A program made the position numbers and the translations under genes. A stretch of 54,521 nucleotides of DNA, taken from Flavobacteriales bacterium. Its GTDB lineage: Bacteria > Bacteroidota > Bacteroidia > Flavobacteriales_F > PHOS-HE28. The notes below the pieces were generated by a model. The model made no database searches, had not been told where the DNA came from, and saw only the letters and a program-made list of their open reading frames with translations. This document shows, in pieces, positions 1 to 54,521 of this stretch. Location of the stretch: assembly GCA_020847755.1 (NCBI GenBank), contig JADLBK010000061.1, forward strand, positions 1 to 54,521, in the 5' to 3' direction. Each line of letters begins with the position of its first letter. Position 1 is the stretch's first letter.

Positions 1-1
1 C

Positions 2-133
2 CTTCTACTGGCACACTGGTACCGGGAATCCAAGATCAAGCGGCCTCATGAACTGGATCCGGAGTTGAAGAAGCTGGCGATGTCCACATTTCTCACCGCA
101 CTCCTCTTCTCGCTGGGCCTTATCCTTGCGTGA
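2..133 (+). CDS. menA: C-terminal end of 1,4-dihydroxy-2-naphthoate polyprenyltransferase (truncated at window edge)
   Basis: Partial frame ...HWYRESKIKRPHELDPELKKLAMSTFLTALLFSLGLILA*; stop overlaps the menC start; menC and menE follow. Confidence 0.6.
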   Translation, partial: LLLAHWYRESKIKRPHELDPELKKLAMSTFLTALLFSLGLILA

Positions 134-1185
134 TGCTGCGCGCGCGTTGGATCGAACGCACCTTGGAGCCCCGCTTCGAACTGGGCACCAGCAAAGGCGC
201 CATCACCGCGCGCACCGTGTGGTACCTGATGGCATGGGAGCATGACCGGCCCGAAGTGGTGGGCATCGGCGAGGCCGCGCTCTTTCCCGGGCACAGCAAG
301 GAGTTCCCGGCGGACGTGCGCACCAAGCTCCTGGAGCTGTGCATGGACACCAGCGACTGGGACCGGCGGCTGTACGATGACCTGGTGGACGTGCCCAGCG
401 TGCGCTTCGCCGTGGAACAGTGCCTGAAGGACCTGGAGGCCGGTGGCACCAAGACGCTTTTCCCCTCCGACTTCACCCTCGGCCGGCAGGCGATCCCCAT
501 CAACGGCCTCGTGTGGATGGGCGACAAGGCCACCATGAAGCAGCGCATCCGCGAGCAGCTCGACGGCGGCTACACCACCGTGAAGATGAAGATCGGCGCC
601 ATCGGCGTCGACGACGAGCTCGAGCTGCTGAAGGCGGTGCGGAAGGAGTACGGACCCGGCGACATCACCCTCCGCGTGGATGCGAACGGCGCCTTCACCG
701 CGCTGCAGGCGCCCGAGGTGCTGAAGCGGCTGGCCGACCTGCACGTGCACAGCATCGAGCAGCCCGTGCCGCCCGGTCAGTACGAGGTGATGGCCGAACT
801 CTGTGCGGACACACCCATCCCCATCGCGCTGGACGAGGACCTCATCGGGCAGAACACGCACGACAGCAAGGTGGACCTGCTCGACCACATCCGCCCGCAG
901 TACATCGTGATCAAGCCGAGCCTGGTGGGCGGCTGGGCGGCCACGCAGGCGTGGATCGACCTGGCCAAGGCACGCGGCATCGGCTGGTGGATCACCTCGG
1001 CGCTGGAGAGCAGCATCGGCCTGAACGCCATCGCCCAGTACACGGCCACCCTTCACATGACGATGGCCCAGGGCCTCGGCACCGGGAAGGTCTACGCCAA
1101 CAACATCCCCTCGCCCCTGCTCGCCGAGCGCGGTGAGCTGCGCTACCGTCCGGAAGCGGAGTGGGACCTCAGCACGCTGCAGTGA
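130..1185 (+). CDS. menC: o-succinylbenzoate synthase (enolase superfamily)
   Basis: Enolase-superfamily motifs (TVKMKIG, LRVDANGAF, SIEQPV, ALDEDL); menA-menC-menE order. Confidence 0.85.
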   Translation: MMLRARWIERTLEPRFELGTSKGAITARTVWYLMAWEHDRPEVVGIGEAALFPGHSKEFPADVRTKLLELCMDTSDWDRRLYDDLVDVPSVRFAVEQCLKDLEAGGTKTLFPSDFTLGRQAIPINGLVWMGDKATMKQRIREQLDGGYTTVKMKIGAIGVDDELELLKAVRKEYGPGDITLRVDANGAFTALQAPEVLKRLADLHVHSIEQPVPPGQYEVMAELCADTPIPIALDEDLIGQNTHDSKVDLLDHIRPQYIVIKPSLVGGWAATQAWIDLAKARGIGWWITSALESSIGLNAIAQYTATLHMTMAQGLGTGKVYANNIPSPLLAERGELRYRPEAEWDLSTLQ

Positions 1186-2235
1186 ACCCCTTCACCCGCC
1201 TCACGGTCGATGGCGTCACCCTGGAGGGCGACGCCCTGCTGCGCTGGGCCGACTCCCTGGTGGACGGGCACGGCGACGATCCGGAGGGGGCGCTGGCGCT
1301 GCGCAGCACGGTGCATGAGCTGCTGCGCGGCGAAGGGCTGCAGGCCACCACCAGCGGCACCACGGGTCCGTCCAAGCGCATCACCCTGTCGGTGGAGGAC
1401 CTGGTGGCCAGCGCACAACTCACCGGGCGCCTGTTCGGCCTGAACGACGGCGATCGTGCCCTGCACTGCCTGCCCGGCGCCTTCGTGGCCGGGAAGATGA
1501 TGCTGGTGCGGGCCTTCGTGCTGGGGCTCGACCTGCACGTGATCGGTGCGCGGGGCGGCGTGCTGGCCAAGCTCGATCCACGGGAGCGGTTCCGTTTCGC
1601 GGCCATGGTGCCGCTGCAGCTCGCACGCGCGTTGGAGGAGGACCGGGCGCGGGTGGAGGCGCAGTTCAGCACGGTGCTGCTGGGCGGCGGGCCCGTGAGC
1701 GAAGCGCTGGAGCAACGCGTGGCCGACCTGCGGACGGAGGTGTTCCTGGGCTATGGCAGCACGGAGACCGTGACGCATGTGGCGCTTCGCCGACTCAACG
1801 GACCGGAGGCCTCGCCGTTGTTCACCGCCGTGGGCGACTGCCACTTCGCGCGCGACCCACGCGGCTGCCTGGTGACCTACACCCCGCACCTGAGCACCTT
1901 CCAGCAGGTGACCAACGACCTGGTGGAGCTGGTGGACGGCACGCACTTCCGCTGGCTGGGCCGGTACGACCACGTGATCCTGAGCGGCGGCCGCAAGGTG
2001 CATCCCGAACAGCTGGAGGCCCGCACGGCCGCGGTGATCCCCGAGCCGCACTACTTCAGCGGCACCCCCGACCCCCTCCTGGGCCAGGCCGTGGTGCTGA
2101 CGATCGAGACGGACCGCCCGCAGCAGGAGGTGGTGCCTGCGGTGATGGCCGTGCTGCTGCCCTTGCTCCATCCGCACGAGATGCCGCGCCACATCCGGAC
2201 GCTGCCGCGACTGGAGCGCACCGTCAGCGGAAAGA

Positions 2236-2246
<11 letters not shown>
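1182..2246 (+). CDS. menE: o-succinylbenzoate-CoA ligase-like AMP-binding enzyme
   Basis: TSGTTGPSKRI AMP-binding motif, GYGSTE, C-terminal SGKIRR; GTG start overlapping the menC stop. Confidence 0.8.
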
Positions 2247-3311
<1,065 letters not shown>

Positions 3312-3312
<1 letters not shown>

Positions 3313-5549
3313 CACCGTTGCAGCATCAGTCGGGCATGGCCGAGCATCGCGCCCTGTGCATCCACCAGGCGCACCACGTACGGACCTGGAGCCGCGCCAT
3401 CCAGCGCGATGGGCGCATCCTGCGCGTAGGGGGTCTGCAGCACCAGCCGACCGGTGGCGTCCCACAGCTCCACACGCCCGTTCGTCACGCCCTCCATGTG
3501 CACCCACAAGGCATCGCTGGCCGGATTGGGCCAGAGGCCGAGCTGCGGCTCCGGGTGCTGCCCGAGCCCGGCCCAGGGGTCCACATCGGCCACCAACACC
3601 GGGCGGATCATGAGCGAACCCTGTTGCGCGGTGTTGGTGAACGAGCCCGTGGTGTTGTAGAAGATCCGGCTCTGATTGTTCGTGTTCTTGTCGAAGCCCA
3701 CGTTCATGAAGATGGCGGTGGTCTGAACGAAGCCGACATAGAACGTGTTCGGCACCCAGATGGTGGAGTCCAGCGGATACTCCACGAACTTGTTGAGCCC
3801 ATGCGGCCGGTAGTCCGGATCGCTGAAGCTGAAGTTCTGGTGGATGATCGTCTCGGGGTTGAGCGAGCTCCACACCGTGAGGAGGAAACCGGCGTTGTCC
3901 GGGCTGGCCGGGAAGAAGATGGGGTCGAAGTAGATGCGCACGGCGCGCAGCGAATCGGCCTGCTGCATGTCGAAGCGCACCGCCACCTTGCCGCCCGGTG
4001 CATTGGTGAGGCCGTAGCCCGCCTCGGCACTGCCGTCATCCAGGGCGTAGTAGTTGCTGAGCTCCTGCACGAAGCGCATCGTGTCGTTGTACCGGTTGAT
4101 GTCGGGCGTGACGTCGATGGCGAAGGTGTTGCGCCAGAAGGCCGCCCCGGTGCTGAGCGATGGGTCGTAGGCGAAGGGCGCCACCGTGTGCGTGCTGGTG
4201 AACGTGCTGCCGGCGTTGTTGATGATGTTGCTGCCCGCGCCGAAGGTGGCCACCGGCGCTCCGCCGTCCAGCCCCGAGCTCGCCTCCCACGTGATGAAAC
4301 GGTCCTGGTCCGCCAGGTTCTTCTGCAGCAGGTCCACCGACGACGCCATGAAGGCCGCAGGGGCGTTGCTGAAGTGCGTGAAGGGCACCGAGGTGTAGGT
4401 GTTCATCAGGGTGTTGCCCGGGTACACCCAGGCCACGTCCACCAGCAGCGTATCGTCGTAGGCGCGCTGACGTGCCAGACGCACGTAGTCGATGTGCCAA
4501 TGGTCCAGCGCCCCGCTGCGCGTGCCGTAGTTGAGGAAGCGGAAGCGGAAGTCGGGCTTCAGGAAGCGGAAGTCCGTGATGGGCAGCATCACCTGCTGGA
4601 AGGGGGCCAGCGCCGTGTAAGGCGTGCTCCAGCGGCGGATCCACTCGTCATCATCAGGCGCATAGAACTCCAGCACCAGGCTGTCCTGCGTCTGCACCTC
4701 GGTGTCGCCGCTGCGCCCCTGCGGCTGGTGGAAGAAGCTGAGGTAGATGGAATCGCCCGGCGGATACGCCATGTTGATCGGCACCGTGGTGAGGTGGTCG
4801 TTGATGCCGTAGGCCGTGGGCGAGTTGGTGACGTAGGGCAGGCCCGTGCGGTCCACTCCGTCGAAGGTGGCCACACCGATGGTGGGCGGATCGATCGGGT
4901 AGGTGCCGTTGATGTGCGCGTCGTCGTCCGCCCACAGGATGAGCGGCACGTCCACCCCGTTCTGTTCGTACGTGCGCGGATCGGGCGGCACGGTGTACAC
5001 CTCCAGCGAATCCTGCAGCAGGTCGGCCGCGGGCACCGCCAGCGTGTCGCTGAACGCATCACCGATGGTATCATAGATGGTGTAGGGCGGCCACGCCGAC
5101 TGGGTGATGGAGGTGGACGGGTAGCCACTGAGGTCGAACAGCTCGATCGTGGTGAAGGGGTTCGCCTCGCGCCAGATGGTGTCCACACCCACCGTGTCGG
5201 TGTAGTAGTGAAAGGTGGTGTCCGCGTAGAAGGCCATGTCCGGGGTGGACACGCCGCCGACCGCGATGCGGTGGACCACATCGGTGAGCACCACGCCAGG
5301 GTCGTCCGGCGCCGCGTTGAGGTGCCGCGTGCGATCGATGGAGAAGTCATCCATCAACGGCAGCTGCTGGATGGCGTTCTCGTAGATGTAGAACGTGTTG
5401 TCCGCGGCCCGGAGCAGGGCGCGCTCATTCTCCGGACGGGCCTGCCCGTTGAGCGGGAAGAGGGCGTCCTGCTGGGCGTTCGCCACACCGCACAGGGCGG
5501 TACCGGCGATGACGACGGCGCCCAGCAGGGCAAGATCACGGTTCCGCAT
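3312..5549 (-). CDS. Secreted T9SS type A sorting-domain protein
   Basis: N-terminal signal peptide; C-terminal LGLWPNPASDALWV...GPYVVRLVDAQG sorting domain. Confidence 0.85.
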
Positions 5550-6354
5550 CCTGTGCGTTCGGTTCAAGGGTGGAGGTATCGGGGATGGCTCTTCGGGCGC
5601 CCAGTCCTGCGGTATCGGCCGTCAGCCAGATGTCAACGAGCCCGCCCATGATGATGCTGCTGTTGGCGTTGGGTGCCGGGGTCTGCCTGAACACCCTCGC
5701 CAACGTGGAATCCGCCTTGGTATTGCAGCCTTCGCAGGCCACCACCGCACCCAGGTTCAACGAGGCCATGTTCAGGATCGCGGCCACTTCCGCGTGGGTC
5801 CAGCCGGTCAGGTCCGGAACAGGGACGCGCCCACCGCCATCGCCGCTGCCCAGCACGAGCACGATGGAGGCCCCCCGCTCGATGCCCGTGCCGGCGATGA
5901 TCGTGCGGCCTTCATGCAACTGGTCCACCACGCAGTCCACGCACGCGTCCGGCCGGTAGCGCAGCTCGGCCACCTTCAAGCCCACGATCTCGGCCACGCT
6001 GATCGCCTGCCGCTTGCTGAGGTCCACCAGTGCCGGCATATCGATCAGCTTGGGCCGCGTGGCGTTGACGATGAGGTACACCGTGCGGTCGGGCTTCACC
6101 CCCGACCCGGCATCGGGGTCCTGGTCCACCACGGCCCCCTTGGGCGCCCCGTCGGTGTGCACCGAGTCCACCACCTCCACATGCAGGCCGAGCGGCCCAA
6201 CGATGGCCCCGGCCTCGGCGATGGAAAGACCGGACAGGTCGGGCACCTCCACCACCATCCCATGCCGGGTGTAGTGCCGCACCCAGGACCAGCCGCCCAG
6301 CAGGAGCAGCACGCTGAACAGCACGGGAAGGAGGATCGGGAGGGCGCGGCGCAT
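5536..6354 (-). CDS. PASTA domain-containing membrane-anchored protein
   Basis: Single N-terminal TM (LPILLPVLFSVLLLLGGW) followed by three PASTA-like repeats (VEVPDLSGLSIAEAGAIVG...; VPVPDLTGWTHAEVAAIL). Confidence 0.85.
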   Translation of the reverse strand: MRRALPILLPVLFSVLLLLGGWSWVRHYTRHGMVVEVPDLSGLSIAEAGAIVGPLGLHVEVVDSVHTDGAPKGAVVDQDPDAGSGVKPDRTVYLIVNATRPKLIDMPALVDLSKRQAISVAEIVGLKVAELRYRPDACVDCVVDQLHEGRTIIAGTGIERGASIVLVLGSGDGGGRVPVPDLTGWTHAEVAAILNMASLNLGAVVACEGCNTKADSTLARVFRQTPAPNANSSIIMGGLVDIWLTADTAGLGARRAIPDTSTLEPNAQDAEP

Positions 6355-6442
6355 CAGGGAAGGCACGGCCTGCGGGCCGCGCGGAGCGCGGCGAAGATAG
6401 ACGTTCGCCTGCGGGCGGAACGGCCCGCTACCTTCGTCCGCC

Positions 6443-7450
6443 ATGGACCCCCGTCCCCCCATCGCCGTGGTGCGCGGCGGCTATTCCGGCGAATCGGTGA
6501 TCAGCCACCAGAGCGCGCAGCGCATGCTGTCGGCCATCGACAGCACCCGCTTCGATCCAGCCTTCGTCACCATCACCCGCGAGGGGTGGAGCTGCGAACG
6601 CGCGGACGGTGCGGTGCTACCCTTCGACCGGTCCGGCTTCCGGCTGGACCGGGGGAACGGCCTTGAGCGCTTCGCGGCGGCCCTCATCGCCATCCACGGT
6701 CCGCCCGGCGAGGACGGCAAGTTGCAGGGCTACCTGGACATGCTGGGCGTGCCCTACCAGACCGGCGGCGTGCTGCCCATGGCGCTCAGCTTCAGCAAGT
6801 ACGGCACCACCGCCCTGCTGCGTCAGCTGGGTTTCCGCGTCTCGCCCTCGGTGCTGTGGCACCGCGACCTCGTGGGCGACCGGCCCGAACTGCCCGCAGG
6901 CATCGGCTACCCCTGCTTCGTGAAGCCCGACGAGAGCGGCAGCAGCCTCGGTGTCACCAAGGTGAAAGGGCCCGCGGAACTGCCCGCCGCCCTGGCGACG
7001 GCCTTCCGCGAATGCACCCGGGTGATGGTGGAGGCCGCCGTGAGCGGCCGCGAGCTCACCTGTGGCGTCATCCGGCTCCACGGCCGTGTGCAGGCACTGC
7101 CCGTGTGCGAGATCCGCACCCCGCGCGAGTTCTTCGACTACGAGGCCAAGTACCACGCCACCGACACCGAGGAACTGGTGCCCGCCCCGCTGAGCGCGGC
7201 GGTGACCGCCCTGGTGCAGCAGCGTTCGGTGGCCATCTACACGGCGCTCGACCTGCGCGGCATGGTGCGCGTGGACCACTTCTGGAGCGGCGGTGAGGAG
7301 GCCGTGCCGGACGAGCTGGTCACCATCGAGGTGAACAGCACCCCGGGCTTCAGCCAGGCGAGCATCTTCCCCAAGATGCTGGAGGTGAGCGGCGTGGGCG
7401 TGCCTGCGGCGGTGAACGGCCTGCTGGACGAGTGCCTGGCCCGGGGCTAG
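6443..7450 (+). CDS. ddl: D-alanine--D-alanine ligase
   Basis: ATP-grasp Ddl motifs (GPPGEDGKLQGYL, CFVKPDESGSSLGVTKV, EVNSTPGFSQASIFPKM). Confidence 0.92.
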   Translation: MDPRPPIAVVRGGYSGESVISHQSAQRMLSAIDSTRFDPAFVTITREGWSCERADGAVLPFDRSGFRLDRGNGLERFAAALIAIHGPPGEDGKLQGYLDMLGVPYQTGGVLPMALSFSKYGTTALLRQLGFRVSPSVLWHRDLVGDRPELPAGIGYPCFVKPDESGSSLGVTKVKGPAELPAALATAFRECTRVMVEAAVSGRELTCGVIRLHGRVQALPVCEIRTPREFFDYEAKYHATDTEELVPAPLSAAVTALVQQRSVAIYTALDLRGMVRVDHFWSGGEEAVPDELVTIEVNSTPGFSQASIFPKMLEVSGVGVPAAVNGLLDECLARG

Positions 7451-8022
7451 CGCGTTCGCACGTGCTCGAGCAGCGCGGCCATGGCCCGCGCGCGGTGGCT
7501 GATGCGGTTCTTCTTCTCCGTCGTCATCTCGGCGAAGCTCCGCTCCTCCCCCTCCGGCGCGAACAACGGATCGTAGCCGAAACCAGCCGTGCCGCGCGGG
7601 GCGGACAGGATGCGGCCCTTGACCACGCCGTGGAACAGCTGCGCACGGCCGTCCTCCACGAAGGCGATCACCGTGCGGAAACGCGCTGTGCGGTCGCCAT
7701 GGCCCTCCAAGGCGCGCAGCAGCTTGCGCATATTGGCTCCCGGATCGCGGGCCTCGCCGGCGTAATGCGCACTGTGCACACCGGGCGCACCGCCCAGGGC
7801 GTCCACTTCCAGGCCGCTGTCGTCGGCGATGCAGGGCAGGCCGCAGCGGTCGTGCACCCAGCGGGCCTTCTGTTCCGCGTTGGCCTCCAGGGTGTCGCCC
7901 GTCTCCGGAAGCTCCTCCACCACGCCCACCTCGTCCGGGCCGATCACGTGGAAGGTCGGATGGAGCAGGGCCGCCAGCTCGGCCACCTTGCCGGGGTTGC
8001 GTGTGCACAGAACGAGCTTCAT
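7447..8022 (-). CDS. rdgB: RdgB/HAM1 family non-canonical purine NTP pyrophosphatase
   Basis: MKLVLCTRNPGKVAEL, IADDSGLEVDALGGAPGVHSAHYAG, GFGYDPLF...FAEM. Confidence 0.93.
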   Translation of the reverse strand: MKLVLCTRNPGKVAELAALLHPTFHVIGPDEVGVVEELPETGDTLEANAEQKARWVHDRCGLPCIADDSGLEVDALGGAPGVHSAHYAGEARDPGANMRKLLRALEGHGDRTARFRTVIAFVEDGRAQLFHGVVKGRILSAPRGTAGFGYDPLFAPEGEERSFAEMTTEKKNRISHRARAMAALLEHVRTR

Positions 8023-8092
8023 CGCGCGAAGATGCGCATCGCGGAAGCGGGCCCACGGGCCCGGTTACCTTTGGCCGCACCAGTTCCTCGCA

Positions 8093-9502
8093 GTGCCCCT
8101 CCGTCGCGCCGTCCATCAGTTCCGCCAGGACCTGCGCCGCAGCCGCACCGAGGGCAGCTTCGCCCGGCACTCGTTCCAGGTCTTCTCCGGCAACGCGCTG
8201 GCCATGGCCAGCCAGCTGGTGCTGACCCCGCTGCTGGGCCGCATCTACGGACCCGAGGCCTACGGCGTCTACGGCATCTTCATGGCGCTGATGATGAACC
8301 TGTCGTACGTGGCGGACATGGGCCTTTCCACGGCGTACGTGCTGCCGCGGGATGAGGAGACCTTCCGCGACCTGTTCCGCATCAACCTCACCACGGCCCT
8401 GGGCATCTGCGCCCTGACGGCGGTGGCCGCGCTCTTCGCCGAGCACTTCTACACGCTGGTGCCGAGCTGGAGCGCCCTGGGCGGATGGGTGCACTTCGTG
8501 GGGCCCGCCGCCCTGTTGTACGCGCTCAGCGTCTACTTCACCCAGTGGCTCACGCGCGCCAAGCTCTTCAAGGTGAGCGCCTTCACCGGGGCCACACTGG
8601 ACCTGAGCACGCGCCTGTTCAACCTGCTCTACGGTGTGGTGAGCGGCACCCGGGCGCTGGGCCTCATCCTGGGCGATGCCGTGGTGCGCACGGCGATCAT
8701 CCCGGTGTACGTGCGCCCGCTGATGCGCCACGGCATGCGCGAGGTGTTCACGAACTGGTCGTGGCACCGCATGCGCAGCACCCTGCGCGAATACCGCCGC
8801 TACCCGCTGATGGTGTTCCCGGAGCGCTGGGTGGCCAGCCTCGGCCTGCAGCTGCCGGTCTTCGCCCTCAGCAGCGACCTGGCGGCGGTGGGGCACTTCT
8901 CGCTCGGTGCGAGCCTGCTGCTGATCCCCCTGCGCCTGTTCGGCTTCTCGTTCAGCACCGTGTACATGCAGAAGGCCTCGGAGCTGAGCGACCGCACGGA
9001 CGAGCTGCGCCGGATCACGCTGGGCCTGTACAAACGATTGTATGGTGTGGGCATCCTGCCCTTCCTGCTGCTCACCTTCTTCGCCGATGCGGCCTTCGAC
9101 CTGCTCTTCGGCGGACCCTGGCGCGACGCCGGCGTGTTCACCGCCTACATGGGCGGCTTCTTCTTCTTCCGCCTGCTGAGCGACCCCATGGTGTCGCTCT
9201 TCAACGTGCAGCGTCGCGAGCACGTGAACCTGGTCTTCCAGGTGGTCCTCACCGTGGCCCGGGGGGCCGCCATGGCCGTCGTGGGCGCGATGGGCCTGGG
9301 CTCGGGGGCCATCATGCTCAGCTATGCGCTGGTGAGCATGGCGGGCTACATGGTGCTGTCCACCCAGCTGCTGTCCTCCGTGGGCCTGGCCGGTCTGCGG
9401 ATCACACTGAAGTACGCCGCCCTGCTCGCCGTGGCGGCGGCAGCGATGGCCGCGTTGCGCTTCGCGGTGCTGGGCAGTTGGTTCCCCCTCTACGGTGGCT
9501 GA
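8093..9502 (+). CDS. Oligosaccharide flippase / polysaccharide biosynthesis protein (Wzx-like)
   Basis: Multi-TM protein beginning SFQVFSGNALAMASQLVLTPLLGRIYGPEAYGVYGIFMA; GTG start about 20 nt after TACCTTTG. Confidence 0.8.
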   Translation: MPLRRAVHQFRQDLRRSRTEGSFARHSFQVFSGNALAMASQLVLTPLLGRIYGPEAYGVYGIFMALMMNLSYVADMGLSTAYVLPRDEETFRDLFRINLTTALGICALTAVAALFAEHFYTLVPSWSALGGWVHFVGPAALLYALSVYFTQWLTRAKLFKVSAFTGATLDLSTRLFNLLYGVVSGTRALGLILGDAVVRTAIIPVYVRPLMRHGMREVFTNWSWHRMRSTLREYRRYPLMVFPERWVASLGLQLPVFALSSDLAAVGHFSLGASLLLIPLRLFGFSFSTVYMQKASELSDRTDELRRITLGLYKRLYGVGILPFLLLTFFADAAFDLLFGGPWRDAGVFTAYMGGFFFFRLLSDPMVSLFNVQRREHVNLVFQVVLTVARGAAMAVVGAMGLGSGAIMLSYALVSMAGYMVLSTQLLSSVGLAGLRITLKYAALLAVAAAAMAALRFAVLGSWFPLYGG

Positions 9503-9535
9503 TGGCCGTGCAGGGCCGCGGCTATCTTTGGCCGC

Positions 9536-10327
9536 ATGGGGCGATTCGACCCGGAGGCGTATTGGGATGGCCGTTTGAAGAGCAACCCGGGGCTCACCGG
9601 TGTGGGCTACCTCGGCCTCGGCGAACCCTTCAACCGCTGGATGTACCACGTCCGGCAGGCGGTCTTCGCCCGCGTGGCCAGGGCCCATCTGCCGAAGATC
9701 ACCGGCCTCCACGTGCTGGACGTCGGCTCCGGCACCGGCCAATACCTGGAGGCCTGGAGGCGCCTCGGTGCCGGACGCATCGTGGGCAGCGACCTCACCG
9801 CCACGGCCGTGGAACGCCTCTCCAGCGGGATGCCCGACGTACAGGTGCTGCGAATGGACATCAGCGACACCGCCGCACTGCCCGCCGAGCGCTTTGACGC
9901 CATCACGTGCATGGACGTGCTGTTCCATGTGGTGGACGATGCGAAGCTGGAACAGGCCCTGGCCAACCTGCGCAGGCTGCTGAGACCCGACGGTGTGCTC
10001 TTCCTCTCGGACATCTTCGTGCACGGCCAGGACCACAAGCAGGAGCACTTCACCACCCGTTCGCTGGCCACCTACACCGCGGCCCTGGAACGCAATGGTC
10101 TCCGTGTGGTGCAGCGGCATCCCGTCTTCCACCTCCTCAACCGGCCGCTTGACTCCGATTCGCCCCTGCTGCACCGCTGGTGGGGGCTGGTGATGCGGGT
10201 GTGCAAGCTGCACCCGCGGCTGGGCGGGGCCCTGGCGGCCGCTGTTTACCCGCTGGAACTGCTGCTGGTGCGCCTGCGCCGCGAAGGGGTCTCGGCGGAG
10301 ATCATGGTGTGCGTTCCGCAACCCTGA
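9536..10327 (+). CDS. Class I SAM-dependent methyltransferase
   Basis: LDVGSGTGQYLEAW motif, FDAITCMDVLFHVVDD. Confidence 0.85.
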   Translation: MGRFDPEAYWDGRLKSNPGLTGVGYLGLGEPFNRWMYHVRQAVFARVARAHLPKITGLHVLDVGSGTGQYLEAWRRLGAGRIVGSDLTATAVERLSSGMPDVQVLRMDISDTAALPAERFDAITCMDVLFHVVDDAKLEQALANLRRLLRPDGVLFLSDIFVHGQDHKQEHFTTRSLATYTAALERNGLRVVQRHPVFHLLNRPLDSDSPLLHRWWGLVMRVCKLHPRLGGALAAAVYPLELLLVRLRREGVSAEIMVCVPQP

Positions 10328-10333
10328 GCCCGC

Positions 10334-11470
10334 ATGCACGTCCTGCACATCGTGGGCTGGTATCCCAACCACCTCAAGCCCTTCGAGACCCCGTTCATCG
10401 AACGGCATGTGCGCGCGCTGGACCCGTTGTGCACGAACACGGTGTGGCACCTGGACGTGCGGCAGGGCGACCGTTGGTCGCTGCACCGCCGCAGCCTGAA
10501 GGCCGACCGGACCCTGATCCTCACCACGCCCCTGCGCCGGTGGCTGCTGGTGGAATTGATGGCCACCGGGCTCATCCTCTGGGCCTGGCTCACGCGCGAT
10601 CGCCGGCTTCGCCATGCCGTGGTCAACTTCCACATCGCCTATCCGAACTGTGCCCGGCTCGGGCTGCTCCGCCGCGTGATCGGCCTTCCCCTGGTGGTCA
10701 CCGAGCACTGGAGCATCTACCGCCTCGGCTTCAAGTCCGGCGCCAAGGGGCTTGACCGCATCCGCCGCATCTTCCACCTCGGCGTGCCACTGATCACCGT
10801 GTCGCGCGCGCTGGCCGACGACATCCTGACCTTCGCCGGGCCGCCCCATCCGCCGGTGCACGTGGTGGCCAATGCCGTGGATACGGCGCTTTTCAGTCCG
10901 GCCCCGCTCGAACGGGAACCCGGACGCTTCTTCGCCATCGCCACCTGGCGCCACCCCAAGCGGCCGGTGCTGCTGGTGGAAGCCATCGCCCTGCTCCGCG
11001 CCCGCGGCCGTGATGCCCGGTTGCGCATCGCCGGTGGCGGTGCCGACCTGCCCGCCATCCGGGAGGCCATCGCCCGCACCGGCATGCACGAGCACGTGAC
11101 CCTGATCGGCCAGGCCACGCCCGAAGCAGCCGCCGCGGAGATGCGCCGATCCCATGCCCTGCTGCATGCCAGCGACTACGAGACCTTCTCGGCCGTCTGC
11201 GCCGAAGCGCTCTGCTGTGGGACGCCCGTGGTGGCCTCGCATGTGGGCGGCATCCGCGAGTACCTCACCCCGGCGCTGGGGAGCCCCGTTCCGGAGAACA
11301 GCGTGGAGGCCTGGACCGAGGCCATCGACCGGGACTGGGACCGCCTGCTGACGCTGGACCCTGCGGTGCTGGCCGCCGCCATCCGCCCCGTTGTGGATGC
11401 CCGGTCCGTGGCCGAACGCTACATGGCCGTGCTGCGCTCCGTGGCGGCGGCGAACGCCATCGCCCGATGA
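10334..11470 (+). CDS. Glycosyltransferase family 4
   Basis: GT-B architecture; SHALLHASDYETFSAVCAEALCCGTPVVASHVGGIREYL. Confidence 0.88.
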   Translation: MHVLHIVGWYPNHLKPFETPFIERHVRALDPLCTNTVWHLDVRQGDRWSLHRRSLKADRTLILTTPLRRWLLVELMATGLILWAWLTRDRRLRHAVVNFHIAYPNCARLGLLRRVIGLPLVVTEHWSIYRLGFKSGAKGLDRIRRIFHLGVPLITVSRALADDILTFAGPPHPPVHVVANAVDTALFSPAPLEREPGRFFAIATWRHPKRPVLLVEAIALLRARGRDARLRIAGGGADLPAIREAIARTGMHEHVTLIGQATPEAAAAEMRRSHALLHASDYETFSAVCAEALCCGTPVVASHVGGIREYLTPALGSPVPENSVEAWTEAIDRDWDRLLTLDPAVLAAAIRPVVDARSVAERYMAVLRSVAAANAIAR

Positions 11471-12795
11471 AGATCCTGTTCATCACGCACCAGTTCCCGC
11501 CGCTGAACATCGGTGGTTCGCACCGTCCGTTCAAGTTCGTCAAGCACCTGCATCGTTCCGGCATCACCCCGGTGGTGATCACCCCGGAACCTGCCGCTCA
11601 TCGAGGAGCATCGCTGGACAAGGAAGTGGCCGGGCTCGATGGGCATGCCGTGATCATCCGGACGTCCGTGGATCCGCCCACCTGGATGGACAAGGTCCGC
11701 GGTTCCTACTACCTGAACACGCTCGACCCCGAAGGACGGCGCTGGCGCAGGCACCTGCTGGCCGCAGCGGAACAGGCCGCACGGGACCATGACCTGAAGG
11801 CCGTCATCATCTCCATCCCCCCCTTCAGCACCGGCGGCCTGGGCGCCGAGGTGGCGCACCGGCTGAAGCTGCCCTTGCTCGTGGACCTGCGCGATGCGTG
11901 GAGCCTTTGGCTGATCACCCCGTACGTGAGCCGCCTGCACTTTCTGTGGCGTCGCGCACACGAGCGACGTCTGCTGCGTGCAGCGGACGCCATCACCGTC
12001 ACCTCCCCGCAGACCATCGCCGACCTGCAGGCGCTGCACCCCATGGTGCCGGCCGAACACTTCCACCTGGTCACGAACGGCTACGACCAGCCGCCGCCCG
12101 TGGTGCCGGAGCGCATCCAGCTGCCGCCGGCCACGCCCGAGCGCCCGTTCACCATCGGCTACGTGGGCAGCTTCTACTACACGCCCTACCAGCGCGACCT
12201 GATGTTCAAGCCCTGGTGGCGCAAGAAGCCGTGGCAATGGCTGCAATACGCGCCACGCCGCGAGGACTGGCGTTACCGCTCGCCATGGGCCTTCTTCGCC
12301 GCGCTGAAGGAGCTTCGCCTGCGTCGACCGGAGCTCTTCGACCTGCTCCGCGTGGAGTTCATCGGCGATGTGCCATCCTGGCTCACGGACATGGTGAAGG
12401 AGCATGGGCTCCAGCAGAAGGTGAAGCTGCACGGCCGGGTGGACCACGCCAGCTCCATCCGCTTTCAGGCGGCCTGCGATGCCCTGCTGATCACCTCCTC
12501 CAAGGTGGTGGGCGGGCGCGATTACAGCATCGCGGGCAAGACCTTCGAGTACGTCGCACAGGTGAAGCCGATGCTGGCCTTCGTGTGCGCCGGTGCCCAG
12601 CGCGACCTGCTCGAGCGCACCGGGCTCTCCATCGCCTGCCCGCCGGACGATGCAGCAGCGGCGGCCGACCGCATCATCGACCTGCTCGAGGGCCGTTGCA
12701 CGCTTCGCCCCGACAAGGCGTTCATCCATGACCTGCACATCGAACGCATCACGGAACGCTTCGCACAGGTGGTGGAACATCTCGTACGGCCATGA
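11467..12795 (+). CDS. Glycosyltransferase family 4-like protein
   Basis: MKILFITHQFPPLNIGGSHRPFKFVKHL N-terminus; ATGA overlap with upstream GT. Confidence 0.82.
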   Translation: MKILFITHQFPPLNIGGSHRPFKFVKHLHRSGITPVVITPEPAAHRGASLDKEVAGLDGHAVIIRTSVDPPTWMDKVRGSYYLNTLDPEGRRWRRHLLAAAEQAARDHDLKAVIISIPPFSTGGLGAEVAHRLKLPLLVDLRDAWSLWLITPYVSRLHFLWRRAHERRLLRAADAITVTSPQTIADLQALHPMVPAEHFHLVTNGYDQPPPVVPERIQLPPATPERPFTIGYVGSFYYTPYQRDLMFKPWWRKKPWQWLQYAPRREDWRYRSPWAFFAALKELRLRRPELFDLLRVEFIGDVPSWLTDMVKEHGLQQKVKLHGRVDHASSIRFQAACDALLITSSKVVGGRDYSIAGKTFEYVAQVKPMLAFVCAGAQRDLLERTGLSIACPPDDAAAAADRIIDLLEGRCTLRPDKAFIHDLHIERITERFAQVVEHLVRP

Positions 12796-13610
12796 GCGGA
12801 TCCGAGGGCCCGGTCGTCACCGTGGTGATGCCCGCCTACAATGCGGAGCGCTACATCGATGCGGCAGTGCGCTCCGTGCTCGAACAGACCCTGACCGACT
12901 GGGAGCTGATCATCGTGGACGACGGCAGCACCGATGGCACCGGGGCGCTGATCGATCGCTTCGACGACCCCCGGATCATCGCCCTTCACAAGACGAACGG
13001 CGGCATCGGCAGCGCGCGCAACAAGGCCCTCGAAGTGGCCCGCGGCACCTTCCTGTGCTTCCTGGACGCGGACGATGTGATGCCGCCGCGAAGCCTGGAG
13101 GCGCGTGTGGCCGAGTTCCACAGGGATCCCGGGCTCGGCATGGTGGACGGCCGGGTGCGGGTGATGGACGCCACGCTGGAGAACGAGCTTCGCGTGTTCA
13201 TGCCGCAACGCACGGACGATGTGTTCCACGAACTGGTCACCTTCAGCGGGAGGTGCTTCATGGGCCCCAGCTGGATGCTGCGCCGGGACCTTGATCCGGT
13301 GCTCCGCTTCGAGGAAGGGGTCACCCACGCCGAGGACCTGTTCTTCTTCCTGTGCTTCTGCAAGGGCCGGAGGTACGGGTTCACGACGGAGGACATCCTG
13401 CTGTACCGCCGCACGGGACACAGCTCGATGACCACCAACCTGGAAGGCATGGAACGCTCCATGATCTGGATCGGTGAGGAACTCGGCCGGAGAGGCCTCG
13501 CGTCCGGATCGGAACTGTTCGTTTACACGCTCAAGCGCAAGCGCATGATGGCCGGCTCGTTCAGACAGCGTGGACGCCATTGGAAAGCCCTGCTGGCGCT
13601 GCTCCGCTGA
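12792..13610 (+). CDS. Glycosyltransferase family 2
   Basis: VTVVMPAYNAERYIDAAVRSVLEQTLTDWELIIVDDGSTDGT. Confidence 0.92.
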   Translation: MSGSEGPVVTVVMPAYNAERYIDAAVRSVLEQTLTDWELIIVDDGSTDGTGALIDRFDDPRIIALHKTNGGIGSARNKALEVARGTFLCFLDADDVMPPRSLEARVAEFHRDPGLGMVDGRVRVMDATLENELRVFMPQRTDDVFHELVTFSGRCFMGPSWMLRRDLDPVLRFEEGVTHAEDLFFFLCFCKGRRYGFTTEDILLYRRTGHSSMTTNLEGMERSMIWIGEELGRRGLASGSELFVYTLKRKRMMAGSFRQRGRHWKALLALLR

Positions 13611-13616
13611 GCCTTG

Positions 13617-14258
13617 TCACTTCACCGCCTCCACATACAGCGACTCGCGGCTCCTCACCTCCGAATCGTTGATCAGCGCAGGGTCACGACCCTGCTTGTA
13701 GGCCATTCGTTCCACCTGCCGGAAGCCGCTCCGTTCCAACAGCAGCTTCATCGTCTCCAGGTCGTAGATGAACTGATGACCGTGATTGCGGAACACCCCG
13801 TTGATGCACTGCATCATCGTGTCGTAGCCGTCCTCATGCGGCATGCGGCGCGTCCCGCCACCCCTGCGGTCCTTGTAGATGTCGATGAGCATCTCGCCAT
13901 CGGGGACCACGATCCGCACCCGTCCTCCGGGTCTCAGCATGCGGTGGAACTCGCGCAGGTTGCGTTCACAGGCCTCCAGTGGGATGTGCTCCAGGCAGTG
14001 CTCTGTGTAGATGCCCTCGAAGCGTCCATCGGGGAACGGATAGGCGTGCCGCACGATATCCCAGCACACATCGATGCCCGGATTCCAGATGTAGTCGAGG
14101 TTGACGAACTCCGCATGGGTGTTGGTGCCGCAGCCCACATCGAGGAACCGTTTGCCGGAGGGGATGCGACGCGCCTGCCAACCGGCGTTGCGGATCAACG
14201 CCGAGATGGTGAGCTGGACCTTGTACCGGTCGATGAGCCTGCGGCGGGCGGTGGCCAT
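13617..14258 (-). CDS. SAM-dependent methyltransferase (type 11-like)
   Basis: FLDVGCGTNTHAEFVNLDY..., EHCLEHIPLEACERNLREFHRMLRPGGRVRIVVPD. Confidence 0.85.
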   Translation of the reverse strand: MATARRRLIDRYKVQLTISALIRNAGWQARRIPSGKRFLDVGCGTNTHAEFVNLDYIWNPGIDVCWDIVRHAYPFPDGRFEGIYTEHCLEHIPLEACERNLREFHRMLRPGGRVRIVVPDGEMLIDIYKDRRGGGTRRMPHEDGYDTMMQCINGVFRNHGHQFIYDLETMKLLLERSGFRQVERMAYKQGRDPALINDSEVRSRESLYVEAVK

Positions 14259-14334
14259 GCGGAGCGGGTTTCGTTGCGCGGTGGTCGGCCACTGGCCGGC
14301 GCGGCGGCCAAAGATAGCCGCGCATCGCAGCTGC

Positions 14335-15582
14335 TCACGGGCGCTGGCACCCGGGCTGCACAGGGATGATCCGCGCCAGCAGGTCCACCATGTGACCGGT
14401 GTCGCGCAGGCGCATGGCGACGTCCACGCAACGCGCACGCAATTCGTCCACGGACCCCTGGCGCAAGCGGCCCAGGCCGGCCCTGAGCTCCTCGACGCCC
14501 ATCGTCGGAAGGTCCTTCACCACGATGCCGACCCCTTCGTCCCGCGCGATCCACCCATCGTCCGCAACGCCTTCAGGAATGAGGATCGGCACGCCTGCCG
14601 CCCAATACAGCGCGGTCTTCACCGGCGAACGGAAGCGCTGCGATGGCGTGGGCGGCACGGCGATCACGCCCAGGTCGGCGGCGGAGAGGTACGGGCGCAA
14701 CGCCTCGGGCGCCATGGGACCCAGCACGGTGGTGCGGGCCTCCACCTCCGACCAGCCCGGAGCCCGGCGCAGCGGTGCCATGTGCTCCTCATGCGTGATG
14801 ATCAGATGGTGCACCGTGGGATCGGCGGCACAGGCCGTGCGGATGAACGCCACGTATTCCGCCTCGCTGTAGTAGATGCCCTGGAACTTGCCGATATAGA
14901 GCACCACTGTTCGTCCGTCGAGCCCCAGCCGCCGACGCATCTCCGCGCCTGCCGCGGCATCGCGTGCGTTCGCCGGCACGTCGATGGTGACGCCCTGCAG
15001 GTGCATCTCCACCCCGGGCCGGATCGTTCGCACATGGTCCATCACGGCGGTGGCCGGCGCCACGATCACGTCCGCACGCCGAACTTCGTGATCCTCGGAC
15101 CAGCGCACCACCCGGTACTTCATCGAGCGCTCCGGCCAGAGGCCCAGTTCGCGCATGTACTGGCTGTGCGGTTCGAAGTTGACCACCACGAGCCGCTGGA
15201 AACCGAAGGGCCGCACCAGCGTGGCATAGGCGCCGGCCATGGACAGGAAGCCCACCACGGTGCGCTCCGCATAGCCCCGCGTGAACCGCCAGGACCACCA
15301 GGCCAGCCGGGCGATGTTGCGGATGCGCTGCAGGAACTGCGCCCCCTTCAGATCGTATCGCAAGGGACGCCAGGTGATGCGTGCCCGCCGCAGCCGCTCG
15401 GCCAACGCGGGGTCCAGGTCGGAGGGGCCCGGTTCCTCGGTCACCAGCAGGATGTCCAGATCGGTACCCCGCTCCTGCAGCCGCAGCGCGTAGTCCAGCA
15501 TCAGGGTGGACATCAGCGGATCGCGGATGCTCTGGATGCTGACCACCAGCGCACAGGCCAGGCTCCTTTGCGTGTTCCTCAT
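14335..15582 (-). CDS. Glycosyltransferase (GT4-like)
   Basis: GT-B like protein: VVLYIGKFQGIYYSEAEYVAFI..., LRPYLSAADLGVIAVPPTPSQRFRSPVKTALYWAAGVPILI. Confidence 0.75.
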   Translation of the reverse strand: MRNTQRSLACALVVSIQSIRDPLMSTLMLDYALRLQERGTDLDILLVTEEPGPSDLDPALAERLRRARITWRPLRYDLKGAQFLQRIRNIARLAWWSWRFTRGYAERTVVGFLSMAGAYATLVRPFGFQRLVVVNFEPHSQYMRELGLWPERSMKYRVVRWSEDHEVRRADVIVAPATAVMDHVRTIRPGVEMHLQGVTIDVPANARDAAAGAEMRRRLGLDGRTVVLYIGKFQGIYYSEAEYVAFIRTACAADPTVHHLIITHEEHMAPLRRAPGWSEVEARTTVLGPMAPEALRPYLSAADLGVIAVPPTPSQRFRSPVKTALYWAAGVPILIPEGVADDGWIARDEGVGIVVKDLPTMGVEELRAGLGRLRQGSVDELRARCVDVAMRLRDTGHMVDLLARIIPVQPGCQRP

Positions 15583-17057
15583 GCCCGTTGTGGGGTGCGC
15601 TTCCGCTTGGACACCGCCGCCCTGCTCATCAGCCCCTCGGCGCCCGTCTCGCCCGTGCGGTACTTCTTGAGCTCGAACACGCGGTTGTGCATCTTGGCCC
15701 AGAGGCGCTCGCGGTTGAGGTAGCCGATGATGTAAAGGGCCGAGACCATCAGCGGGATCAACGGGATCTTGAAGCGGACCAGCGCGCCGAAGTTCGGGGT
15801 GGAAATGCCGATGGCGAATCCGAAGAGCAGGGTGAACACGAAGCACATCAGCACCACGGGATTGCCCCCGACACAGCGAAGGAAGAACAGGATCCGAGTA
15901 CGCCACATCATCAACAACGTGAGCCCAAGCAGCCACAGGTTCTCCAAGGCGCTGAGGGCCACCACCACCGACCGCGACTCCCACAGGTAGGGACGGAACA
16001 GGGCCGCATTGGTGGCCACCGGGAACTTGGAGAGCAGGCTGCCCAGGGTGCCATCCATGGGCCCCACGTCGAAGTAGTTGTTGCCGTACTGCTCGGCGCG
16101 CGACATGTCCGTCTGCAGCACCATCACCGTGTCCACCACCTTGTCCAGCGAGAACTTGTCCAGGTTGTCACCCAGCCAGCTGAGCACGGTGACCGACAGG
16201 AAGAGCATGGTGGTCAGGGCCAGCGGGAGCACCACGAAACGGATCAGCGCGTTCTTCATGCCGGCCACGCGGTTGAACATCAGCCAGATCATCGACACCG
16301 GGAAGATGGACATGAAGATGTACGGCTTCATCACCACCAGGATGATGGCGGCCAGCACCATGCCGATGAAGTTGCCCGTCATGGACCTTCGTTTGAAGAA
16401 GAACTGCACGAAACAGTGTATCCACCAGCAGACCGCGCTCATGGTGAAGGTGTCCTTCATGATCCCCGAGCCCCAGAACACCACCGAGGGCATGTAGAGG
16501 AAGGCCACGGCGAACTTGTCCGTCAGCGACGGGAACATGGCCACGAACGTTCGGAAGCACTTCCAGATACCCACGTACGACATGCTGGCCAGCAGGATCG
16601 TGGTGATCAGGTAGCTGTTGAAGGTGAGGATCACCAGCGGGCTGATCAAGCGGATGACGAAGTAGGCCCGCGGGTCGAAGTACATGTAGCCGTACGGATA
16701 GCCCGTCTCCATGCTGAAGCGGGCCAGGTTCTCCGGGCTGTTCGGGCCGGTCACGATGTCGAAGTACGTCATCGGGTCCAGCTTGAACATGTTGCTCATC
16801 GCCACCGCCGAGTAGAAGTACATGATGGTGTCCCCTCCCTTGTAGTAGTAGAAGTAGATGAGGCTGAAACCCAGCCCGCCGATCATCTTGGCGAAGAAGC
16901 CCCATAACAGATGCCTGTACTCGGGGCTCTTCTTGATGGCCATCGTCTTGGCCCGCGAGAAGTAGATGTAGATGACCACCAGGTAGATGGACCCCACCAG
17001 ATACTCCCAGTAGGAGATGTCCACATCGCCGTAGTAGTAGATCCACACCAACGACAT
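15579..17057 (-). CDS. Large polytopic membrane protein of unknown function (candidate glycan polymerase/ligase)
   Basis: About 10+ predicted TM segments; embedded between GT and methyltransferase genes; ATG overlap with downstream GT. Confidence 0.6.
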   Translation of the reverse strand: MSLVWIYYYGDVDISYWEYLVGSIYLVVIYIYFSRAKTMAIKKSPEYRHLLWGFFAKMIGGLGFSLIYFYYYKGGDTIMYFYSAVAMSNMFKLDPMTYFDIVTGPNSPENLARFSMETGYPYGYMYFDPRAYFVIRLISPLVILTFNSYLITTILLASMSYVGIWKCFRTFVAMFPSLTDKFAVAFLYMPSVVFWGSGIMKDTFTMSAVCWWIHCFVQFFFKRRSMTGNFIGMVLAAIILVVMKPYIFMSIFPVSMIWLMFNRVAGMKNALIRFVVLPLALTTMLFLSVTVLSWLGDNLDKFSLDKVVDTVMVLQTDMSRAEQYGNNYFDVGPMDGTLGSLLSKFPVATNAALFRPYLWESRSVVVALSALENLWLLGLTLLMMWRTRILFFLRCVGGNPVVLMCFVFTLLFGFAIGISTPNFGALVRFKIPLIPLMVSALYIIGYLNRERLWAKMHNRVFELKKYRTGETGAEGLMSRAAVSKRKRTPQRA

Positions 17058-17134
17058 GCGCCAAAGGTCGACATTGGCCCCGCATGCCTTCCGTTCGGCC
17101 AGGTGTGCGCCGATCGCGTGCTACGTTTGCGCCC

Positions 17135-18016
17135 ATGCCCAGGCCCGGTCCACGCCCCTGCCCCGTGTGCGGTGCCACGGACCACCGCCCCATCACCGCG
17201 CGCGCCAAGGACCATCTGGTGAGCTGCGGTGCGTGCGGCATGGTGTTCACCGGAGCGGAGCCCACACCTGAGGAGCTCGCGGCCTACTATGGCGACTACC
17301 CGGTGCATGAACACCTCTCCCCGGTCACCATCAGACGCTACGACGATCTGGTGGATGGATTCGCGGCCTATCGTCGTACCGGGCGCATGCTGGACGTGGG
17401 CTGCGGCGCGGGCATCTTCCTGGAGCGCGCCCGCCTGAAAGGCTGGGAGGTGCATGGCACGGAGTTCGGCCAGCGGGCCCTGGCCTCGTGCCGCTCGCGC
17501 GGCATCGCCATCATCGAAGGGCCGCTCGACCCCGCCAACTACCCTGCGGCCTCCTTCGATGTGGTGTGCTCCTTCGAGGTGATGGAGCACCTCACCGACC
17601 CCGGAGCGGAAATGCGCCGGATGAAGACCCTGCTGCGCCCCGGCGGTGCGCTCTACATCACCACGCCGAACTACCGCTCCATGGGGCGTCTGCTCGCCGG
17701 GAGCAGTTGGAACGTGGTGAACTATCCCGAGCACCTCAACTACTTCACACCCGGCACCCTCACCCGCCTGGCCGAACGGTGCGGCCTCCACCTGCGTTCG
17801 GTGCGCACCACGGGCGTGAGCGTTCAGCGCGTGCTGACCCGCGCATCCCTCGATCCCGCGAGGCGCAAGAGCGCGGCGAACGTCCAGGAGGACCTGCGTG
17901 AGCGCTTGGAACGCAACGCGTTCAACCGCAGTGTGAAACGACTGGCCGACCGCACCCTCGACCTCCTGAAGGTGGGCGACACCATCAAGGCCGTGTACGA
18001 GCGTCCGCCTCAGTGA
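17135..18016 (+). CDS. Class I SAM methyltransferase with N-terminal zinc-ribbon
   Basis: CPVCGAT...CGACGMVF zinc-ribbon, LDVGCGAGIFLERA; TACGTTTG 5 nt upstream of ATG. Confidence 0.85.
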   Translation: MPRPGPRPCPVCGATDHRPITARAKDHLVSCGACGMVFTGAEPTPEELAAYYGDYPVHEHLSPVTIRRYDDLVDGFAAYRRTGRMLDVGCGAGIFLERARLKGWEVHGTEFGQRALASCRSRGIAIIEGPLDPANYPAASFDVVCSFEVMEHLTDPGAEMRRMKTLLRPGGALYITTPNYRSMGRLLAGSSWNVVNYPEHLNYFTPGTLTRLAERCGLHLRSVRTTGVSVQRVLTRASLDPARRKSAANVQEDLRERLERNAFNRSVKRLADRTLDLLKVGDTIKAVYERPPQ

Positions 18017-18471
18017 TGGTAGCCGCTGCCGCGCAGGATCTCCGAAGCGCGGTACAGCTGCTCGGCCAGCACCAACCGCACCAGCTGGTGCGTGAAGGTC
18101 ATCGGCGAGAGGGCGATCACCTGCGTGGCGCGCGCCCGCATGCGGTCATCCACCCCATACGCGCCGCCGATGACGAAGGCCACCTGGCGCACCCCCTGAT
18201 CGCGCCATCGCCCCAGACGTACTGCGAACGCCGTGGAGCTCAGGCCCTCCCCGCGTTCGTCGAGCAGCACGACCAGGCTGTCCTTCTCCACGGCCTTCAA
18301 CAACCGGTCGGTGCCCTCGCGCCGCTTCCGCTCGGGGTCGGTGCCGGGCGGATCGGCGACCAGCACCTGGTCCACGGGGAACGATCGCCGAAGGCGGCCC
18401 AGCATCTCCTCGAAGGCCTCGGTGACCGGACCGGGCGCGTTGCGGCCCACCATGACCATTCGGATGCGCAT
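18010..18471 (-). CDS. rlmH: 23S rRNA (pseudouridine(1915)-N3)-methyltransferase
   Basis: 153 aa; FVIGGAYGVDDRMRARATQVIALSPMTFTHQLVRLVLAEQLYRASEILRGSGYHH. Confidence 0.93.
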   Translation of the reverse strand: MRIRMVMVGRNAPGPVTEAFEEMLGRLRRSFPVDQVLVADPPGTDPERKRREGTDRLLKAVEKDSLVVLLDERGEGLSSTAFAVRLGRWRDQGVRQVAFVIGGAYGVDDRMRARATQVIALSPMTFTHQLVRLVLAEQLYRASEILRGSGYHH

Positions 18472-18559
18472 CCCCAGGGTGTTGACAAGTACGACGCCCC
18501 GAAGATGCCACGCTGGCCCGATGTTTGCGAAATTGGCCCCGATATCCCAACCGCCGGAC

Positions 18560-18961
18560 ATGTTGAAGCACCTTACCCTGGCCCTCGCGATCGCCCTGCA
18601 CGCCCTGCCCGGGCTGGCGCAGGACGCTGTGAAGGACCGCGTGGTGGCCGCCCTCGGCACGGGCAACTCCAAGGAGCTGGCCCAGCATTTCATCCCCAAC
18701 ATCGACCTCACCGTCGGAGGCTCGAGCGATGTGTACAGCAAGGCCCAGGCCGAGCAGATCCTGCGGCGCTTCTTCGATGAGAACCCGCCCGTGGGCATGG
18801 TGGTCGAGCACCAGGGCCAGAGCAAGCTCGGCGACCAGTACTACATCGGGATCCTGCGCACCCGCACCGGCCATTTCCGGGTGACCTTCTTCCTGAAACG
18901 CACCGGCGACCAATTGCAGGTCAAGCAGTTGCGCATCGAGGCCGGCCGAAGCGACCACTGA
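18560..18961 (+). CDS. DUF4783 domain-containing secreted protein
   Basis: Signal peptide plus KDRVVAALGTGNSKELAQHFIPNIDLTVGG...YSKAQAEQILRRFF. Confidence 0.75.
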   Translation: MLKHLTLALAIALHALPGLAQDAVKDRVVAALGTGNSKELAQHFIPNIDLTVGGSSDVYSKAQAEQILRRFFDENPPVGMVVEHQGQSKLGDQYYIGILRTRTGHFRVTFFLKRTGDQLQVKQLRIEAGRSDH

Positions 18962-18963
18962 CC

Positions 18964-19806
18964 GTGCTGCCCCCCGGGACCGAGACCCTCATCACCGCCG
19001 CCCTTGCCGAGGACATCGGCGACGGCGACCACACCACCCGAAGCACCATTCCCCCGGGGGCGCGTGGCGGCATGCGCCTGCTGGTGAAGCAGGATGGCGT
19101 GCTGGCCGGGGTCGAACTGGCCCGTGCCATCTGCGCCCAGGCCCACCCCGACCTGCACATGCGCCCCCTGCTGGAGGATGGTGCCCTGGTGAAGGCCGGC
19201 GATGTGGCGTTCACCCTCACCGGGCCCGTGCACGCCCTGCTCACCACCGAACGCGTGCTGCTCAACTTCATGCAGCGCCTCAGCGGCATCGCCACCCTCA
19301 CCCGGCGCTTCGTGGACGCGCTGGAGGGCACCGGTTGCCGCGTACTGGATACCCGCAAGACCACGCCCACCCTGCGCGCCCTGGAGAAGTGGGCCGTGCG
19401 CATCGGCGGGGGCGAGAACCACCGATCCGGCCTGTACGACATGATCCTCATCAAGGACAACCACGTGGACTTCGCGGGTGGGATCGGCCCCGCGCTGGGG
19501 GCGGCACGCGACTACCTCCACCTGCATGCGCTGGCGATCCCCATCGAGGTGGAGGCCCGCACGCTGCGCGAAGTGGAGGAGATCCTGGCGCACGGCGGCG
19601 CCGACCGCATCATGCTGGACAACTTCGGGCACGACGACCTGCGCCGGGCCGTGGCCCTCATCGGGCGGCGCCATCGCACCGAGGCCTCCGGCGGCATCAC
19701 CCTGGCCAACGCCCGGGCCACCGCCGAATGCGGGGTCGACTTCATCTCCGTGGGGGCCCTCACCCACAGCGCCACCAGCCTCGACCTGAGCCTCAAAGCC
19801 CTCTGA
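18964..19806 (+). CDS. nadC: Nicotinate-nucleotide pyrophosphorylase (carboxylating)
   Basis: EDIGDGDHTTRSTIP, LLNFMQRLSGIATLT, DTRKTTPTLRALEKWAVRIGGGENHRSGLYDMILIKDNH; GTG start. Confidence 0.93.
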   Translation: MLPPGTETLITAALAEDIGDGDHTTRSTIPPGARGGMRLLVKQDGVLAGVELARAICAQAHPDLHMRPLLEDGALVKAGDVAFTLTGPVHALLTTERVLLNFMQRLSGIATLTRRFVDALEGTGCRVLDTRKTTPTLRALEKWAVRIGGGENHRSGLYDMILIKDNHVDFAGGIGPALGAARDYLHLHALAIPIEVEARTLREVEEILAHGGADRIMLDNFGHDDLRRAVALIGRRHRTEASGGITLANARATAECGVDFISVGALTHSATSLDLSLKAL

Positions 19807-19812
19807 CGCGCC

Positions 19813-20766
19813 ATGCTGGAGCGCCTCAAACGGAAGCTCCTGTTCTCGCGCCCCTTCCGCGAGCTCGTGCGATGGGCGAAACGCGTGCGGCTGCCCGGCT
19901 TCGGCGGCTTCAGCCTCTACGCCCTCTCGCGCTTCTTCTTCCTGGCCCTGGCCACCGGCCGCCTGGAGACGCGCGCGTCGGCCATCGCCTTCAAGCTCTT
20001 CCTGGCCTTCTTCCCTGCGGTGATCGTGCTGCTCACCCTCATCCCCTTCATCCCCATCGCCGATTTCCAGGTGAAGCTCCTGGCCACCTTCCAGGAGATG
20101 CTTCCCCTGGAGGTGTACAGGTTCATCGAGGGCACCCTGCATGACCTCCTCGTGAAGAAGCACGGCGCCCTGCTCTCGGTGAGCTTCGTGGTGGGCGTGT
20201 ACATGGCCAGCAACAGCATTGACGCCATCCTGCACGGGTTCAGCGGAAGCACCAACCTCACCCACTGGCACAGCGCCCTCAAGCAGCGGCTGCTCAGCCT
20301 CGGCCTGTTGCTCGCCCTCACCATCCTGGTGGTGATCGCCATCCCCGTGCTCACCTTCAGCAACACGGTGATCGCCTGGCTGGAGACGCACGGCCTGGTC
20401 AGCGGATGGCTCGAGGTGGCCGGGCTCTTCGCCGCCAAATGGGGCATCAGCACCCTGCTCGTGCTCACCATGATCGCGCTGCTCTACAATGCCGGCGACC
20501 CCTCCAGCAAGCGCTTCCACCTGATCACGCCGGGCGCCATCGTGGCCCTGGTCCTCATCCTCATCCTCTCGCAGGCCCTGGCCTTCATCTTCGGCAACAT
20601 CACCGATTACAACGCCCTCTACGGCTCCATCGGCGCCATCCTCGCGGTGCAGTTCTGGATCTACCTCAACATGATCGCCCTGCTCGTGGGCTACGAGCTC
20701 AACATCAGCATCACGCGCGCCCGCCACGCCCACACCGGCGAGCTCCGCCCCGTGCGCCGCGCCTGA
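19813..20766 (+). CDS. YihY/BrkB family inner membrane protein
   Basis: ARASAIAFKLFLAFFPAVIVLL...LYGSIGAILAVQFWIYLNMIALLVGYELN. Confidence 0.88.
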   Translation: MLERLKRKLLFSRPFRELVRWAKRVRLPGFGGFSLYALSRFFFLALATGRLETRASAIAFKLFLAFFPAVIVLLTLIPFIPIADFQVKLLATFQEMLPLEVYRFIEGTLHDLLVKKHGALLSVSFVVGVYMASNSIDAILHGFSGSTNLTHWHSALKQRLLSLGLLLALTILVVIAIPVLTFSNTVIAWLETHGLVSGWLEVAGLFAAKWGISTLLVLTMIALLYNAGDPSSKRFHLITPGAIVALVLILILSQALAFIFGNITDYNALYGSIGAILAVQFWIYLNMIALLVGYELNISITRARHAHTGELRPVRRA

Positions 20767-20789
20767 CCCCGATCCGGTACTTTCGGTGC

Positions 20790-23700
20790 GTGCAGGCCCG
20801 CGCCCTCCCCTTCGCCCTCCTCTCGCTCCTGGCCGCCCAGGCGCCCGCGCAGCGCCATGACGCCCTGCACCCGCCCAACACCTACCGCAACGCCGACAAC
20901 CCCCATTACTGGCGCAACCGCCCGCCGCACGAGGCCTACTGGCAGCAGGACGTCCACTACACCCTGCGCGCACGCCTCGACGAAGTGGCCGACCGCATCG
21001 AGGGCGAGGGCAGCCTGGTGTACTGGAACAACAGCCCGGACACGCTCCGCCATGTCTTCTTCCACCTCTACCAGAACGCCTACAACGCCGGGTCGCACGC
21101 CGACCTGATGGATAACGGTCGCGCGACCCGGGGCGACACCGCCGAGCATGGCACCACCCTGGCCCACCTGCGCGTGGGGGCCGCCGACCTGCGCGTCGAG
21201 TTGGACAACACCGTGCTGAAGGCCTGGCTGCCCGAGCCGCTGCCCCCGGGGGGCCGTGTCACCTTCAGCATGGCCTTCACCACCCATTACGGCATGGACG
21301 TGCAGCGCCGCATGAAGCTCTTCAACGCCTGGGGCTTCAAGCACTACGACGGCGTGCACTGGTACCCTCGGATCGCGGTGTACGACGCGCACATGGGCTG
21401 GGACACGCAGCAGCACCTGGGCAACGAGCTCTACGGCGACTTCGGCACCTTCGACGTGACGCTGGACATGCCCAACGACATGGTGGTGGAGGCCACCGGC
21501 TGGCTGCAGAACCGCGACGAGGTGCTGCCCCGCGACCTGCGCGAGCGGCTCGACCTGGCCCGCTTCGCCGACAAGCCGTGGAACGAGGCCCCGAGCGTGG
21601 TGACGCCCTACGAGCCGGGCCGCCGCAAGCGCTGGCGCTACCACGCGGAGAACGTGCACGACTTCGCCTTCACCGCCGACCCCACCTACCGCATCGGCGA
21701 GGCCTGGTGGAACGGCGTGCAGTGCATCGCCCTCGCCCAGGAACCCCACGCCGCCGGCTGGCGGAACGCCGCTGCGTACACCGCCCGCATCATCGAGACC
21801 TTCAGCCGCGACATCGGTCCCTACGTGTACCCCAAGATGGTGGTGGCCGATGCGCGCGATGGCATGGAATACCCCATGCTGACGCTCGACGGCGGGCGCG
21901 ATCCGGAGTACCGCGGCCTGCTCGTGCACGAGGTGGGCCACAACTGGTTCTACGGCATGGTGGGCAACAACGAGACCTACCGCGCCCTGCTGGACGAGGG
22001 TTTCACCCAGTTCCTCACCAGCTGGGGCCTGGAGCACATCGACGGCGACACCCTGGTGGAGGAGGCGCCGAAGGGTCGCTACGTGTCCCGCTTCACACGG
22101 CCGGAGCTCGTGCGCGAATCCGAGGTGTACCGCGGCTACATGCGCGATGCCGTCCGCAATGAGCTGCCGCCCATCGACACGCACAGCGACGGCTTCGCTC
22201 CCGTGGAAGGGCGCGGAGGCGGTTACGGCCACGTCTATTACAAGACGGCCACCATGCTGTACAACCTGCAATACCTGCTCGGCGACAGCGTGTTCCTGGC
22301 CGCCCTTCAGCACTACTTCCGGCAGTGGGCCCTCTGCCACCCCACCGTGGCCGACATGCGGCAGAGCTTCGTGCGCAGCACCGGCGTGGACCTCAATCCC
22401 TTCTTCGATGCCTGGCTGACGACGGACAAGTTGGTGGACTATCGCGTGTGCGGGATCACCCGGCGGATGCGCAGCGAAGGGCAGACCATCCGCCTGCGGC
22501 GGCGTGGCGGCATCTCCATGCCGATCGATCTGCAGGTGACGGCGCGTGATGGAACGGTGCACGACTTCCACATCCCCACCAGCTGGTATGTGAAGCCGAC
22601 CACGGCCACCGTACTGCCGCGCTGGACCGGCTGGGACAGGCTGCGCCGCACCTACGTCGCCCGGGTGGACGTGCCCACCGGCATCGCCGCCGTCCGCATC
22701 GATACCAGCCTCCGCCTCGCCGACGCCTACCAGCCCGACAACAGCCTGCCCCGCGCGGTGAGCATCGCCTTCGACCACCATGTCCACAACCCGCCCGACC
22801 GCCGCCACTACGAAGCGTTCGGACGTCCGGACCTGTGGTGGAACGGCTTCGACGGCCTGAAGGTGGGCGCCCACGTCCATGGCAGCTACTTCCGCCATAC
22901 GCACCAGGTGTGGCTGTCCGCCTGGGTGAACACCGGCCTGGGTCAGGCCCTGCCCAATGGCGGGGTGGACACGCGCCACGACGCCCTCTCCTATGTGCTG
23001 CGCTACAGCACCGGCACCACGCGGCTGCTGAAGGGATCGAGCATCCGCCTGCAGGCGCGCCATCTGGACGGCCTGGAGCTGTACGGCGGCGGCGCCAGCT
23101 GGACCACGCCCGACGAGCGCACCACGGTGAGCGGCGACCTGCGCTACATGATCCGGAGGGGCACCAGTGACCTCACCTACCTCCTGTATCCGGACGAGTG
23201 GACACTGAACGCGCTCTCCGGCCTGCTGGACCTGGCCGTGGACCGCAGCTACCGGGCCGGGCCGTTGCGCGGGCGCGCGGAACTCCGCCTGCGGCAGCCC
23301 CTGGTGGGCTCGGCGGACCAGGGCGCCCATGTGCGCCTCACCACCCGCAATACGCTGCGGTTCGCCGGGCTCGACCTGCACCTGCGCGGGCTGGCCCAGT
23401 ATGGCACCGGGGCCAACAACCTCGAGACGGGGCTCTACCTCGCCGGCGCCGCGCCCGAAGAGCTCGTGGAGAACAAGTTCACCCGCAGCATCGGTCCGGT
23501 GCCGGACGCCTGGGTGGGGGCCTACGGTGCGGAGGTGGACCACTTCCACCATGGCGGCGGTCTCAACCTGCGCGGCTATGCGGGCTACCTGGCCCCCGAG
23601 ACCATGGCCGACGGAACCCAAGTGCTGACCTACCGGGGTAACACCGGACTGGCCGTCAACGCCGAGCTCGACCTCGACGGGCTGGTGCGCTTCCGCCCCC

Positions 23701-23984
23701 GAGGACTGCACCGGTACCTGCACCTGGACGTCTACCTCTTCGGCGACGTGGGCAGCATGGGCTACCGCCGCACCGACGGCGATGCCCAGCGGCTGGAGCT
23801 CGCCACGCCCCGCGCCGACGCCGGCCTGGGCGCCGCTCTCACCATCAAACGCTGGGGGCCGCTGGTCGATCTTCAACCGCTCACCCTCCGCTTCGACATG
23901 CCCCTGGTGCTCTCCTCCATCCCGGTCGGCGGGTCGGAGCATGTCGCCTTCCGCTACGTGGTGGGCATCGGTCGTACCTTTTGA
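20790..23984 (+). CDS. M1 family metallopeptidase (large, with C-terminal extension)
   Basis: GMEYPMLTLD and HEVGHNWFYGMVGNNE...DEGFTQF motifs; GTG start next to TACTTTCG. Confidence 0.88.
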   Translation: MQARALPFALLSLLAAQAPAQRHDALHPPNTYRNADNPHYWRNRPPHEAYWQQDVHYTLRARLDEVADRIEGEGSLVYWNNSPDTLRHVFFHLYQNAYNAGSHADLMDNGRATRGDTAEHGTTLAHLRVGAADLRVELDNTVLKAWLPEPLPPGGRVTFSMAFTTHYGMDVQRRMKLFNAWGFKHYDGVHWYPRIAVYDAHMGWDTQQHLGNELYGDFGTFDVTLDMPNDMVVEATGWLQNRDEVLPRDLRERLDLARFADKPWNEAPSVVTPYEPGRRKRWRYHAENVHDFAFTADPTYRIGEAWWNGVQCIALAQEPHAAGWRNAAAYTARIIETFSRDIGPYVYPKMVVADARDGMEYPMLTLDGGRDPEYRGLLVHEVGHNWFYGMVGNNETYRALLDEGFTQFLTSWGLEHIDGDTLVEEAPKGRYVSRFTRPELVRESEVYRGYMRDAVRNELPPIDTHSDGFAPVEGRGGGYGHVYYKTATMLYNLQYLLGDSVFLAALQHYFRQWALCHPTVADMRQSFVRSTGVDLNPFFDAWLTTDKLVDYRVCGITRRMRSEGQTIRLRRRGGISMPIDLQVTARDGTVHDFHIPTSWYVKPTTATVLPRWTGWDRLRRTYVARVDVPTGIAAVRIDTSLRLADAYQPDNSLPRAVSIAFDHHVHNPPDRRHYEAFGRPDLWWNGFDGLKVGAHVHGSYFRHTHQVWLSAWVNTGLGQALPNGGVDTRHDALSYVLRYSTGTTRLLKGSSIRLQARHLDGLELYGGGASWTTPDERTTVSGDLRYMIRRGTSDLTYLLYPDEWTLNALSGLLDLAVDRSYRAGPLRGRAELRLRQPLVGSADQGAHVRLTTRNTLRFAGLDLHLRGLAQYGTGANNLETGLYLAGAAPEELVENKFTRSIGPVPDAWVGAYGAEVDHFHHGGGLNLRGYAGYLAPETMADGTQVLTYRGNTGLAVNAELDLDGLVRFRPRGLHRYLHLDVYLFGDVGSMGYRRTDGDAQRLELATPRADAGLGAALTIKRWGPLVDLQPLTLRFDMPLVLSSIPVGGSEHVAFRYVVGIGRTF

Positions 23985-23987
23985 CCC

Positions 23988-24425
23988 ATGCGTGCGTTGC
24001 TCCTTTCCGCCCTGCTGGCGGCCACCCTGCCGCTGGCCGCACAACCACCGCGCCCCGGCAACGACATCACCGGGCGCTGGACCACCATCGACGACAACAC
24101 CGGCAAGCCGCGCAGCGTGGTGGAGATCACCGTGCGCAACGGCAAGGCGTACGGCCGCATCGTGGACCTCCACGACAAGACCAAGCTCGAGAAGGTCTGC
24201 GACCTCTGCCCCGGTGACCGCAAGGACCAGCGCATCCTCGGCCTGGAGGTGATCCGCGACATGGTGGCCGATGGCGATGAATGGGACGACGGCACCATCC
24301 TGGACCCGGAGAACGGCAAGGAGTACAGCTGCAAGCTGTGGGTGGAGGACGGCACCTTGAAGGTGCGCGGCTACATCGCGTTCCTCTATCGCACGCAGAC
24401 CTGGGTGCGGGCCACCGGTCGTTGA
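23988..24425 (+). CDS. DUF2147 domain-containing protein
   Basis: DITGRWTTIDDNTGKPRSVVEITVRNGKAYGRIVDL...CDLCPGDRKDQRILGLEVI. Confidence 0.85.
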   Translation: MRALLLSALLAATLPLAAQPPRPGNDITGRWTTIDDNTGKPRSVVEITVRNGKAYGRIVDLHDKTKLEKVCDLCPGDRKDQRILGLEVIRDMVADGDEWDDGTILDPENGKEYSCKLWVEDGTLKVRGYIAFLYRTQTWVRATGR

Positions 24426-24435
24426 GCGCGGGTGT

Positions 24436-25746
24436 TCACTCGCGCACCAGCCGGGCCGAGCCCACCCGTCCGTCGCCGCTCACGCGGACCACATAGAGCC
24501 CGGCGGGCAGCGCGGCCACATCGAGATCCACACGATCCGCGAAGCGCCGCACATCGGCCTGCAACCGGGCGCCACGGGCATCGATCAGCTCCACCATCGT
24601 GGGTGCCGATGGGCCCGGCCAAAGCAGCGTGGCCACTGAAGTGGCGGGGTTGGGGTGGATGGAGAGGGCGATCGGCGAGGTGGAGAGGTCGGGGAGGTGG
24701 AGCAGGCTCTCCCCTTCCTTCGCCAGGTATCGGACCACGTGGTTCTCCTTGTCCCCGATATACGCGTTCCCTCTCTCATCAACGGCGATCCCATAAGGCG
24801 CATTGAACATCGCGCTCAGGACGGGACCGTCGTAGTAACCGTTCTGCCCGGTACCGGCCACCGTCGTCACCGCCCCCTGCAACGTGATCCTGCGGATCAA
24901 ATTACCCATCCACTCCGCGACCATGAGCCCTCCTGTGGGGTCCCATGCCATGTACGTCGGCCGTGTGAACGAAGCGGAACTCCCGAGACCGTCCACACTG
25001 GCCTGATTTCCGCTGCCCGCCAGGAGCGTGACAACACCGGCCGATGAGATCACCTTCACCTTGTGGTTCATTTGATCGGCCACATACAGATTGTCGAGCG
25101 TATCGAACGCGATCCCAGTGGGCCTGTCGAAACGGGCGTTCATCCCGGTACCCAATTGATCCCCCGCGACACCGGGATTACCAGCGAACGTCGAGACCAC
25201 GCCATTTTCGATCCTCCGGATCGTGTGGTTCCCGTAGTCCGAGATGAAGACCACACCATCCTGACGCACGGCGACCTCCACCGGGTTGTAGAACTGAGCG
25301 ATGCTTGCCGGGCCGTTCGTAACACCCGGTGCGCCCGTACCGGCGATGGTCACCACGTTGCCCTGTTGATCCACCCGCTTGACCTTGTGGTTGCCGTTGT
25401 CCGAGACATAGATGTGGCCGTCGTGATAGTACACACCGGTCGGCACATAGAACCTGGCGTTCGGCCCTTGTCCATCCTGATCGCCCTGTGAACCGCTTCC
25501 GGCAAGCGTGGTCACCACCCCGTTCTGGACCCGACGGATACAATGATTCAGCGCATCAGCCACGTACATCACGCCAGCGCTATCGTCGATCGCAATGCCG
25601 TATGGTGTCTGGAACCTCGCTTGGTCCGCCGGGCCATTCGTCAGCCCGGCAATACCGTCCCCCGCGTAAGTGCCCACCCATGAGTAGTTCTGAGCGATCG
25701 CAGGAACGAACAGGAACAATGCACAAGCGGAATGCAGGAGTCGCAT
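24436..25746 (-). CDS. Secreted NHL-repeat beta-propeller protein with T9SS sorting domain
   Basis: Repeated FxxPxGIAxDxxGxxYVADxxNHxIRRI units; C-terminal IHPNPATSVATLLW...GLYVVRVSGDGRV. Confidence 0.88.
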   Translation of the reverse strand: MRLLHSACALFLFVPAIAQNYSWVGTYAGDGIAGLTNGPADQARFQTPYGIAIDDSAGVMYVADALNHCIRRVQNGVVTTLAGSGSQGDQDGQGPNARFYVPTGVYYHDGHIYVSDNGNHKVKRVDQQGNVVTIAGTGAPGVTNGPASIAQFYNPVEVAVRQDGVVFISDYGNHTIRRIENGVVSTFAGNPGVAGDQLGTGMNARFDRPTGIAFDTLDNLYVADQMNHKVKVISSAGVVTLLAGSGNQASVDGLGSSASFTRPTYMAWDPTGGLMVAEWMGNLIRRITLQGAVTTVAGTGQNGYYDGPVLSAMFNAPYGIAVDERGNAYIGDKENHVVRYLAKEGESLLHLPDLSTSPIALSIHPNPATSVATLLWPGPSAPTMVELIDARGARLQADVRRFADRVDLDVAALPAGLYVVRVSGDGRVGSARLVRE

Positions 25747-25765
25747 GGCCTTACTTTTCCGCAAT

Positions 25766-26671
25766 CTACGGATGATCCTTTTTGGTACCCACGGCGATCA
25801 AGGTGTCCGTCAGGTCCGCTCGATCGAGAAGTTCAGCATACGCTTGATCCACTGGACCTGAACGCAGCTCGGGCCAACGAGCCTGCCCACCAGGCCCCCC
25901 GTAGGACAGCCAGTAAAGGTGATTCGCCAAGGGGTAGCGCTGAACGCCGGTGACCTGGACATCCACGAAGCCGGCCAGCTCCAGATACCTCGACAGACTG
26001 TCCCGTGTGTGAAGGACCAAGTGCTCGCTCCAAAAGGTGAACTTCCTGAAGGGCAAGCAGGCGAATCGTGTGATCAAGGCGTCCCTCGCGTGTGGCACCT
26101 CCACGACGATCCGCCCTCCGGTATCGAGCAGTTGGTGTATGTGTTGAAGCTCTTCCAGCGGGCGTGTCATATGCTCGAACACATGGAACAGGGTCGCCAC
26201 GTCGAACCGGATCCCCGAGAAGGTCAGTTCCTGCGCGCTGGAATGGACCTCATAGCCCAACCCGCGGAGCATGGCAGCCGCCTCCGCCTGTGGTTCCACA
26301 GCGGCGACATGGGCCGCGATCGGCCGCACCAGGTCAAGAACACCACCCAACCCCGTACCGATGTCGAGAAAGCGCCGACCGGCGATCATCTGCGATAACC
26401 AATGGGCCCTGCGGATGTCATCCTCTCGGGTAGCCACCAGCCCCTGCGCCCTTCCTTGTGGATCCCAATAGGTCAGACCCGCCTGGTCAGGATAGTAGTT
26501 GGTGCCGATATGGTCGATGCGATCAAGGAGAATGACGCCGCTACGCTCGCAGCGCCAAACCTCCACATCGGGCCTGTCACGTACGGCAGGATGGAATGGT
26601 GTCAGCGTCCCTGCAGTGATCAGCCCATTGCGGACCAATTCGTCGTACCAGGCGTGGGAAGGTCTTGCCAT
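25766..26671 (-). CDS. Class I SAM-dependent methyltransferase
   Basis: FLDIGTGLGGVLDLVRP, ATLFHVFEHMTRPLEELQHIHQLLDTGGRIVVEVPH; TACTTTG 5 nt upstream of ATG. Confidence 0.85.
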   Translation of the reverse strand: MARPSHAWYDELVRNGLITAGTLTPFHPAVRDRPDVEVWRCERSGVILLDRIDHIGTNYYPDQAGLTYWDPQGRAQGLVATREDDIRRAHWLSQMIAGRRFLDIGTGLGGVLDLVRPIAAHVAAVEPQAEAAAMLRGLGYEVHSSAQELTFSGIRFDVATLFHVFEHMTRPLEELQHIHQLLDTGGRIVVEVPHARDALITRFACLPFRKFTFWSEHLVLHTRDSLSRYLELAGFVDVQVTGVQRYPLANHLYWLSYGGPGGQARWPELRSGPVDQAYAELLDRADLTDTLIAVGTKKDHP

Positions 26672-26732
26672 GTGGGCAAAGTAAACACGGAGGCGATGCC
26701 ACCACGCTACTTTCGTCCGATCATTGCCGGGC

Positions 26733-28208
26733 ATGGGTGAGGTGAAGAGACAGGGTATCCGCAACACGCTGGTGGTCTATGCCGGCACGTTGATCGGCGC
26801 AGTGAGCCTTTTGTACGTTCAGCCCGTACTGCTGACCAAGGAGGAACTGGGGCTCACTCGTCTGATCCTGTCATTCGCCTCTGTCACCGCCAGTCTGCTC
26901 TCCTTCGGGATCAGCTCCGTCACCGTGCGCTATCTGCCGAGGCTGCACCATCCGGAAAGCGGCCATCGCGGATTCTTCGGATTCCTGCTCCTGTACATGG
27001 CCATCACGCTTCTGGTAGGCACCCTGGCCCTGCTGCTGGCCGGTCCGTTCCTGGAGGACCTGTATGGCACGGAAACCGGCATCTTCTCCCGGCATCTGCC
27101 CCATGTGCTCATCCTGTCGGCGTCCTACACACTTGTGCTCGGTTTCAACGCCTATTGCCTTGCGCTCTTGAGGTCCGTGTTCCCCACTGTCGTGAATGAC
27201 ATTGTCCTTCGTCTGCTGTTCATCGCGGTCATCGTGGTGCATTACCTGGGTCTCGTGAGCAGCAGCGCCTTCCTGTATCTGTTCGTCCTCACCTACTCCG
27301 TGCAGGCCATCCTGCTCTTCGGCTACATCCTCATGGTGGACCGGCCGGGGCTGCTTCCGGACCTAGGCCACATCAACCGCGCCATCGGCCTCCGGGCCAT
27401 TCTCCGCTATGCTTCCATCATGACGTTCACCTCGATCAACTCCGTCACCATCAAGTATATCGACTCCATTTTCGTGGGCCAGGTCTCCATCAGTGAAGTG
27501 GCCGTATACAGTGTGGCGGCGTTCGTGGGCCTGGTCATCGAGATACCCCTGGTGGCATCCGAGCGTATCGCAAGCCCGGCCATCTCGCATGCCCTCGCCA
27601 ACAAGGACCTTCCAGCGGTCCAACGCATATATTACCGATCCGCTCGCGGATTCCTCCTGCTGGGCGGCCTCATGTTCCTCCTGGTGGTCCTCAACGTGAA
27701 GGACGCGCTCGGTTTCCTGCCGGAAGGGTATGCCGATGGCGCCATGATCACGATCATCATCGCTCTGGGTGCCTTGGTGAATATGGCCACGGGGGTGAAC
27801 CACCCCATCCTCATCAATTCGGACCGGTATATCTATGGGTCCGTGTTCATGGTGACCCTTCTAGTCGCGACGCTCATCGGCAATCTGCTTCTCGTCCCTC
27901 GGTTCGGTGCATTGGGTGCCGCGATCTCGTCATGCCTTGCAAGCATCGTTTACAATGGCTTGAAGTTCGAGTTCATCCGCAGGCACTATCGTATGCAACC
28001 GTTCGACCGTGCCTCGCTCTGGATCGTGATGATCATCGGTGCACTGTGGGCGGCGCTCGAGTGGATCGACCTCCCGCTCCCACCGCTTCTGAGCATCCTG
28101 CTCCGCTCGTCGGCCGCGATCGGTCTTTATTGCGCTGCTCTCACGGTGTTCCGACTTTGGGACGGATGGATGGATCAGCTTCCCCTTCCTTGGGTCCGCA
28201 GCCGCTGA
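26733..28208 (+). CDS. Oligosaccharide flippase / polysaccharide transport protein (MATE/Wzx-like)
   Basis: MGEVKRQGIRNTLVVYAGTLIGAVSLLYVQPVLLTKEELGLTRLILSFA; about 12-14 TM. Confidence 0.82.
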   Translation: MGEVKRQGIRNTLVVYAGTLIGAVSLLYVQPVLLTKEELGLTRLILSFASVTASLLSFGISSVTVRYLPRLHHPESGHRGFFGFLLLYMAITLLVGTLALLLAGPFLEDLYGTETGIFSRHLPHVLILSASYTLVLGFNAYCLALLRSVFPTVVNDIVLRLLFIAVIVVHYLGLVSSSAFLYLFVLTYSVQAILLFGYILMVDRPGLLPDLGHINRAIGLRAILRYASIMTFTSINSVTIKYIDSIFVGQVSISEVAVYSVAAFVGLVIEIPLVASERIASPAISHALANKDLPAVQRIYYRSARGFLLLGGLMFLLVVLNVKDALGFLPEGYADGAMITIIIALGALVNMATGVNHPILINSDRYIYGSVFMVTLLVATLIGNLLLVPRFGALGAAISSCLASIVYNGLKFEFIRRHYRMQPFDRASLWIVMIIGALWAALEWIDLPLPPLLSILLRSSAAIGLYCAALTVFRLWDGWMDQLPLPWVRSR

Positions 28209-28214
28209 ACCATC

Positions 28215-29357
28215 ATGATCCGGATCTTCGTTTGCACCTCACATCTTAGCGCGCTGTTCCTTACCCTGCACGCGAAGCGGTCCCACCGTCCCGGGCAGCT
28301 CGACCTCATCATCATCGACCTCGGGGTCCGTCGCGTCAGTGTGATCGACGCCATCCTGACGGCGACCGGAATGCACTCCTGGTCCCGGATCATCAATCTG
28401 TCCGAGGTGGCCGAGGAGAAACACACCTTCAGACCGGGATTGTCGCGCCGCCTGATTCGCAAGTGGAAAGAGGTCGCCTTCGTACGACCGGTCTATGCTC
28501 TCCTGCTCAAGCGCTACGAGCGTCGATCCGATGACCGCATCACGCGCCACCTATTGAACAAACTGCCGGCCGTCGCTCCCGGGAGCAACGTAGCCCTCCA
28601 TGTCCATACTGAATGCCAGATCCTTCGTTCACTGCGGACCATGTATCCGGATGCGGAGGTCAACTACTTCGAACATGGGCAGGGCGACTACATCTACTGG
28701 GATTCCCCAGGACGGATCCCCGGCCGCTTGCATGTTCTGTTCGCTGCGCCGTTCAGGCGATACCTCTCCGCTCATGGAAGGGATGCGACCATGGTCCATG
28801 AACTGGAGCTGGGCGGGGAGTTCCCGCGTATCGCCGACGAAGTGCTCAAGTTGGATCACCACGCCACCGAGGTACTCGTTCCGAAGGCCCGATCGATCGT
28901 GTTCGTACTTCTTGAGGCCGTGGACATGTATCAGGTCCCTGATCACTTCTGGGGCGCTTACATGGACCGCATCATCGAGGACCTGGGTGATGCCGGGGAT
29001 CATCTGTTCGTGCTGAAACCCCACCCTCGCCAGTCGCGCTTCTCGATCGAACGGACATTGCAACGCCTGAACGAACGCGGCATCCGCCATCACCTGTTGA
29101 CCGATGCACACGTGGGCATCGCCGCAGAGGTGTCATTCGCTCCATGGGCCCCACATGTCTCCCACGTGTACGCGCTGGTCTCCACGGCCTGTTTCTACCT
29201 ATCGGTCCTCTATCCGAACGATGGCATCACCTATCACTATTCGACATCCTTCCTGGAGGAGCACATCAATGCCGCCCCACCCATGTACAAGCGGTTGTTC
29301 GATCGGATGAAACCCCTCATCGAACAGGTCTTCGCCGAGCGTTGCATGCCCTACTGA
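28215..29357 (+). CDS. Putative sialyltransferase/polysialyltransferase-like glycosyltransferase
   Basis: E-x-G motif (YFEHGQGDY), HP motif (FVLKPHPR), C-terminal ALVSTACF S/T motif; next to CMP-nonulosonate synthesis genes. Confidence 0.55.
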   Translation: MIRIFVCTSHLSALFLTLHAKRSHRPGQLDLIIIDLGVRRVSVIDAILTATGMHSWSRIINLSEVAEEKHTFRPGLSRRLIRKWKEVAFVRPVYALLLKRYERRSDDRITRHLLNKLPAVAPGSNVALHVHTECQILRSLRTMYPDAEVNYFEHGQGDYIYWDSPGRIPGRLHVLFAAPFRRYLSAHGRDATMVHELELGGEFPRIADEVLKLDHHATEVLVPKARSIVFVLLEAVDMYQVPDHFWGAYMDRIIEDLGDAGDHLFVLKPHPRQSRFSIERTLQRLNERGIRHHLLTDAHVGIAAEVSFAPWAPHVSHVYALVSTACFYLSVLYPNDGITYHYSTSFLEEHINAAPPMYKRLFDRMKPLIEQVFAERCMPY

Positions 29358-30131
29358 TCACAACGTCCAGCCATCGTCCACCACGATGTTCTGGCCGTTG
29401 ATGTAGGCGGACAGGTCGCTGAGCAGGAACAGCAGGGTGCCGGTGACATCGTGGGCGTCCAGCATGCCCTTGGTGAGCGCGTGCGCCCGGTACCGCTCAA
29501 GGAAGACCTCCGGTTGTCCGTCGCGGATACCGCCCGGACTGATGGCGTTGCAGCGGATGCCCATGCCCGCGCAATGGGCGGCGATGTAGCGCGTGAGCAT
29601 CAGCACGCCGCTCTTGATCACGGCATACTCCACCGGCATGGTCATGTCCGTGCCGGCATACACCTCGAAGCGCGGGGCCACCACGCCGTAAATGCTGGCC
29701 ATGTTGACGATGTTGCCGTGGCCCTGCCGCCGGAAGTGATCGATGAAGCGCTGGGCCGCGAGGAAATAGCCGCCCGCGTGCATGCCGACGTTCTCCACGA
29801 AGTCCGCATAGGCGACCTCCTCGAACCGCCTTCCATACGCCGCGTTCCGCGGGTAGGCGTTGTTCACCAGCGCATCGATGCGGCCGAAGCGGTCCACCGC
29901 TCCCTTGATGAGGCGGTCCAACGAGGCCGCGTCCGTGATATCGCATTCCACCCCCGCCACCGCATCGCCATGCGCCGCGCGCAGGGCCTCGATGGCCGCC
30001 GTGGTGCGCGCGTTCATCACCTCCGCCACCACCACGCGGCCATCCGCAGCCACCACGGCTTCGGTGAACACCCGGCCCAAGCGCCCGGCGCCGCCGGTGA
30101 TCACCACCACCTTTCCCTGCAGCAGGCCCAT
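29358..30131 (-). CDS. SDR family oxidoreductase, PtmA-like
   Basis: GKVVVITGGAGRLGR, NNAYPRN, FEVYAGTDMTMPVEYAVIKSG, SPGGIRDGQ. Confidence 0.85.
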   Translation of the reverse strand: MGLLQGKVVVITGGAGRLGRVFTEAVVAADGRVVVAEVMNARTTAAIEALRAAHGDAVAGVECDITDAASLDRLIKGAVDRFGRIDALVNNAYPRNAAYGRRFEEVAYADFVENVGMHAGGYFLAAQRFIDHFRRQGHGNIVNMASIYGVVAPRFEVYAGTDMTMPVEYAVIKSGVLMLTRYIAAHCAGMGIRCNAISPGGIRDGQPEVFLERYRAHALTKGMLDAHDVTGTLLFLLSDLSAYINGQNIVVDDGWTL

Positions 30132-30132
30132 G

Positions 30133-31485
30133 TCAGTTGTGCTTGCGGAAGACGGGTCTCACGGCCGGGCCCACCAGGTGCTTGTCGATGCCGTCGCTCA
30201 GGGCGGCGGCGTACACGGCGAAGGCCTTGCGCGCAGCGGTCAGGGTCTGGTCGAGCTCCGCATCGCCATGCGCGGCGGAAAGCGCCACCCAGGGCATCAT
30301 CACGCTCCCCCGGATCATCTCCTGGCTCCAGAGGGTTCGGAAGGGCAGGGAGATCTGTCCTTCGCCATCACGGGTGGTGTAATAGGGAGAGCAGCCGAAG
30401 CCGTGCGCCTCGAACCGGTCGGCCACGCCGGCCTCGGCCGCCAGAGTGTTGAGGCCCTCGATCAACTGACGACCATAGCGCCACAGGTGGCCGGTGATGT
30501 CCTCGCTTTGGTAGATCTCCACCGTGCGATTGAACGCGCCGAAGGCCGACATCTCCGAACCGTGCGTGGTGCTGATGAGGAAGACACGATCGGCGCCAGC
30601 CTCGCGGATGCCGCCCAATTCCATGATCTCGCGCCGGCCGATGAGCGCCGCCAGCGCGAACCCGTTGGCCATGCCCTTGCCGAAGGTGGCCAGGTCCGGC
30701 TCGATGTCGTACACCTTCATCGCTCCGTGGAGGTCCCACCGGAACCCGGTGATCATCTCGTCCAGCACGAACACGGCACCGTGCTTCGCGCAAAGGGCCT
30801 TCACCTGATGCAGGAAGTTGAGCGAACGCTGAGGGCAGCCCGCGCAGGAGCGCGGCTCGAGGAGCCCACCACAGGATGCGGGACACGGGGAGAGCGAGGT
30901 GGCCGGCTCCATCAGCACGCAGGCGATGCGGCCGGGATGCTCGGCGAAGAGCCGCTCCAGCGAGGCGATGTCGTTGTAGTTGAACTTCAACGTCAACCGC
31001 TTGTGCTCATCCGGGATGCCGCGGTCCATGGGCGTGCTTCCGATGAACCAGTCGTCGTAGGTGAAGAAGGGTTGTTCGGCCGGGATGGCCACGTGCGTGC
31101 GGCCCGTGTAGGCGCGGGCGAGCTTCACCGCGGCGGTGGTGACGATGCTGCCGTTCTTGGCGAACTTCACCATGCCCGCCCAGGGGAAGAGCGACAGCAT
31201 GCGCTCGGCCGCCTCCAGCTCGGTGAGGGAGGGCCGCGTGAGGTTGTTGCCCTTGCCGATCTCCGCGATGGCCGAGGCGTTCACCCGCTCGTCCGCATAA
31301 CCGAGCGTCACGGCCCGCAGGCCCATGCCGTAGTCCAGGTAGCGGTTCCCCTCCGCGTCCCACACGTACGCGCCCTTGCCATGGCTCAGGATGGGCGGCG
31401 CGTTGGACGGGTATTGGTCGTCGCCCCGGCTGTAGGTGTGGGCACCTCCGGGGATCGCCGCATGCAGTCGGTCGCTCCAGTTCAT
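30133..31485 (-). CDS. Class III aminotransferase (glutamate-1-semialdehyde aminomutase-like)
   Basis: PGGAHTYSRGDDQYP, FVLDEMITGFRWD, FGKGMANGFALAALIG; overlaps CMP-NulO synthetase gene. Confidence 0.87.
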   Translation of the reverse strand: MNWSDRLHAAIPGGAHTYSRGDDQYPSNAPPILSHGKGAYVWDAEGNRYLDYGMGLRAVTLGYADERVNASAIAEIGKGNNLTRPSLTELEAAERMLSLFPWAGMVKFAKNGSIVTTAAVKLARAYTGRTHVAIPAEQPFFTYDDWFIGSTPMDRGIPDEHKRLTLKFNYNDIASLERLFAEHPGRIACVLMEPATSLSPCPASCGGLLEPRSCAGCPQRSLNFLHQVKALCAKHGAVFVLDEMITGFRWDLHGAMKVYDIEPDLATFGKGMANGFALAALIGRREIMELGGIREAGADRVFLISTTHGSEMSAFGAFNRTVEIYQSEDITGHLWRYGRQLIEGLNTLAAEAGVADRFEAHGFGCSPYYTTRDGEGQISLPFRTLWSQEMIRGSVMMPWVALSAAHGDAELDQTLTAARKAFAVYAAALSDGIDKHLVGPAVRPVFRKHN

Positions 31486-32204
31486 CGGTCGTCGATCGTT
31501 CCTTCCTGCCGGGCCTTCATCAGCGCCTCGATGACGATGAGGTCCACCGGGTCGTCCACCTCGAAGGATTTCCACTTGGGCATCACGTGCCCCAGCGTGC
31601 GCTCGTGGTAAAAGCTCCGCCGTTCGCGCAGCGAGGACGACCGGGCGATGTACAGACTTCCTTCAAAGAAGTAGACGTCATCGATCTCCTGGCGGCGCTT
31701 GAACACGAAGCGCTCCCCCGCATAGGGCCGGATGAAGCAGGCGTCGTCCATGCGGGCGAGGAAGGCCGGATGCCCGCCCTCGGTGCGGCACACGCCCACG
31801 ACGCTCTCCGCACCGGGTGTGGCCAGCTGCAGGTCGATGGCGGCGAGCACGTCGGCGGCGGTGCGCTGGGGCGAGGTGGGTTCCAGCATGCACACCAGGT
31901 CCATGGCCTCGCCCGCCTGTTCCAGGTGGTCGAGCGCGTGGAGCACGACATCCATCGACGAGGCCGTGTCGGTGGCCAGTTCGGCGGGACGGAGGAAGGG
32001 CAGCTCGGCACCGGCGCTGCGGGCGGTGTCCGCGATGGCGGCGTCATCGGTGCTCACCACCACGCGGCCCGGCCGGGTGCGGGCCGCCTCCAGCGCGGCC
32101 GCCACCGACCAGGCGATCAGCGGCCGGCCCAGGAGCGGGCGCACGTTCTTGCCGGGCAGGCCCTTGCTGCCACCGCGCGCGGGGATCAGGTAGAGGACCC
32201 TCAT
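31482..32204 (-). CDS. Acylneuraminate cytidylyltransferase family (CMP-nonulosonate synthetase)
   Basis: IPARGGSKGLPGKNVRPLLGRPLIAWSV, MLEPTSPQRTAADV, SVVGVCRTEGGHPAF. Confidence 0.9.
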   Translation of the reverse strand: MRVLYLIPARGGSKGLPGKNVRPLLGRPLIAWSVAAALEAARTRPGRVVVSTDDAAIADTARSAGAELPFLRPAELATDTASSMDVVLHALDHLEQAGEAMDLVCMLEPTSPQRTAADVLAAIDLQLATPGAESVVGVCRTEGGHPAFLARMDDACFIRPYAGERFVFKRRQEIDDVYFFEGSLYIARSSSLRERRSFYHERTLGHVMPKWKSFEVDDPVDLIVIEALMKARQEGTIDDR

Positions 32205-33667
32205 GCCTGCGCGTGCAGCTGCCGCGTGTGCTTGATGGCGTGCAGGACCTCCAGCACATGGTCCTGCTCCGCGCGGGTGATGGTGACGCTGCTGGGCAGG
32301 CTCAGGCCGGCCTGCGACAGGCGCGTGCTCACCGGGAAGGTCTGCCCAGGCCGCATGTAACGCCCGTAAGGCGGCATCACGTGGAGCGGGTGGAAGAGCG
32401 GACGCGACTCGATGCCGTTGCGCGCCATGCGGTCCATCACCTCATCGCGGCCCAGGCCGAAGTCGGCGCCGATCAGGCAGCTGTACAACCAGAACCCGTT
32501 CAGCGCCCACGGCTCCTCGGGCGGCGCGGTGATCCCTCCGATGGCCTGCAGGCCCTGGGTGTACGCGGCGGCCAGGTCGCGTTTGGCCTGCACGAACGCG
32601 TCGAGGCGCTCGAGCTGGGCCACGCCGATCGCCGCCTGCACGTTGGTCATCCGGTAGTTGTAGCCGACCTCGAGGTGCCAGTAGCGGCGCTGCTTGTCCA
32701 TGCCGTGGTCGCGCAGCATCGTGGCGCGCGCGGCCACCGCCGGATCGCGGAAGAGCGTCATGCCGCCCTCGCCCGTGGTGATGGTCTTGTTGCCGAAGAA
32801 GCTGAAGGTGGCCGCATCGCCGAAGCTCCCCACCGGGCGGCCCTTGTACAGCGCACCGAGCGCCTCGGCACAGTCCTCCACGACGAACAGCCCGTGCCTG
32901 CGTGCGATGGCCATCAGCTCGTCCATGTGGCAGGGATGGCCGTAGAGGTGCACCGGCATGATGGCCTTGGTGCGCGGGGTGATGAGCCGCTCCACTTCGG
33001 CGGGGTCCAGCGTCCAGGTGACCGGATGCACGTCGGCGATGACGGGCGTGGCACCGGCATGGATGATGGTGTTGATGCTCGCCGCGAAGGTGAGGTCCGG
33101 GACGATGACCTCGTCGCCTTCGCCGATGCCGAGGGCCACCAGGGCCAGGTGGATGGCCACCGTGCCGTTGCTCACGGCGAGCGCATGGGGCATGGCGCAG
33201 CGCTCCGCAAAGCCGGTCTCGAACCGCTTCACATAGGCGCCCTGCGAGCTGATCCAGCCCGTGCGCAGGCAGTCGGTGACGTAGTTGAGCTCGTTGCCGT
33301 CCAGCTGCGGCGCCATCACCTGGATGCGGTGCGTGCGGCGCAGGCTGGCGAAGTCCACGGGCACACCGCGCTCATCGAGCAAGGGGATGTGCCGCACGGT
33401 GCCGTCGAGCCGCGCCTGGATGTCCCCGGCGGGCGCGCCCACCGGCAGGGCGGTGAAGCGGCGCTGCATCACCTCGGCCACCGGCCGGTCCAGCGATCCG
33501 CCGGCCAGCAGCGAACGCCGGATGTCGCCATCGGTGAGCACGCCGCTGAGCCGGCCCGCGTCGTCCACCGCGAAGCAGATGCCCTGCGCGTTGCGGTCGA
33601 TCACGGCCAGCGCATCGCGCACGCTTCGGTCGTCGCGGATGAGCAGTTCGGCCAGGGTCTCGTTCAT
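32201..33667 (-). CDS. DegT/DnrJ/EryC1/StrS aminotransferase with N-terminal tandem CBS domains
   Basis: N-terminus DRNAQGICFAVDDAGRLSGVLTDGDIRRSLLAG...PLLDERGVPVDF (CBS pair), then APQLDGNELNYVTDCLRTGWISSQGAYVKRFE...SFFGNKTITTGEGGM (PLP Lys motif). Confidence 0.88.
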   Translation of the reverse strand: MNETLAELLIRDDRSVRDALAVIDRNAQGICFAVDDAGRLSGVLTDGDIRRSLLAGGSLDRPVAEVMQRRFTALPVGAPAGDIQARLDGTVRHIPLLDERGVPVDFASLRRTHRIQVMAPQLDGNELNYVTDCLRTGWISSQGAYVKRFETGFAERCAMPHALAVSNGTVAIHLALVALGIGEGDEVIVPDLTFAASINTIIHAGATPVIADVHPVTWTLDPAEVERLITPRTKAIMPVHLYGHPCHMDELMAIARRHGLFVVEDCAEALGALYKGRPVGSFGDAATFSFFGNKTITTGEGGMTLFRDPAVAARATMLRDHGMDKQRRYWHLEVGYNYRMTNVQAAIGVAQLERLDAFVQAKRDLAAAYTQGLQAIGGITAPPEEPWALNGFWLYSCLIGADFGLGRDEVMDRMARNGIESRPLFHPLHVMPPYGRYMRPGQTFPVSTRLSQAGLSLPSSVTITRAEQDHVLEVLHAIKHTRQLHAQA

Positions 33668-34947
33668 CGGTCCGTGGGGGCGCGTTCGGGGAAAAGCAGC
33701 CGCTCCATGCGGCGAAGTTCGGAAGGCGGCGTCTTCCGCGTCTCCAGCACGTGCACCGCATGGCGGGCACGGTCCATCAGCGGCAGGAACCAGTAGTCGG
33801 CACCGAAGCCCTGGTTGTCGTCCACCTCACCGCCGTTGTCGCTGTGATGCACGCATCGCACCTGCGGCAGCAACCGCCCGGCCGCCTCCGCCGCATCGAA
33901 GCCGAGGGTGCACGCGCTCACCTTCAGGTGCGCGGTGTCCAGGAGCAGGCCCAGGCGGGCGTCCGGCACGTCATCGAGCAGCCGCAGCTGCTCGCCCGCA
34001 TCCACGTTGAGCAGGGGGTTGGTGCCGTCGGCGTAGCGGTTCACCGGGGCCAGCACGTTGTTCTCGATCAGCAGGCCGGTGGGCAGGTCGCGCGTGCGGC
34101 CCAGCACCTGCCGCACCGACTCGGTGAACCGGGCCCAGTGCAGTGCCCTGTCGATGCGCGCCACCTGCTCCAATCGTCGGCCGAGCTCGCTGGGACGCGG
34201 GTCCACGCAGAAGCCGGCATGCACCGAGAAGAAGGGCGCGCCCACCAGGTGGCTCAGCTGCATGCCCCGCACGCAATGGGCGATGCTGCGGTCGCGGATG
34301 GAGTCGTCGGCACTGCCGAGGTTGAGCACGAAGGGCTCGGCCGGCGCGGGGAAGTAGTTGTGGGCGAAGCGCCGCATCGGCGCGGTGCGGAACAGCTCCT
34401 CCATGTCGGGGTGGAAGGGCATGCCACTGCTGAACTCCAGCGCCATGAACTCGCGGTCGGCCTCGGCGATCATGGCTTCGGGCGTCAGGCCCGCGAAGGC
34501 CAGCGAGCTCATCACCGCCTCACGCTTCGGCATCAGGTCGCAGGTGAGGAAGAGGATGCCCTCGTCGGCCCCGGCATGCACGAAACCGTAGCGCTCATAG
34601 AGCCGGATGGCCGTGTGGTTGTCGGCGTCCACCGAGAGCCTCAGGGCCGTAATGCCCATGCCCTGCGCGCTGTCCAGCAGGAGCCGCATCATGCGCGCGC
34701 CATGGCCGCGGCCCCAGTGCCGCTCCTGCACCGCGATGCCGAGCCACACCACGCCGTCCTCGCGGTCCAGGTGACCATAGGCCACCGGCTCCTCCCCGTC
34801 CATCCACAGCCAGGTGCAGGCGTGCTGGCGCAGCACGTCCGGGGTGCGCTTCGCGAAATAGCGGAAGCTGCGCAGCGCGTCGCCTGCGCCGTCCAGGAAG
34901 GCCTGAAGCAGGTGGCCGTCGTCGGGACCGATGCGTCGCTGTCCCAT
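33664..34947 (-). CDS. Fusion: N-terminal GNAT acetyltransferase + C-terminal sugar phosphate isomerase/epimerase TIM barrel
   Basis: GNAT A-motif GIAVQERHWGRGHGARMMRLLLDSA; second half: MALEFSSGMPFHPDM..., LLIENNVLAPVNRY, LGLLLDTAHLKVS. Confidence 0.78.
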   Translation of the reverse strand: MGQRRIGPDDGHLLQAFLDGAGDALRSFRYFAKRTPDVLRQHACTWLWMDGEEPVAYGHLDREDGVVWLGIAVQERHWGRGHGARMMRLLLDSAQGMGITALRLSVDADNHTAIRLYERYGFVHAGADEGILFLTCDLMPKREAVMSSLAFAGLTPEAMIAEADREFMALEFSSGMPFHPDMEELFRTAPMRRFAHNYFPAPAEPFVLNLGSADDSIRDRSIAHCVRGMQLSHLVGAPFFSVHAGFCVDPRPSELGRRLEQVARIDRALHWARFTESVRQVLGRTRDLPTGLLIENNVLAPVNRYADGTNPLLNVDAGEQLRLLDDVPDARLGLLLDTAHLKVSACTLGFDAAEAAGRLLPQVRCVHHSDNGGEVDDNQGFGADYWFLPLMDRARHAVHVLETRKTPPSELRRMERLLFPERAPTDR

Positions 34948-34950
34948 GGT

Positions 34951-35964
34951 TCAGGGGTGCAGATGCTCCCAGGTGAGGGCCTCATCCACGCGCAGGGCCC
35001 GGGCCAGGCGGCGCCCCACCACGGCATCGAGGTGCTTCGGGGAGAGCCCGTTCGCCGGTCGCTTGAAGCCGAGGTCGGCCTCCGCGAGCACATGGCCCGC
35101 CGGCAGCTCACGCGCGGCCACGAGGCTGCGGCGCATGCCGAAGGTGTTGGCGCGCTCGCGTTCGCCGGGCCGCTTGATGCCGTCGCCCAGGCTCAGCTCC
35201 ACCGCGCGGATGCCCGTCACCAGATCGCGGAAGGCCGCGGGCTCCAGGCTGCTGCTGTGGTCCGGGCCGGGCATCGTGCGGTCCAGCGTGAAGTGCTTCT
35301 CGATCATCTCCGCGCCCAGCGCCACCGCCGCGAAGCAGGCATGGTTGTCCGGCACATGATCGCTGTAGCCCACGCGCACCTTCAGCTCGTCGCGCATGGT
35401 GAGCATGGCCCGCAGGTTGACGTCCTCCACGCGCGACGGATAGTCCGTGTTGCACTGCAGGATGACAAGGTCGTTGTTGCCCGTGCCGCGGATGGCGTCG
35501 ACCGCCTCGCGCACCTCCTGCATGTCCGCCATGCCGGTGCTCACGATCATGCGACGGCCGTAACGCGCCACCTGCCGCAGGAAGGGCAGCTCCACCACCT
35601 GTCCGCTGGCGATCTTGAAGGCATCGACGTCCAGGGAGGCGAGCAGCTCGGCATCCTCCGGGTTGTAGGGCGTGCTCATGAAGTCGATGCCCACCTGCCG
35701 GCAATGGGCCTGGATGCGCGCGAAGGCGTCGCGGTCGAGCTCCAGCTTGCGCAGCATGTCGAACTGGCTCTCGGCCCGGTCCGTCACCTCCAATTGGTAG
35801 TTCGCCTTGGGCGAGCTGGCGGTGACGATGCGCTCGGCCTTGAAGGTCTGGAACTTCACACAGTCCGCCCCGGCGGCCTTGGCCTCGTCCACCAGGCGGA
35901 ACGCCAGCTCCAGGCTGCCGTTGTGGTTCACGCCGGCCTCGGCGATGATGTAGGTGCGGGCCAT
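34951..35964 (-). CDS. N-acetylneuraminate/nonulosonate synthase (NeuB/LegI/PseI family) with C-terminal SAF domain
   Basis: IIAEAGVNHNGSLELA, KFQTFKAERIVT, EKHFTLDRTMPGPDHSSSLEP, RRSLVAARELPAGHVLAEADL. Confidence 0.92.
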   Translation of the reverse strand: MARTYIIAEAGVNHNGSLELAFRLVDEAKAAGADCVKFQTFKAERIVTASSPKANYQLEVTDRAESQFDMLRKLELDRDAFARIQAHCRQVGIDFMSTPYNPEDAELLASLDVDAFKIASGQVVELPFLRQVARYGRRMIVSTGMADMQEVREAVDAIRGTGNNDLVILQCNTDYPSRVEDVNLRAMLTMRDELKVRVGYSDHVPDNHACFAAVALGAEMIEKHFTLDRTMPGPDHSSSLEPAAFRDLVTGIRAVELSLGDGIKRPGERERANTFGMRRSLVAARELPAGHVLAEADLGFKRPANGLSPKHLDAVVGRRLARALRVDEALTWEHLHP

Positions 35965-35975
35965 CGGGGCCGAAG

Positions 35976-37283
35976 TTATCCCGCCGGTCGGATGAGCGCG
36001 GCGAGCGCGGCGGCGGCCTCGCGGCGTTCGTAGCGCGTGTGAAGCCCGCCCGTGACGCCGTGGTCCGTCCCGGCACGGACCGCCTCGGCCCGCGCCACGA
36101 GCCACGCGGCCATGGCCTCCACCTGCTGTCGCGTGAAGAAGGCGCCGGCGCCGCAGGCGGCCACGATGCGGCCCGCATCCCCGTCCACGGGGCCCAGGCC
36201 CAGGATCGGCCGTTGCACGGCGAGGTATTCGAAGAGCTTGCCGGTGAGGATGCCCTCCTCGCCGGGCCCTTCGGGGATCACGAGCAGCAGCACATGCGCG
36301 GACGCCATCTCCTCCAGGGCCTTCGCATGCTTCACCGGCTCGTTCCACACGCAGCGGTCGAGCACGCCGGCCTGCGCCGCGGCCTCGCGCACCGCCGGGC
36401 CCACCTGACCGATGAAGCGGAGCTCGATGGGCAGCGGAGCGTGCTTCATCGCCTGCGCCACCGCCGCGAAGAAGGCCTGGGGCGCGTAGCTGCCCGCCAT
36501 GGTGCCCACGTAGGTGATGCGCAACCGGTCCGTGGGAAGCGGATGATGGGCGAGGCCCTTGAGGTCGTCGGCATCGTAGCCGTTGGGGATCACGTGCAGC
36601 TTGGCGGCCACTTGGGGCCCGTGGCGTTCCGCGAAGGCCGTGCGCATGGACGGCCCCACCACCACCGCCGCGTCCGCCTGTTCCAGCACGGCGGCCTCGT
36701 ACGCGCTGTCCAGCCGCTGCGCGCGCGGTCCTTTCATCAGCTCGCGGGCGAAGTAGATGTCCGTCCAGGGATCGCGCAGGTCGGCGATCCAGCGGAGCTT
36801 CGGGAAGCGTTCCTTGAGCCGGAGGCCGATGAGCTGGGCGCTGTGCGGCGGGGAGGAGATCACCACGGTGCCGATCCCCTCCTGCTCGATGAGGGGGATG
36901 GCGGCCTTCACCGCGTGGCGCACCCAGCCGCGCCGCGCGTCGGGGATCATCCAGTTGCCGCGCACCCAGCGCATGGCGCGCTTCAGCAGGCCCTCCTTGC
37001 CGCCGGAGGCGAACCCCGCGTGCGGCACGGCGCCCCGCCCACCCAGCGCGGCCAGCAGCCGCAGCGGCTCGAACGAAGGCGTGCGCACCACCCGCACATC
37101 GGCGGGCACCTCGGCCTCGAGCGAGGGGTCCACCGCGGGGTAGCTCGCCTGCATGGGGTCCACCGTGAGCACGATGGGCCGAACGCCGCGCTGCGGCAGG
37201 TGCTTCACGAACTTGAGCCCGCGCTGCACGCCGGCCCCGCCGCTGGGCGGCCAGTAGTAGGTGATGAAGAGGACGGGCGTCAT
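35976..37283 (-). CDS. Glycosyltransferase family 4-like protein
   Basis: MTPVLFITYYWPPSGGAGVQRGLKFVKHLPQRGVRPIVLTVD; GT-B C-terminal half. Confidence 0.82.
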   Translation of the reverse strand: MTPVLFITYYWPPSGGAGVQRGLKFVKHLPQRGVRPIVLTVDPMQASYPAVDPSLEAEVPADVRVVRTPSFEPLRLLAALGGRGAVPHAGFASGGKEGLLKRAMRWVRGNWMIPDARRGWVRHAVKAAIPLIEQEGIGTVVISSPPHSAQLIGLRLKERFPKLRWIADLRDPWTDIYFARELMKGPRAQRLDSAYEAAVLEQADAAVVVGPSMRTAFAERHGPQVAAKLHVIPNGYDADDLKGLAHHPLPTDRLRITYVGTMAGSYAPQAFFAAVAQAMKHAPLPIELRFIGQVGPAVREAAAQAGVLDRCVWNEPVKHAKALEEMASAHVLLLVIPEGPGEEGILTGKLFEYLAVQRPILGLGPVDGDAGRIVAACGAGAFFTRQQVEAMAAWLVARAEAVRAGTDHGVTGGLHTRYERREAAAALAALIRPAG

Positions 37284-40093
37284 GCGACCGTGGCCCGCGC
37301 CTTGCGCCACGCCGCCAGGCCCGCACCGGCCACCGCGAGCAGGATCAACAGGCCACCGGCCAGGCTGAGCGTGTTGCCCAGGGCGTAGGAGCGGCTGGCC
37401 ACGCGGAACTCCACCACGTGCTCGCCGGCCGGCACGCGCATCGCCCGCAGCACATAGTCGGCGCGGACATGCTCCACGGGCTGCCCGTCCAGGGTGGCCT
37501 GCCAGTCGGGGCCGTACCAGATCTCGCTGAAGACCACCACCCCGCCGTTCGCACTGCGCACCGTATAACGGAGGGCGTTCGCCGCGTAGCTGTCCAGCGT
37601 CACCGAGGCCGAGGGGTCGGGCGTGAGGGGGGCATCGCCCAGGGCGGCCCGCCAGCGTTCGTCCACCACGGCCACCGTGTCCGGGCCCACCTCGCGCAGC
37701 GCCAAGATCTCCGCATCGGCGTCCTTCACCCAGCGCACCTCGTTGACGAACCAGGCCGGGCCGTAGGCGTTGACGTTGAGCAGCGCAGGGCGCGCAGGGT
37801 CGGTGATGAGGTAGCGCGTGTTGAGCATGTTCAGCACGTTCTGCCGGGCCAGCACCGCGTTCACCGAGGACATGGTGGCGCCCTCGCCGAAGGCCCCGCC
37901 GATGGCGGCCATCTCGGGCCCCAGGTGGAACTCGATCAGGTCCTGGTAGCGCTTGAGCTTGGCCCCGTGGTAGCCGCCCACGCTCTTGTGGAAGTAGCTC
38001 ACGCGGCTGTCGTTGAACGGATTGTTGAAGGTGAGCACGCGGAAATGGCTGTTGCGGCGCAGCGCGGCGAACCGGGCCAGCACCTCCTCGTCCTTGCTCA
38101 CCATGCGGTCGCGCCCCTTGTTGCCCTGCTTGCTGGCCTTGAGACGGGCCACGGTGGCCTCGGCGTCGGTGCGGGAGGCGGGGGTCTCCTCCTGCTGCAG
38201 GATGGCCAGGTCCGCCGCCGTGGGCTTGAAGGGCAGCGCGTTGGCCGTGGGCTCCTCCCACATGCGATAGCGGCCGCCGTCCTTGTCGTTGTTCACGAAG
38301 CGCTTGTCCACCGCCCACAGGTCGACGAGCACCAGTGCGCCCAGGCCAGCGAGCAGCGCCACCTTGGGCACACGTCCGCGGCCGAAGAGGAACAGCAGCG
38401 CACCACCGGCCACGATGAAGAAGAGTCCGCGCCAGGCATCGGCGGCCACGATGTCCGCGCGGTGCTCCTTCAAGGCGTCGACGGCCAGCTGAAGGCGGTC
38501 CGGATCACCGGTCTCGGCCTGCGCGCTGAAGCGGGCCCGCTCCGCATCGCTCAGGAGGTCGATCACCGTGCCGGGCATCAGCGCCAGCACCAGCATCACC
38601 AGCACCAGCACGCCTGCCGGGATCAGGAAAGCGCGCTCCCGTGCACGGTCCCAGCGCCCTTCCTTCACCAGGCGGTCCAGGTACAGCACGGCGAGCACCG
38701 GCGCGGCCAGCTCCACGATGACCAGGATGATGGTGACCGCGCGGAACTTCGCGTAGCCGGGCACGTGGTCCAGGAAGAAGTCGGTGAGCGGCATCCAGTT
38801 GCGGCCCCAGCTGAGCAGCAGCGTGAGGAAGAGGCCGCTGAACAGCGCGTACGGCAGAGGGTCGCGCCACAGCACCAGCCCGGCGGCCACGTAGGCCAGC
38901 ACCAACGCAGCGGCCAGGATCGGGGAGGTGATGCCGATGAGGACCGCGGTGAGCGGCACGGCCGCGAGCACCCACCAGCGTGCCGGGCCTTCGGTGCGGG
39001 CGAGCATCAGCAGCAGGAGCAGCACCACCAAGGCGCCGAGGTAGACCGGACCACTGGTGAAGCTCTGGTCACCCCAATAGCTGTTCACGTATCCGCCCCC
39101 GCTGTACACCTCGTTGAGGTAGCGCTTGAGCTCGGGATCGGAGATGGCCGCCAGCTCCTCGCGGGTGGTGATGAGCGATCCGGAATCGCCGCCCTTGGCA
39201 TTGGGCACCAGGAAGGTGAAGCTCTCCTGCTTGCCATAGCTCCAGGCGGTCACGTAGTCGCGGTCCAAGCCCTTGGTGCGGATGTCCGCGGCGCTTTCGC
39301 CACCCGGGCCGATGGTGAGCTCGCTCGGCCCGCGGGTGGTGTGGGTGCCGTATTCGGCCGTGCCCCAAAGCACGCCCGCGTTGGCCATCACGGCCAGCGC
39401 CACGGCCACCAGACCGAGGCCGGCGCGGCCCAACAGGTCCATCACCCGGCCGTCGCGCACGAAGCGCAGCGCCTCGGCCAGCACGAAGAGGAGCAGCACC
39501 ATGGCCAGGTAGTAGGTGACCTGCAGGTGGTTGGCGTGGACCTCAAGCCCCAGGAAGAGCGCCAGCAGCGCCGCGGCCGGCAGCTTCGCCCCGCGGAAGA
39601 GGGCCCAGGTGGCGCCCAGCACCAACGGCATGTAACCGATGGCGGTGGCCTTCGTGTTGTGGCCCGCCTCGAAGATGATGATGAAGTACGAGGAGAACGC
39701 GTAGGCCAGCGCGCCCACCACGGCCACCCCGCGGTCCACGCCCAGCAGGCTGAGCAGGATGAACATGCCGATGAGGTAGAGGAAGACGCTGCCGGCGGGA
39801 TGCGGCAGGAAGCCGTGGAAGAGCCGGTCGACCCACTTGAGGACATCGCCCTTCCACGCCACGCTGATCTGGTAGGCGGGCATGCCGCTGAACATGCTGC
39901 CGGTCCACAGCGGCTCCTCGCCGTCGTGGGCCTCGCGGTGCTCGATGATCTCCTGCGCACCGCCCAGCCAGTTGCGCTGGTCGCCCTGCACCATGCGTTT
40001 GCCCTCCAGCAGCGGGCTGAAGTAGGCGAGCGGCAGGGCGATGAACAGCAGTACGGCCAGCCCGATCGGCAGCCATTTCCTCAGGTCCTTCAT
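37280..40093 (-). CDS. YfhO family membrane protein
   Basis: 937 aa multi-TM; WLPIGLAVLLFIALPLAYFSPLLEGKRMVQGDQRNWLGGAQE; GNTLSLAGGLLILLAVAG end. Confidence 0.85.
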   Translation of the reverse strand: MKDLRKWLPIGLAVLLFIALPLAYFSPLLEGKRMVQGDQRNWLGGAQEIIEHREAHDGEEPLWTGSMFSGMPAYQISVAWKGDVLKWVDRLFHGFLPHPAGSVFLYLIGMFILLSLLGVDRGVAVVGALAYAFSSYFIIIFEAGHNTKATAIGYMPLVLGATWALFRGAKLPAAALLALFLGLEVHANHLQVTYYLAMVLLLFVLAEALRFVRDGRVMDLLGRAGLGLVAVALAVMANAGVLWGTAEYGTHTTRGPSELTIGPGGESAADIRTKGLDRDYVTAWSYGKQESFTFLVPNAKGGDSGSLITTREELAAISDPELKRYLNEVYSGGGYVNSYWGDQSFTSGPVYLGALVVLLLLLMLARTEGPARWWVLAAVPLTAVLIGITSPILAAALVLAYVAAGLVLWRDPLPYALFSGLFLTLLLSWGRNWMPLTDFFLDHVPGYAKFRAVTIILVIVELAAPVLAVLYLDRLVKEGRWDRARERAFLIPAGVLVLVMLVLALMPGTVIDLLSDAERARFSAQAETGDPDRLQLAVDALKEHRADIVAADAWRGLFFIVAGGALLFLFGRGRVPKVALLAGLGALVLVDLWAVDKRFVNNDKDGGRYRMWEEPTANALPFKPTAADLAILQQEETPASRTDAEATVARLKASKQGNKGRDRMVSKDEEVLARFAALRRNSHFRVLTFNNPFNDSRVSYFHKSVGGYHGAKLKRYQDLIEFHLGPEMAAIGGAFGEGATMSSVNAVLARQNVLNMLNTRYLITDPARPALLNVNAYGPAWFVNEVRWVKDADAEILALREVGPDTVAVVDERWRAALGDAPLTPDPSASVTLDSYAANALRYTVRSANGGVVVFSEIWYGPDWQATLDGQPVEHVRADYVLRAMRVPAGEHVVEFRVASRSYALGNTLSLAGGLLILLAVAGAGLAAWRKARATVA

Positions 40094-40105
40094 CGGTTCA
40101 AGGGG

Positions 40106-40357
40106 TCAGCGGATCTCTTCGTAGTCGGCGTCCTCGATGCGGCCACCACCAGGGCGGGCGCCATGCCGGTCGTCGGCCCGTTCCACGCGCACGTCCCCCC
40201 GGGGCCGCTCGTCGCGGGGGGCCCAGTGGGTGCCGGGCGGCCGGCCCTGGCGCGCCTGCTGCACGCGCAGCAGAAGGCGCAGCGCCAGCCACAGCACCAC
40301 CAGGATCAGAATGATCCGCAGGGTGCCGGTGGCGCTCAACAGCAACAGGCCGGTCAT
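40106..40357 (-). CDS. DUF4834-like small membrane protein
   Basis: MTGLLLLSATGTLRIILILVVLWLALRLLLRV...IEDADYEEIR; TATCTTTG 6 nt upstream of ATG. Confidence 0.7.
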   Translation of the reverse strand: MTGLLLLSATGTLRIILILVVLWLALRLLLRVQQARQGRPPGTHWAPRDERPRGDVRVERADDRHGARPGGGRIEDADYEEIR

Positions 40358-40477
40358 GGCGGCCAAAGATAGCCGGGGCGGCCTTGGCCTTCCGGCCCGG
40401 TGCCGTACCTTCGCGCCGCTGTTCGCCCGCACGCCCGTTCCGGCGTTGCACGGCCGACGGCGAACCCCCACCTCCCC

Positions 40478-42217
40478 ATGTCCTCCTTCGATGCGCTGGG
40501 CCTCCGGCCCGAGCTCCTGTCCGCGTTGCGCACGCTGGGCTTCCACACCCCCACCCCCGTCCAGGAACGCGCCATCCCCCTGCTGCTGAACAGCGACCAC
40601 GATGTGGTGGTGCTGGCCCAGACGGGCACCGGCAAAACGGCCGCGTTCGGCCTACCGTTGCTGCAGAACATCGACCCCGCGCTCCGCCGCGTACAGGCCC
40701 TGGTGCTGGCGCCCACGCGCGAACTGTGCGTGCAGATCACCGGCGACCTGGAGCGTTTCGCCGCCGAGCTCAGCGGTGTGCGCCCCGTGGCCGTCTACGG
40801 CGGGGCCAACATCCGCGAGCAGATGCGCGCCATCCAGCGCGGTGCCCATGTGGTGGTGGCCACCCCGGGCCGCCTGCTCGACCTGCTCGGCCGCGAGGCC
40901 GTCGACCTGTCCAACGTATCCACCGTGGTGCTCGACGAGGCCGACGAGATGCTCAACATGGGATTCCAGGAGGACCTCACCGACATCCTGAGCAACACAC
41001 CGGCCGAGAAGCGCACCTGGCTCTTCAGCGCCACCATGGGCAGCGAGGTGCGCCACATCGCCAAGCGCTACATGCGCAACAGCGAGGAGGTGCAGGTGGG
41101 CGAACGCAACGTGACGGCCTCCGCCATCCAGCACCAGTACTGCGTGGTGCACGCCCGCGACCGTTTCGCCGCCCTCAAGCGCTTCGTGGACGCCGACCCC
41201 GACCTCTTCGCCATCGTGTTCTGCCGCACCAAGCATGAGACCCAGGAGCTGGCCGGCCAGCTGGTGAAGGAGGGTTACGTGGCCGATGCCATCCACGGCG
41301 ACCTCAGCCAGGCGCAACGCGACCACGTGATGGGCCGCTACCGCGCGCGCACGCTGCAGTTGCTCATCGCCACGGACGTCGCCGCGCGCGGCATCGATGT
41401 GAACGATGTGACGCACGTGATCCACTACGACCTGCCCGGCGAGGCGGAGAGCTACACCCACCGCAGTGGTCGCACCGCCCGCGCCGGGCGCACCGGCATC
41501 TCCCTGAGCATCCTGGGCGCGCGCGATGTGCCCAAGGTGCGCCAGCTGGAACGCATGCTGAGCACGCACTTCACCTATGTGCGCGTGCCCGGCGGAGCGG
41601 ACATCGGACGGGCCCAGTTGCGGTCCTTCCTGCGCCGCCTGAAGGAGGCCGATGTGGAGCACGAGGCCCTGGCCGACCTGATGGCCGTGGCCCAGGAGGA
41701 ACTGAAGGACCTGGACCGCGACGCGCTGCTGCAACGCTTCATGAGCGTCACGTTCGCCCGCATCCTGGACCAGTTCCGCGAGGCGTACGACCTCAACATC
41801 GACATGAGCCGCAAGGACCACAGCGCCCGCACCGAGCGGCAGAGCTCGCGCGAACGCTTTGCCACGGGTCGACAGCTCTTCATCAACCTGGGCAGCGCCG
41901 ATGGCTTCGACAAAGGCCGTATGCTCGGCTACATCTGCGGGGTGAGCGGCATCGGCGGTGAGCACATCGGCCGCATGCTCATCAAGGACGTGTATTCCTT
42001 CATCGACATCGAGCCCGCCTGGTTCGACCAGGTGTTCAACGCGTTCAAGGGCGCCGACCACAGGGGCCGCAAGGTGCGCGTGGACGAAGCGCAGGGCGGT
42101 CAGGGCGGCGGCGACAAGCCCCGGCGCAGCGAGGCACCGCGCCAGGGCTACGGTCCGAAGAAGCCCCACCGGGGCTCCAAGCCCTACGCGGCGAAGGGCG
42201 GCTCGCGGAAGTGGTGA
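40478..42217 (+). CDS. DEAD/DEAH box RNA helicase with DbpA-like C-terminal RNA-binding domain
   Basis: AQTGTGKTAAFGLP, VLDEADEMLNMGF, SATM, HRSGRTARAGRTG; C-terminal RQLFINLGSADGFDKGRMLGYICGVSGIGGEHIGRMLI. Confidence 0.93.
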   Translation: MSSFDALGLRPELLSALRTLGFHTPTPVQERAIPLLLNSDHDVVVLAQTGTGKTAAFGLPLLQNIDPALRRVQALVLAPTRELCVQITGDLERFAAELSGVRPVAVYGGANIREQMRAIQRGAHVVVATPGRLLDLLGREAVDLSNVSTVVLDEADEMLNMGFQEDLTDILSNTPAEKRTWLFSATMGSEVRHIAKRYMRNSEEVQVGERNVTASAIQHQYCVVHARDRFAALKRFVDADPDLFAIVFCRTKHETQELAGQLVKEGYVADAIHGDLSQAQRDHVMGRYRARTLQLLIATDVAARGIDVNDVTHVIHYDLPGEAESYTHRSGRTARAGRTGISLSILGARDVPKVRQLERMLSTHFTYVRVPGGADIGRAQLRSFLRRLKEADVEHEALADLMAVAQEELKDLDRDALLQRFMSVTFARILDQFREAYDLNIDMSRKDHSARTERQSSRERFATGRQLFINLGSADGFDKGRMLGYICGVSGIGGEHIGRMLIKDVYSFIDIEPAWFDQVFNAFKGADHRGRKVRVDEAQGGQGGGDKPRRSEAPRQGYGPKKPHRGSKPYAAKGGSRKW

Positions 42218-42220
42218 GGT

Positions 42221-42916
42221 TCACCCGTGCTTGCGCAGCGCCTCACGCCGGCTGAGCGGCGACAGGGGCTGCCGCGCCACGAAGGCCTTCACCGCCGCGG
42301 GATCGGTGGCCGCCAGTTCGCGCAGCGACCAGCCGATCGCCTTGCGGATGAAGAAGTCCGGATGCGTCGCGTGCCGCGTGATGTTCGCGAAGAGCAGCGC
42401 ACGGTCGGTGTCGCCCTTCCACCGGTTCTGGAACAGGATCGCCGTGCGGTTGAGCCAGAGGTCCTTGTCGCCGATCCAGCGCCGGTTCCATGTCGCGACC
42501 GCCTTCGGATACCGCTTCAGGATCACGCCCACCACATGCACGGCGAGCGCGTCCACCGTGTCCCACCAGCTGGTGGTGGTGATCAGTTCCTCCACCAGCG
42601 GAAGGTCGTCCGGCGTCAGCCGCTTCGCCTGCTTCATCAACAGGTCCACCGCGGTGTGATGCCACTCCCGCTCGCGCTGCGCGAAGGCCGAACGCACGAT
42701 GGCCGGCAGCTCCGCGGCCGCAGGTGTCCCATGCTCGGCCAGGTGGGCCTTCAGCAGTGCGCGCCGGTCCGGGGCCTTGATCCCGAAAAAGGGCGCCACA
42801 TGCTTCATGTACGCCTCCATGGCCGTGGCGTTGTCGGGGCACCGATGCGCCTCGAACAGCGCGCCGAGCGGCTTCAGCCACGGATGCACGGCTCCCCGTC
42901 CGAGGCCGTCGCTCAT
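42221..42916 (-). CDS. DNA alkylation repair protein (AlkD-like HEAT repeat)
   Basis: YMKHVAPFFGIKAPDRRALLKAHL, WWDTVDALAVHVVG, WNRRWIGDKDLWLNRTAILFQ, AIGWSLRELA. Confidence 0.88.
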   Translation of the reverse strand: MSDGLGRGAVHPWLKPLGALFEAHRCPDNATAMEAYMKHVAPFFGIKAPDRRALLKAHLAEHGTPAAAELPAIVRSAFAQREREWHHTAVDLLMKQAKRLTPDDLPLVEELITTTSWWDTVDALAVHVVGVILKRYPKAVATWNRRWIGDKDLWLNRTAILFQNRWKGDTDRALLFANITRHATHPDFFIRKAIGWSLRELAATDPAAVKAFVARQPLSPLSRREALRKHG

Positions 42917-43458
42917 GGCCGGATGATGTTCGCCAGCAGCAGGTCGATCAGCGGCTCCACGGCCTCGTGCGCCAGCACACGCGTGCTGCCGTGCAGGAAG
43001 CCGTCCCGCTCCATTCGCGCCATCTGCTCCAGCAGCGGCGTGTAGAAGCCGCCGACGTTCAACAGGCCCATGGGTTTGGCGTGCAGCCCCAGCTGGCGCC
43101 AGGTGAGCAGCTCGAAGAGCTCGTCCAGCGTGCCGAAGCCGCCGGGCAACGCCATCACGGCCTGGCTGCGCTCGTGCATCACCAGCTTGCGCTCGTGCAT
43201 GTCCTTCACCGTGATGAGCTCGCTGACGCGGTCGTGCGCCAGCTCGCGTTCGGTCATGAAGCCCGGGATGACGCCCACCACACGACCGCCCGCCGCCATC
43301 GCCGCAACGGCCACCGCGCCCATCAGCCCCACGTGGCCACCGCCATACACCACGCCCAGACCCCGGCGGGCGAGGCTGGCGCCCACTTCCGCGGCCACTT
43401 CGGCATAGTGCGGATCATGACCACTGGAGGCCCCGCAGAACACCGCGACATGCACCAT
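42913..43458 (-). CDS. LOG family / TIGR00730 Rossmann fold protein
   Basis: VAVFCGASSGHDPHYAEVAAEVG, YGGGHVGLMGAVA, PGGFGTLDELFELLTWRQLG. Confidence 0.93.
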   Translation of the reverse strand: MVHVAVFCGASSGHDPHYAEVAAEVGASLARRGLGVVYGGGHVGLMGAVAVAAMAAGGRVVGVIPGFMTERELAHDRVSELITVKDMHERKLVMHERSQAVMALPGGFGTLDELFELLTWRQLGLHAKPMGLLNVGGFYTPLLEQMARMERDGFLHGSTRVLAHEAVEPLIDLLLANIIRP

Positions 43459-43478
43459 GCGGCCAAAGTAAGCGGAGG

Positions 43479-44174
43479 CTACAGCTTGCGGAGATCGAGG
43501 GTATAGGACAGGCTCAGGATCCAGCGCCGGTCGGGACGGCGACGCCCATGCTCCCGATCGTGCACCACGGCGATGCCCACCGCGTGCGCCTTGGCCGGCC
43601 TCCAGGTGGTGCCGAGACGGAAGCGTGTCGCATCGTGGCGCCGACCCTCGCGGCCCAGCGCGCTGAAGATCTCCACCATCAGCTCAGGGTCGAAGCGGAA
43701 CCCGCGGATGTCATAGCCCACGTCGATCCGGTTGCGGACCGTGTGCCGACGAAGCCCCTCCGATCCAAAGGTGTGCTGGTAGCTCAGCCGGTAGCCCAGG
43801 TCGAACCGGCCCACGCGGTCGCCCACCTGTGCGAAGAGCCCGAAGCGGTGGCGGTCGCGTTCGCGCATCCTCGCAGCGTAACGCTGTTCCGCGGCCACAT
43901 CCACCAGGCGATGCAGCTTGTAGCGCAACTGCCCTTCCAGGATCACCTGGCGGCCGCGCGCCAGCTCGTCACCAGTGCGGTAGCCCACCTCGCCCGCGAA
44001 GCGAAAGCGCTTGGCCTGGTCCTTCACCAACCATCCTTCCAGAACGCCCGGCGCACCGCCCACCACACCGCCCTCAAGCCACATCTGCCCTGAACGACGG
44101 GGTTCCACGCGCTCCTGGGCGACGACATGCAGGACGGGCCAGACGACCATCAGGAGGAGGAGCGCGCGAAGCAT
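43479..44174 (-). CDS. DUF2490 domain-containing protein
   Basis: Signal peptide; beta-rich QLRYKLHRLVDVAAEQRYAARMRERDRHRFGLFAQVGDRVGRFDLGYRLSYQH. Confidence 0.65.
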   Translation of the reverse strand: MLRALLLLMVVWPVLHVVAQERVEPRRSGQMWLEGGVVGGAPGVLEGWLVKDQAKRFRFAGEVGYRTGDELARGRQVILEGQLRYKLHRLVDVAAEQRYAARMRERDRHRFGLFAQVGDRVGRFDLGYRLSYQHTFGSEGLRRHTVRNRIDVGYDIRGFRFDPELMVEIFSALGREGRRHDATRFRLGTTWRPAKAHAVGIAVVHDREHGRRRPDRRWILSLSYTLDLRKL

Positions 44175-44275
44175 GGCGGATGAACACCCGACCCCGCGTT
44201 CAGTTCGCCCCGTCCGCGAACCGCCGTCACCGAAGGGCATCATCGGAACTTCGACGGGCTGCGGACCGGTCACGG

Positions 44276-44887
44276 TCATCTGCGCACCGCCTCACGAACC
44301 ACCCTGAACCCGATGTCCGGATACGCGATGAAGTCCCAGCGGTCCTCGTGCACCCCGTAGGATGGATGGGCGGTCGGGTCACCGAAGGCCACCATCTTGC
44401 GCCGCCGGGCGAAGGGATCGCCCTCGGTGCACGGATAGGCGTATCCGAAGCGCTGGCAGGTGAGGCCGCTGTCGTCCTTGGCAGTGATCAACCAGCATCC
44501 CGGACCGTCCGCAGGGATGAGACCCTGCTTCCGGGCCAGGAGCCACTCGCCCAACGCGGGCAGCCGATAGCTGAAGCCTTGGGCGGCATCGCGCTGGCTG
44601 AGCCATTGGCAATAGGCCGCGGCCTCCACCCAGGTGAGGTTCACCGCAGCATCACCTGTTCCGCCCTGCCGTGCTTCGCCCCCCTTGGCGAAGTGCTCCA
44701 CAAAGGCCCGGTATTCCTCCACCGTCACCGGAGCGCTGATGGCGAAGGCCGCCACGTCGATCGTGCAGCTGTCCTGGTTGACCAGCAACTCGCCCACACG
44801 CACCTGGCCCGATGGCACCTCGGTGAAGGTCTGTGCGATCAGGGAGCCGGTACCGAGCACCGCGACCAGAAAGAGGGAGGTCCGCAT
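44276..44887 (-). CDS. SUMF1/formylglycine-generating-enzyme-like secreted protein
   Basis: FAISAPVTVEEYRAFVEH, NLTWVEAAAYCQWLSQRDAAQGFSYRLPALGEWLLA, DIGFRVVRE. Confidence 0.75.
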   Translation of the reverse strand: MRTSLFLVAVLGTGSLIAQTFTEVPSGQVRVGELLVNQDSCTIDVAAFAISAPVTVEEYRAFVEHFAKGGEARQGGTGDAAVNLTWVEAAAYCQWLSQRDAAQGFSYRLPALGEWLLARKQGLIPADGPGCWLITAKDDSGLTCQRFGYAYPCTEGDPFARRRKMVAFGDPTAHPSYGVHEDRWDFIAYPDIGFRVVREAVRR

Positions 44888-44992
44888 CGCGCGCAAGATC
44901 GCAACTGTTCGTGCGCGGTGGTCGAACGAACTGGCTTCCGGCATCCACCGCATGACCGGTCCGCGCTACTTTCACCGCACAACTCCAACCGC

Positions 44993-45760
44993 ATGCACCA
45001 CCGCTACGCCACCCTCGCCCTCCTGCTCGGTGCGCTGAACGCCAGCGCGCAGTACTGCTCCCCCAGCTTCGTGAACGGCTGCTTCAGCTGGCAGAACCAG
45101 AGCCTCACCCTCGGCACCATCAATTGGACGGCCGGCAGCGACTGCTTCACCAGCGACTTCACCAACCTGAGCACGGCCCTCACCCCCGGCGTACCGGAGC
45201 CGATGACGGTGACCAGCGGCAACTGGACCGGCTGCGCCGTGTGGGTGGACCTCGACAACAACGGCGCCTTCGAGGATACCGAGAACCTCTATTACAGCTA
45301 CGTGGGCGGTTCGCCCAGCTACACGTACAGCTTCTCCATCACCCTGCCGGCCAACACACCGGCCGGGAATTACCGCATGCGCGTGATCGCACCGTGGGGA
45401 TCGGACGGCTTCCTGGACACCAACACGAACGGCTACGGCCCGTGCGGTGCCTTCCAATACGGCAACTTCAACGACTTCACGGTGGTGGTGGGCACCACCT
45501 CCGTCGGCGCCGCCCGGAGAAGCAACGAGCCCGTCCTGTTCCCGAACCCGTGCACCGACCGGATCACCGTGCAGTGGCCGGATGCGGACCTCGAGCAGAT
45601 GACCCTGCTCGGCCCGGATGGACGCATCATCACCCTGCTCCCCGTCGTGAACGGAGCGCCGCTTCGCACGCTCGATGTGTCCGGACTCGCTGCGGGCACT
45701 TACGCGATCGCCGGCACGGGCCGCTCATCCGTCCGTTCGGTGCGCTTCAACAAGGAGTAG
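44993..45760 (+). CDS. Secreted GEVED-like domain protein with T9SS sorting domain
   Basis: Signal peptide; VWVDLDNNGAFEDTENLYYS...NTPAGNYRMRVIAPW; C-terminal VLFPNPCTDRITVQW...AAGTYAIAGTG. Confidence 0.78.
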   Translation: MHHRYATLALLLGALNASAQYCSPSFVNGCFSWQNQSLTLGTINWTAGSDCFTSDFTNLSTALTPGVPEPMTVTSGNWTGCAVWVDLDNNGAFEDTENLYYSYVGGSPSYTYSFSITLPANTPAGNYRMRVIAPWGSDGFLDTNTNGYGPCGAFQYGNFNDFTVVVGTTSVGAARRSNEPVLFPNPCTDRITVQWPDADLEQMTLLGPDGRIITLLPVVNGAPLRTLDVSGLAAGTYAIAGTGRSSVRSVRFNKE

Positions 45761-45963
45761 CTACCGATATCGTCCCGCTGCCGGGTCCCGCGAGCCATCG
45801 ATGATCGAGGGTTCCAGCTACGGGATCGAAGGCCGGGATCGGCCGTGCACGATCGACGCGTGGACCCGTACACCGCACCGGTGCGGATCCGGGGGAACTG
45901 CAACCTCACCGCGCACGGAGTTCGATCCCCTCCGGTGATCCGTGCGGCTCGACGACCGGACAT

Positions 45964-46003
45964 GATCGAGGAAGGCGGCCCGACCGGGCCGCCTTCCTCG
46001 ATC
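45964..46003. terminator. Intrinsic bidirectional terminator-like hairpin, perfect 18-bp stem, 4-nt loop
   Basis: GATCGAGGAAGGCGGCCC-GACC-GGGCCGCCTTCCTCGATC between the convergent 44993 gene and katG. Confidence 0.8.
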
Positions 46004-46020
46004 GCAGCTGTTGGTAGCGC

Positions 46021-49383
<3,363 letters not shown>

Positions 49384-49932
49384 TCAGCCGACCTGACGCC
49401 GCACATACTCGCTCTGCACCAACCCACCGGGGAAGCCACGGGTGGTGACGAGCTTCAAGCGGATGTCCTTCTCCAGCGGGCCGAAGAGCGCAATGCCCTG
49501 CCCGATGAGCACCGGCACATGCGTGATGATGAGCCTGTCGATGAGCCCGGCGCGAAGGAAGCGCTGCACGGTGAGCCCTCCATCGATGTACAGGTGGTGA
49601 TGACCGTTCGCGGAGAGATGTCCCACCACTTCGTGCGGCGTCATGTTCAGAAGCTCCACGTCGGCACCGCGAGCACGGGCGGCAGAAAGGTCAGGTGCTC
49701 CGCTGCTGAGCACGACCACCTTCCTCGTGTAGGGCCAGGCATCGAAGCTCAACACCTTCTCGAACGTGCGGCGGCCCATCACAATGGCGTCGATGCCGGC
49801 CATGAAGGCTTCGTAGCCGTGGTCGCCCAGCTCAGCGGTACCATCGCCCTCCAGAAAGTCCAGGGCCCCATCCGGTCGCGCGATGTAGCCGTCGATGCTG
49901 AGGCCGCAGAAGACGGAGCAGGTGCTTCGCAT
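49384..49932 (-). CDS. Dihydrofolate reductase family (RibD C-terminal-like) protein
   Basis: VFCGLSIDGYIARPDGALDFLEG, AIVMGRRTFEKVLSFDAWPYTRKVVVLSSG, LYIDGGLTVQRFLRAGLIDRLIITHVPVLIGQGIALFG. Confidence 0.92.
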   Translation of the reverse strand: MRSTCSVFCGLSIDGYIARPDGALDFLEGDGTAELGDHGYEAFMAGIDAIVMGRRTFEKVLSFDAWPYTRKVVVLSSGAPDLSAARARGADVELLNMTPHEVVGHLSANGHHHLYIDGGLTVQRFLRAGLIDRLIITHVPVLIGQGIALFGPLEKDIRLKLVTTRGFPGGLVQSEYVRRQVG

Positions 49933-50053
49933 GGCCGCAAAGTTCGCTGCACGGATGACGACCTCCCGCGGTGGCGCACACGCCGTCCCTTGCCCGTTCG
50001 CCTGCCCGAGCTACCTTCATCGTGCGATCGCCTCACGGCCGCCCGACACCATC

Positions 50054-51736
50054 ATGAAGTCGATCATCGCCCTGCTCCTGACCGGCATCTGCGTGCTCTC
50101 CTGCGCCGCGCAACCCTTCCAATGGGTATCAACCCTGGGCGATGCGGGCGTGGACCGCACCGTGGACATCGCCACCGACCCCGCGGGCCACGTGTACATC
50201 GCAGGCACGTTCACCGGTCTGCTCGACCTGGATCCAGGCCCCGCCGTGCTCGCCGATTCGACCAACGGTTCCACGGACTTCTTCATCCAGAAGTTGACCC
50301 CCACCGGTGACCTGGTCTACGGATACGCCTTTGGCGGTGTCGCCCAGGAAATGGCCACCGGCATCACCGCCGATGCGACGGGCAACGCCTACATCACCGG
50401 GTACATCCAGAGCGTCATGGATATGGACCCCGGTCCAGGCAGCTTCCTCGTCGGGTCCGCGGGCATCCTCGACATCTTCGTGCTGAAGCTCGACCCCACG
50501 GGCGATCTTCTGTGGGCCTCCACCATCGGCGGCGCCACCCTCGAGAACGGCAGGGCCATCGCCCTGGACGCGGCGTCCAACATCCACATCGCAGGCTACT
50601 TCACCGGAACGGTCGACTTCGACCCTGGGCCCGGCGCGGACTTTCGAAGCTCCGCCGGCGGCAACGACATCTTCGTCCTGAAGTTGGGATCGGACGGAAG
50701 CCACCTATGGACCGCGACCATGGGCGGCCCCGGCATGGACATCGCCGAGGCCATCGCGGTGGACGATCTGGGGAACGTGCTCACCACCGGAACCTTCGCG
50801 GATTCCGCCGACCTCGACCCGGGTGCGGGCATCGACATGCTCACCTCCACCGGCGGGCTCGACATTTTCGTGTCCAAGCTCGACGTGAACGGAGCCTTCG
50901 TGTGGGCGAAGGGCTTCGGTGGCCTGTCGGGTGAGGACGCCGGCCGGTCCATCGCCGTCAACAGTGCGGGTGAGGTGCATGTTGCCGGGCATTTCGCCAA
51001 CATCGTGGACTTCGACCCCGATGGGGGCGTGGACCAGCTCACCTCCGCCGGTGGCGTCGATGCCTTCATCAACGTCTTCGATGCGAACGGCGCTCACCTG
51101 TGGGCCGCACGGATCGGCTCCTCCAGCGAGGACCGTGGCTTCAAGCTCGTCACCGACGCCACGGATCACCTGTTCCTCACCGGACTGTTCTCCAACTCCG
51201 CCGACCTCGACCCAGGCCCGGGTACCGCCCCATCCTCCTCCCTTGGCGGCACCGACGCGTTCATCCTTCGCTTGGAACCGACCGGCGCGCTCCTCAGCGC
51301 GCTGACCCTCGGCGGCACCGGCGATGATCGGGCCAACGCCTTCGCGCTGCTGCCCGACGGATCCTTCGTGGTCGGCGGGAGCTTCGTGGACACAGTGGAC
51401 TTCGACCCCGGCATCGGCGACTTACTTCGTCCATCCGCCGGATCGGAGGACGCCTTCGTGCTCAAGCTCGGCGACTTCACCACATCGACCACCGAGCAAG
51501 GCACAACGCCCCTGTTGCCGTATCCGAACCCCGCCACCGATCACCTCAACGTGCAACGCGCTCCGGGGGCCGCACCCGCGCCCTACGCCATCCACGACGC
51601 GCTTGGCCGAACGCTGCTGCACGGCACGCTCACCACACCCAACAGCACGCTCGACATCCGCGCTCTGCCCGCGGGCACCTACCTGTTGCGCACGGACGAG
51701 GGACCCCGTCAGGTCCTGCGCTTCGTGAAGTGGTGA
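50054..51736 (+). CDS. Secreted SBBP-like repeat protein with T9SS sorting domain
   Basis: About eight ~50-60 aa repeats containing DFDPGPG / DIFVLKLDPTGDLLWA / AGYFTGTVD; C-terminal LPYPNPATDHLNVQR...AGTYLLRTDEG. Confidence 0.88.
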   Translation: MKSIIALLLTGICVLSCAAQPFQWVSTLGDAGVDRTVDIATDPAGHVYIAGTFTGLLDLDPGPAVLADSTNGSTDFFIQKLTPTGDLVYGYAFGGVAQEMATGITADATGNAYITGYIQSVMDMDPGPGSFLVGSAGILDIFVLKLDPTGDLLWASTIGGATLENGRAIALDAASNIHIAGYFTGTVDFDPGPGADFRSSAGGNDIFVLKLGSDGSHLWTATMGGPGMDIAEAIAVDDLGNVLTTGTFADSADLDPGAGIDMLTSTGGLDIFVSKLDVNGAFVWAKGFGGLSGEDAGRSIAVNSAGEVHVAGHFANIVDFDPDGGVDQLTSAGGVDAFINVFDANGAHLWAARIGSSSEDRGFKLVTDATDHLFLTGLFSNSADLDPGPGTAPSSSLGGTDAFILRLEPTGALLSALTLGGTGDDRANAFALLPDGSFVVGGSFVDTVDFDPGIGDLLRPSAGSEDAFVLKLGDFTTSTTEQGTTPLLPYPNPATDHLNVQRAPGAAPAPYAIHDALGRTLLHGTLTTPNSTLDIRALPAGTYLLRTDEGPRQVLRFVKW

Positions 51737-51750
51737 TGGCGCGGCGAGCA

Positions 51751-51997
51751 TGGCTCCGAGCCACAACGTTCTCCGCGCAAGAGCACCGGACGGTCCCTGT
51801 GGAGGTTGGGGTGGACATCCTGCGGATGGTCCGGGTCGTGGACCGGATCGCGCTGGGCACCCAAGCTGCCCTCCAGGTTCCGGATGCGACCCTTCCCTGC
51901 CGCCTCATCCCCGGAACCACCGCAAAGCGAGCAACAGGACCGCCAGATGGGCAAGGGGAGCTGGCGCAGCGGGTGAAGGGAAGCCGCATGGGTGAAC
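51751..51997. repeat. Direct repeat copy 1 (structured intergenic element) upstream of DUF433/DUF5615 pair
   Basis: Shares a 37-bp exact run (51870-51906) and surrounding high similarity with 52858-52997, plus a second shared block near 51751 vs 52676. Confidence 0.85.
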
Positions 51998-52035
51998 GGC
52001 CCTGAGGCGGTCAAAACGGCTTAACTTGCACCATC

Positions 52036-52269
52036 ATGGAACGCTCGCAACTCGGCCGCATCACCATCAGCCCCAGCATCTGCCACGGCAAGCCGTGTGT
52101 GCGCGGCATGCGCTGGCCCGTGGAGGTGGTCATCGATATGCTCGGTGCGGGCATGAGCGCGGATGAGATCGTCCGGGAGCATCCTGAATTGCAGAACGAG
52201 GACATCCAGGCGTGCTTGAACTACGCCAAGCTCACCGTATCCGGTCATTCGCTCGGTGATGTGGCGTGA
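52036..52269 (+). CDS. DUF433 domain-containing antitoxin-like protein
   Basis: GRITISPSICHGKPCVRGMRWPVEVVIDMLGAGMSADEIVREHPELQNEDIQACLNYA. Confidence 0.9.
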   Translation: MERSQLGRITISPSICHGKPCVRGMRWPVEVVIDMLGAGMSADEIVREHPELQNEDIQACLNYAKLTVSGHSLGDVA

Positions 52270-52631
52270 TGCGCTTCCTCTGCGACGTCCATATCTCCAT
52301 CCAGCTCTGCAAGCGCCTGTCCGAGGCTGGGCACAACTGCCAGCATGTGAACCGCCTGCCTGAGCGCTGGCATACCTCCGACCAGGACATCGCGCGCTTC
52401 GCAGACCTGGAGGACCGCATCCTCATCACCAAGGACTCCGACTTCCGCGATTCGTGCATCCTGCACAGCACGCCGCGCAAGCTCATCAAGGTGAACCTCG
52501 GCAACATCCCGCACCAGGTGCTCAGCGACCTGCTCTTCAAGAACCTCGGCGAACTGGCCCGCTTGAATGAACGCCCACGCTTCCTGGTCGAGGCGGACAT
52601 CGCCCGCATGTCCGTGATCGAGCTGGGTTGA
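52269..52631 (+). CDS. DUF5615 family PIN-like toxin protein
   Basis: MRFLCDVHISIQLCKRLSEAGHNCQHV...SDQDIARFADLEDRILITKDSDF; TGATG overlap with DUF433 gene. Confidence 0.88.
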   Translation: MRFLCDVHISIQLCKRLSEAGHNCQHVNRLPERWHTSDQDIARFADLEDRILITKDSDFRDSCILHSTPRKLIKVNLGNIPHQVLSDLLFKNLGELARLNERPRFLVEADIARMSVIELG

Positions 52632-52675
52632 ACCGCTGCATGCGGATCGACACGGAGAAGATGGCGTGGTGATCA

Positions 52676-52997
52676 CGGCTCCGAGCCGCAGGGTCCCCGC
52701 CAAATGCGCGGGAGATCCGGCGGAGGTTTGGGAGGACACCCTGCGGCGGTCTAGGCCTACGGGTACACCTTCCGTACCGTGGGGTCGCGTAGAACGACCA
52801 TACCTAATGCAGGCCGTGCACCCTATCACGGAAGGCGCCTGACCGCCCTCAAGCAGGCCCAAGCTATCCTCCAGGTTCCGGATGCGACCCTTCCCTGCCG
52901 CCTCCTACCCGGAACCACCGCAACCGGCGAGCAACTGGACCGCCAGAGGAGCAAGGGGAGCTGTCGCAGCGGCTGGAGGTGAGCCGCATGGGTGAAC
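52676..52997. repeat. Direct repeat copy 2, downstream of DUF433/DUF5615 pair
   Basis: 37-bp exact match 52868-52904 to copy 1, same GGTTCCGG...CCGGAACC arms with 27-nt loop; about 75 bp extra internal sequence relative to copy 1. Confidence 0.85.
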
Positions 52998-53053
52998 TGC
53001 AGCGATGCGCCGTATCTCCCCAAGTGCGCGGCGACCCCGCGGGTCATCCACGC

Positions 53054-54130
53054 TCATTCGCTCAGCTCGCGTTCGATGTCCTTCACGCTCGGTAATGCAC
53101 CGCGCAGGCGCTTGGGCAAGGTAGCCACCAACCGCGTACGCCATTCCGCCACCCCGATGGGCTTGGCCACGTCGCGCAACGCGTACTCCACCACGAGCTT
53201 GTCGTTGTCCTTGCACAGCAGCAGCCCGATGGATGGCTTGTCGTCCGGATGGCGCATCCGCGCATCCACGGCGGTGAGGTAGAAGTTCATCTTGCCCGCG
53301 TGCTCCGGCTCGAAGGCCTCCATCTTCAGGTCCACCACCACATAGCAGCGGAGCTTCAAGTGGTAGAAGAGCAGGTCCACCTTGTACTCCTTACGCCCCA
53401 CCTTCAACGGCACCTGCCTGCCCACGAAGGCGAAGCCGGAGCCCAGTTCGAGCAGCACCTTCTGGATGTGGTCCACCAGCGCCTGCTCCAGATCGCGCTC
53501 ACGCATGTCGGCAGCGATCCCGAGGAACTCGAAGGTGTAGGGATCCTTCAGGGTTTGCTGCGCCAGGTCGGAACGGTCGGCGGGGAGCGTGCGCTTGAAG
53601 TTGGTGATGGCCCTGCCCTGTCGGCGATGCGCATGCGTGGCGATCTGTGCATCGAGCACGGCACGGCTCCATCCGTGGGCGATGGTGGCCTGCGCGTACC
53701 ACAGGCGGTGCTCGGGCTTCTTCAACTTGCTGAGGAGCAATACGTTGTGGCCCCATGGAATTTGTGCAACAAGCTGTTGCACAATTGATCCATCCCGGTA
53801 GGCTTCGGCGAAGGCACGCATATATTTCATGTTCCGCTCGCTCAAGCCGCCCATTCCGGGGAACTCCCGATGGAGGTCCTTTGCCAGTCGTTCCACCACC
53901 TTGCTGCCCCAGCCTTCCTTGTCCTGCCGCTCCCTGATCTCCCTGCCGATGTACCAATAGAGCATCACCAGCTCGCTGTTCACAGCAAGCGCAGCCCTGA
54001 GCTGCGCGGCTCGGATGCGCGCCTTCACGGCCTCGAGCACGGCCGCGTAGTTCTTCGGAAGTACGCTCACCGCGCCCCTTCCAGCCTTCGCGCTTCGCCG
54101 TGATGCGGACCTCTTCTTCGCCACTGGCAT
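53054..54130 (-). CDS. DUF1016/YhcG family protein with PDDEXK-type nuclease domain
   Basis: LYWYIGREIRERQDKEGWGSKVVERLAKDLHREFPGMGGLSERNMKYMRAFAEAY...VAQIPWGHN; C-terminal YKVDLLFYHLKLRCYVVVDLKMEAFEPEHAGKMNFYL. Confidence 0.93.
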   Translation of the reverse strand: MPVAKKRSASRRSAKAGRGAVSVLPKNYAAVLEAVKARIRAAQLRAALAVNSELVMLYWYIGREIRERQDKEGWGSKVVERLAKDLHREFPGMGGLSERNMKYMRAFAEAYRDGSIVQQLVAQIPWGHNVLLLSKLKKPEHRLWYAQATIAHGWSRAVLDAQIATHAHRRQGRAITNFKRTLPADRSDLAQQTLKDPYTFEFLGIAADMRERDLEQALVDHIQKVLLELGSGFAFVGRQVPLKVGRKEYKVDLLFYHLKLRCYVVVDLKMEAFEPEHAGKMNFYLTAVDARMRHPDDKPSIGLLLCKDNDKLVVEYALRDVAKPIGVAEWRTRLVATLPKRLRGALPSVKDIERELSE

Positions 54131-54163
54131 GTGACCAAGATAACGGCGCTGCCACTTTGCGGT

Positions 54164-54190
54164 AATTGTGCAACAGCCTGTTGCACAATT
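54164..54190. promoter_or_regulatory. Perfect 27-bp dyad upstream of DUF1016 gene
   Basis: AATTGTGCAACAG-C-CTGTTGCACAATT, 34 bp upstream of the start codon. Confidence 0.8.
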
Positions 54191-54211
54191 GCGGCCACTG
54201 CTCTACAGCCT

Positions 54212-54236
54212 ATTGTCCAACAGGCTGTTGGACGAT
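54212..54236. promoter_or_regulatory. Second near-perfect 25-bp dyad upstream of DUF1016 gene
   Basis: ATTGTCCAACAG-G-CTGTTGGACGAT; 11 of 12 arm positions symmetric; centre 47 bp from the first dyad centre. Confidence 0.78.
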
Positions 54237-54521
54237 CGGAGCCACGCTATCGGCTCAGATACATCGACCGCTCCCCATACACCTGCCGGAAGAACGGATC
54301 CTTAAGGTCCTTGATGAAACAGATCGCCTCGCCGGTGCTCTTCATCGCGGACGTGAGTCGAAAATGGCAATGACCACAAAGACCAGAACGACGCAAGGGC
54401 ACCTCTAACAACCCTTGCTTGAGCGCCGGATGAGCGGAGTAGGTCATGGCCCATGGTCGGTTGAAGTGTGAAGTTCGTTGATCCGGGTCGTTTTCGGGGC
54501 TGTTCGGTGCGGTCCGGTCAC

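Follow-up and report, generated by a model that had tools for sequence, protein, structure and literature searches.

The placing of a regulatory site inside a coding sequence is exemplified by lac O2, the intragenic operator in lacZ. I-TevI, the homing endonuclease of phage T4, is autorepressing, and its operator, which overlaps the promoter, copies a homing site that lies elsewhere (PMC2988022). Moreover, protein-coding palindromes occur as dispersed repeats, namely the Rickettsia palindromic elements (PMC4316617) and the PARCELs (PMC2996958). YhcG has been described as a PD-(D/E)XK protein with a helical N-terminal domain of unknown role (PMC1189080), and DUF1016/YhcG/PDC-S02 proteins are published as predicted nucleases whose N-terminal domain is unknown. 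In the literature on DUF1016, YhcG, PDC-S02, and coding palindromes, with subscription sources covered incompletely, no palindrome, DNA code, or self-site was found for these proteins, nor any described family that carries the site of its own product inside the coding sequence of nearly every member.

The window, that is, the whole stretch of 54,521 nucleotides analysed here from a Flavobacteriales bacterium, contains a DUF1016/YhcG gene for a predicted nuclease of 358 aa at 53054–54130 on the minus strand, identified by its open reading frame, Pfam, and PADLOC. The protein is a member of the family by both Pfam profiles, PF17761 (E 9.5e-46; 155.7 bits against a curated cut-off of 32.8) and PF06250 (E 6.4e-65; 218.2 bits against 32.5). 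Its YhcG_C domain (53090–53560, minus strand), assigned by Pfam, Foldseek, and motif, carries the residues E211, D252, D267, and K269 of a predicted E-D-(E/D)xK motif, which 219 of 220 full-length homologues keep intact, and Foldseek on the window protein leads to EndoMS-type nucleases, motif and fold together placing the predicted nuclease in the PD-(D/E)XK superfamily. The PADLOC profile matched is PDC-S02, a candidate anti-phage defence family. The DUF1016_N domain (53621–54028, minus strand), matched by Pfam/HMM, is by its co-variation with the half-site the proposed reader of the palindromes described below and is fused to the nuclease domain in almost every family member. No solved relative of DUF1016_N was found by sequence, and the Foldseek matches with E < 0.001 cover only about 130 residues and are all nucleases, so the DNA-binding fold of the N-domain is left without a name. 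Adjoining the gene, at 52036–52631 on the plus strand, are overlapping DUF433 and DUF5615 genes that resemble a toxin–antitoxin pair.

Three dyads lie at this locus, exactly where a sequence-only reading had placed them, and are given here without strand, with k denoting the position counted from the dyad centre. Dyad 1, proximal to the promoter (54164–54190), is a perfect palindrome of 13+1+13 bases, conserved in the genus, whose half-site is the same as that of the in-gene dyad. Dyad 2, distal to the promoter (54212–54236), shows the symmetric G-to-C swap at k7 that had been described for it, but also one mismatched pair, and with C at k7 it does not match the code found for Arg99 proteins (see below); a C-type dyad is also present in L005, L006, L007, and L009, which belong to the window's genus. 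The internal dyad (53762–53784), of 10+3+10 bases, lies inside the DUF1016/YhcG gene over the codons SIVQQLVAQIPWG, with its centre, 53773, on the first base of codon 120 and the half-site GTGCAACA from k9 to k2; it was assigned by sequence and by its homologous position in the family. The centres of dyads 1 and 2 lie 47 and 94 bp before the ATG, 47 bp from each other, and the two dyads together span about 35–110 bp before it. A Bacteroidota -7-like box, TATCTTGG, recognised by eye only, lies at 54135–54142 on the minus strand, 21 bp from dyad 1, and a sigma-70 promoter scan found nothing. Allowing at most three mismatches, the 20-base core has three copies in the window against 0.00 expected from 100 shuffles, and the same three are the only copies in the whole 3.67-Mb assembly (83% complete), which holds none of the unrelated genome-wide copies that would have detached the dyads from DUF1016. 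The three dyads are real, far beyond chance, and the local case of a family-wide feature.

Homologues were gathered from relatives, from 80 genome contigs that represent many phyla and include Methanosaeta, from viral contigs, and by two phylum-wide searches, and were aligned to a profile before dyad positions were compared. The best palindrome of the matched region fell at one spot, just before an L-[PS]-W motif, in 128 of 139 genes. Among 239 non-redundant DUF1016/YhcG genes, a larger set drawn from bacteria, one archaeon, and viral contigs, the homologous coding spot bears a dyad with a score of at least 8 in 208 and is the top-scoring place of the gene in 199, while such a score is reached anywhere else in only 47; the dyad centre falls on the first codon base in 205 of the 208 genes with a strong dyad, and 17 of the 239 lack a good one. 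The in-gene dyad, which the sequence-only reading had seen at one locus, is thus real and conserved across the family, a breadth which that reading had missed. The palindromes themselves are very diverse, with 134 different 8-base half-sites among 219 dyads, and the peptides that they encode differ widely (LQPLVGE and IRQSLTAE, for example), although IVQQxVAQ recurs fairly often in one large subfamily. When pairing was counted in a relaxed way, two to four dyads stood at the spot in 33 genes, spaced by multiples of three in 35 of 37 cases, and the half-sites of one such gene match at 235 of 336 positions. In E. coli K-12, yhcG contains three dyads, 39 bp apart, and a fourth follows 27 bp after the stop codon; these GCAGACNNNGTCTGC dyads all have a GCAGAC- or CCAGAC-type half-site. 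Moreover, in one Bacteroidota genus (g94; G277, G305, G372, and others) up to 14 DUF1016_N matches occur per 2.5–3.0-Mb genome, and in a sample of 19 paralogue pairs from 24 genomes no half-site was shared between paralogues.

The symmetry of the in-gene site exceeds what codon choice would give, a check that had been proposed at the outset. In 121 genes included whatever the strength of their palindrome, k2–k9 are paired in 74–91% of cases against 38–60% expected from column composition, with little or no excess at k1 and beyond k12, and mean pairing is 10.5 of 14 positions against 6.1 after synonymous shuffling. When the best centre was chosen again in each synonymous shuffle, p < 0.05 was obtained in 203 of 239 genes. 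Among genes with a dyad score of at least 7, mismatches read on the sense strand are A.C in 42 cases and G.T in 21; since G.T is not favoured over A.C, the dyad seems to be kept as duplex DNA and not as an RNA hairpin. These sequence comparisons support selection on the dyad as duplex DNA, a selection that overrides synonymous and some amino-acid choices.

The half-site bases co-vary with residues of DUF1016_N. Mutual information with average-product correction was calculated for genes with a dyad score of at least 7, as were the pair tables, and the dyad codons were excluded; half-site bases were linked to a small number of residues, with these z values: k3–G127 (11.7), k7–R99 (10.5), k3–R156 (10.0), k2–G127 (8.5), k5–Y103 (7.3), k4–V130 (6.2), k9–K102 (6.1), and k2–A157 (5.8). 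This is as strong as the strongest pairs within the protein, where 45,451 residue pairs give a top z of 10.2 and 71 values above 5. Arg99 goes with G at k7 in 107 of 110 genes, Gly127 with C at k3 in 63 of 63, Arg at 157 with C at k2 in 71 of 71, Arg at 103 with C at k5 in 29 of 33, and Tyr103 with A at k5 in 94 of 98, pairings that look like protein–DNA chemistry in that Arg goes with a G of one of the two strands. As a control for descent, 101 disjoint closest pairs were formed by the nuclease domain only, and k7–R99 (p = 7e-15), k6–Y103 (2e-10), k3–G127 (1e-8), and k9–K102 (4e-6) each came out as the best association of all columns tested. From genes less than 50% identical, the base is predicted correctly in 92% of cases at k3, 84% at k2, and 75% at k4, while single-residue rules from such distant genes do not predict k6 and k8 and predict k9 weakly; E. 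coli YhcG, with Lys99 and mostly G at k7, fits the code in part. The outer bases pair with residues 99–103 and the inner ones with 127, 130, 156, and 157, all of which an AlphaFold model (mean pLDDT 81) puts at or near the starts of helices 98–110, 126–135, and 156–164. The corresponding codons, on the minus strand, are those of residues 99–103 (53822–53836; proposed contacts k5–k9), 127–130 (53741–53752; k2–k4), and 156–157 (53660–53665; k2–k3). Co-evolution of dyad specificity with residues at three predicted helix starts is supported by these comparisons, and the protein almost certainly recognises the site of its own gene; recognition of a cognate site by the product of the gene itself, one mark of an autoregulatory operator, is found here as judged by co-variation only.

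In the window's genus, in-gene k7 is G where the protein has Arg99 (L004, L005, L007, L010) and C where it has Ser99 (L006, L008, L009). In L246, an Arg99 protein, k7 is G in the gene and upstream alike, while its Ser99 relatives L012 and L013 have C at k7 in two upstream dyads and one downstream dyad and keep G in the in-gene dyad, which in L013 has one further mismatch. The flanking dyads of these three loci track residue 99, and thus noncoding sites go with the protein and the position of the site can shift. Upstream dyads in homologues, which the sequence-only reading had raised, are found mainly in the window's genus, about 47 bp apart, and in a few lineages overall, the general feature being the in-gene dyad; the spacing of half-sites is off by 1 bp in some noncoding copies. 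Upstream of L006, L007, and L011 the dyads, at intervals of about 47 bp, are of up to three types (k7 = C, k7 = G, and TTTTGC), and just a part of them suits the present protein, as if older specificities had been kept.

The preferred interpretation, held as rather likely, is that DUF1016_N binds the palindromes of its own locus and thereby holds down its expression. DUF1016_N would read a palindromic DNA site in a sequence-specific manner, probably as a homodimer, and the site would be kept inside its own gene, near codon 120, with further copies in the promoter, downstream, or in tandem and in frame in some lineages. At promoter dyads the bound protein may block the -33 region, and the in-gene dyad could serve, whatever the promoter, as an intragenic operator or road-block carried along with the gene, so that the predicted nuclease would be kept low in whatever genome the gene enters. 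Such a dimer would repress at its own site without cleaving it. Autoregulation through promoter dyads and an intragenic operator appears most likely: upstream dyads lie about 35–110 bp before the ATG here, dyad 1 is 21 bp from the -7-like box, those of the genus are about 47 bp apart, and the core is confined to the locus in two genomes. Since promoter dyads are limited to few lineages, elsewhere regulation would have to rest on the in-gene site. Against this interpretation must be counted the misfit of dyad 2 to Arg99, the bases k6 and k8 that the rules leave unpredicted, the 1-bp differences in spacing, and the intact nuclease motif, as an active nuclease on its own gene might cut it. Of the operator or self-recognition target suggested by the sequence-only reading, recognition has held, through co-variation and the dyads that track residue 99, whereas regulation or cleavage is what we infer from it.

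An unlikely alternative is that the palindrome is a self-target, which the nuclease would cut or nick in its gene when a certain condition arises (a second copy of the site, infection, or replication), with copy control, exclusion of incoming DNA of the same allele, or suicide as the outcome. With the motif intact in all but one full-length gene, conditional self-cleavage keeps some weight; the near-uniqueness of the site in the two genomes searched, the great diversity of half-sites, with none common to the sampled paralogues, and the position of reader codons and site within about 180 bp point in the same direction. However, selection maintains the site, though cutting would tend to remove it, and the noncoding promoter dyads follow the protein as operators would. 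If this alternative were true, the protein would be a self-addressed nuclease acting in allele-specific exclusion or self-destruction, with specificity and target inherited together through that close linkage. Less probable still is a control of nuclease activity in place of expression, in which the protein's own site would hold it inactive or assemble an active complex until phage infection changes its state; the candidate defence assignment and the fusion of both domains would suit such a role, but one or few sites per genome could hold only few molecules. A homing endonuclease gene, which breaks up its own recognition site and so makes its carrier immune, does not describe the locus, as the site is uninterrupted and intact inside the gene in most members.

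That the protein binds or processes the palindrome as an mRNA hairpin would agree with a dyad that is transcribed in every gene and with hairpins able to form, yet the tolerance of G.U expected of an RNA stem-loop element is not seen, G.T being the rarer mismatch, and dyads also stand upstream and downstream of genes, making this proposal very improbable. Hardly any more weight can be given to a small mobile palindromic element that inserts in frame and spreads in the manner of the Rickettsia palindromic elements. In its favour are the tandem in-frame copies and the orphan dyads of two viral contigs and one restriction–modification locus (L308, L309, L310), but specificity co-evolves with the protein, the three copies in the window's own genome are all at the locus, the complete Stutzerimonas kunmingensis genome has one, also at the locus, and the core is present in 2 of 396 Bacteroidota genomes. 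The many copies of a dispersed palindromic element (RPE, REP, or PARCEL) are lacking in both genomes in which uniqueness was assessed, where the core is locus-bound, and so the mobile element that the sequence-only reading had offered as a source of the segment lacks support as the main explanation, the few orphan copies apart. Finally, that a conserved peptide, IVQQxVAQ, merely happens to have palindromic codons is scarcely credible and is rejected, in spite of its frequency in the one subfamily, for the symmetry exceeds synonymous shuffling, base–residue co-variation holds in closest pairs, palindromes lie over unrelated peptides, and noncoding copies obey the code.

The orphan dyads differ in their surroundings. 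At L310:1501–1551 (G697:C1, about 3758551), a type I restriction operon carries two different dyads, TTTGTGCAACAACCTGTTGCACAAA and AATTTGGGCAGCAGCCTGCTGCCTAATT, in the gap that separates hsdM from a small gene; the 3 kb examined contain no DUF1016 gene, and the dyads are perhaps the remains of a lost one. At L309:5038–5066, the dyad CAATTGTGCAACAGCCTGTTGCACAAATT lies between tRNA-Trp and tRNA-Gly genes of a contig that resembles a phage, has 24 predicted tRNA genes, and shows no DUF1016 in 14.6 kb; it may be a decoy, a remnant, or chance. At L308:2411–2433, the same core is read in frame, as EIVQQDVAQ, within an unrelated protein of 824 aa from a viral contig.

The DUF1016 site resembles lac O2 in being a regulator's site inside a coding sequence, but lac O2 lies in that of another gene, whereas the DUF1016 site shares one gene with its reader, and the two co-evolve. 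Like the Rickettsia palindromic elements and PARCELs, it is palindromic DNA read in frame as protein, with tandem copies; unlike them, it is bound to one locus and one protein family, and its sequence follows the residues of the protein. I-TevI offers a parallel to what is proposed here for DUF1016: the part of this endonuclease that binds DNA also sits on an operator of its gene, a precedent for self-repression of a nuclease (PMC2988022). The DUF1016 site, by contrast, is carried within the coding region of almost all members, and no target apart from it is known. If the system is plain autorepression, its logic would be like that of I-TevI and its novelty would lie in a self-encoded, co-evolving site. 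The four dyads of E. coli K-12 yhcG make the preferred interpretation testable in that organism. For the orphan DUF1016_N domain this would mean a proposed function together with part of a base-by-residue recognition code, site and reader would change together across bacteria and archaea, and a predicted nuclease from a candidate defence gene would gain a specific DNA address in each genome.
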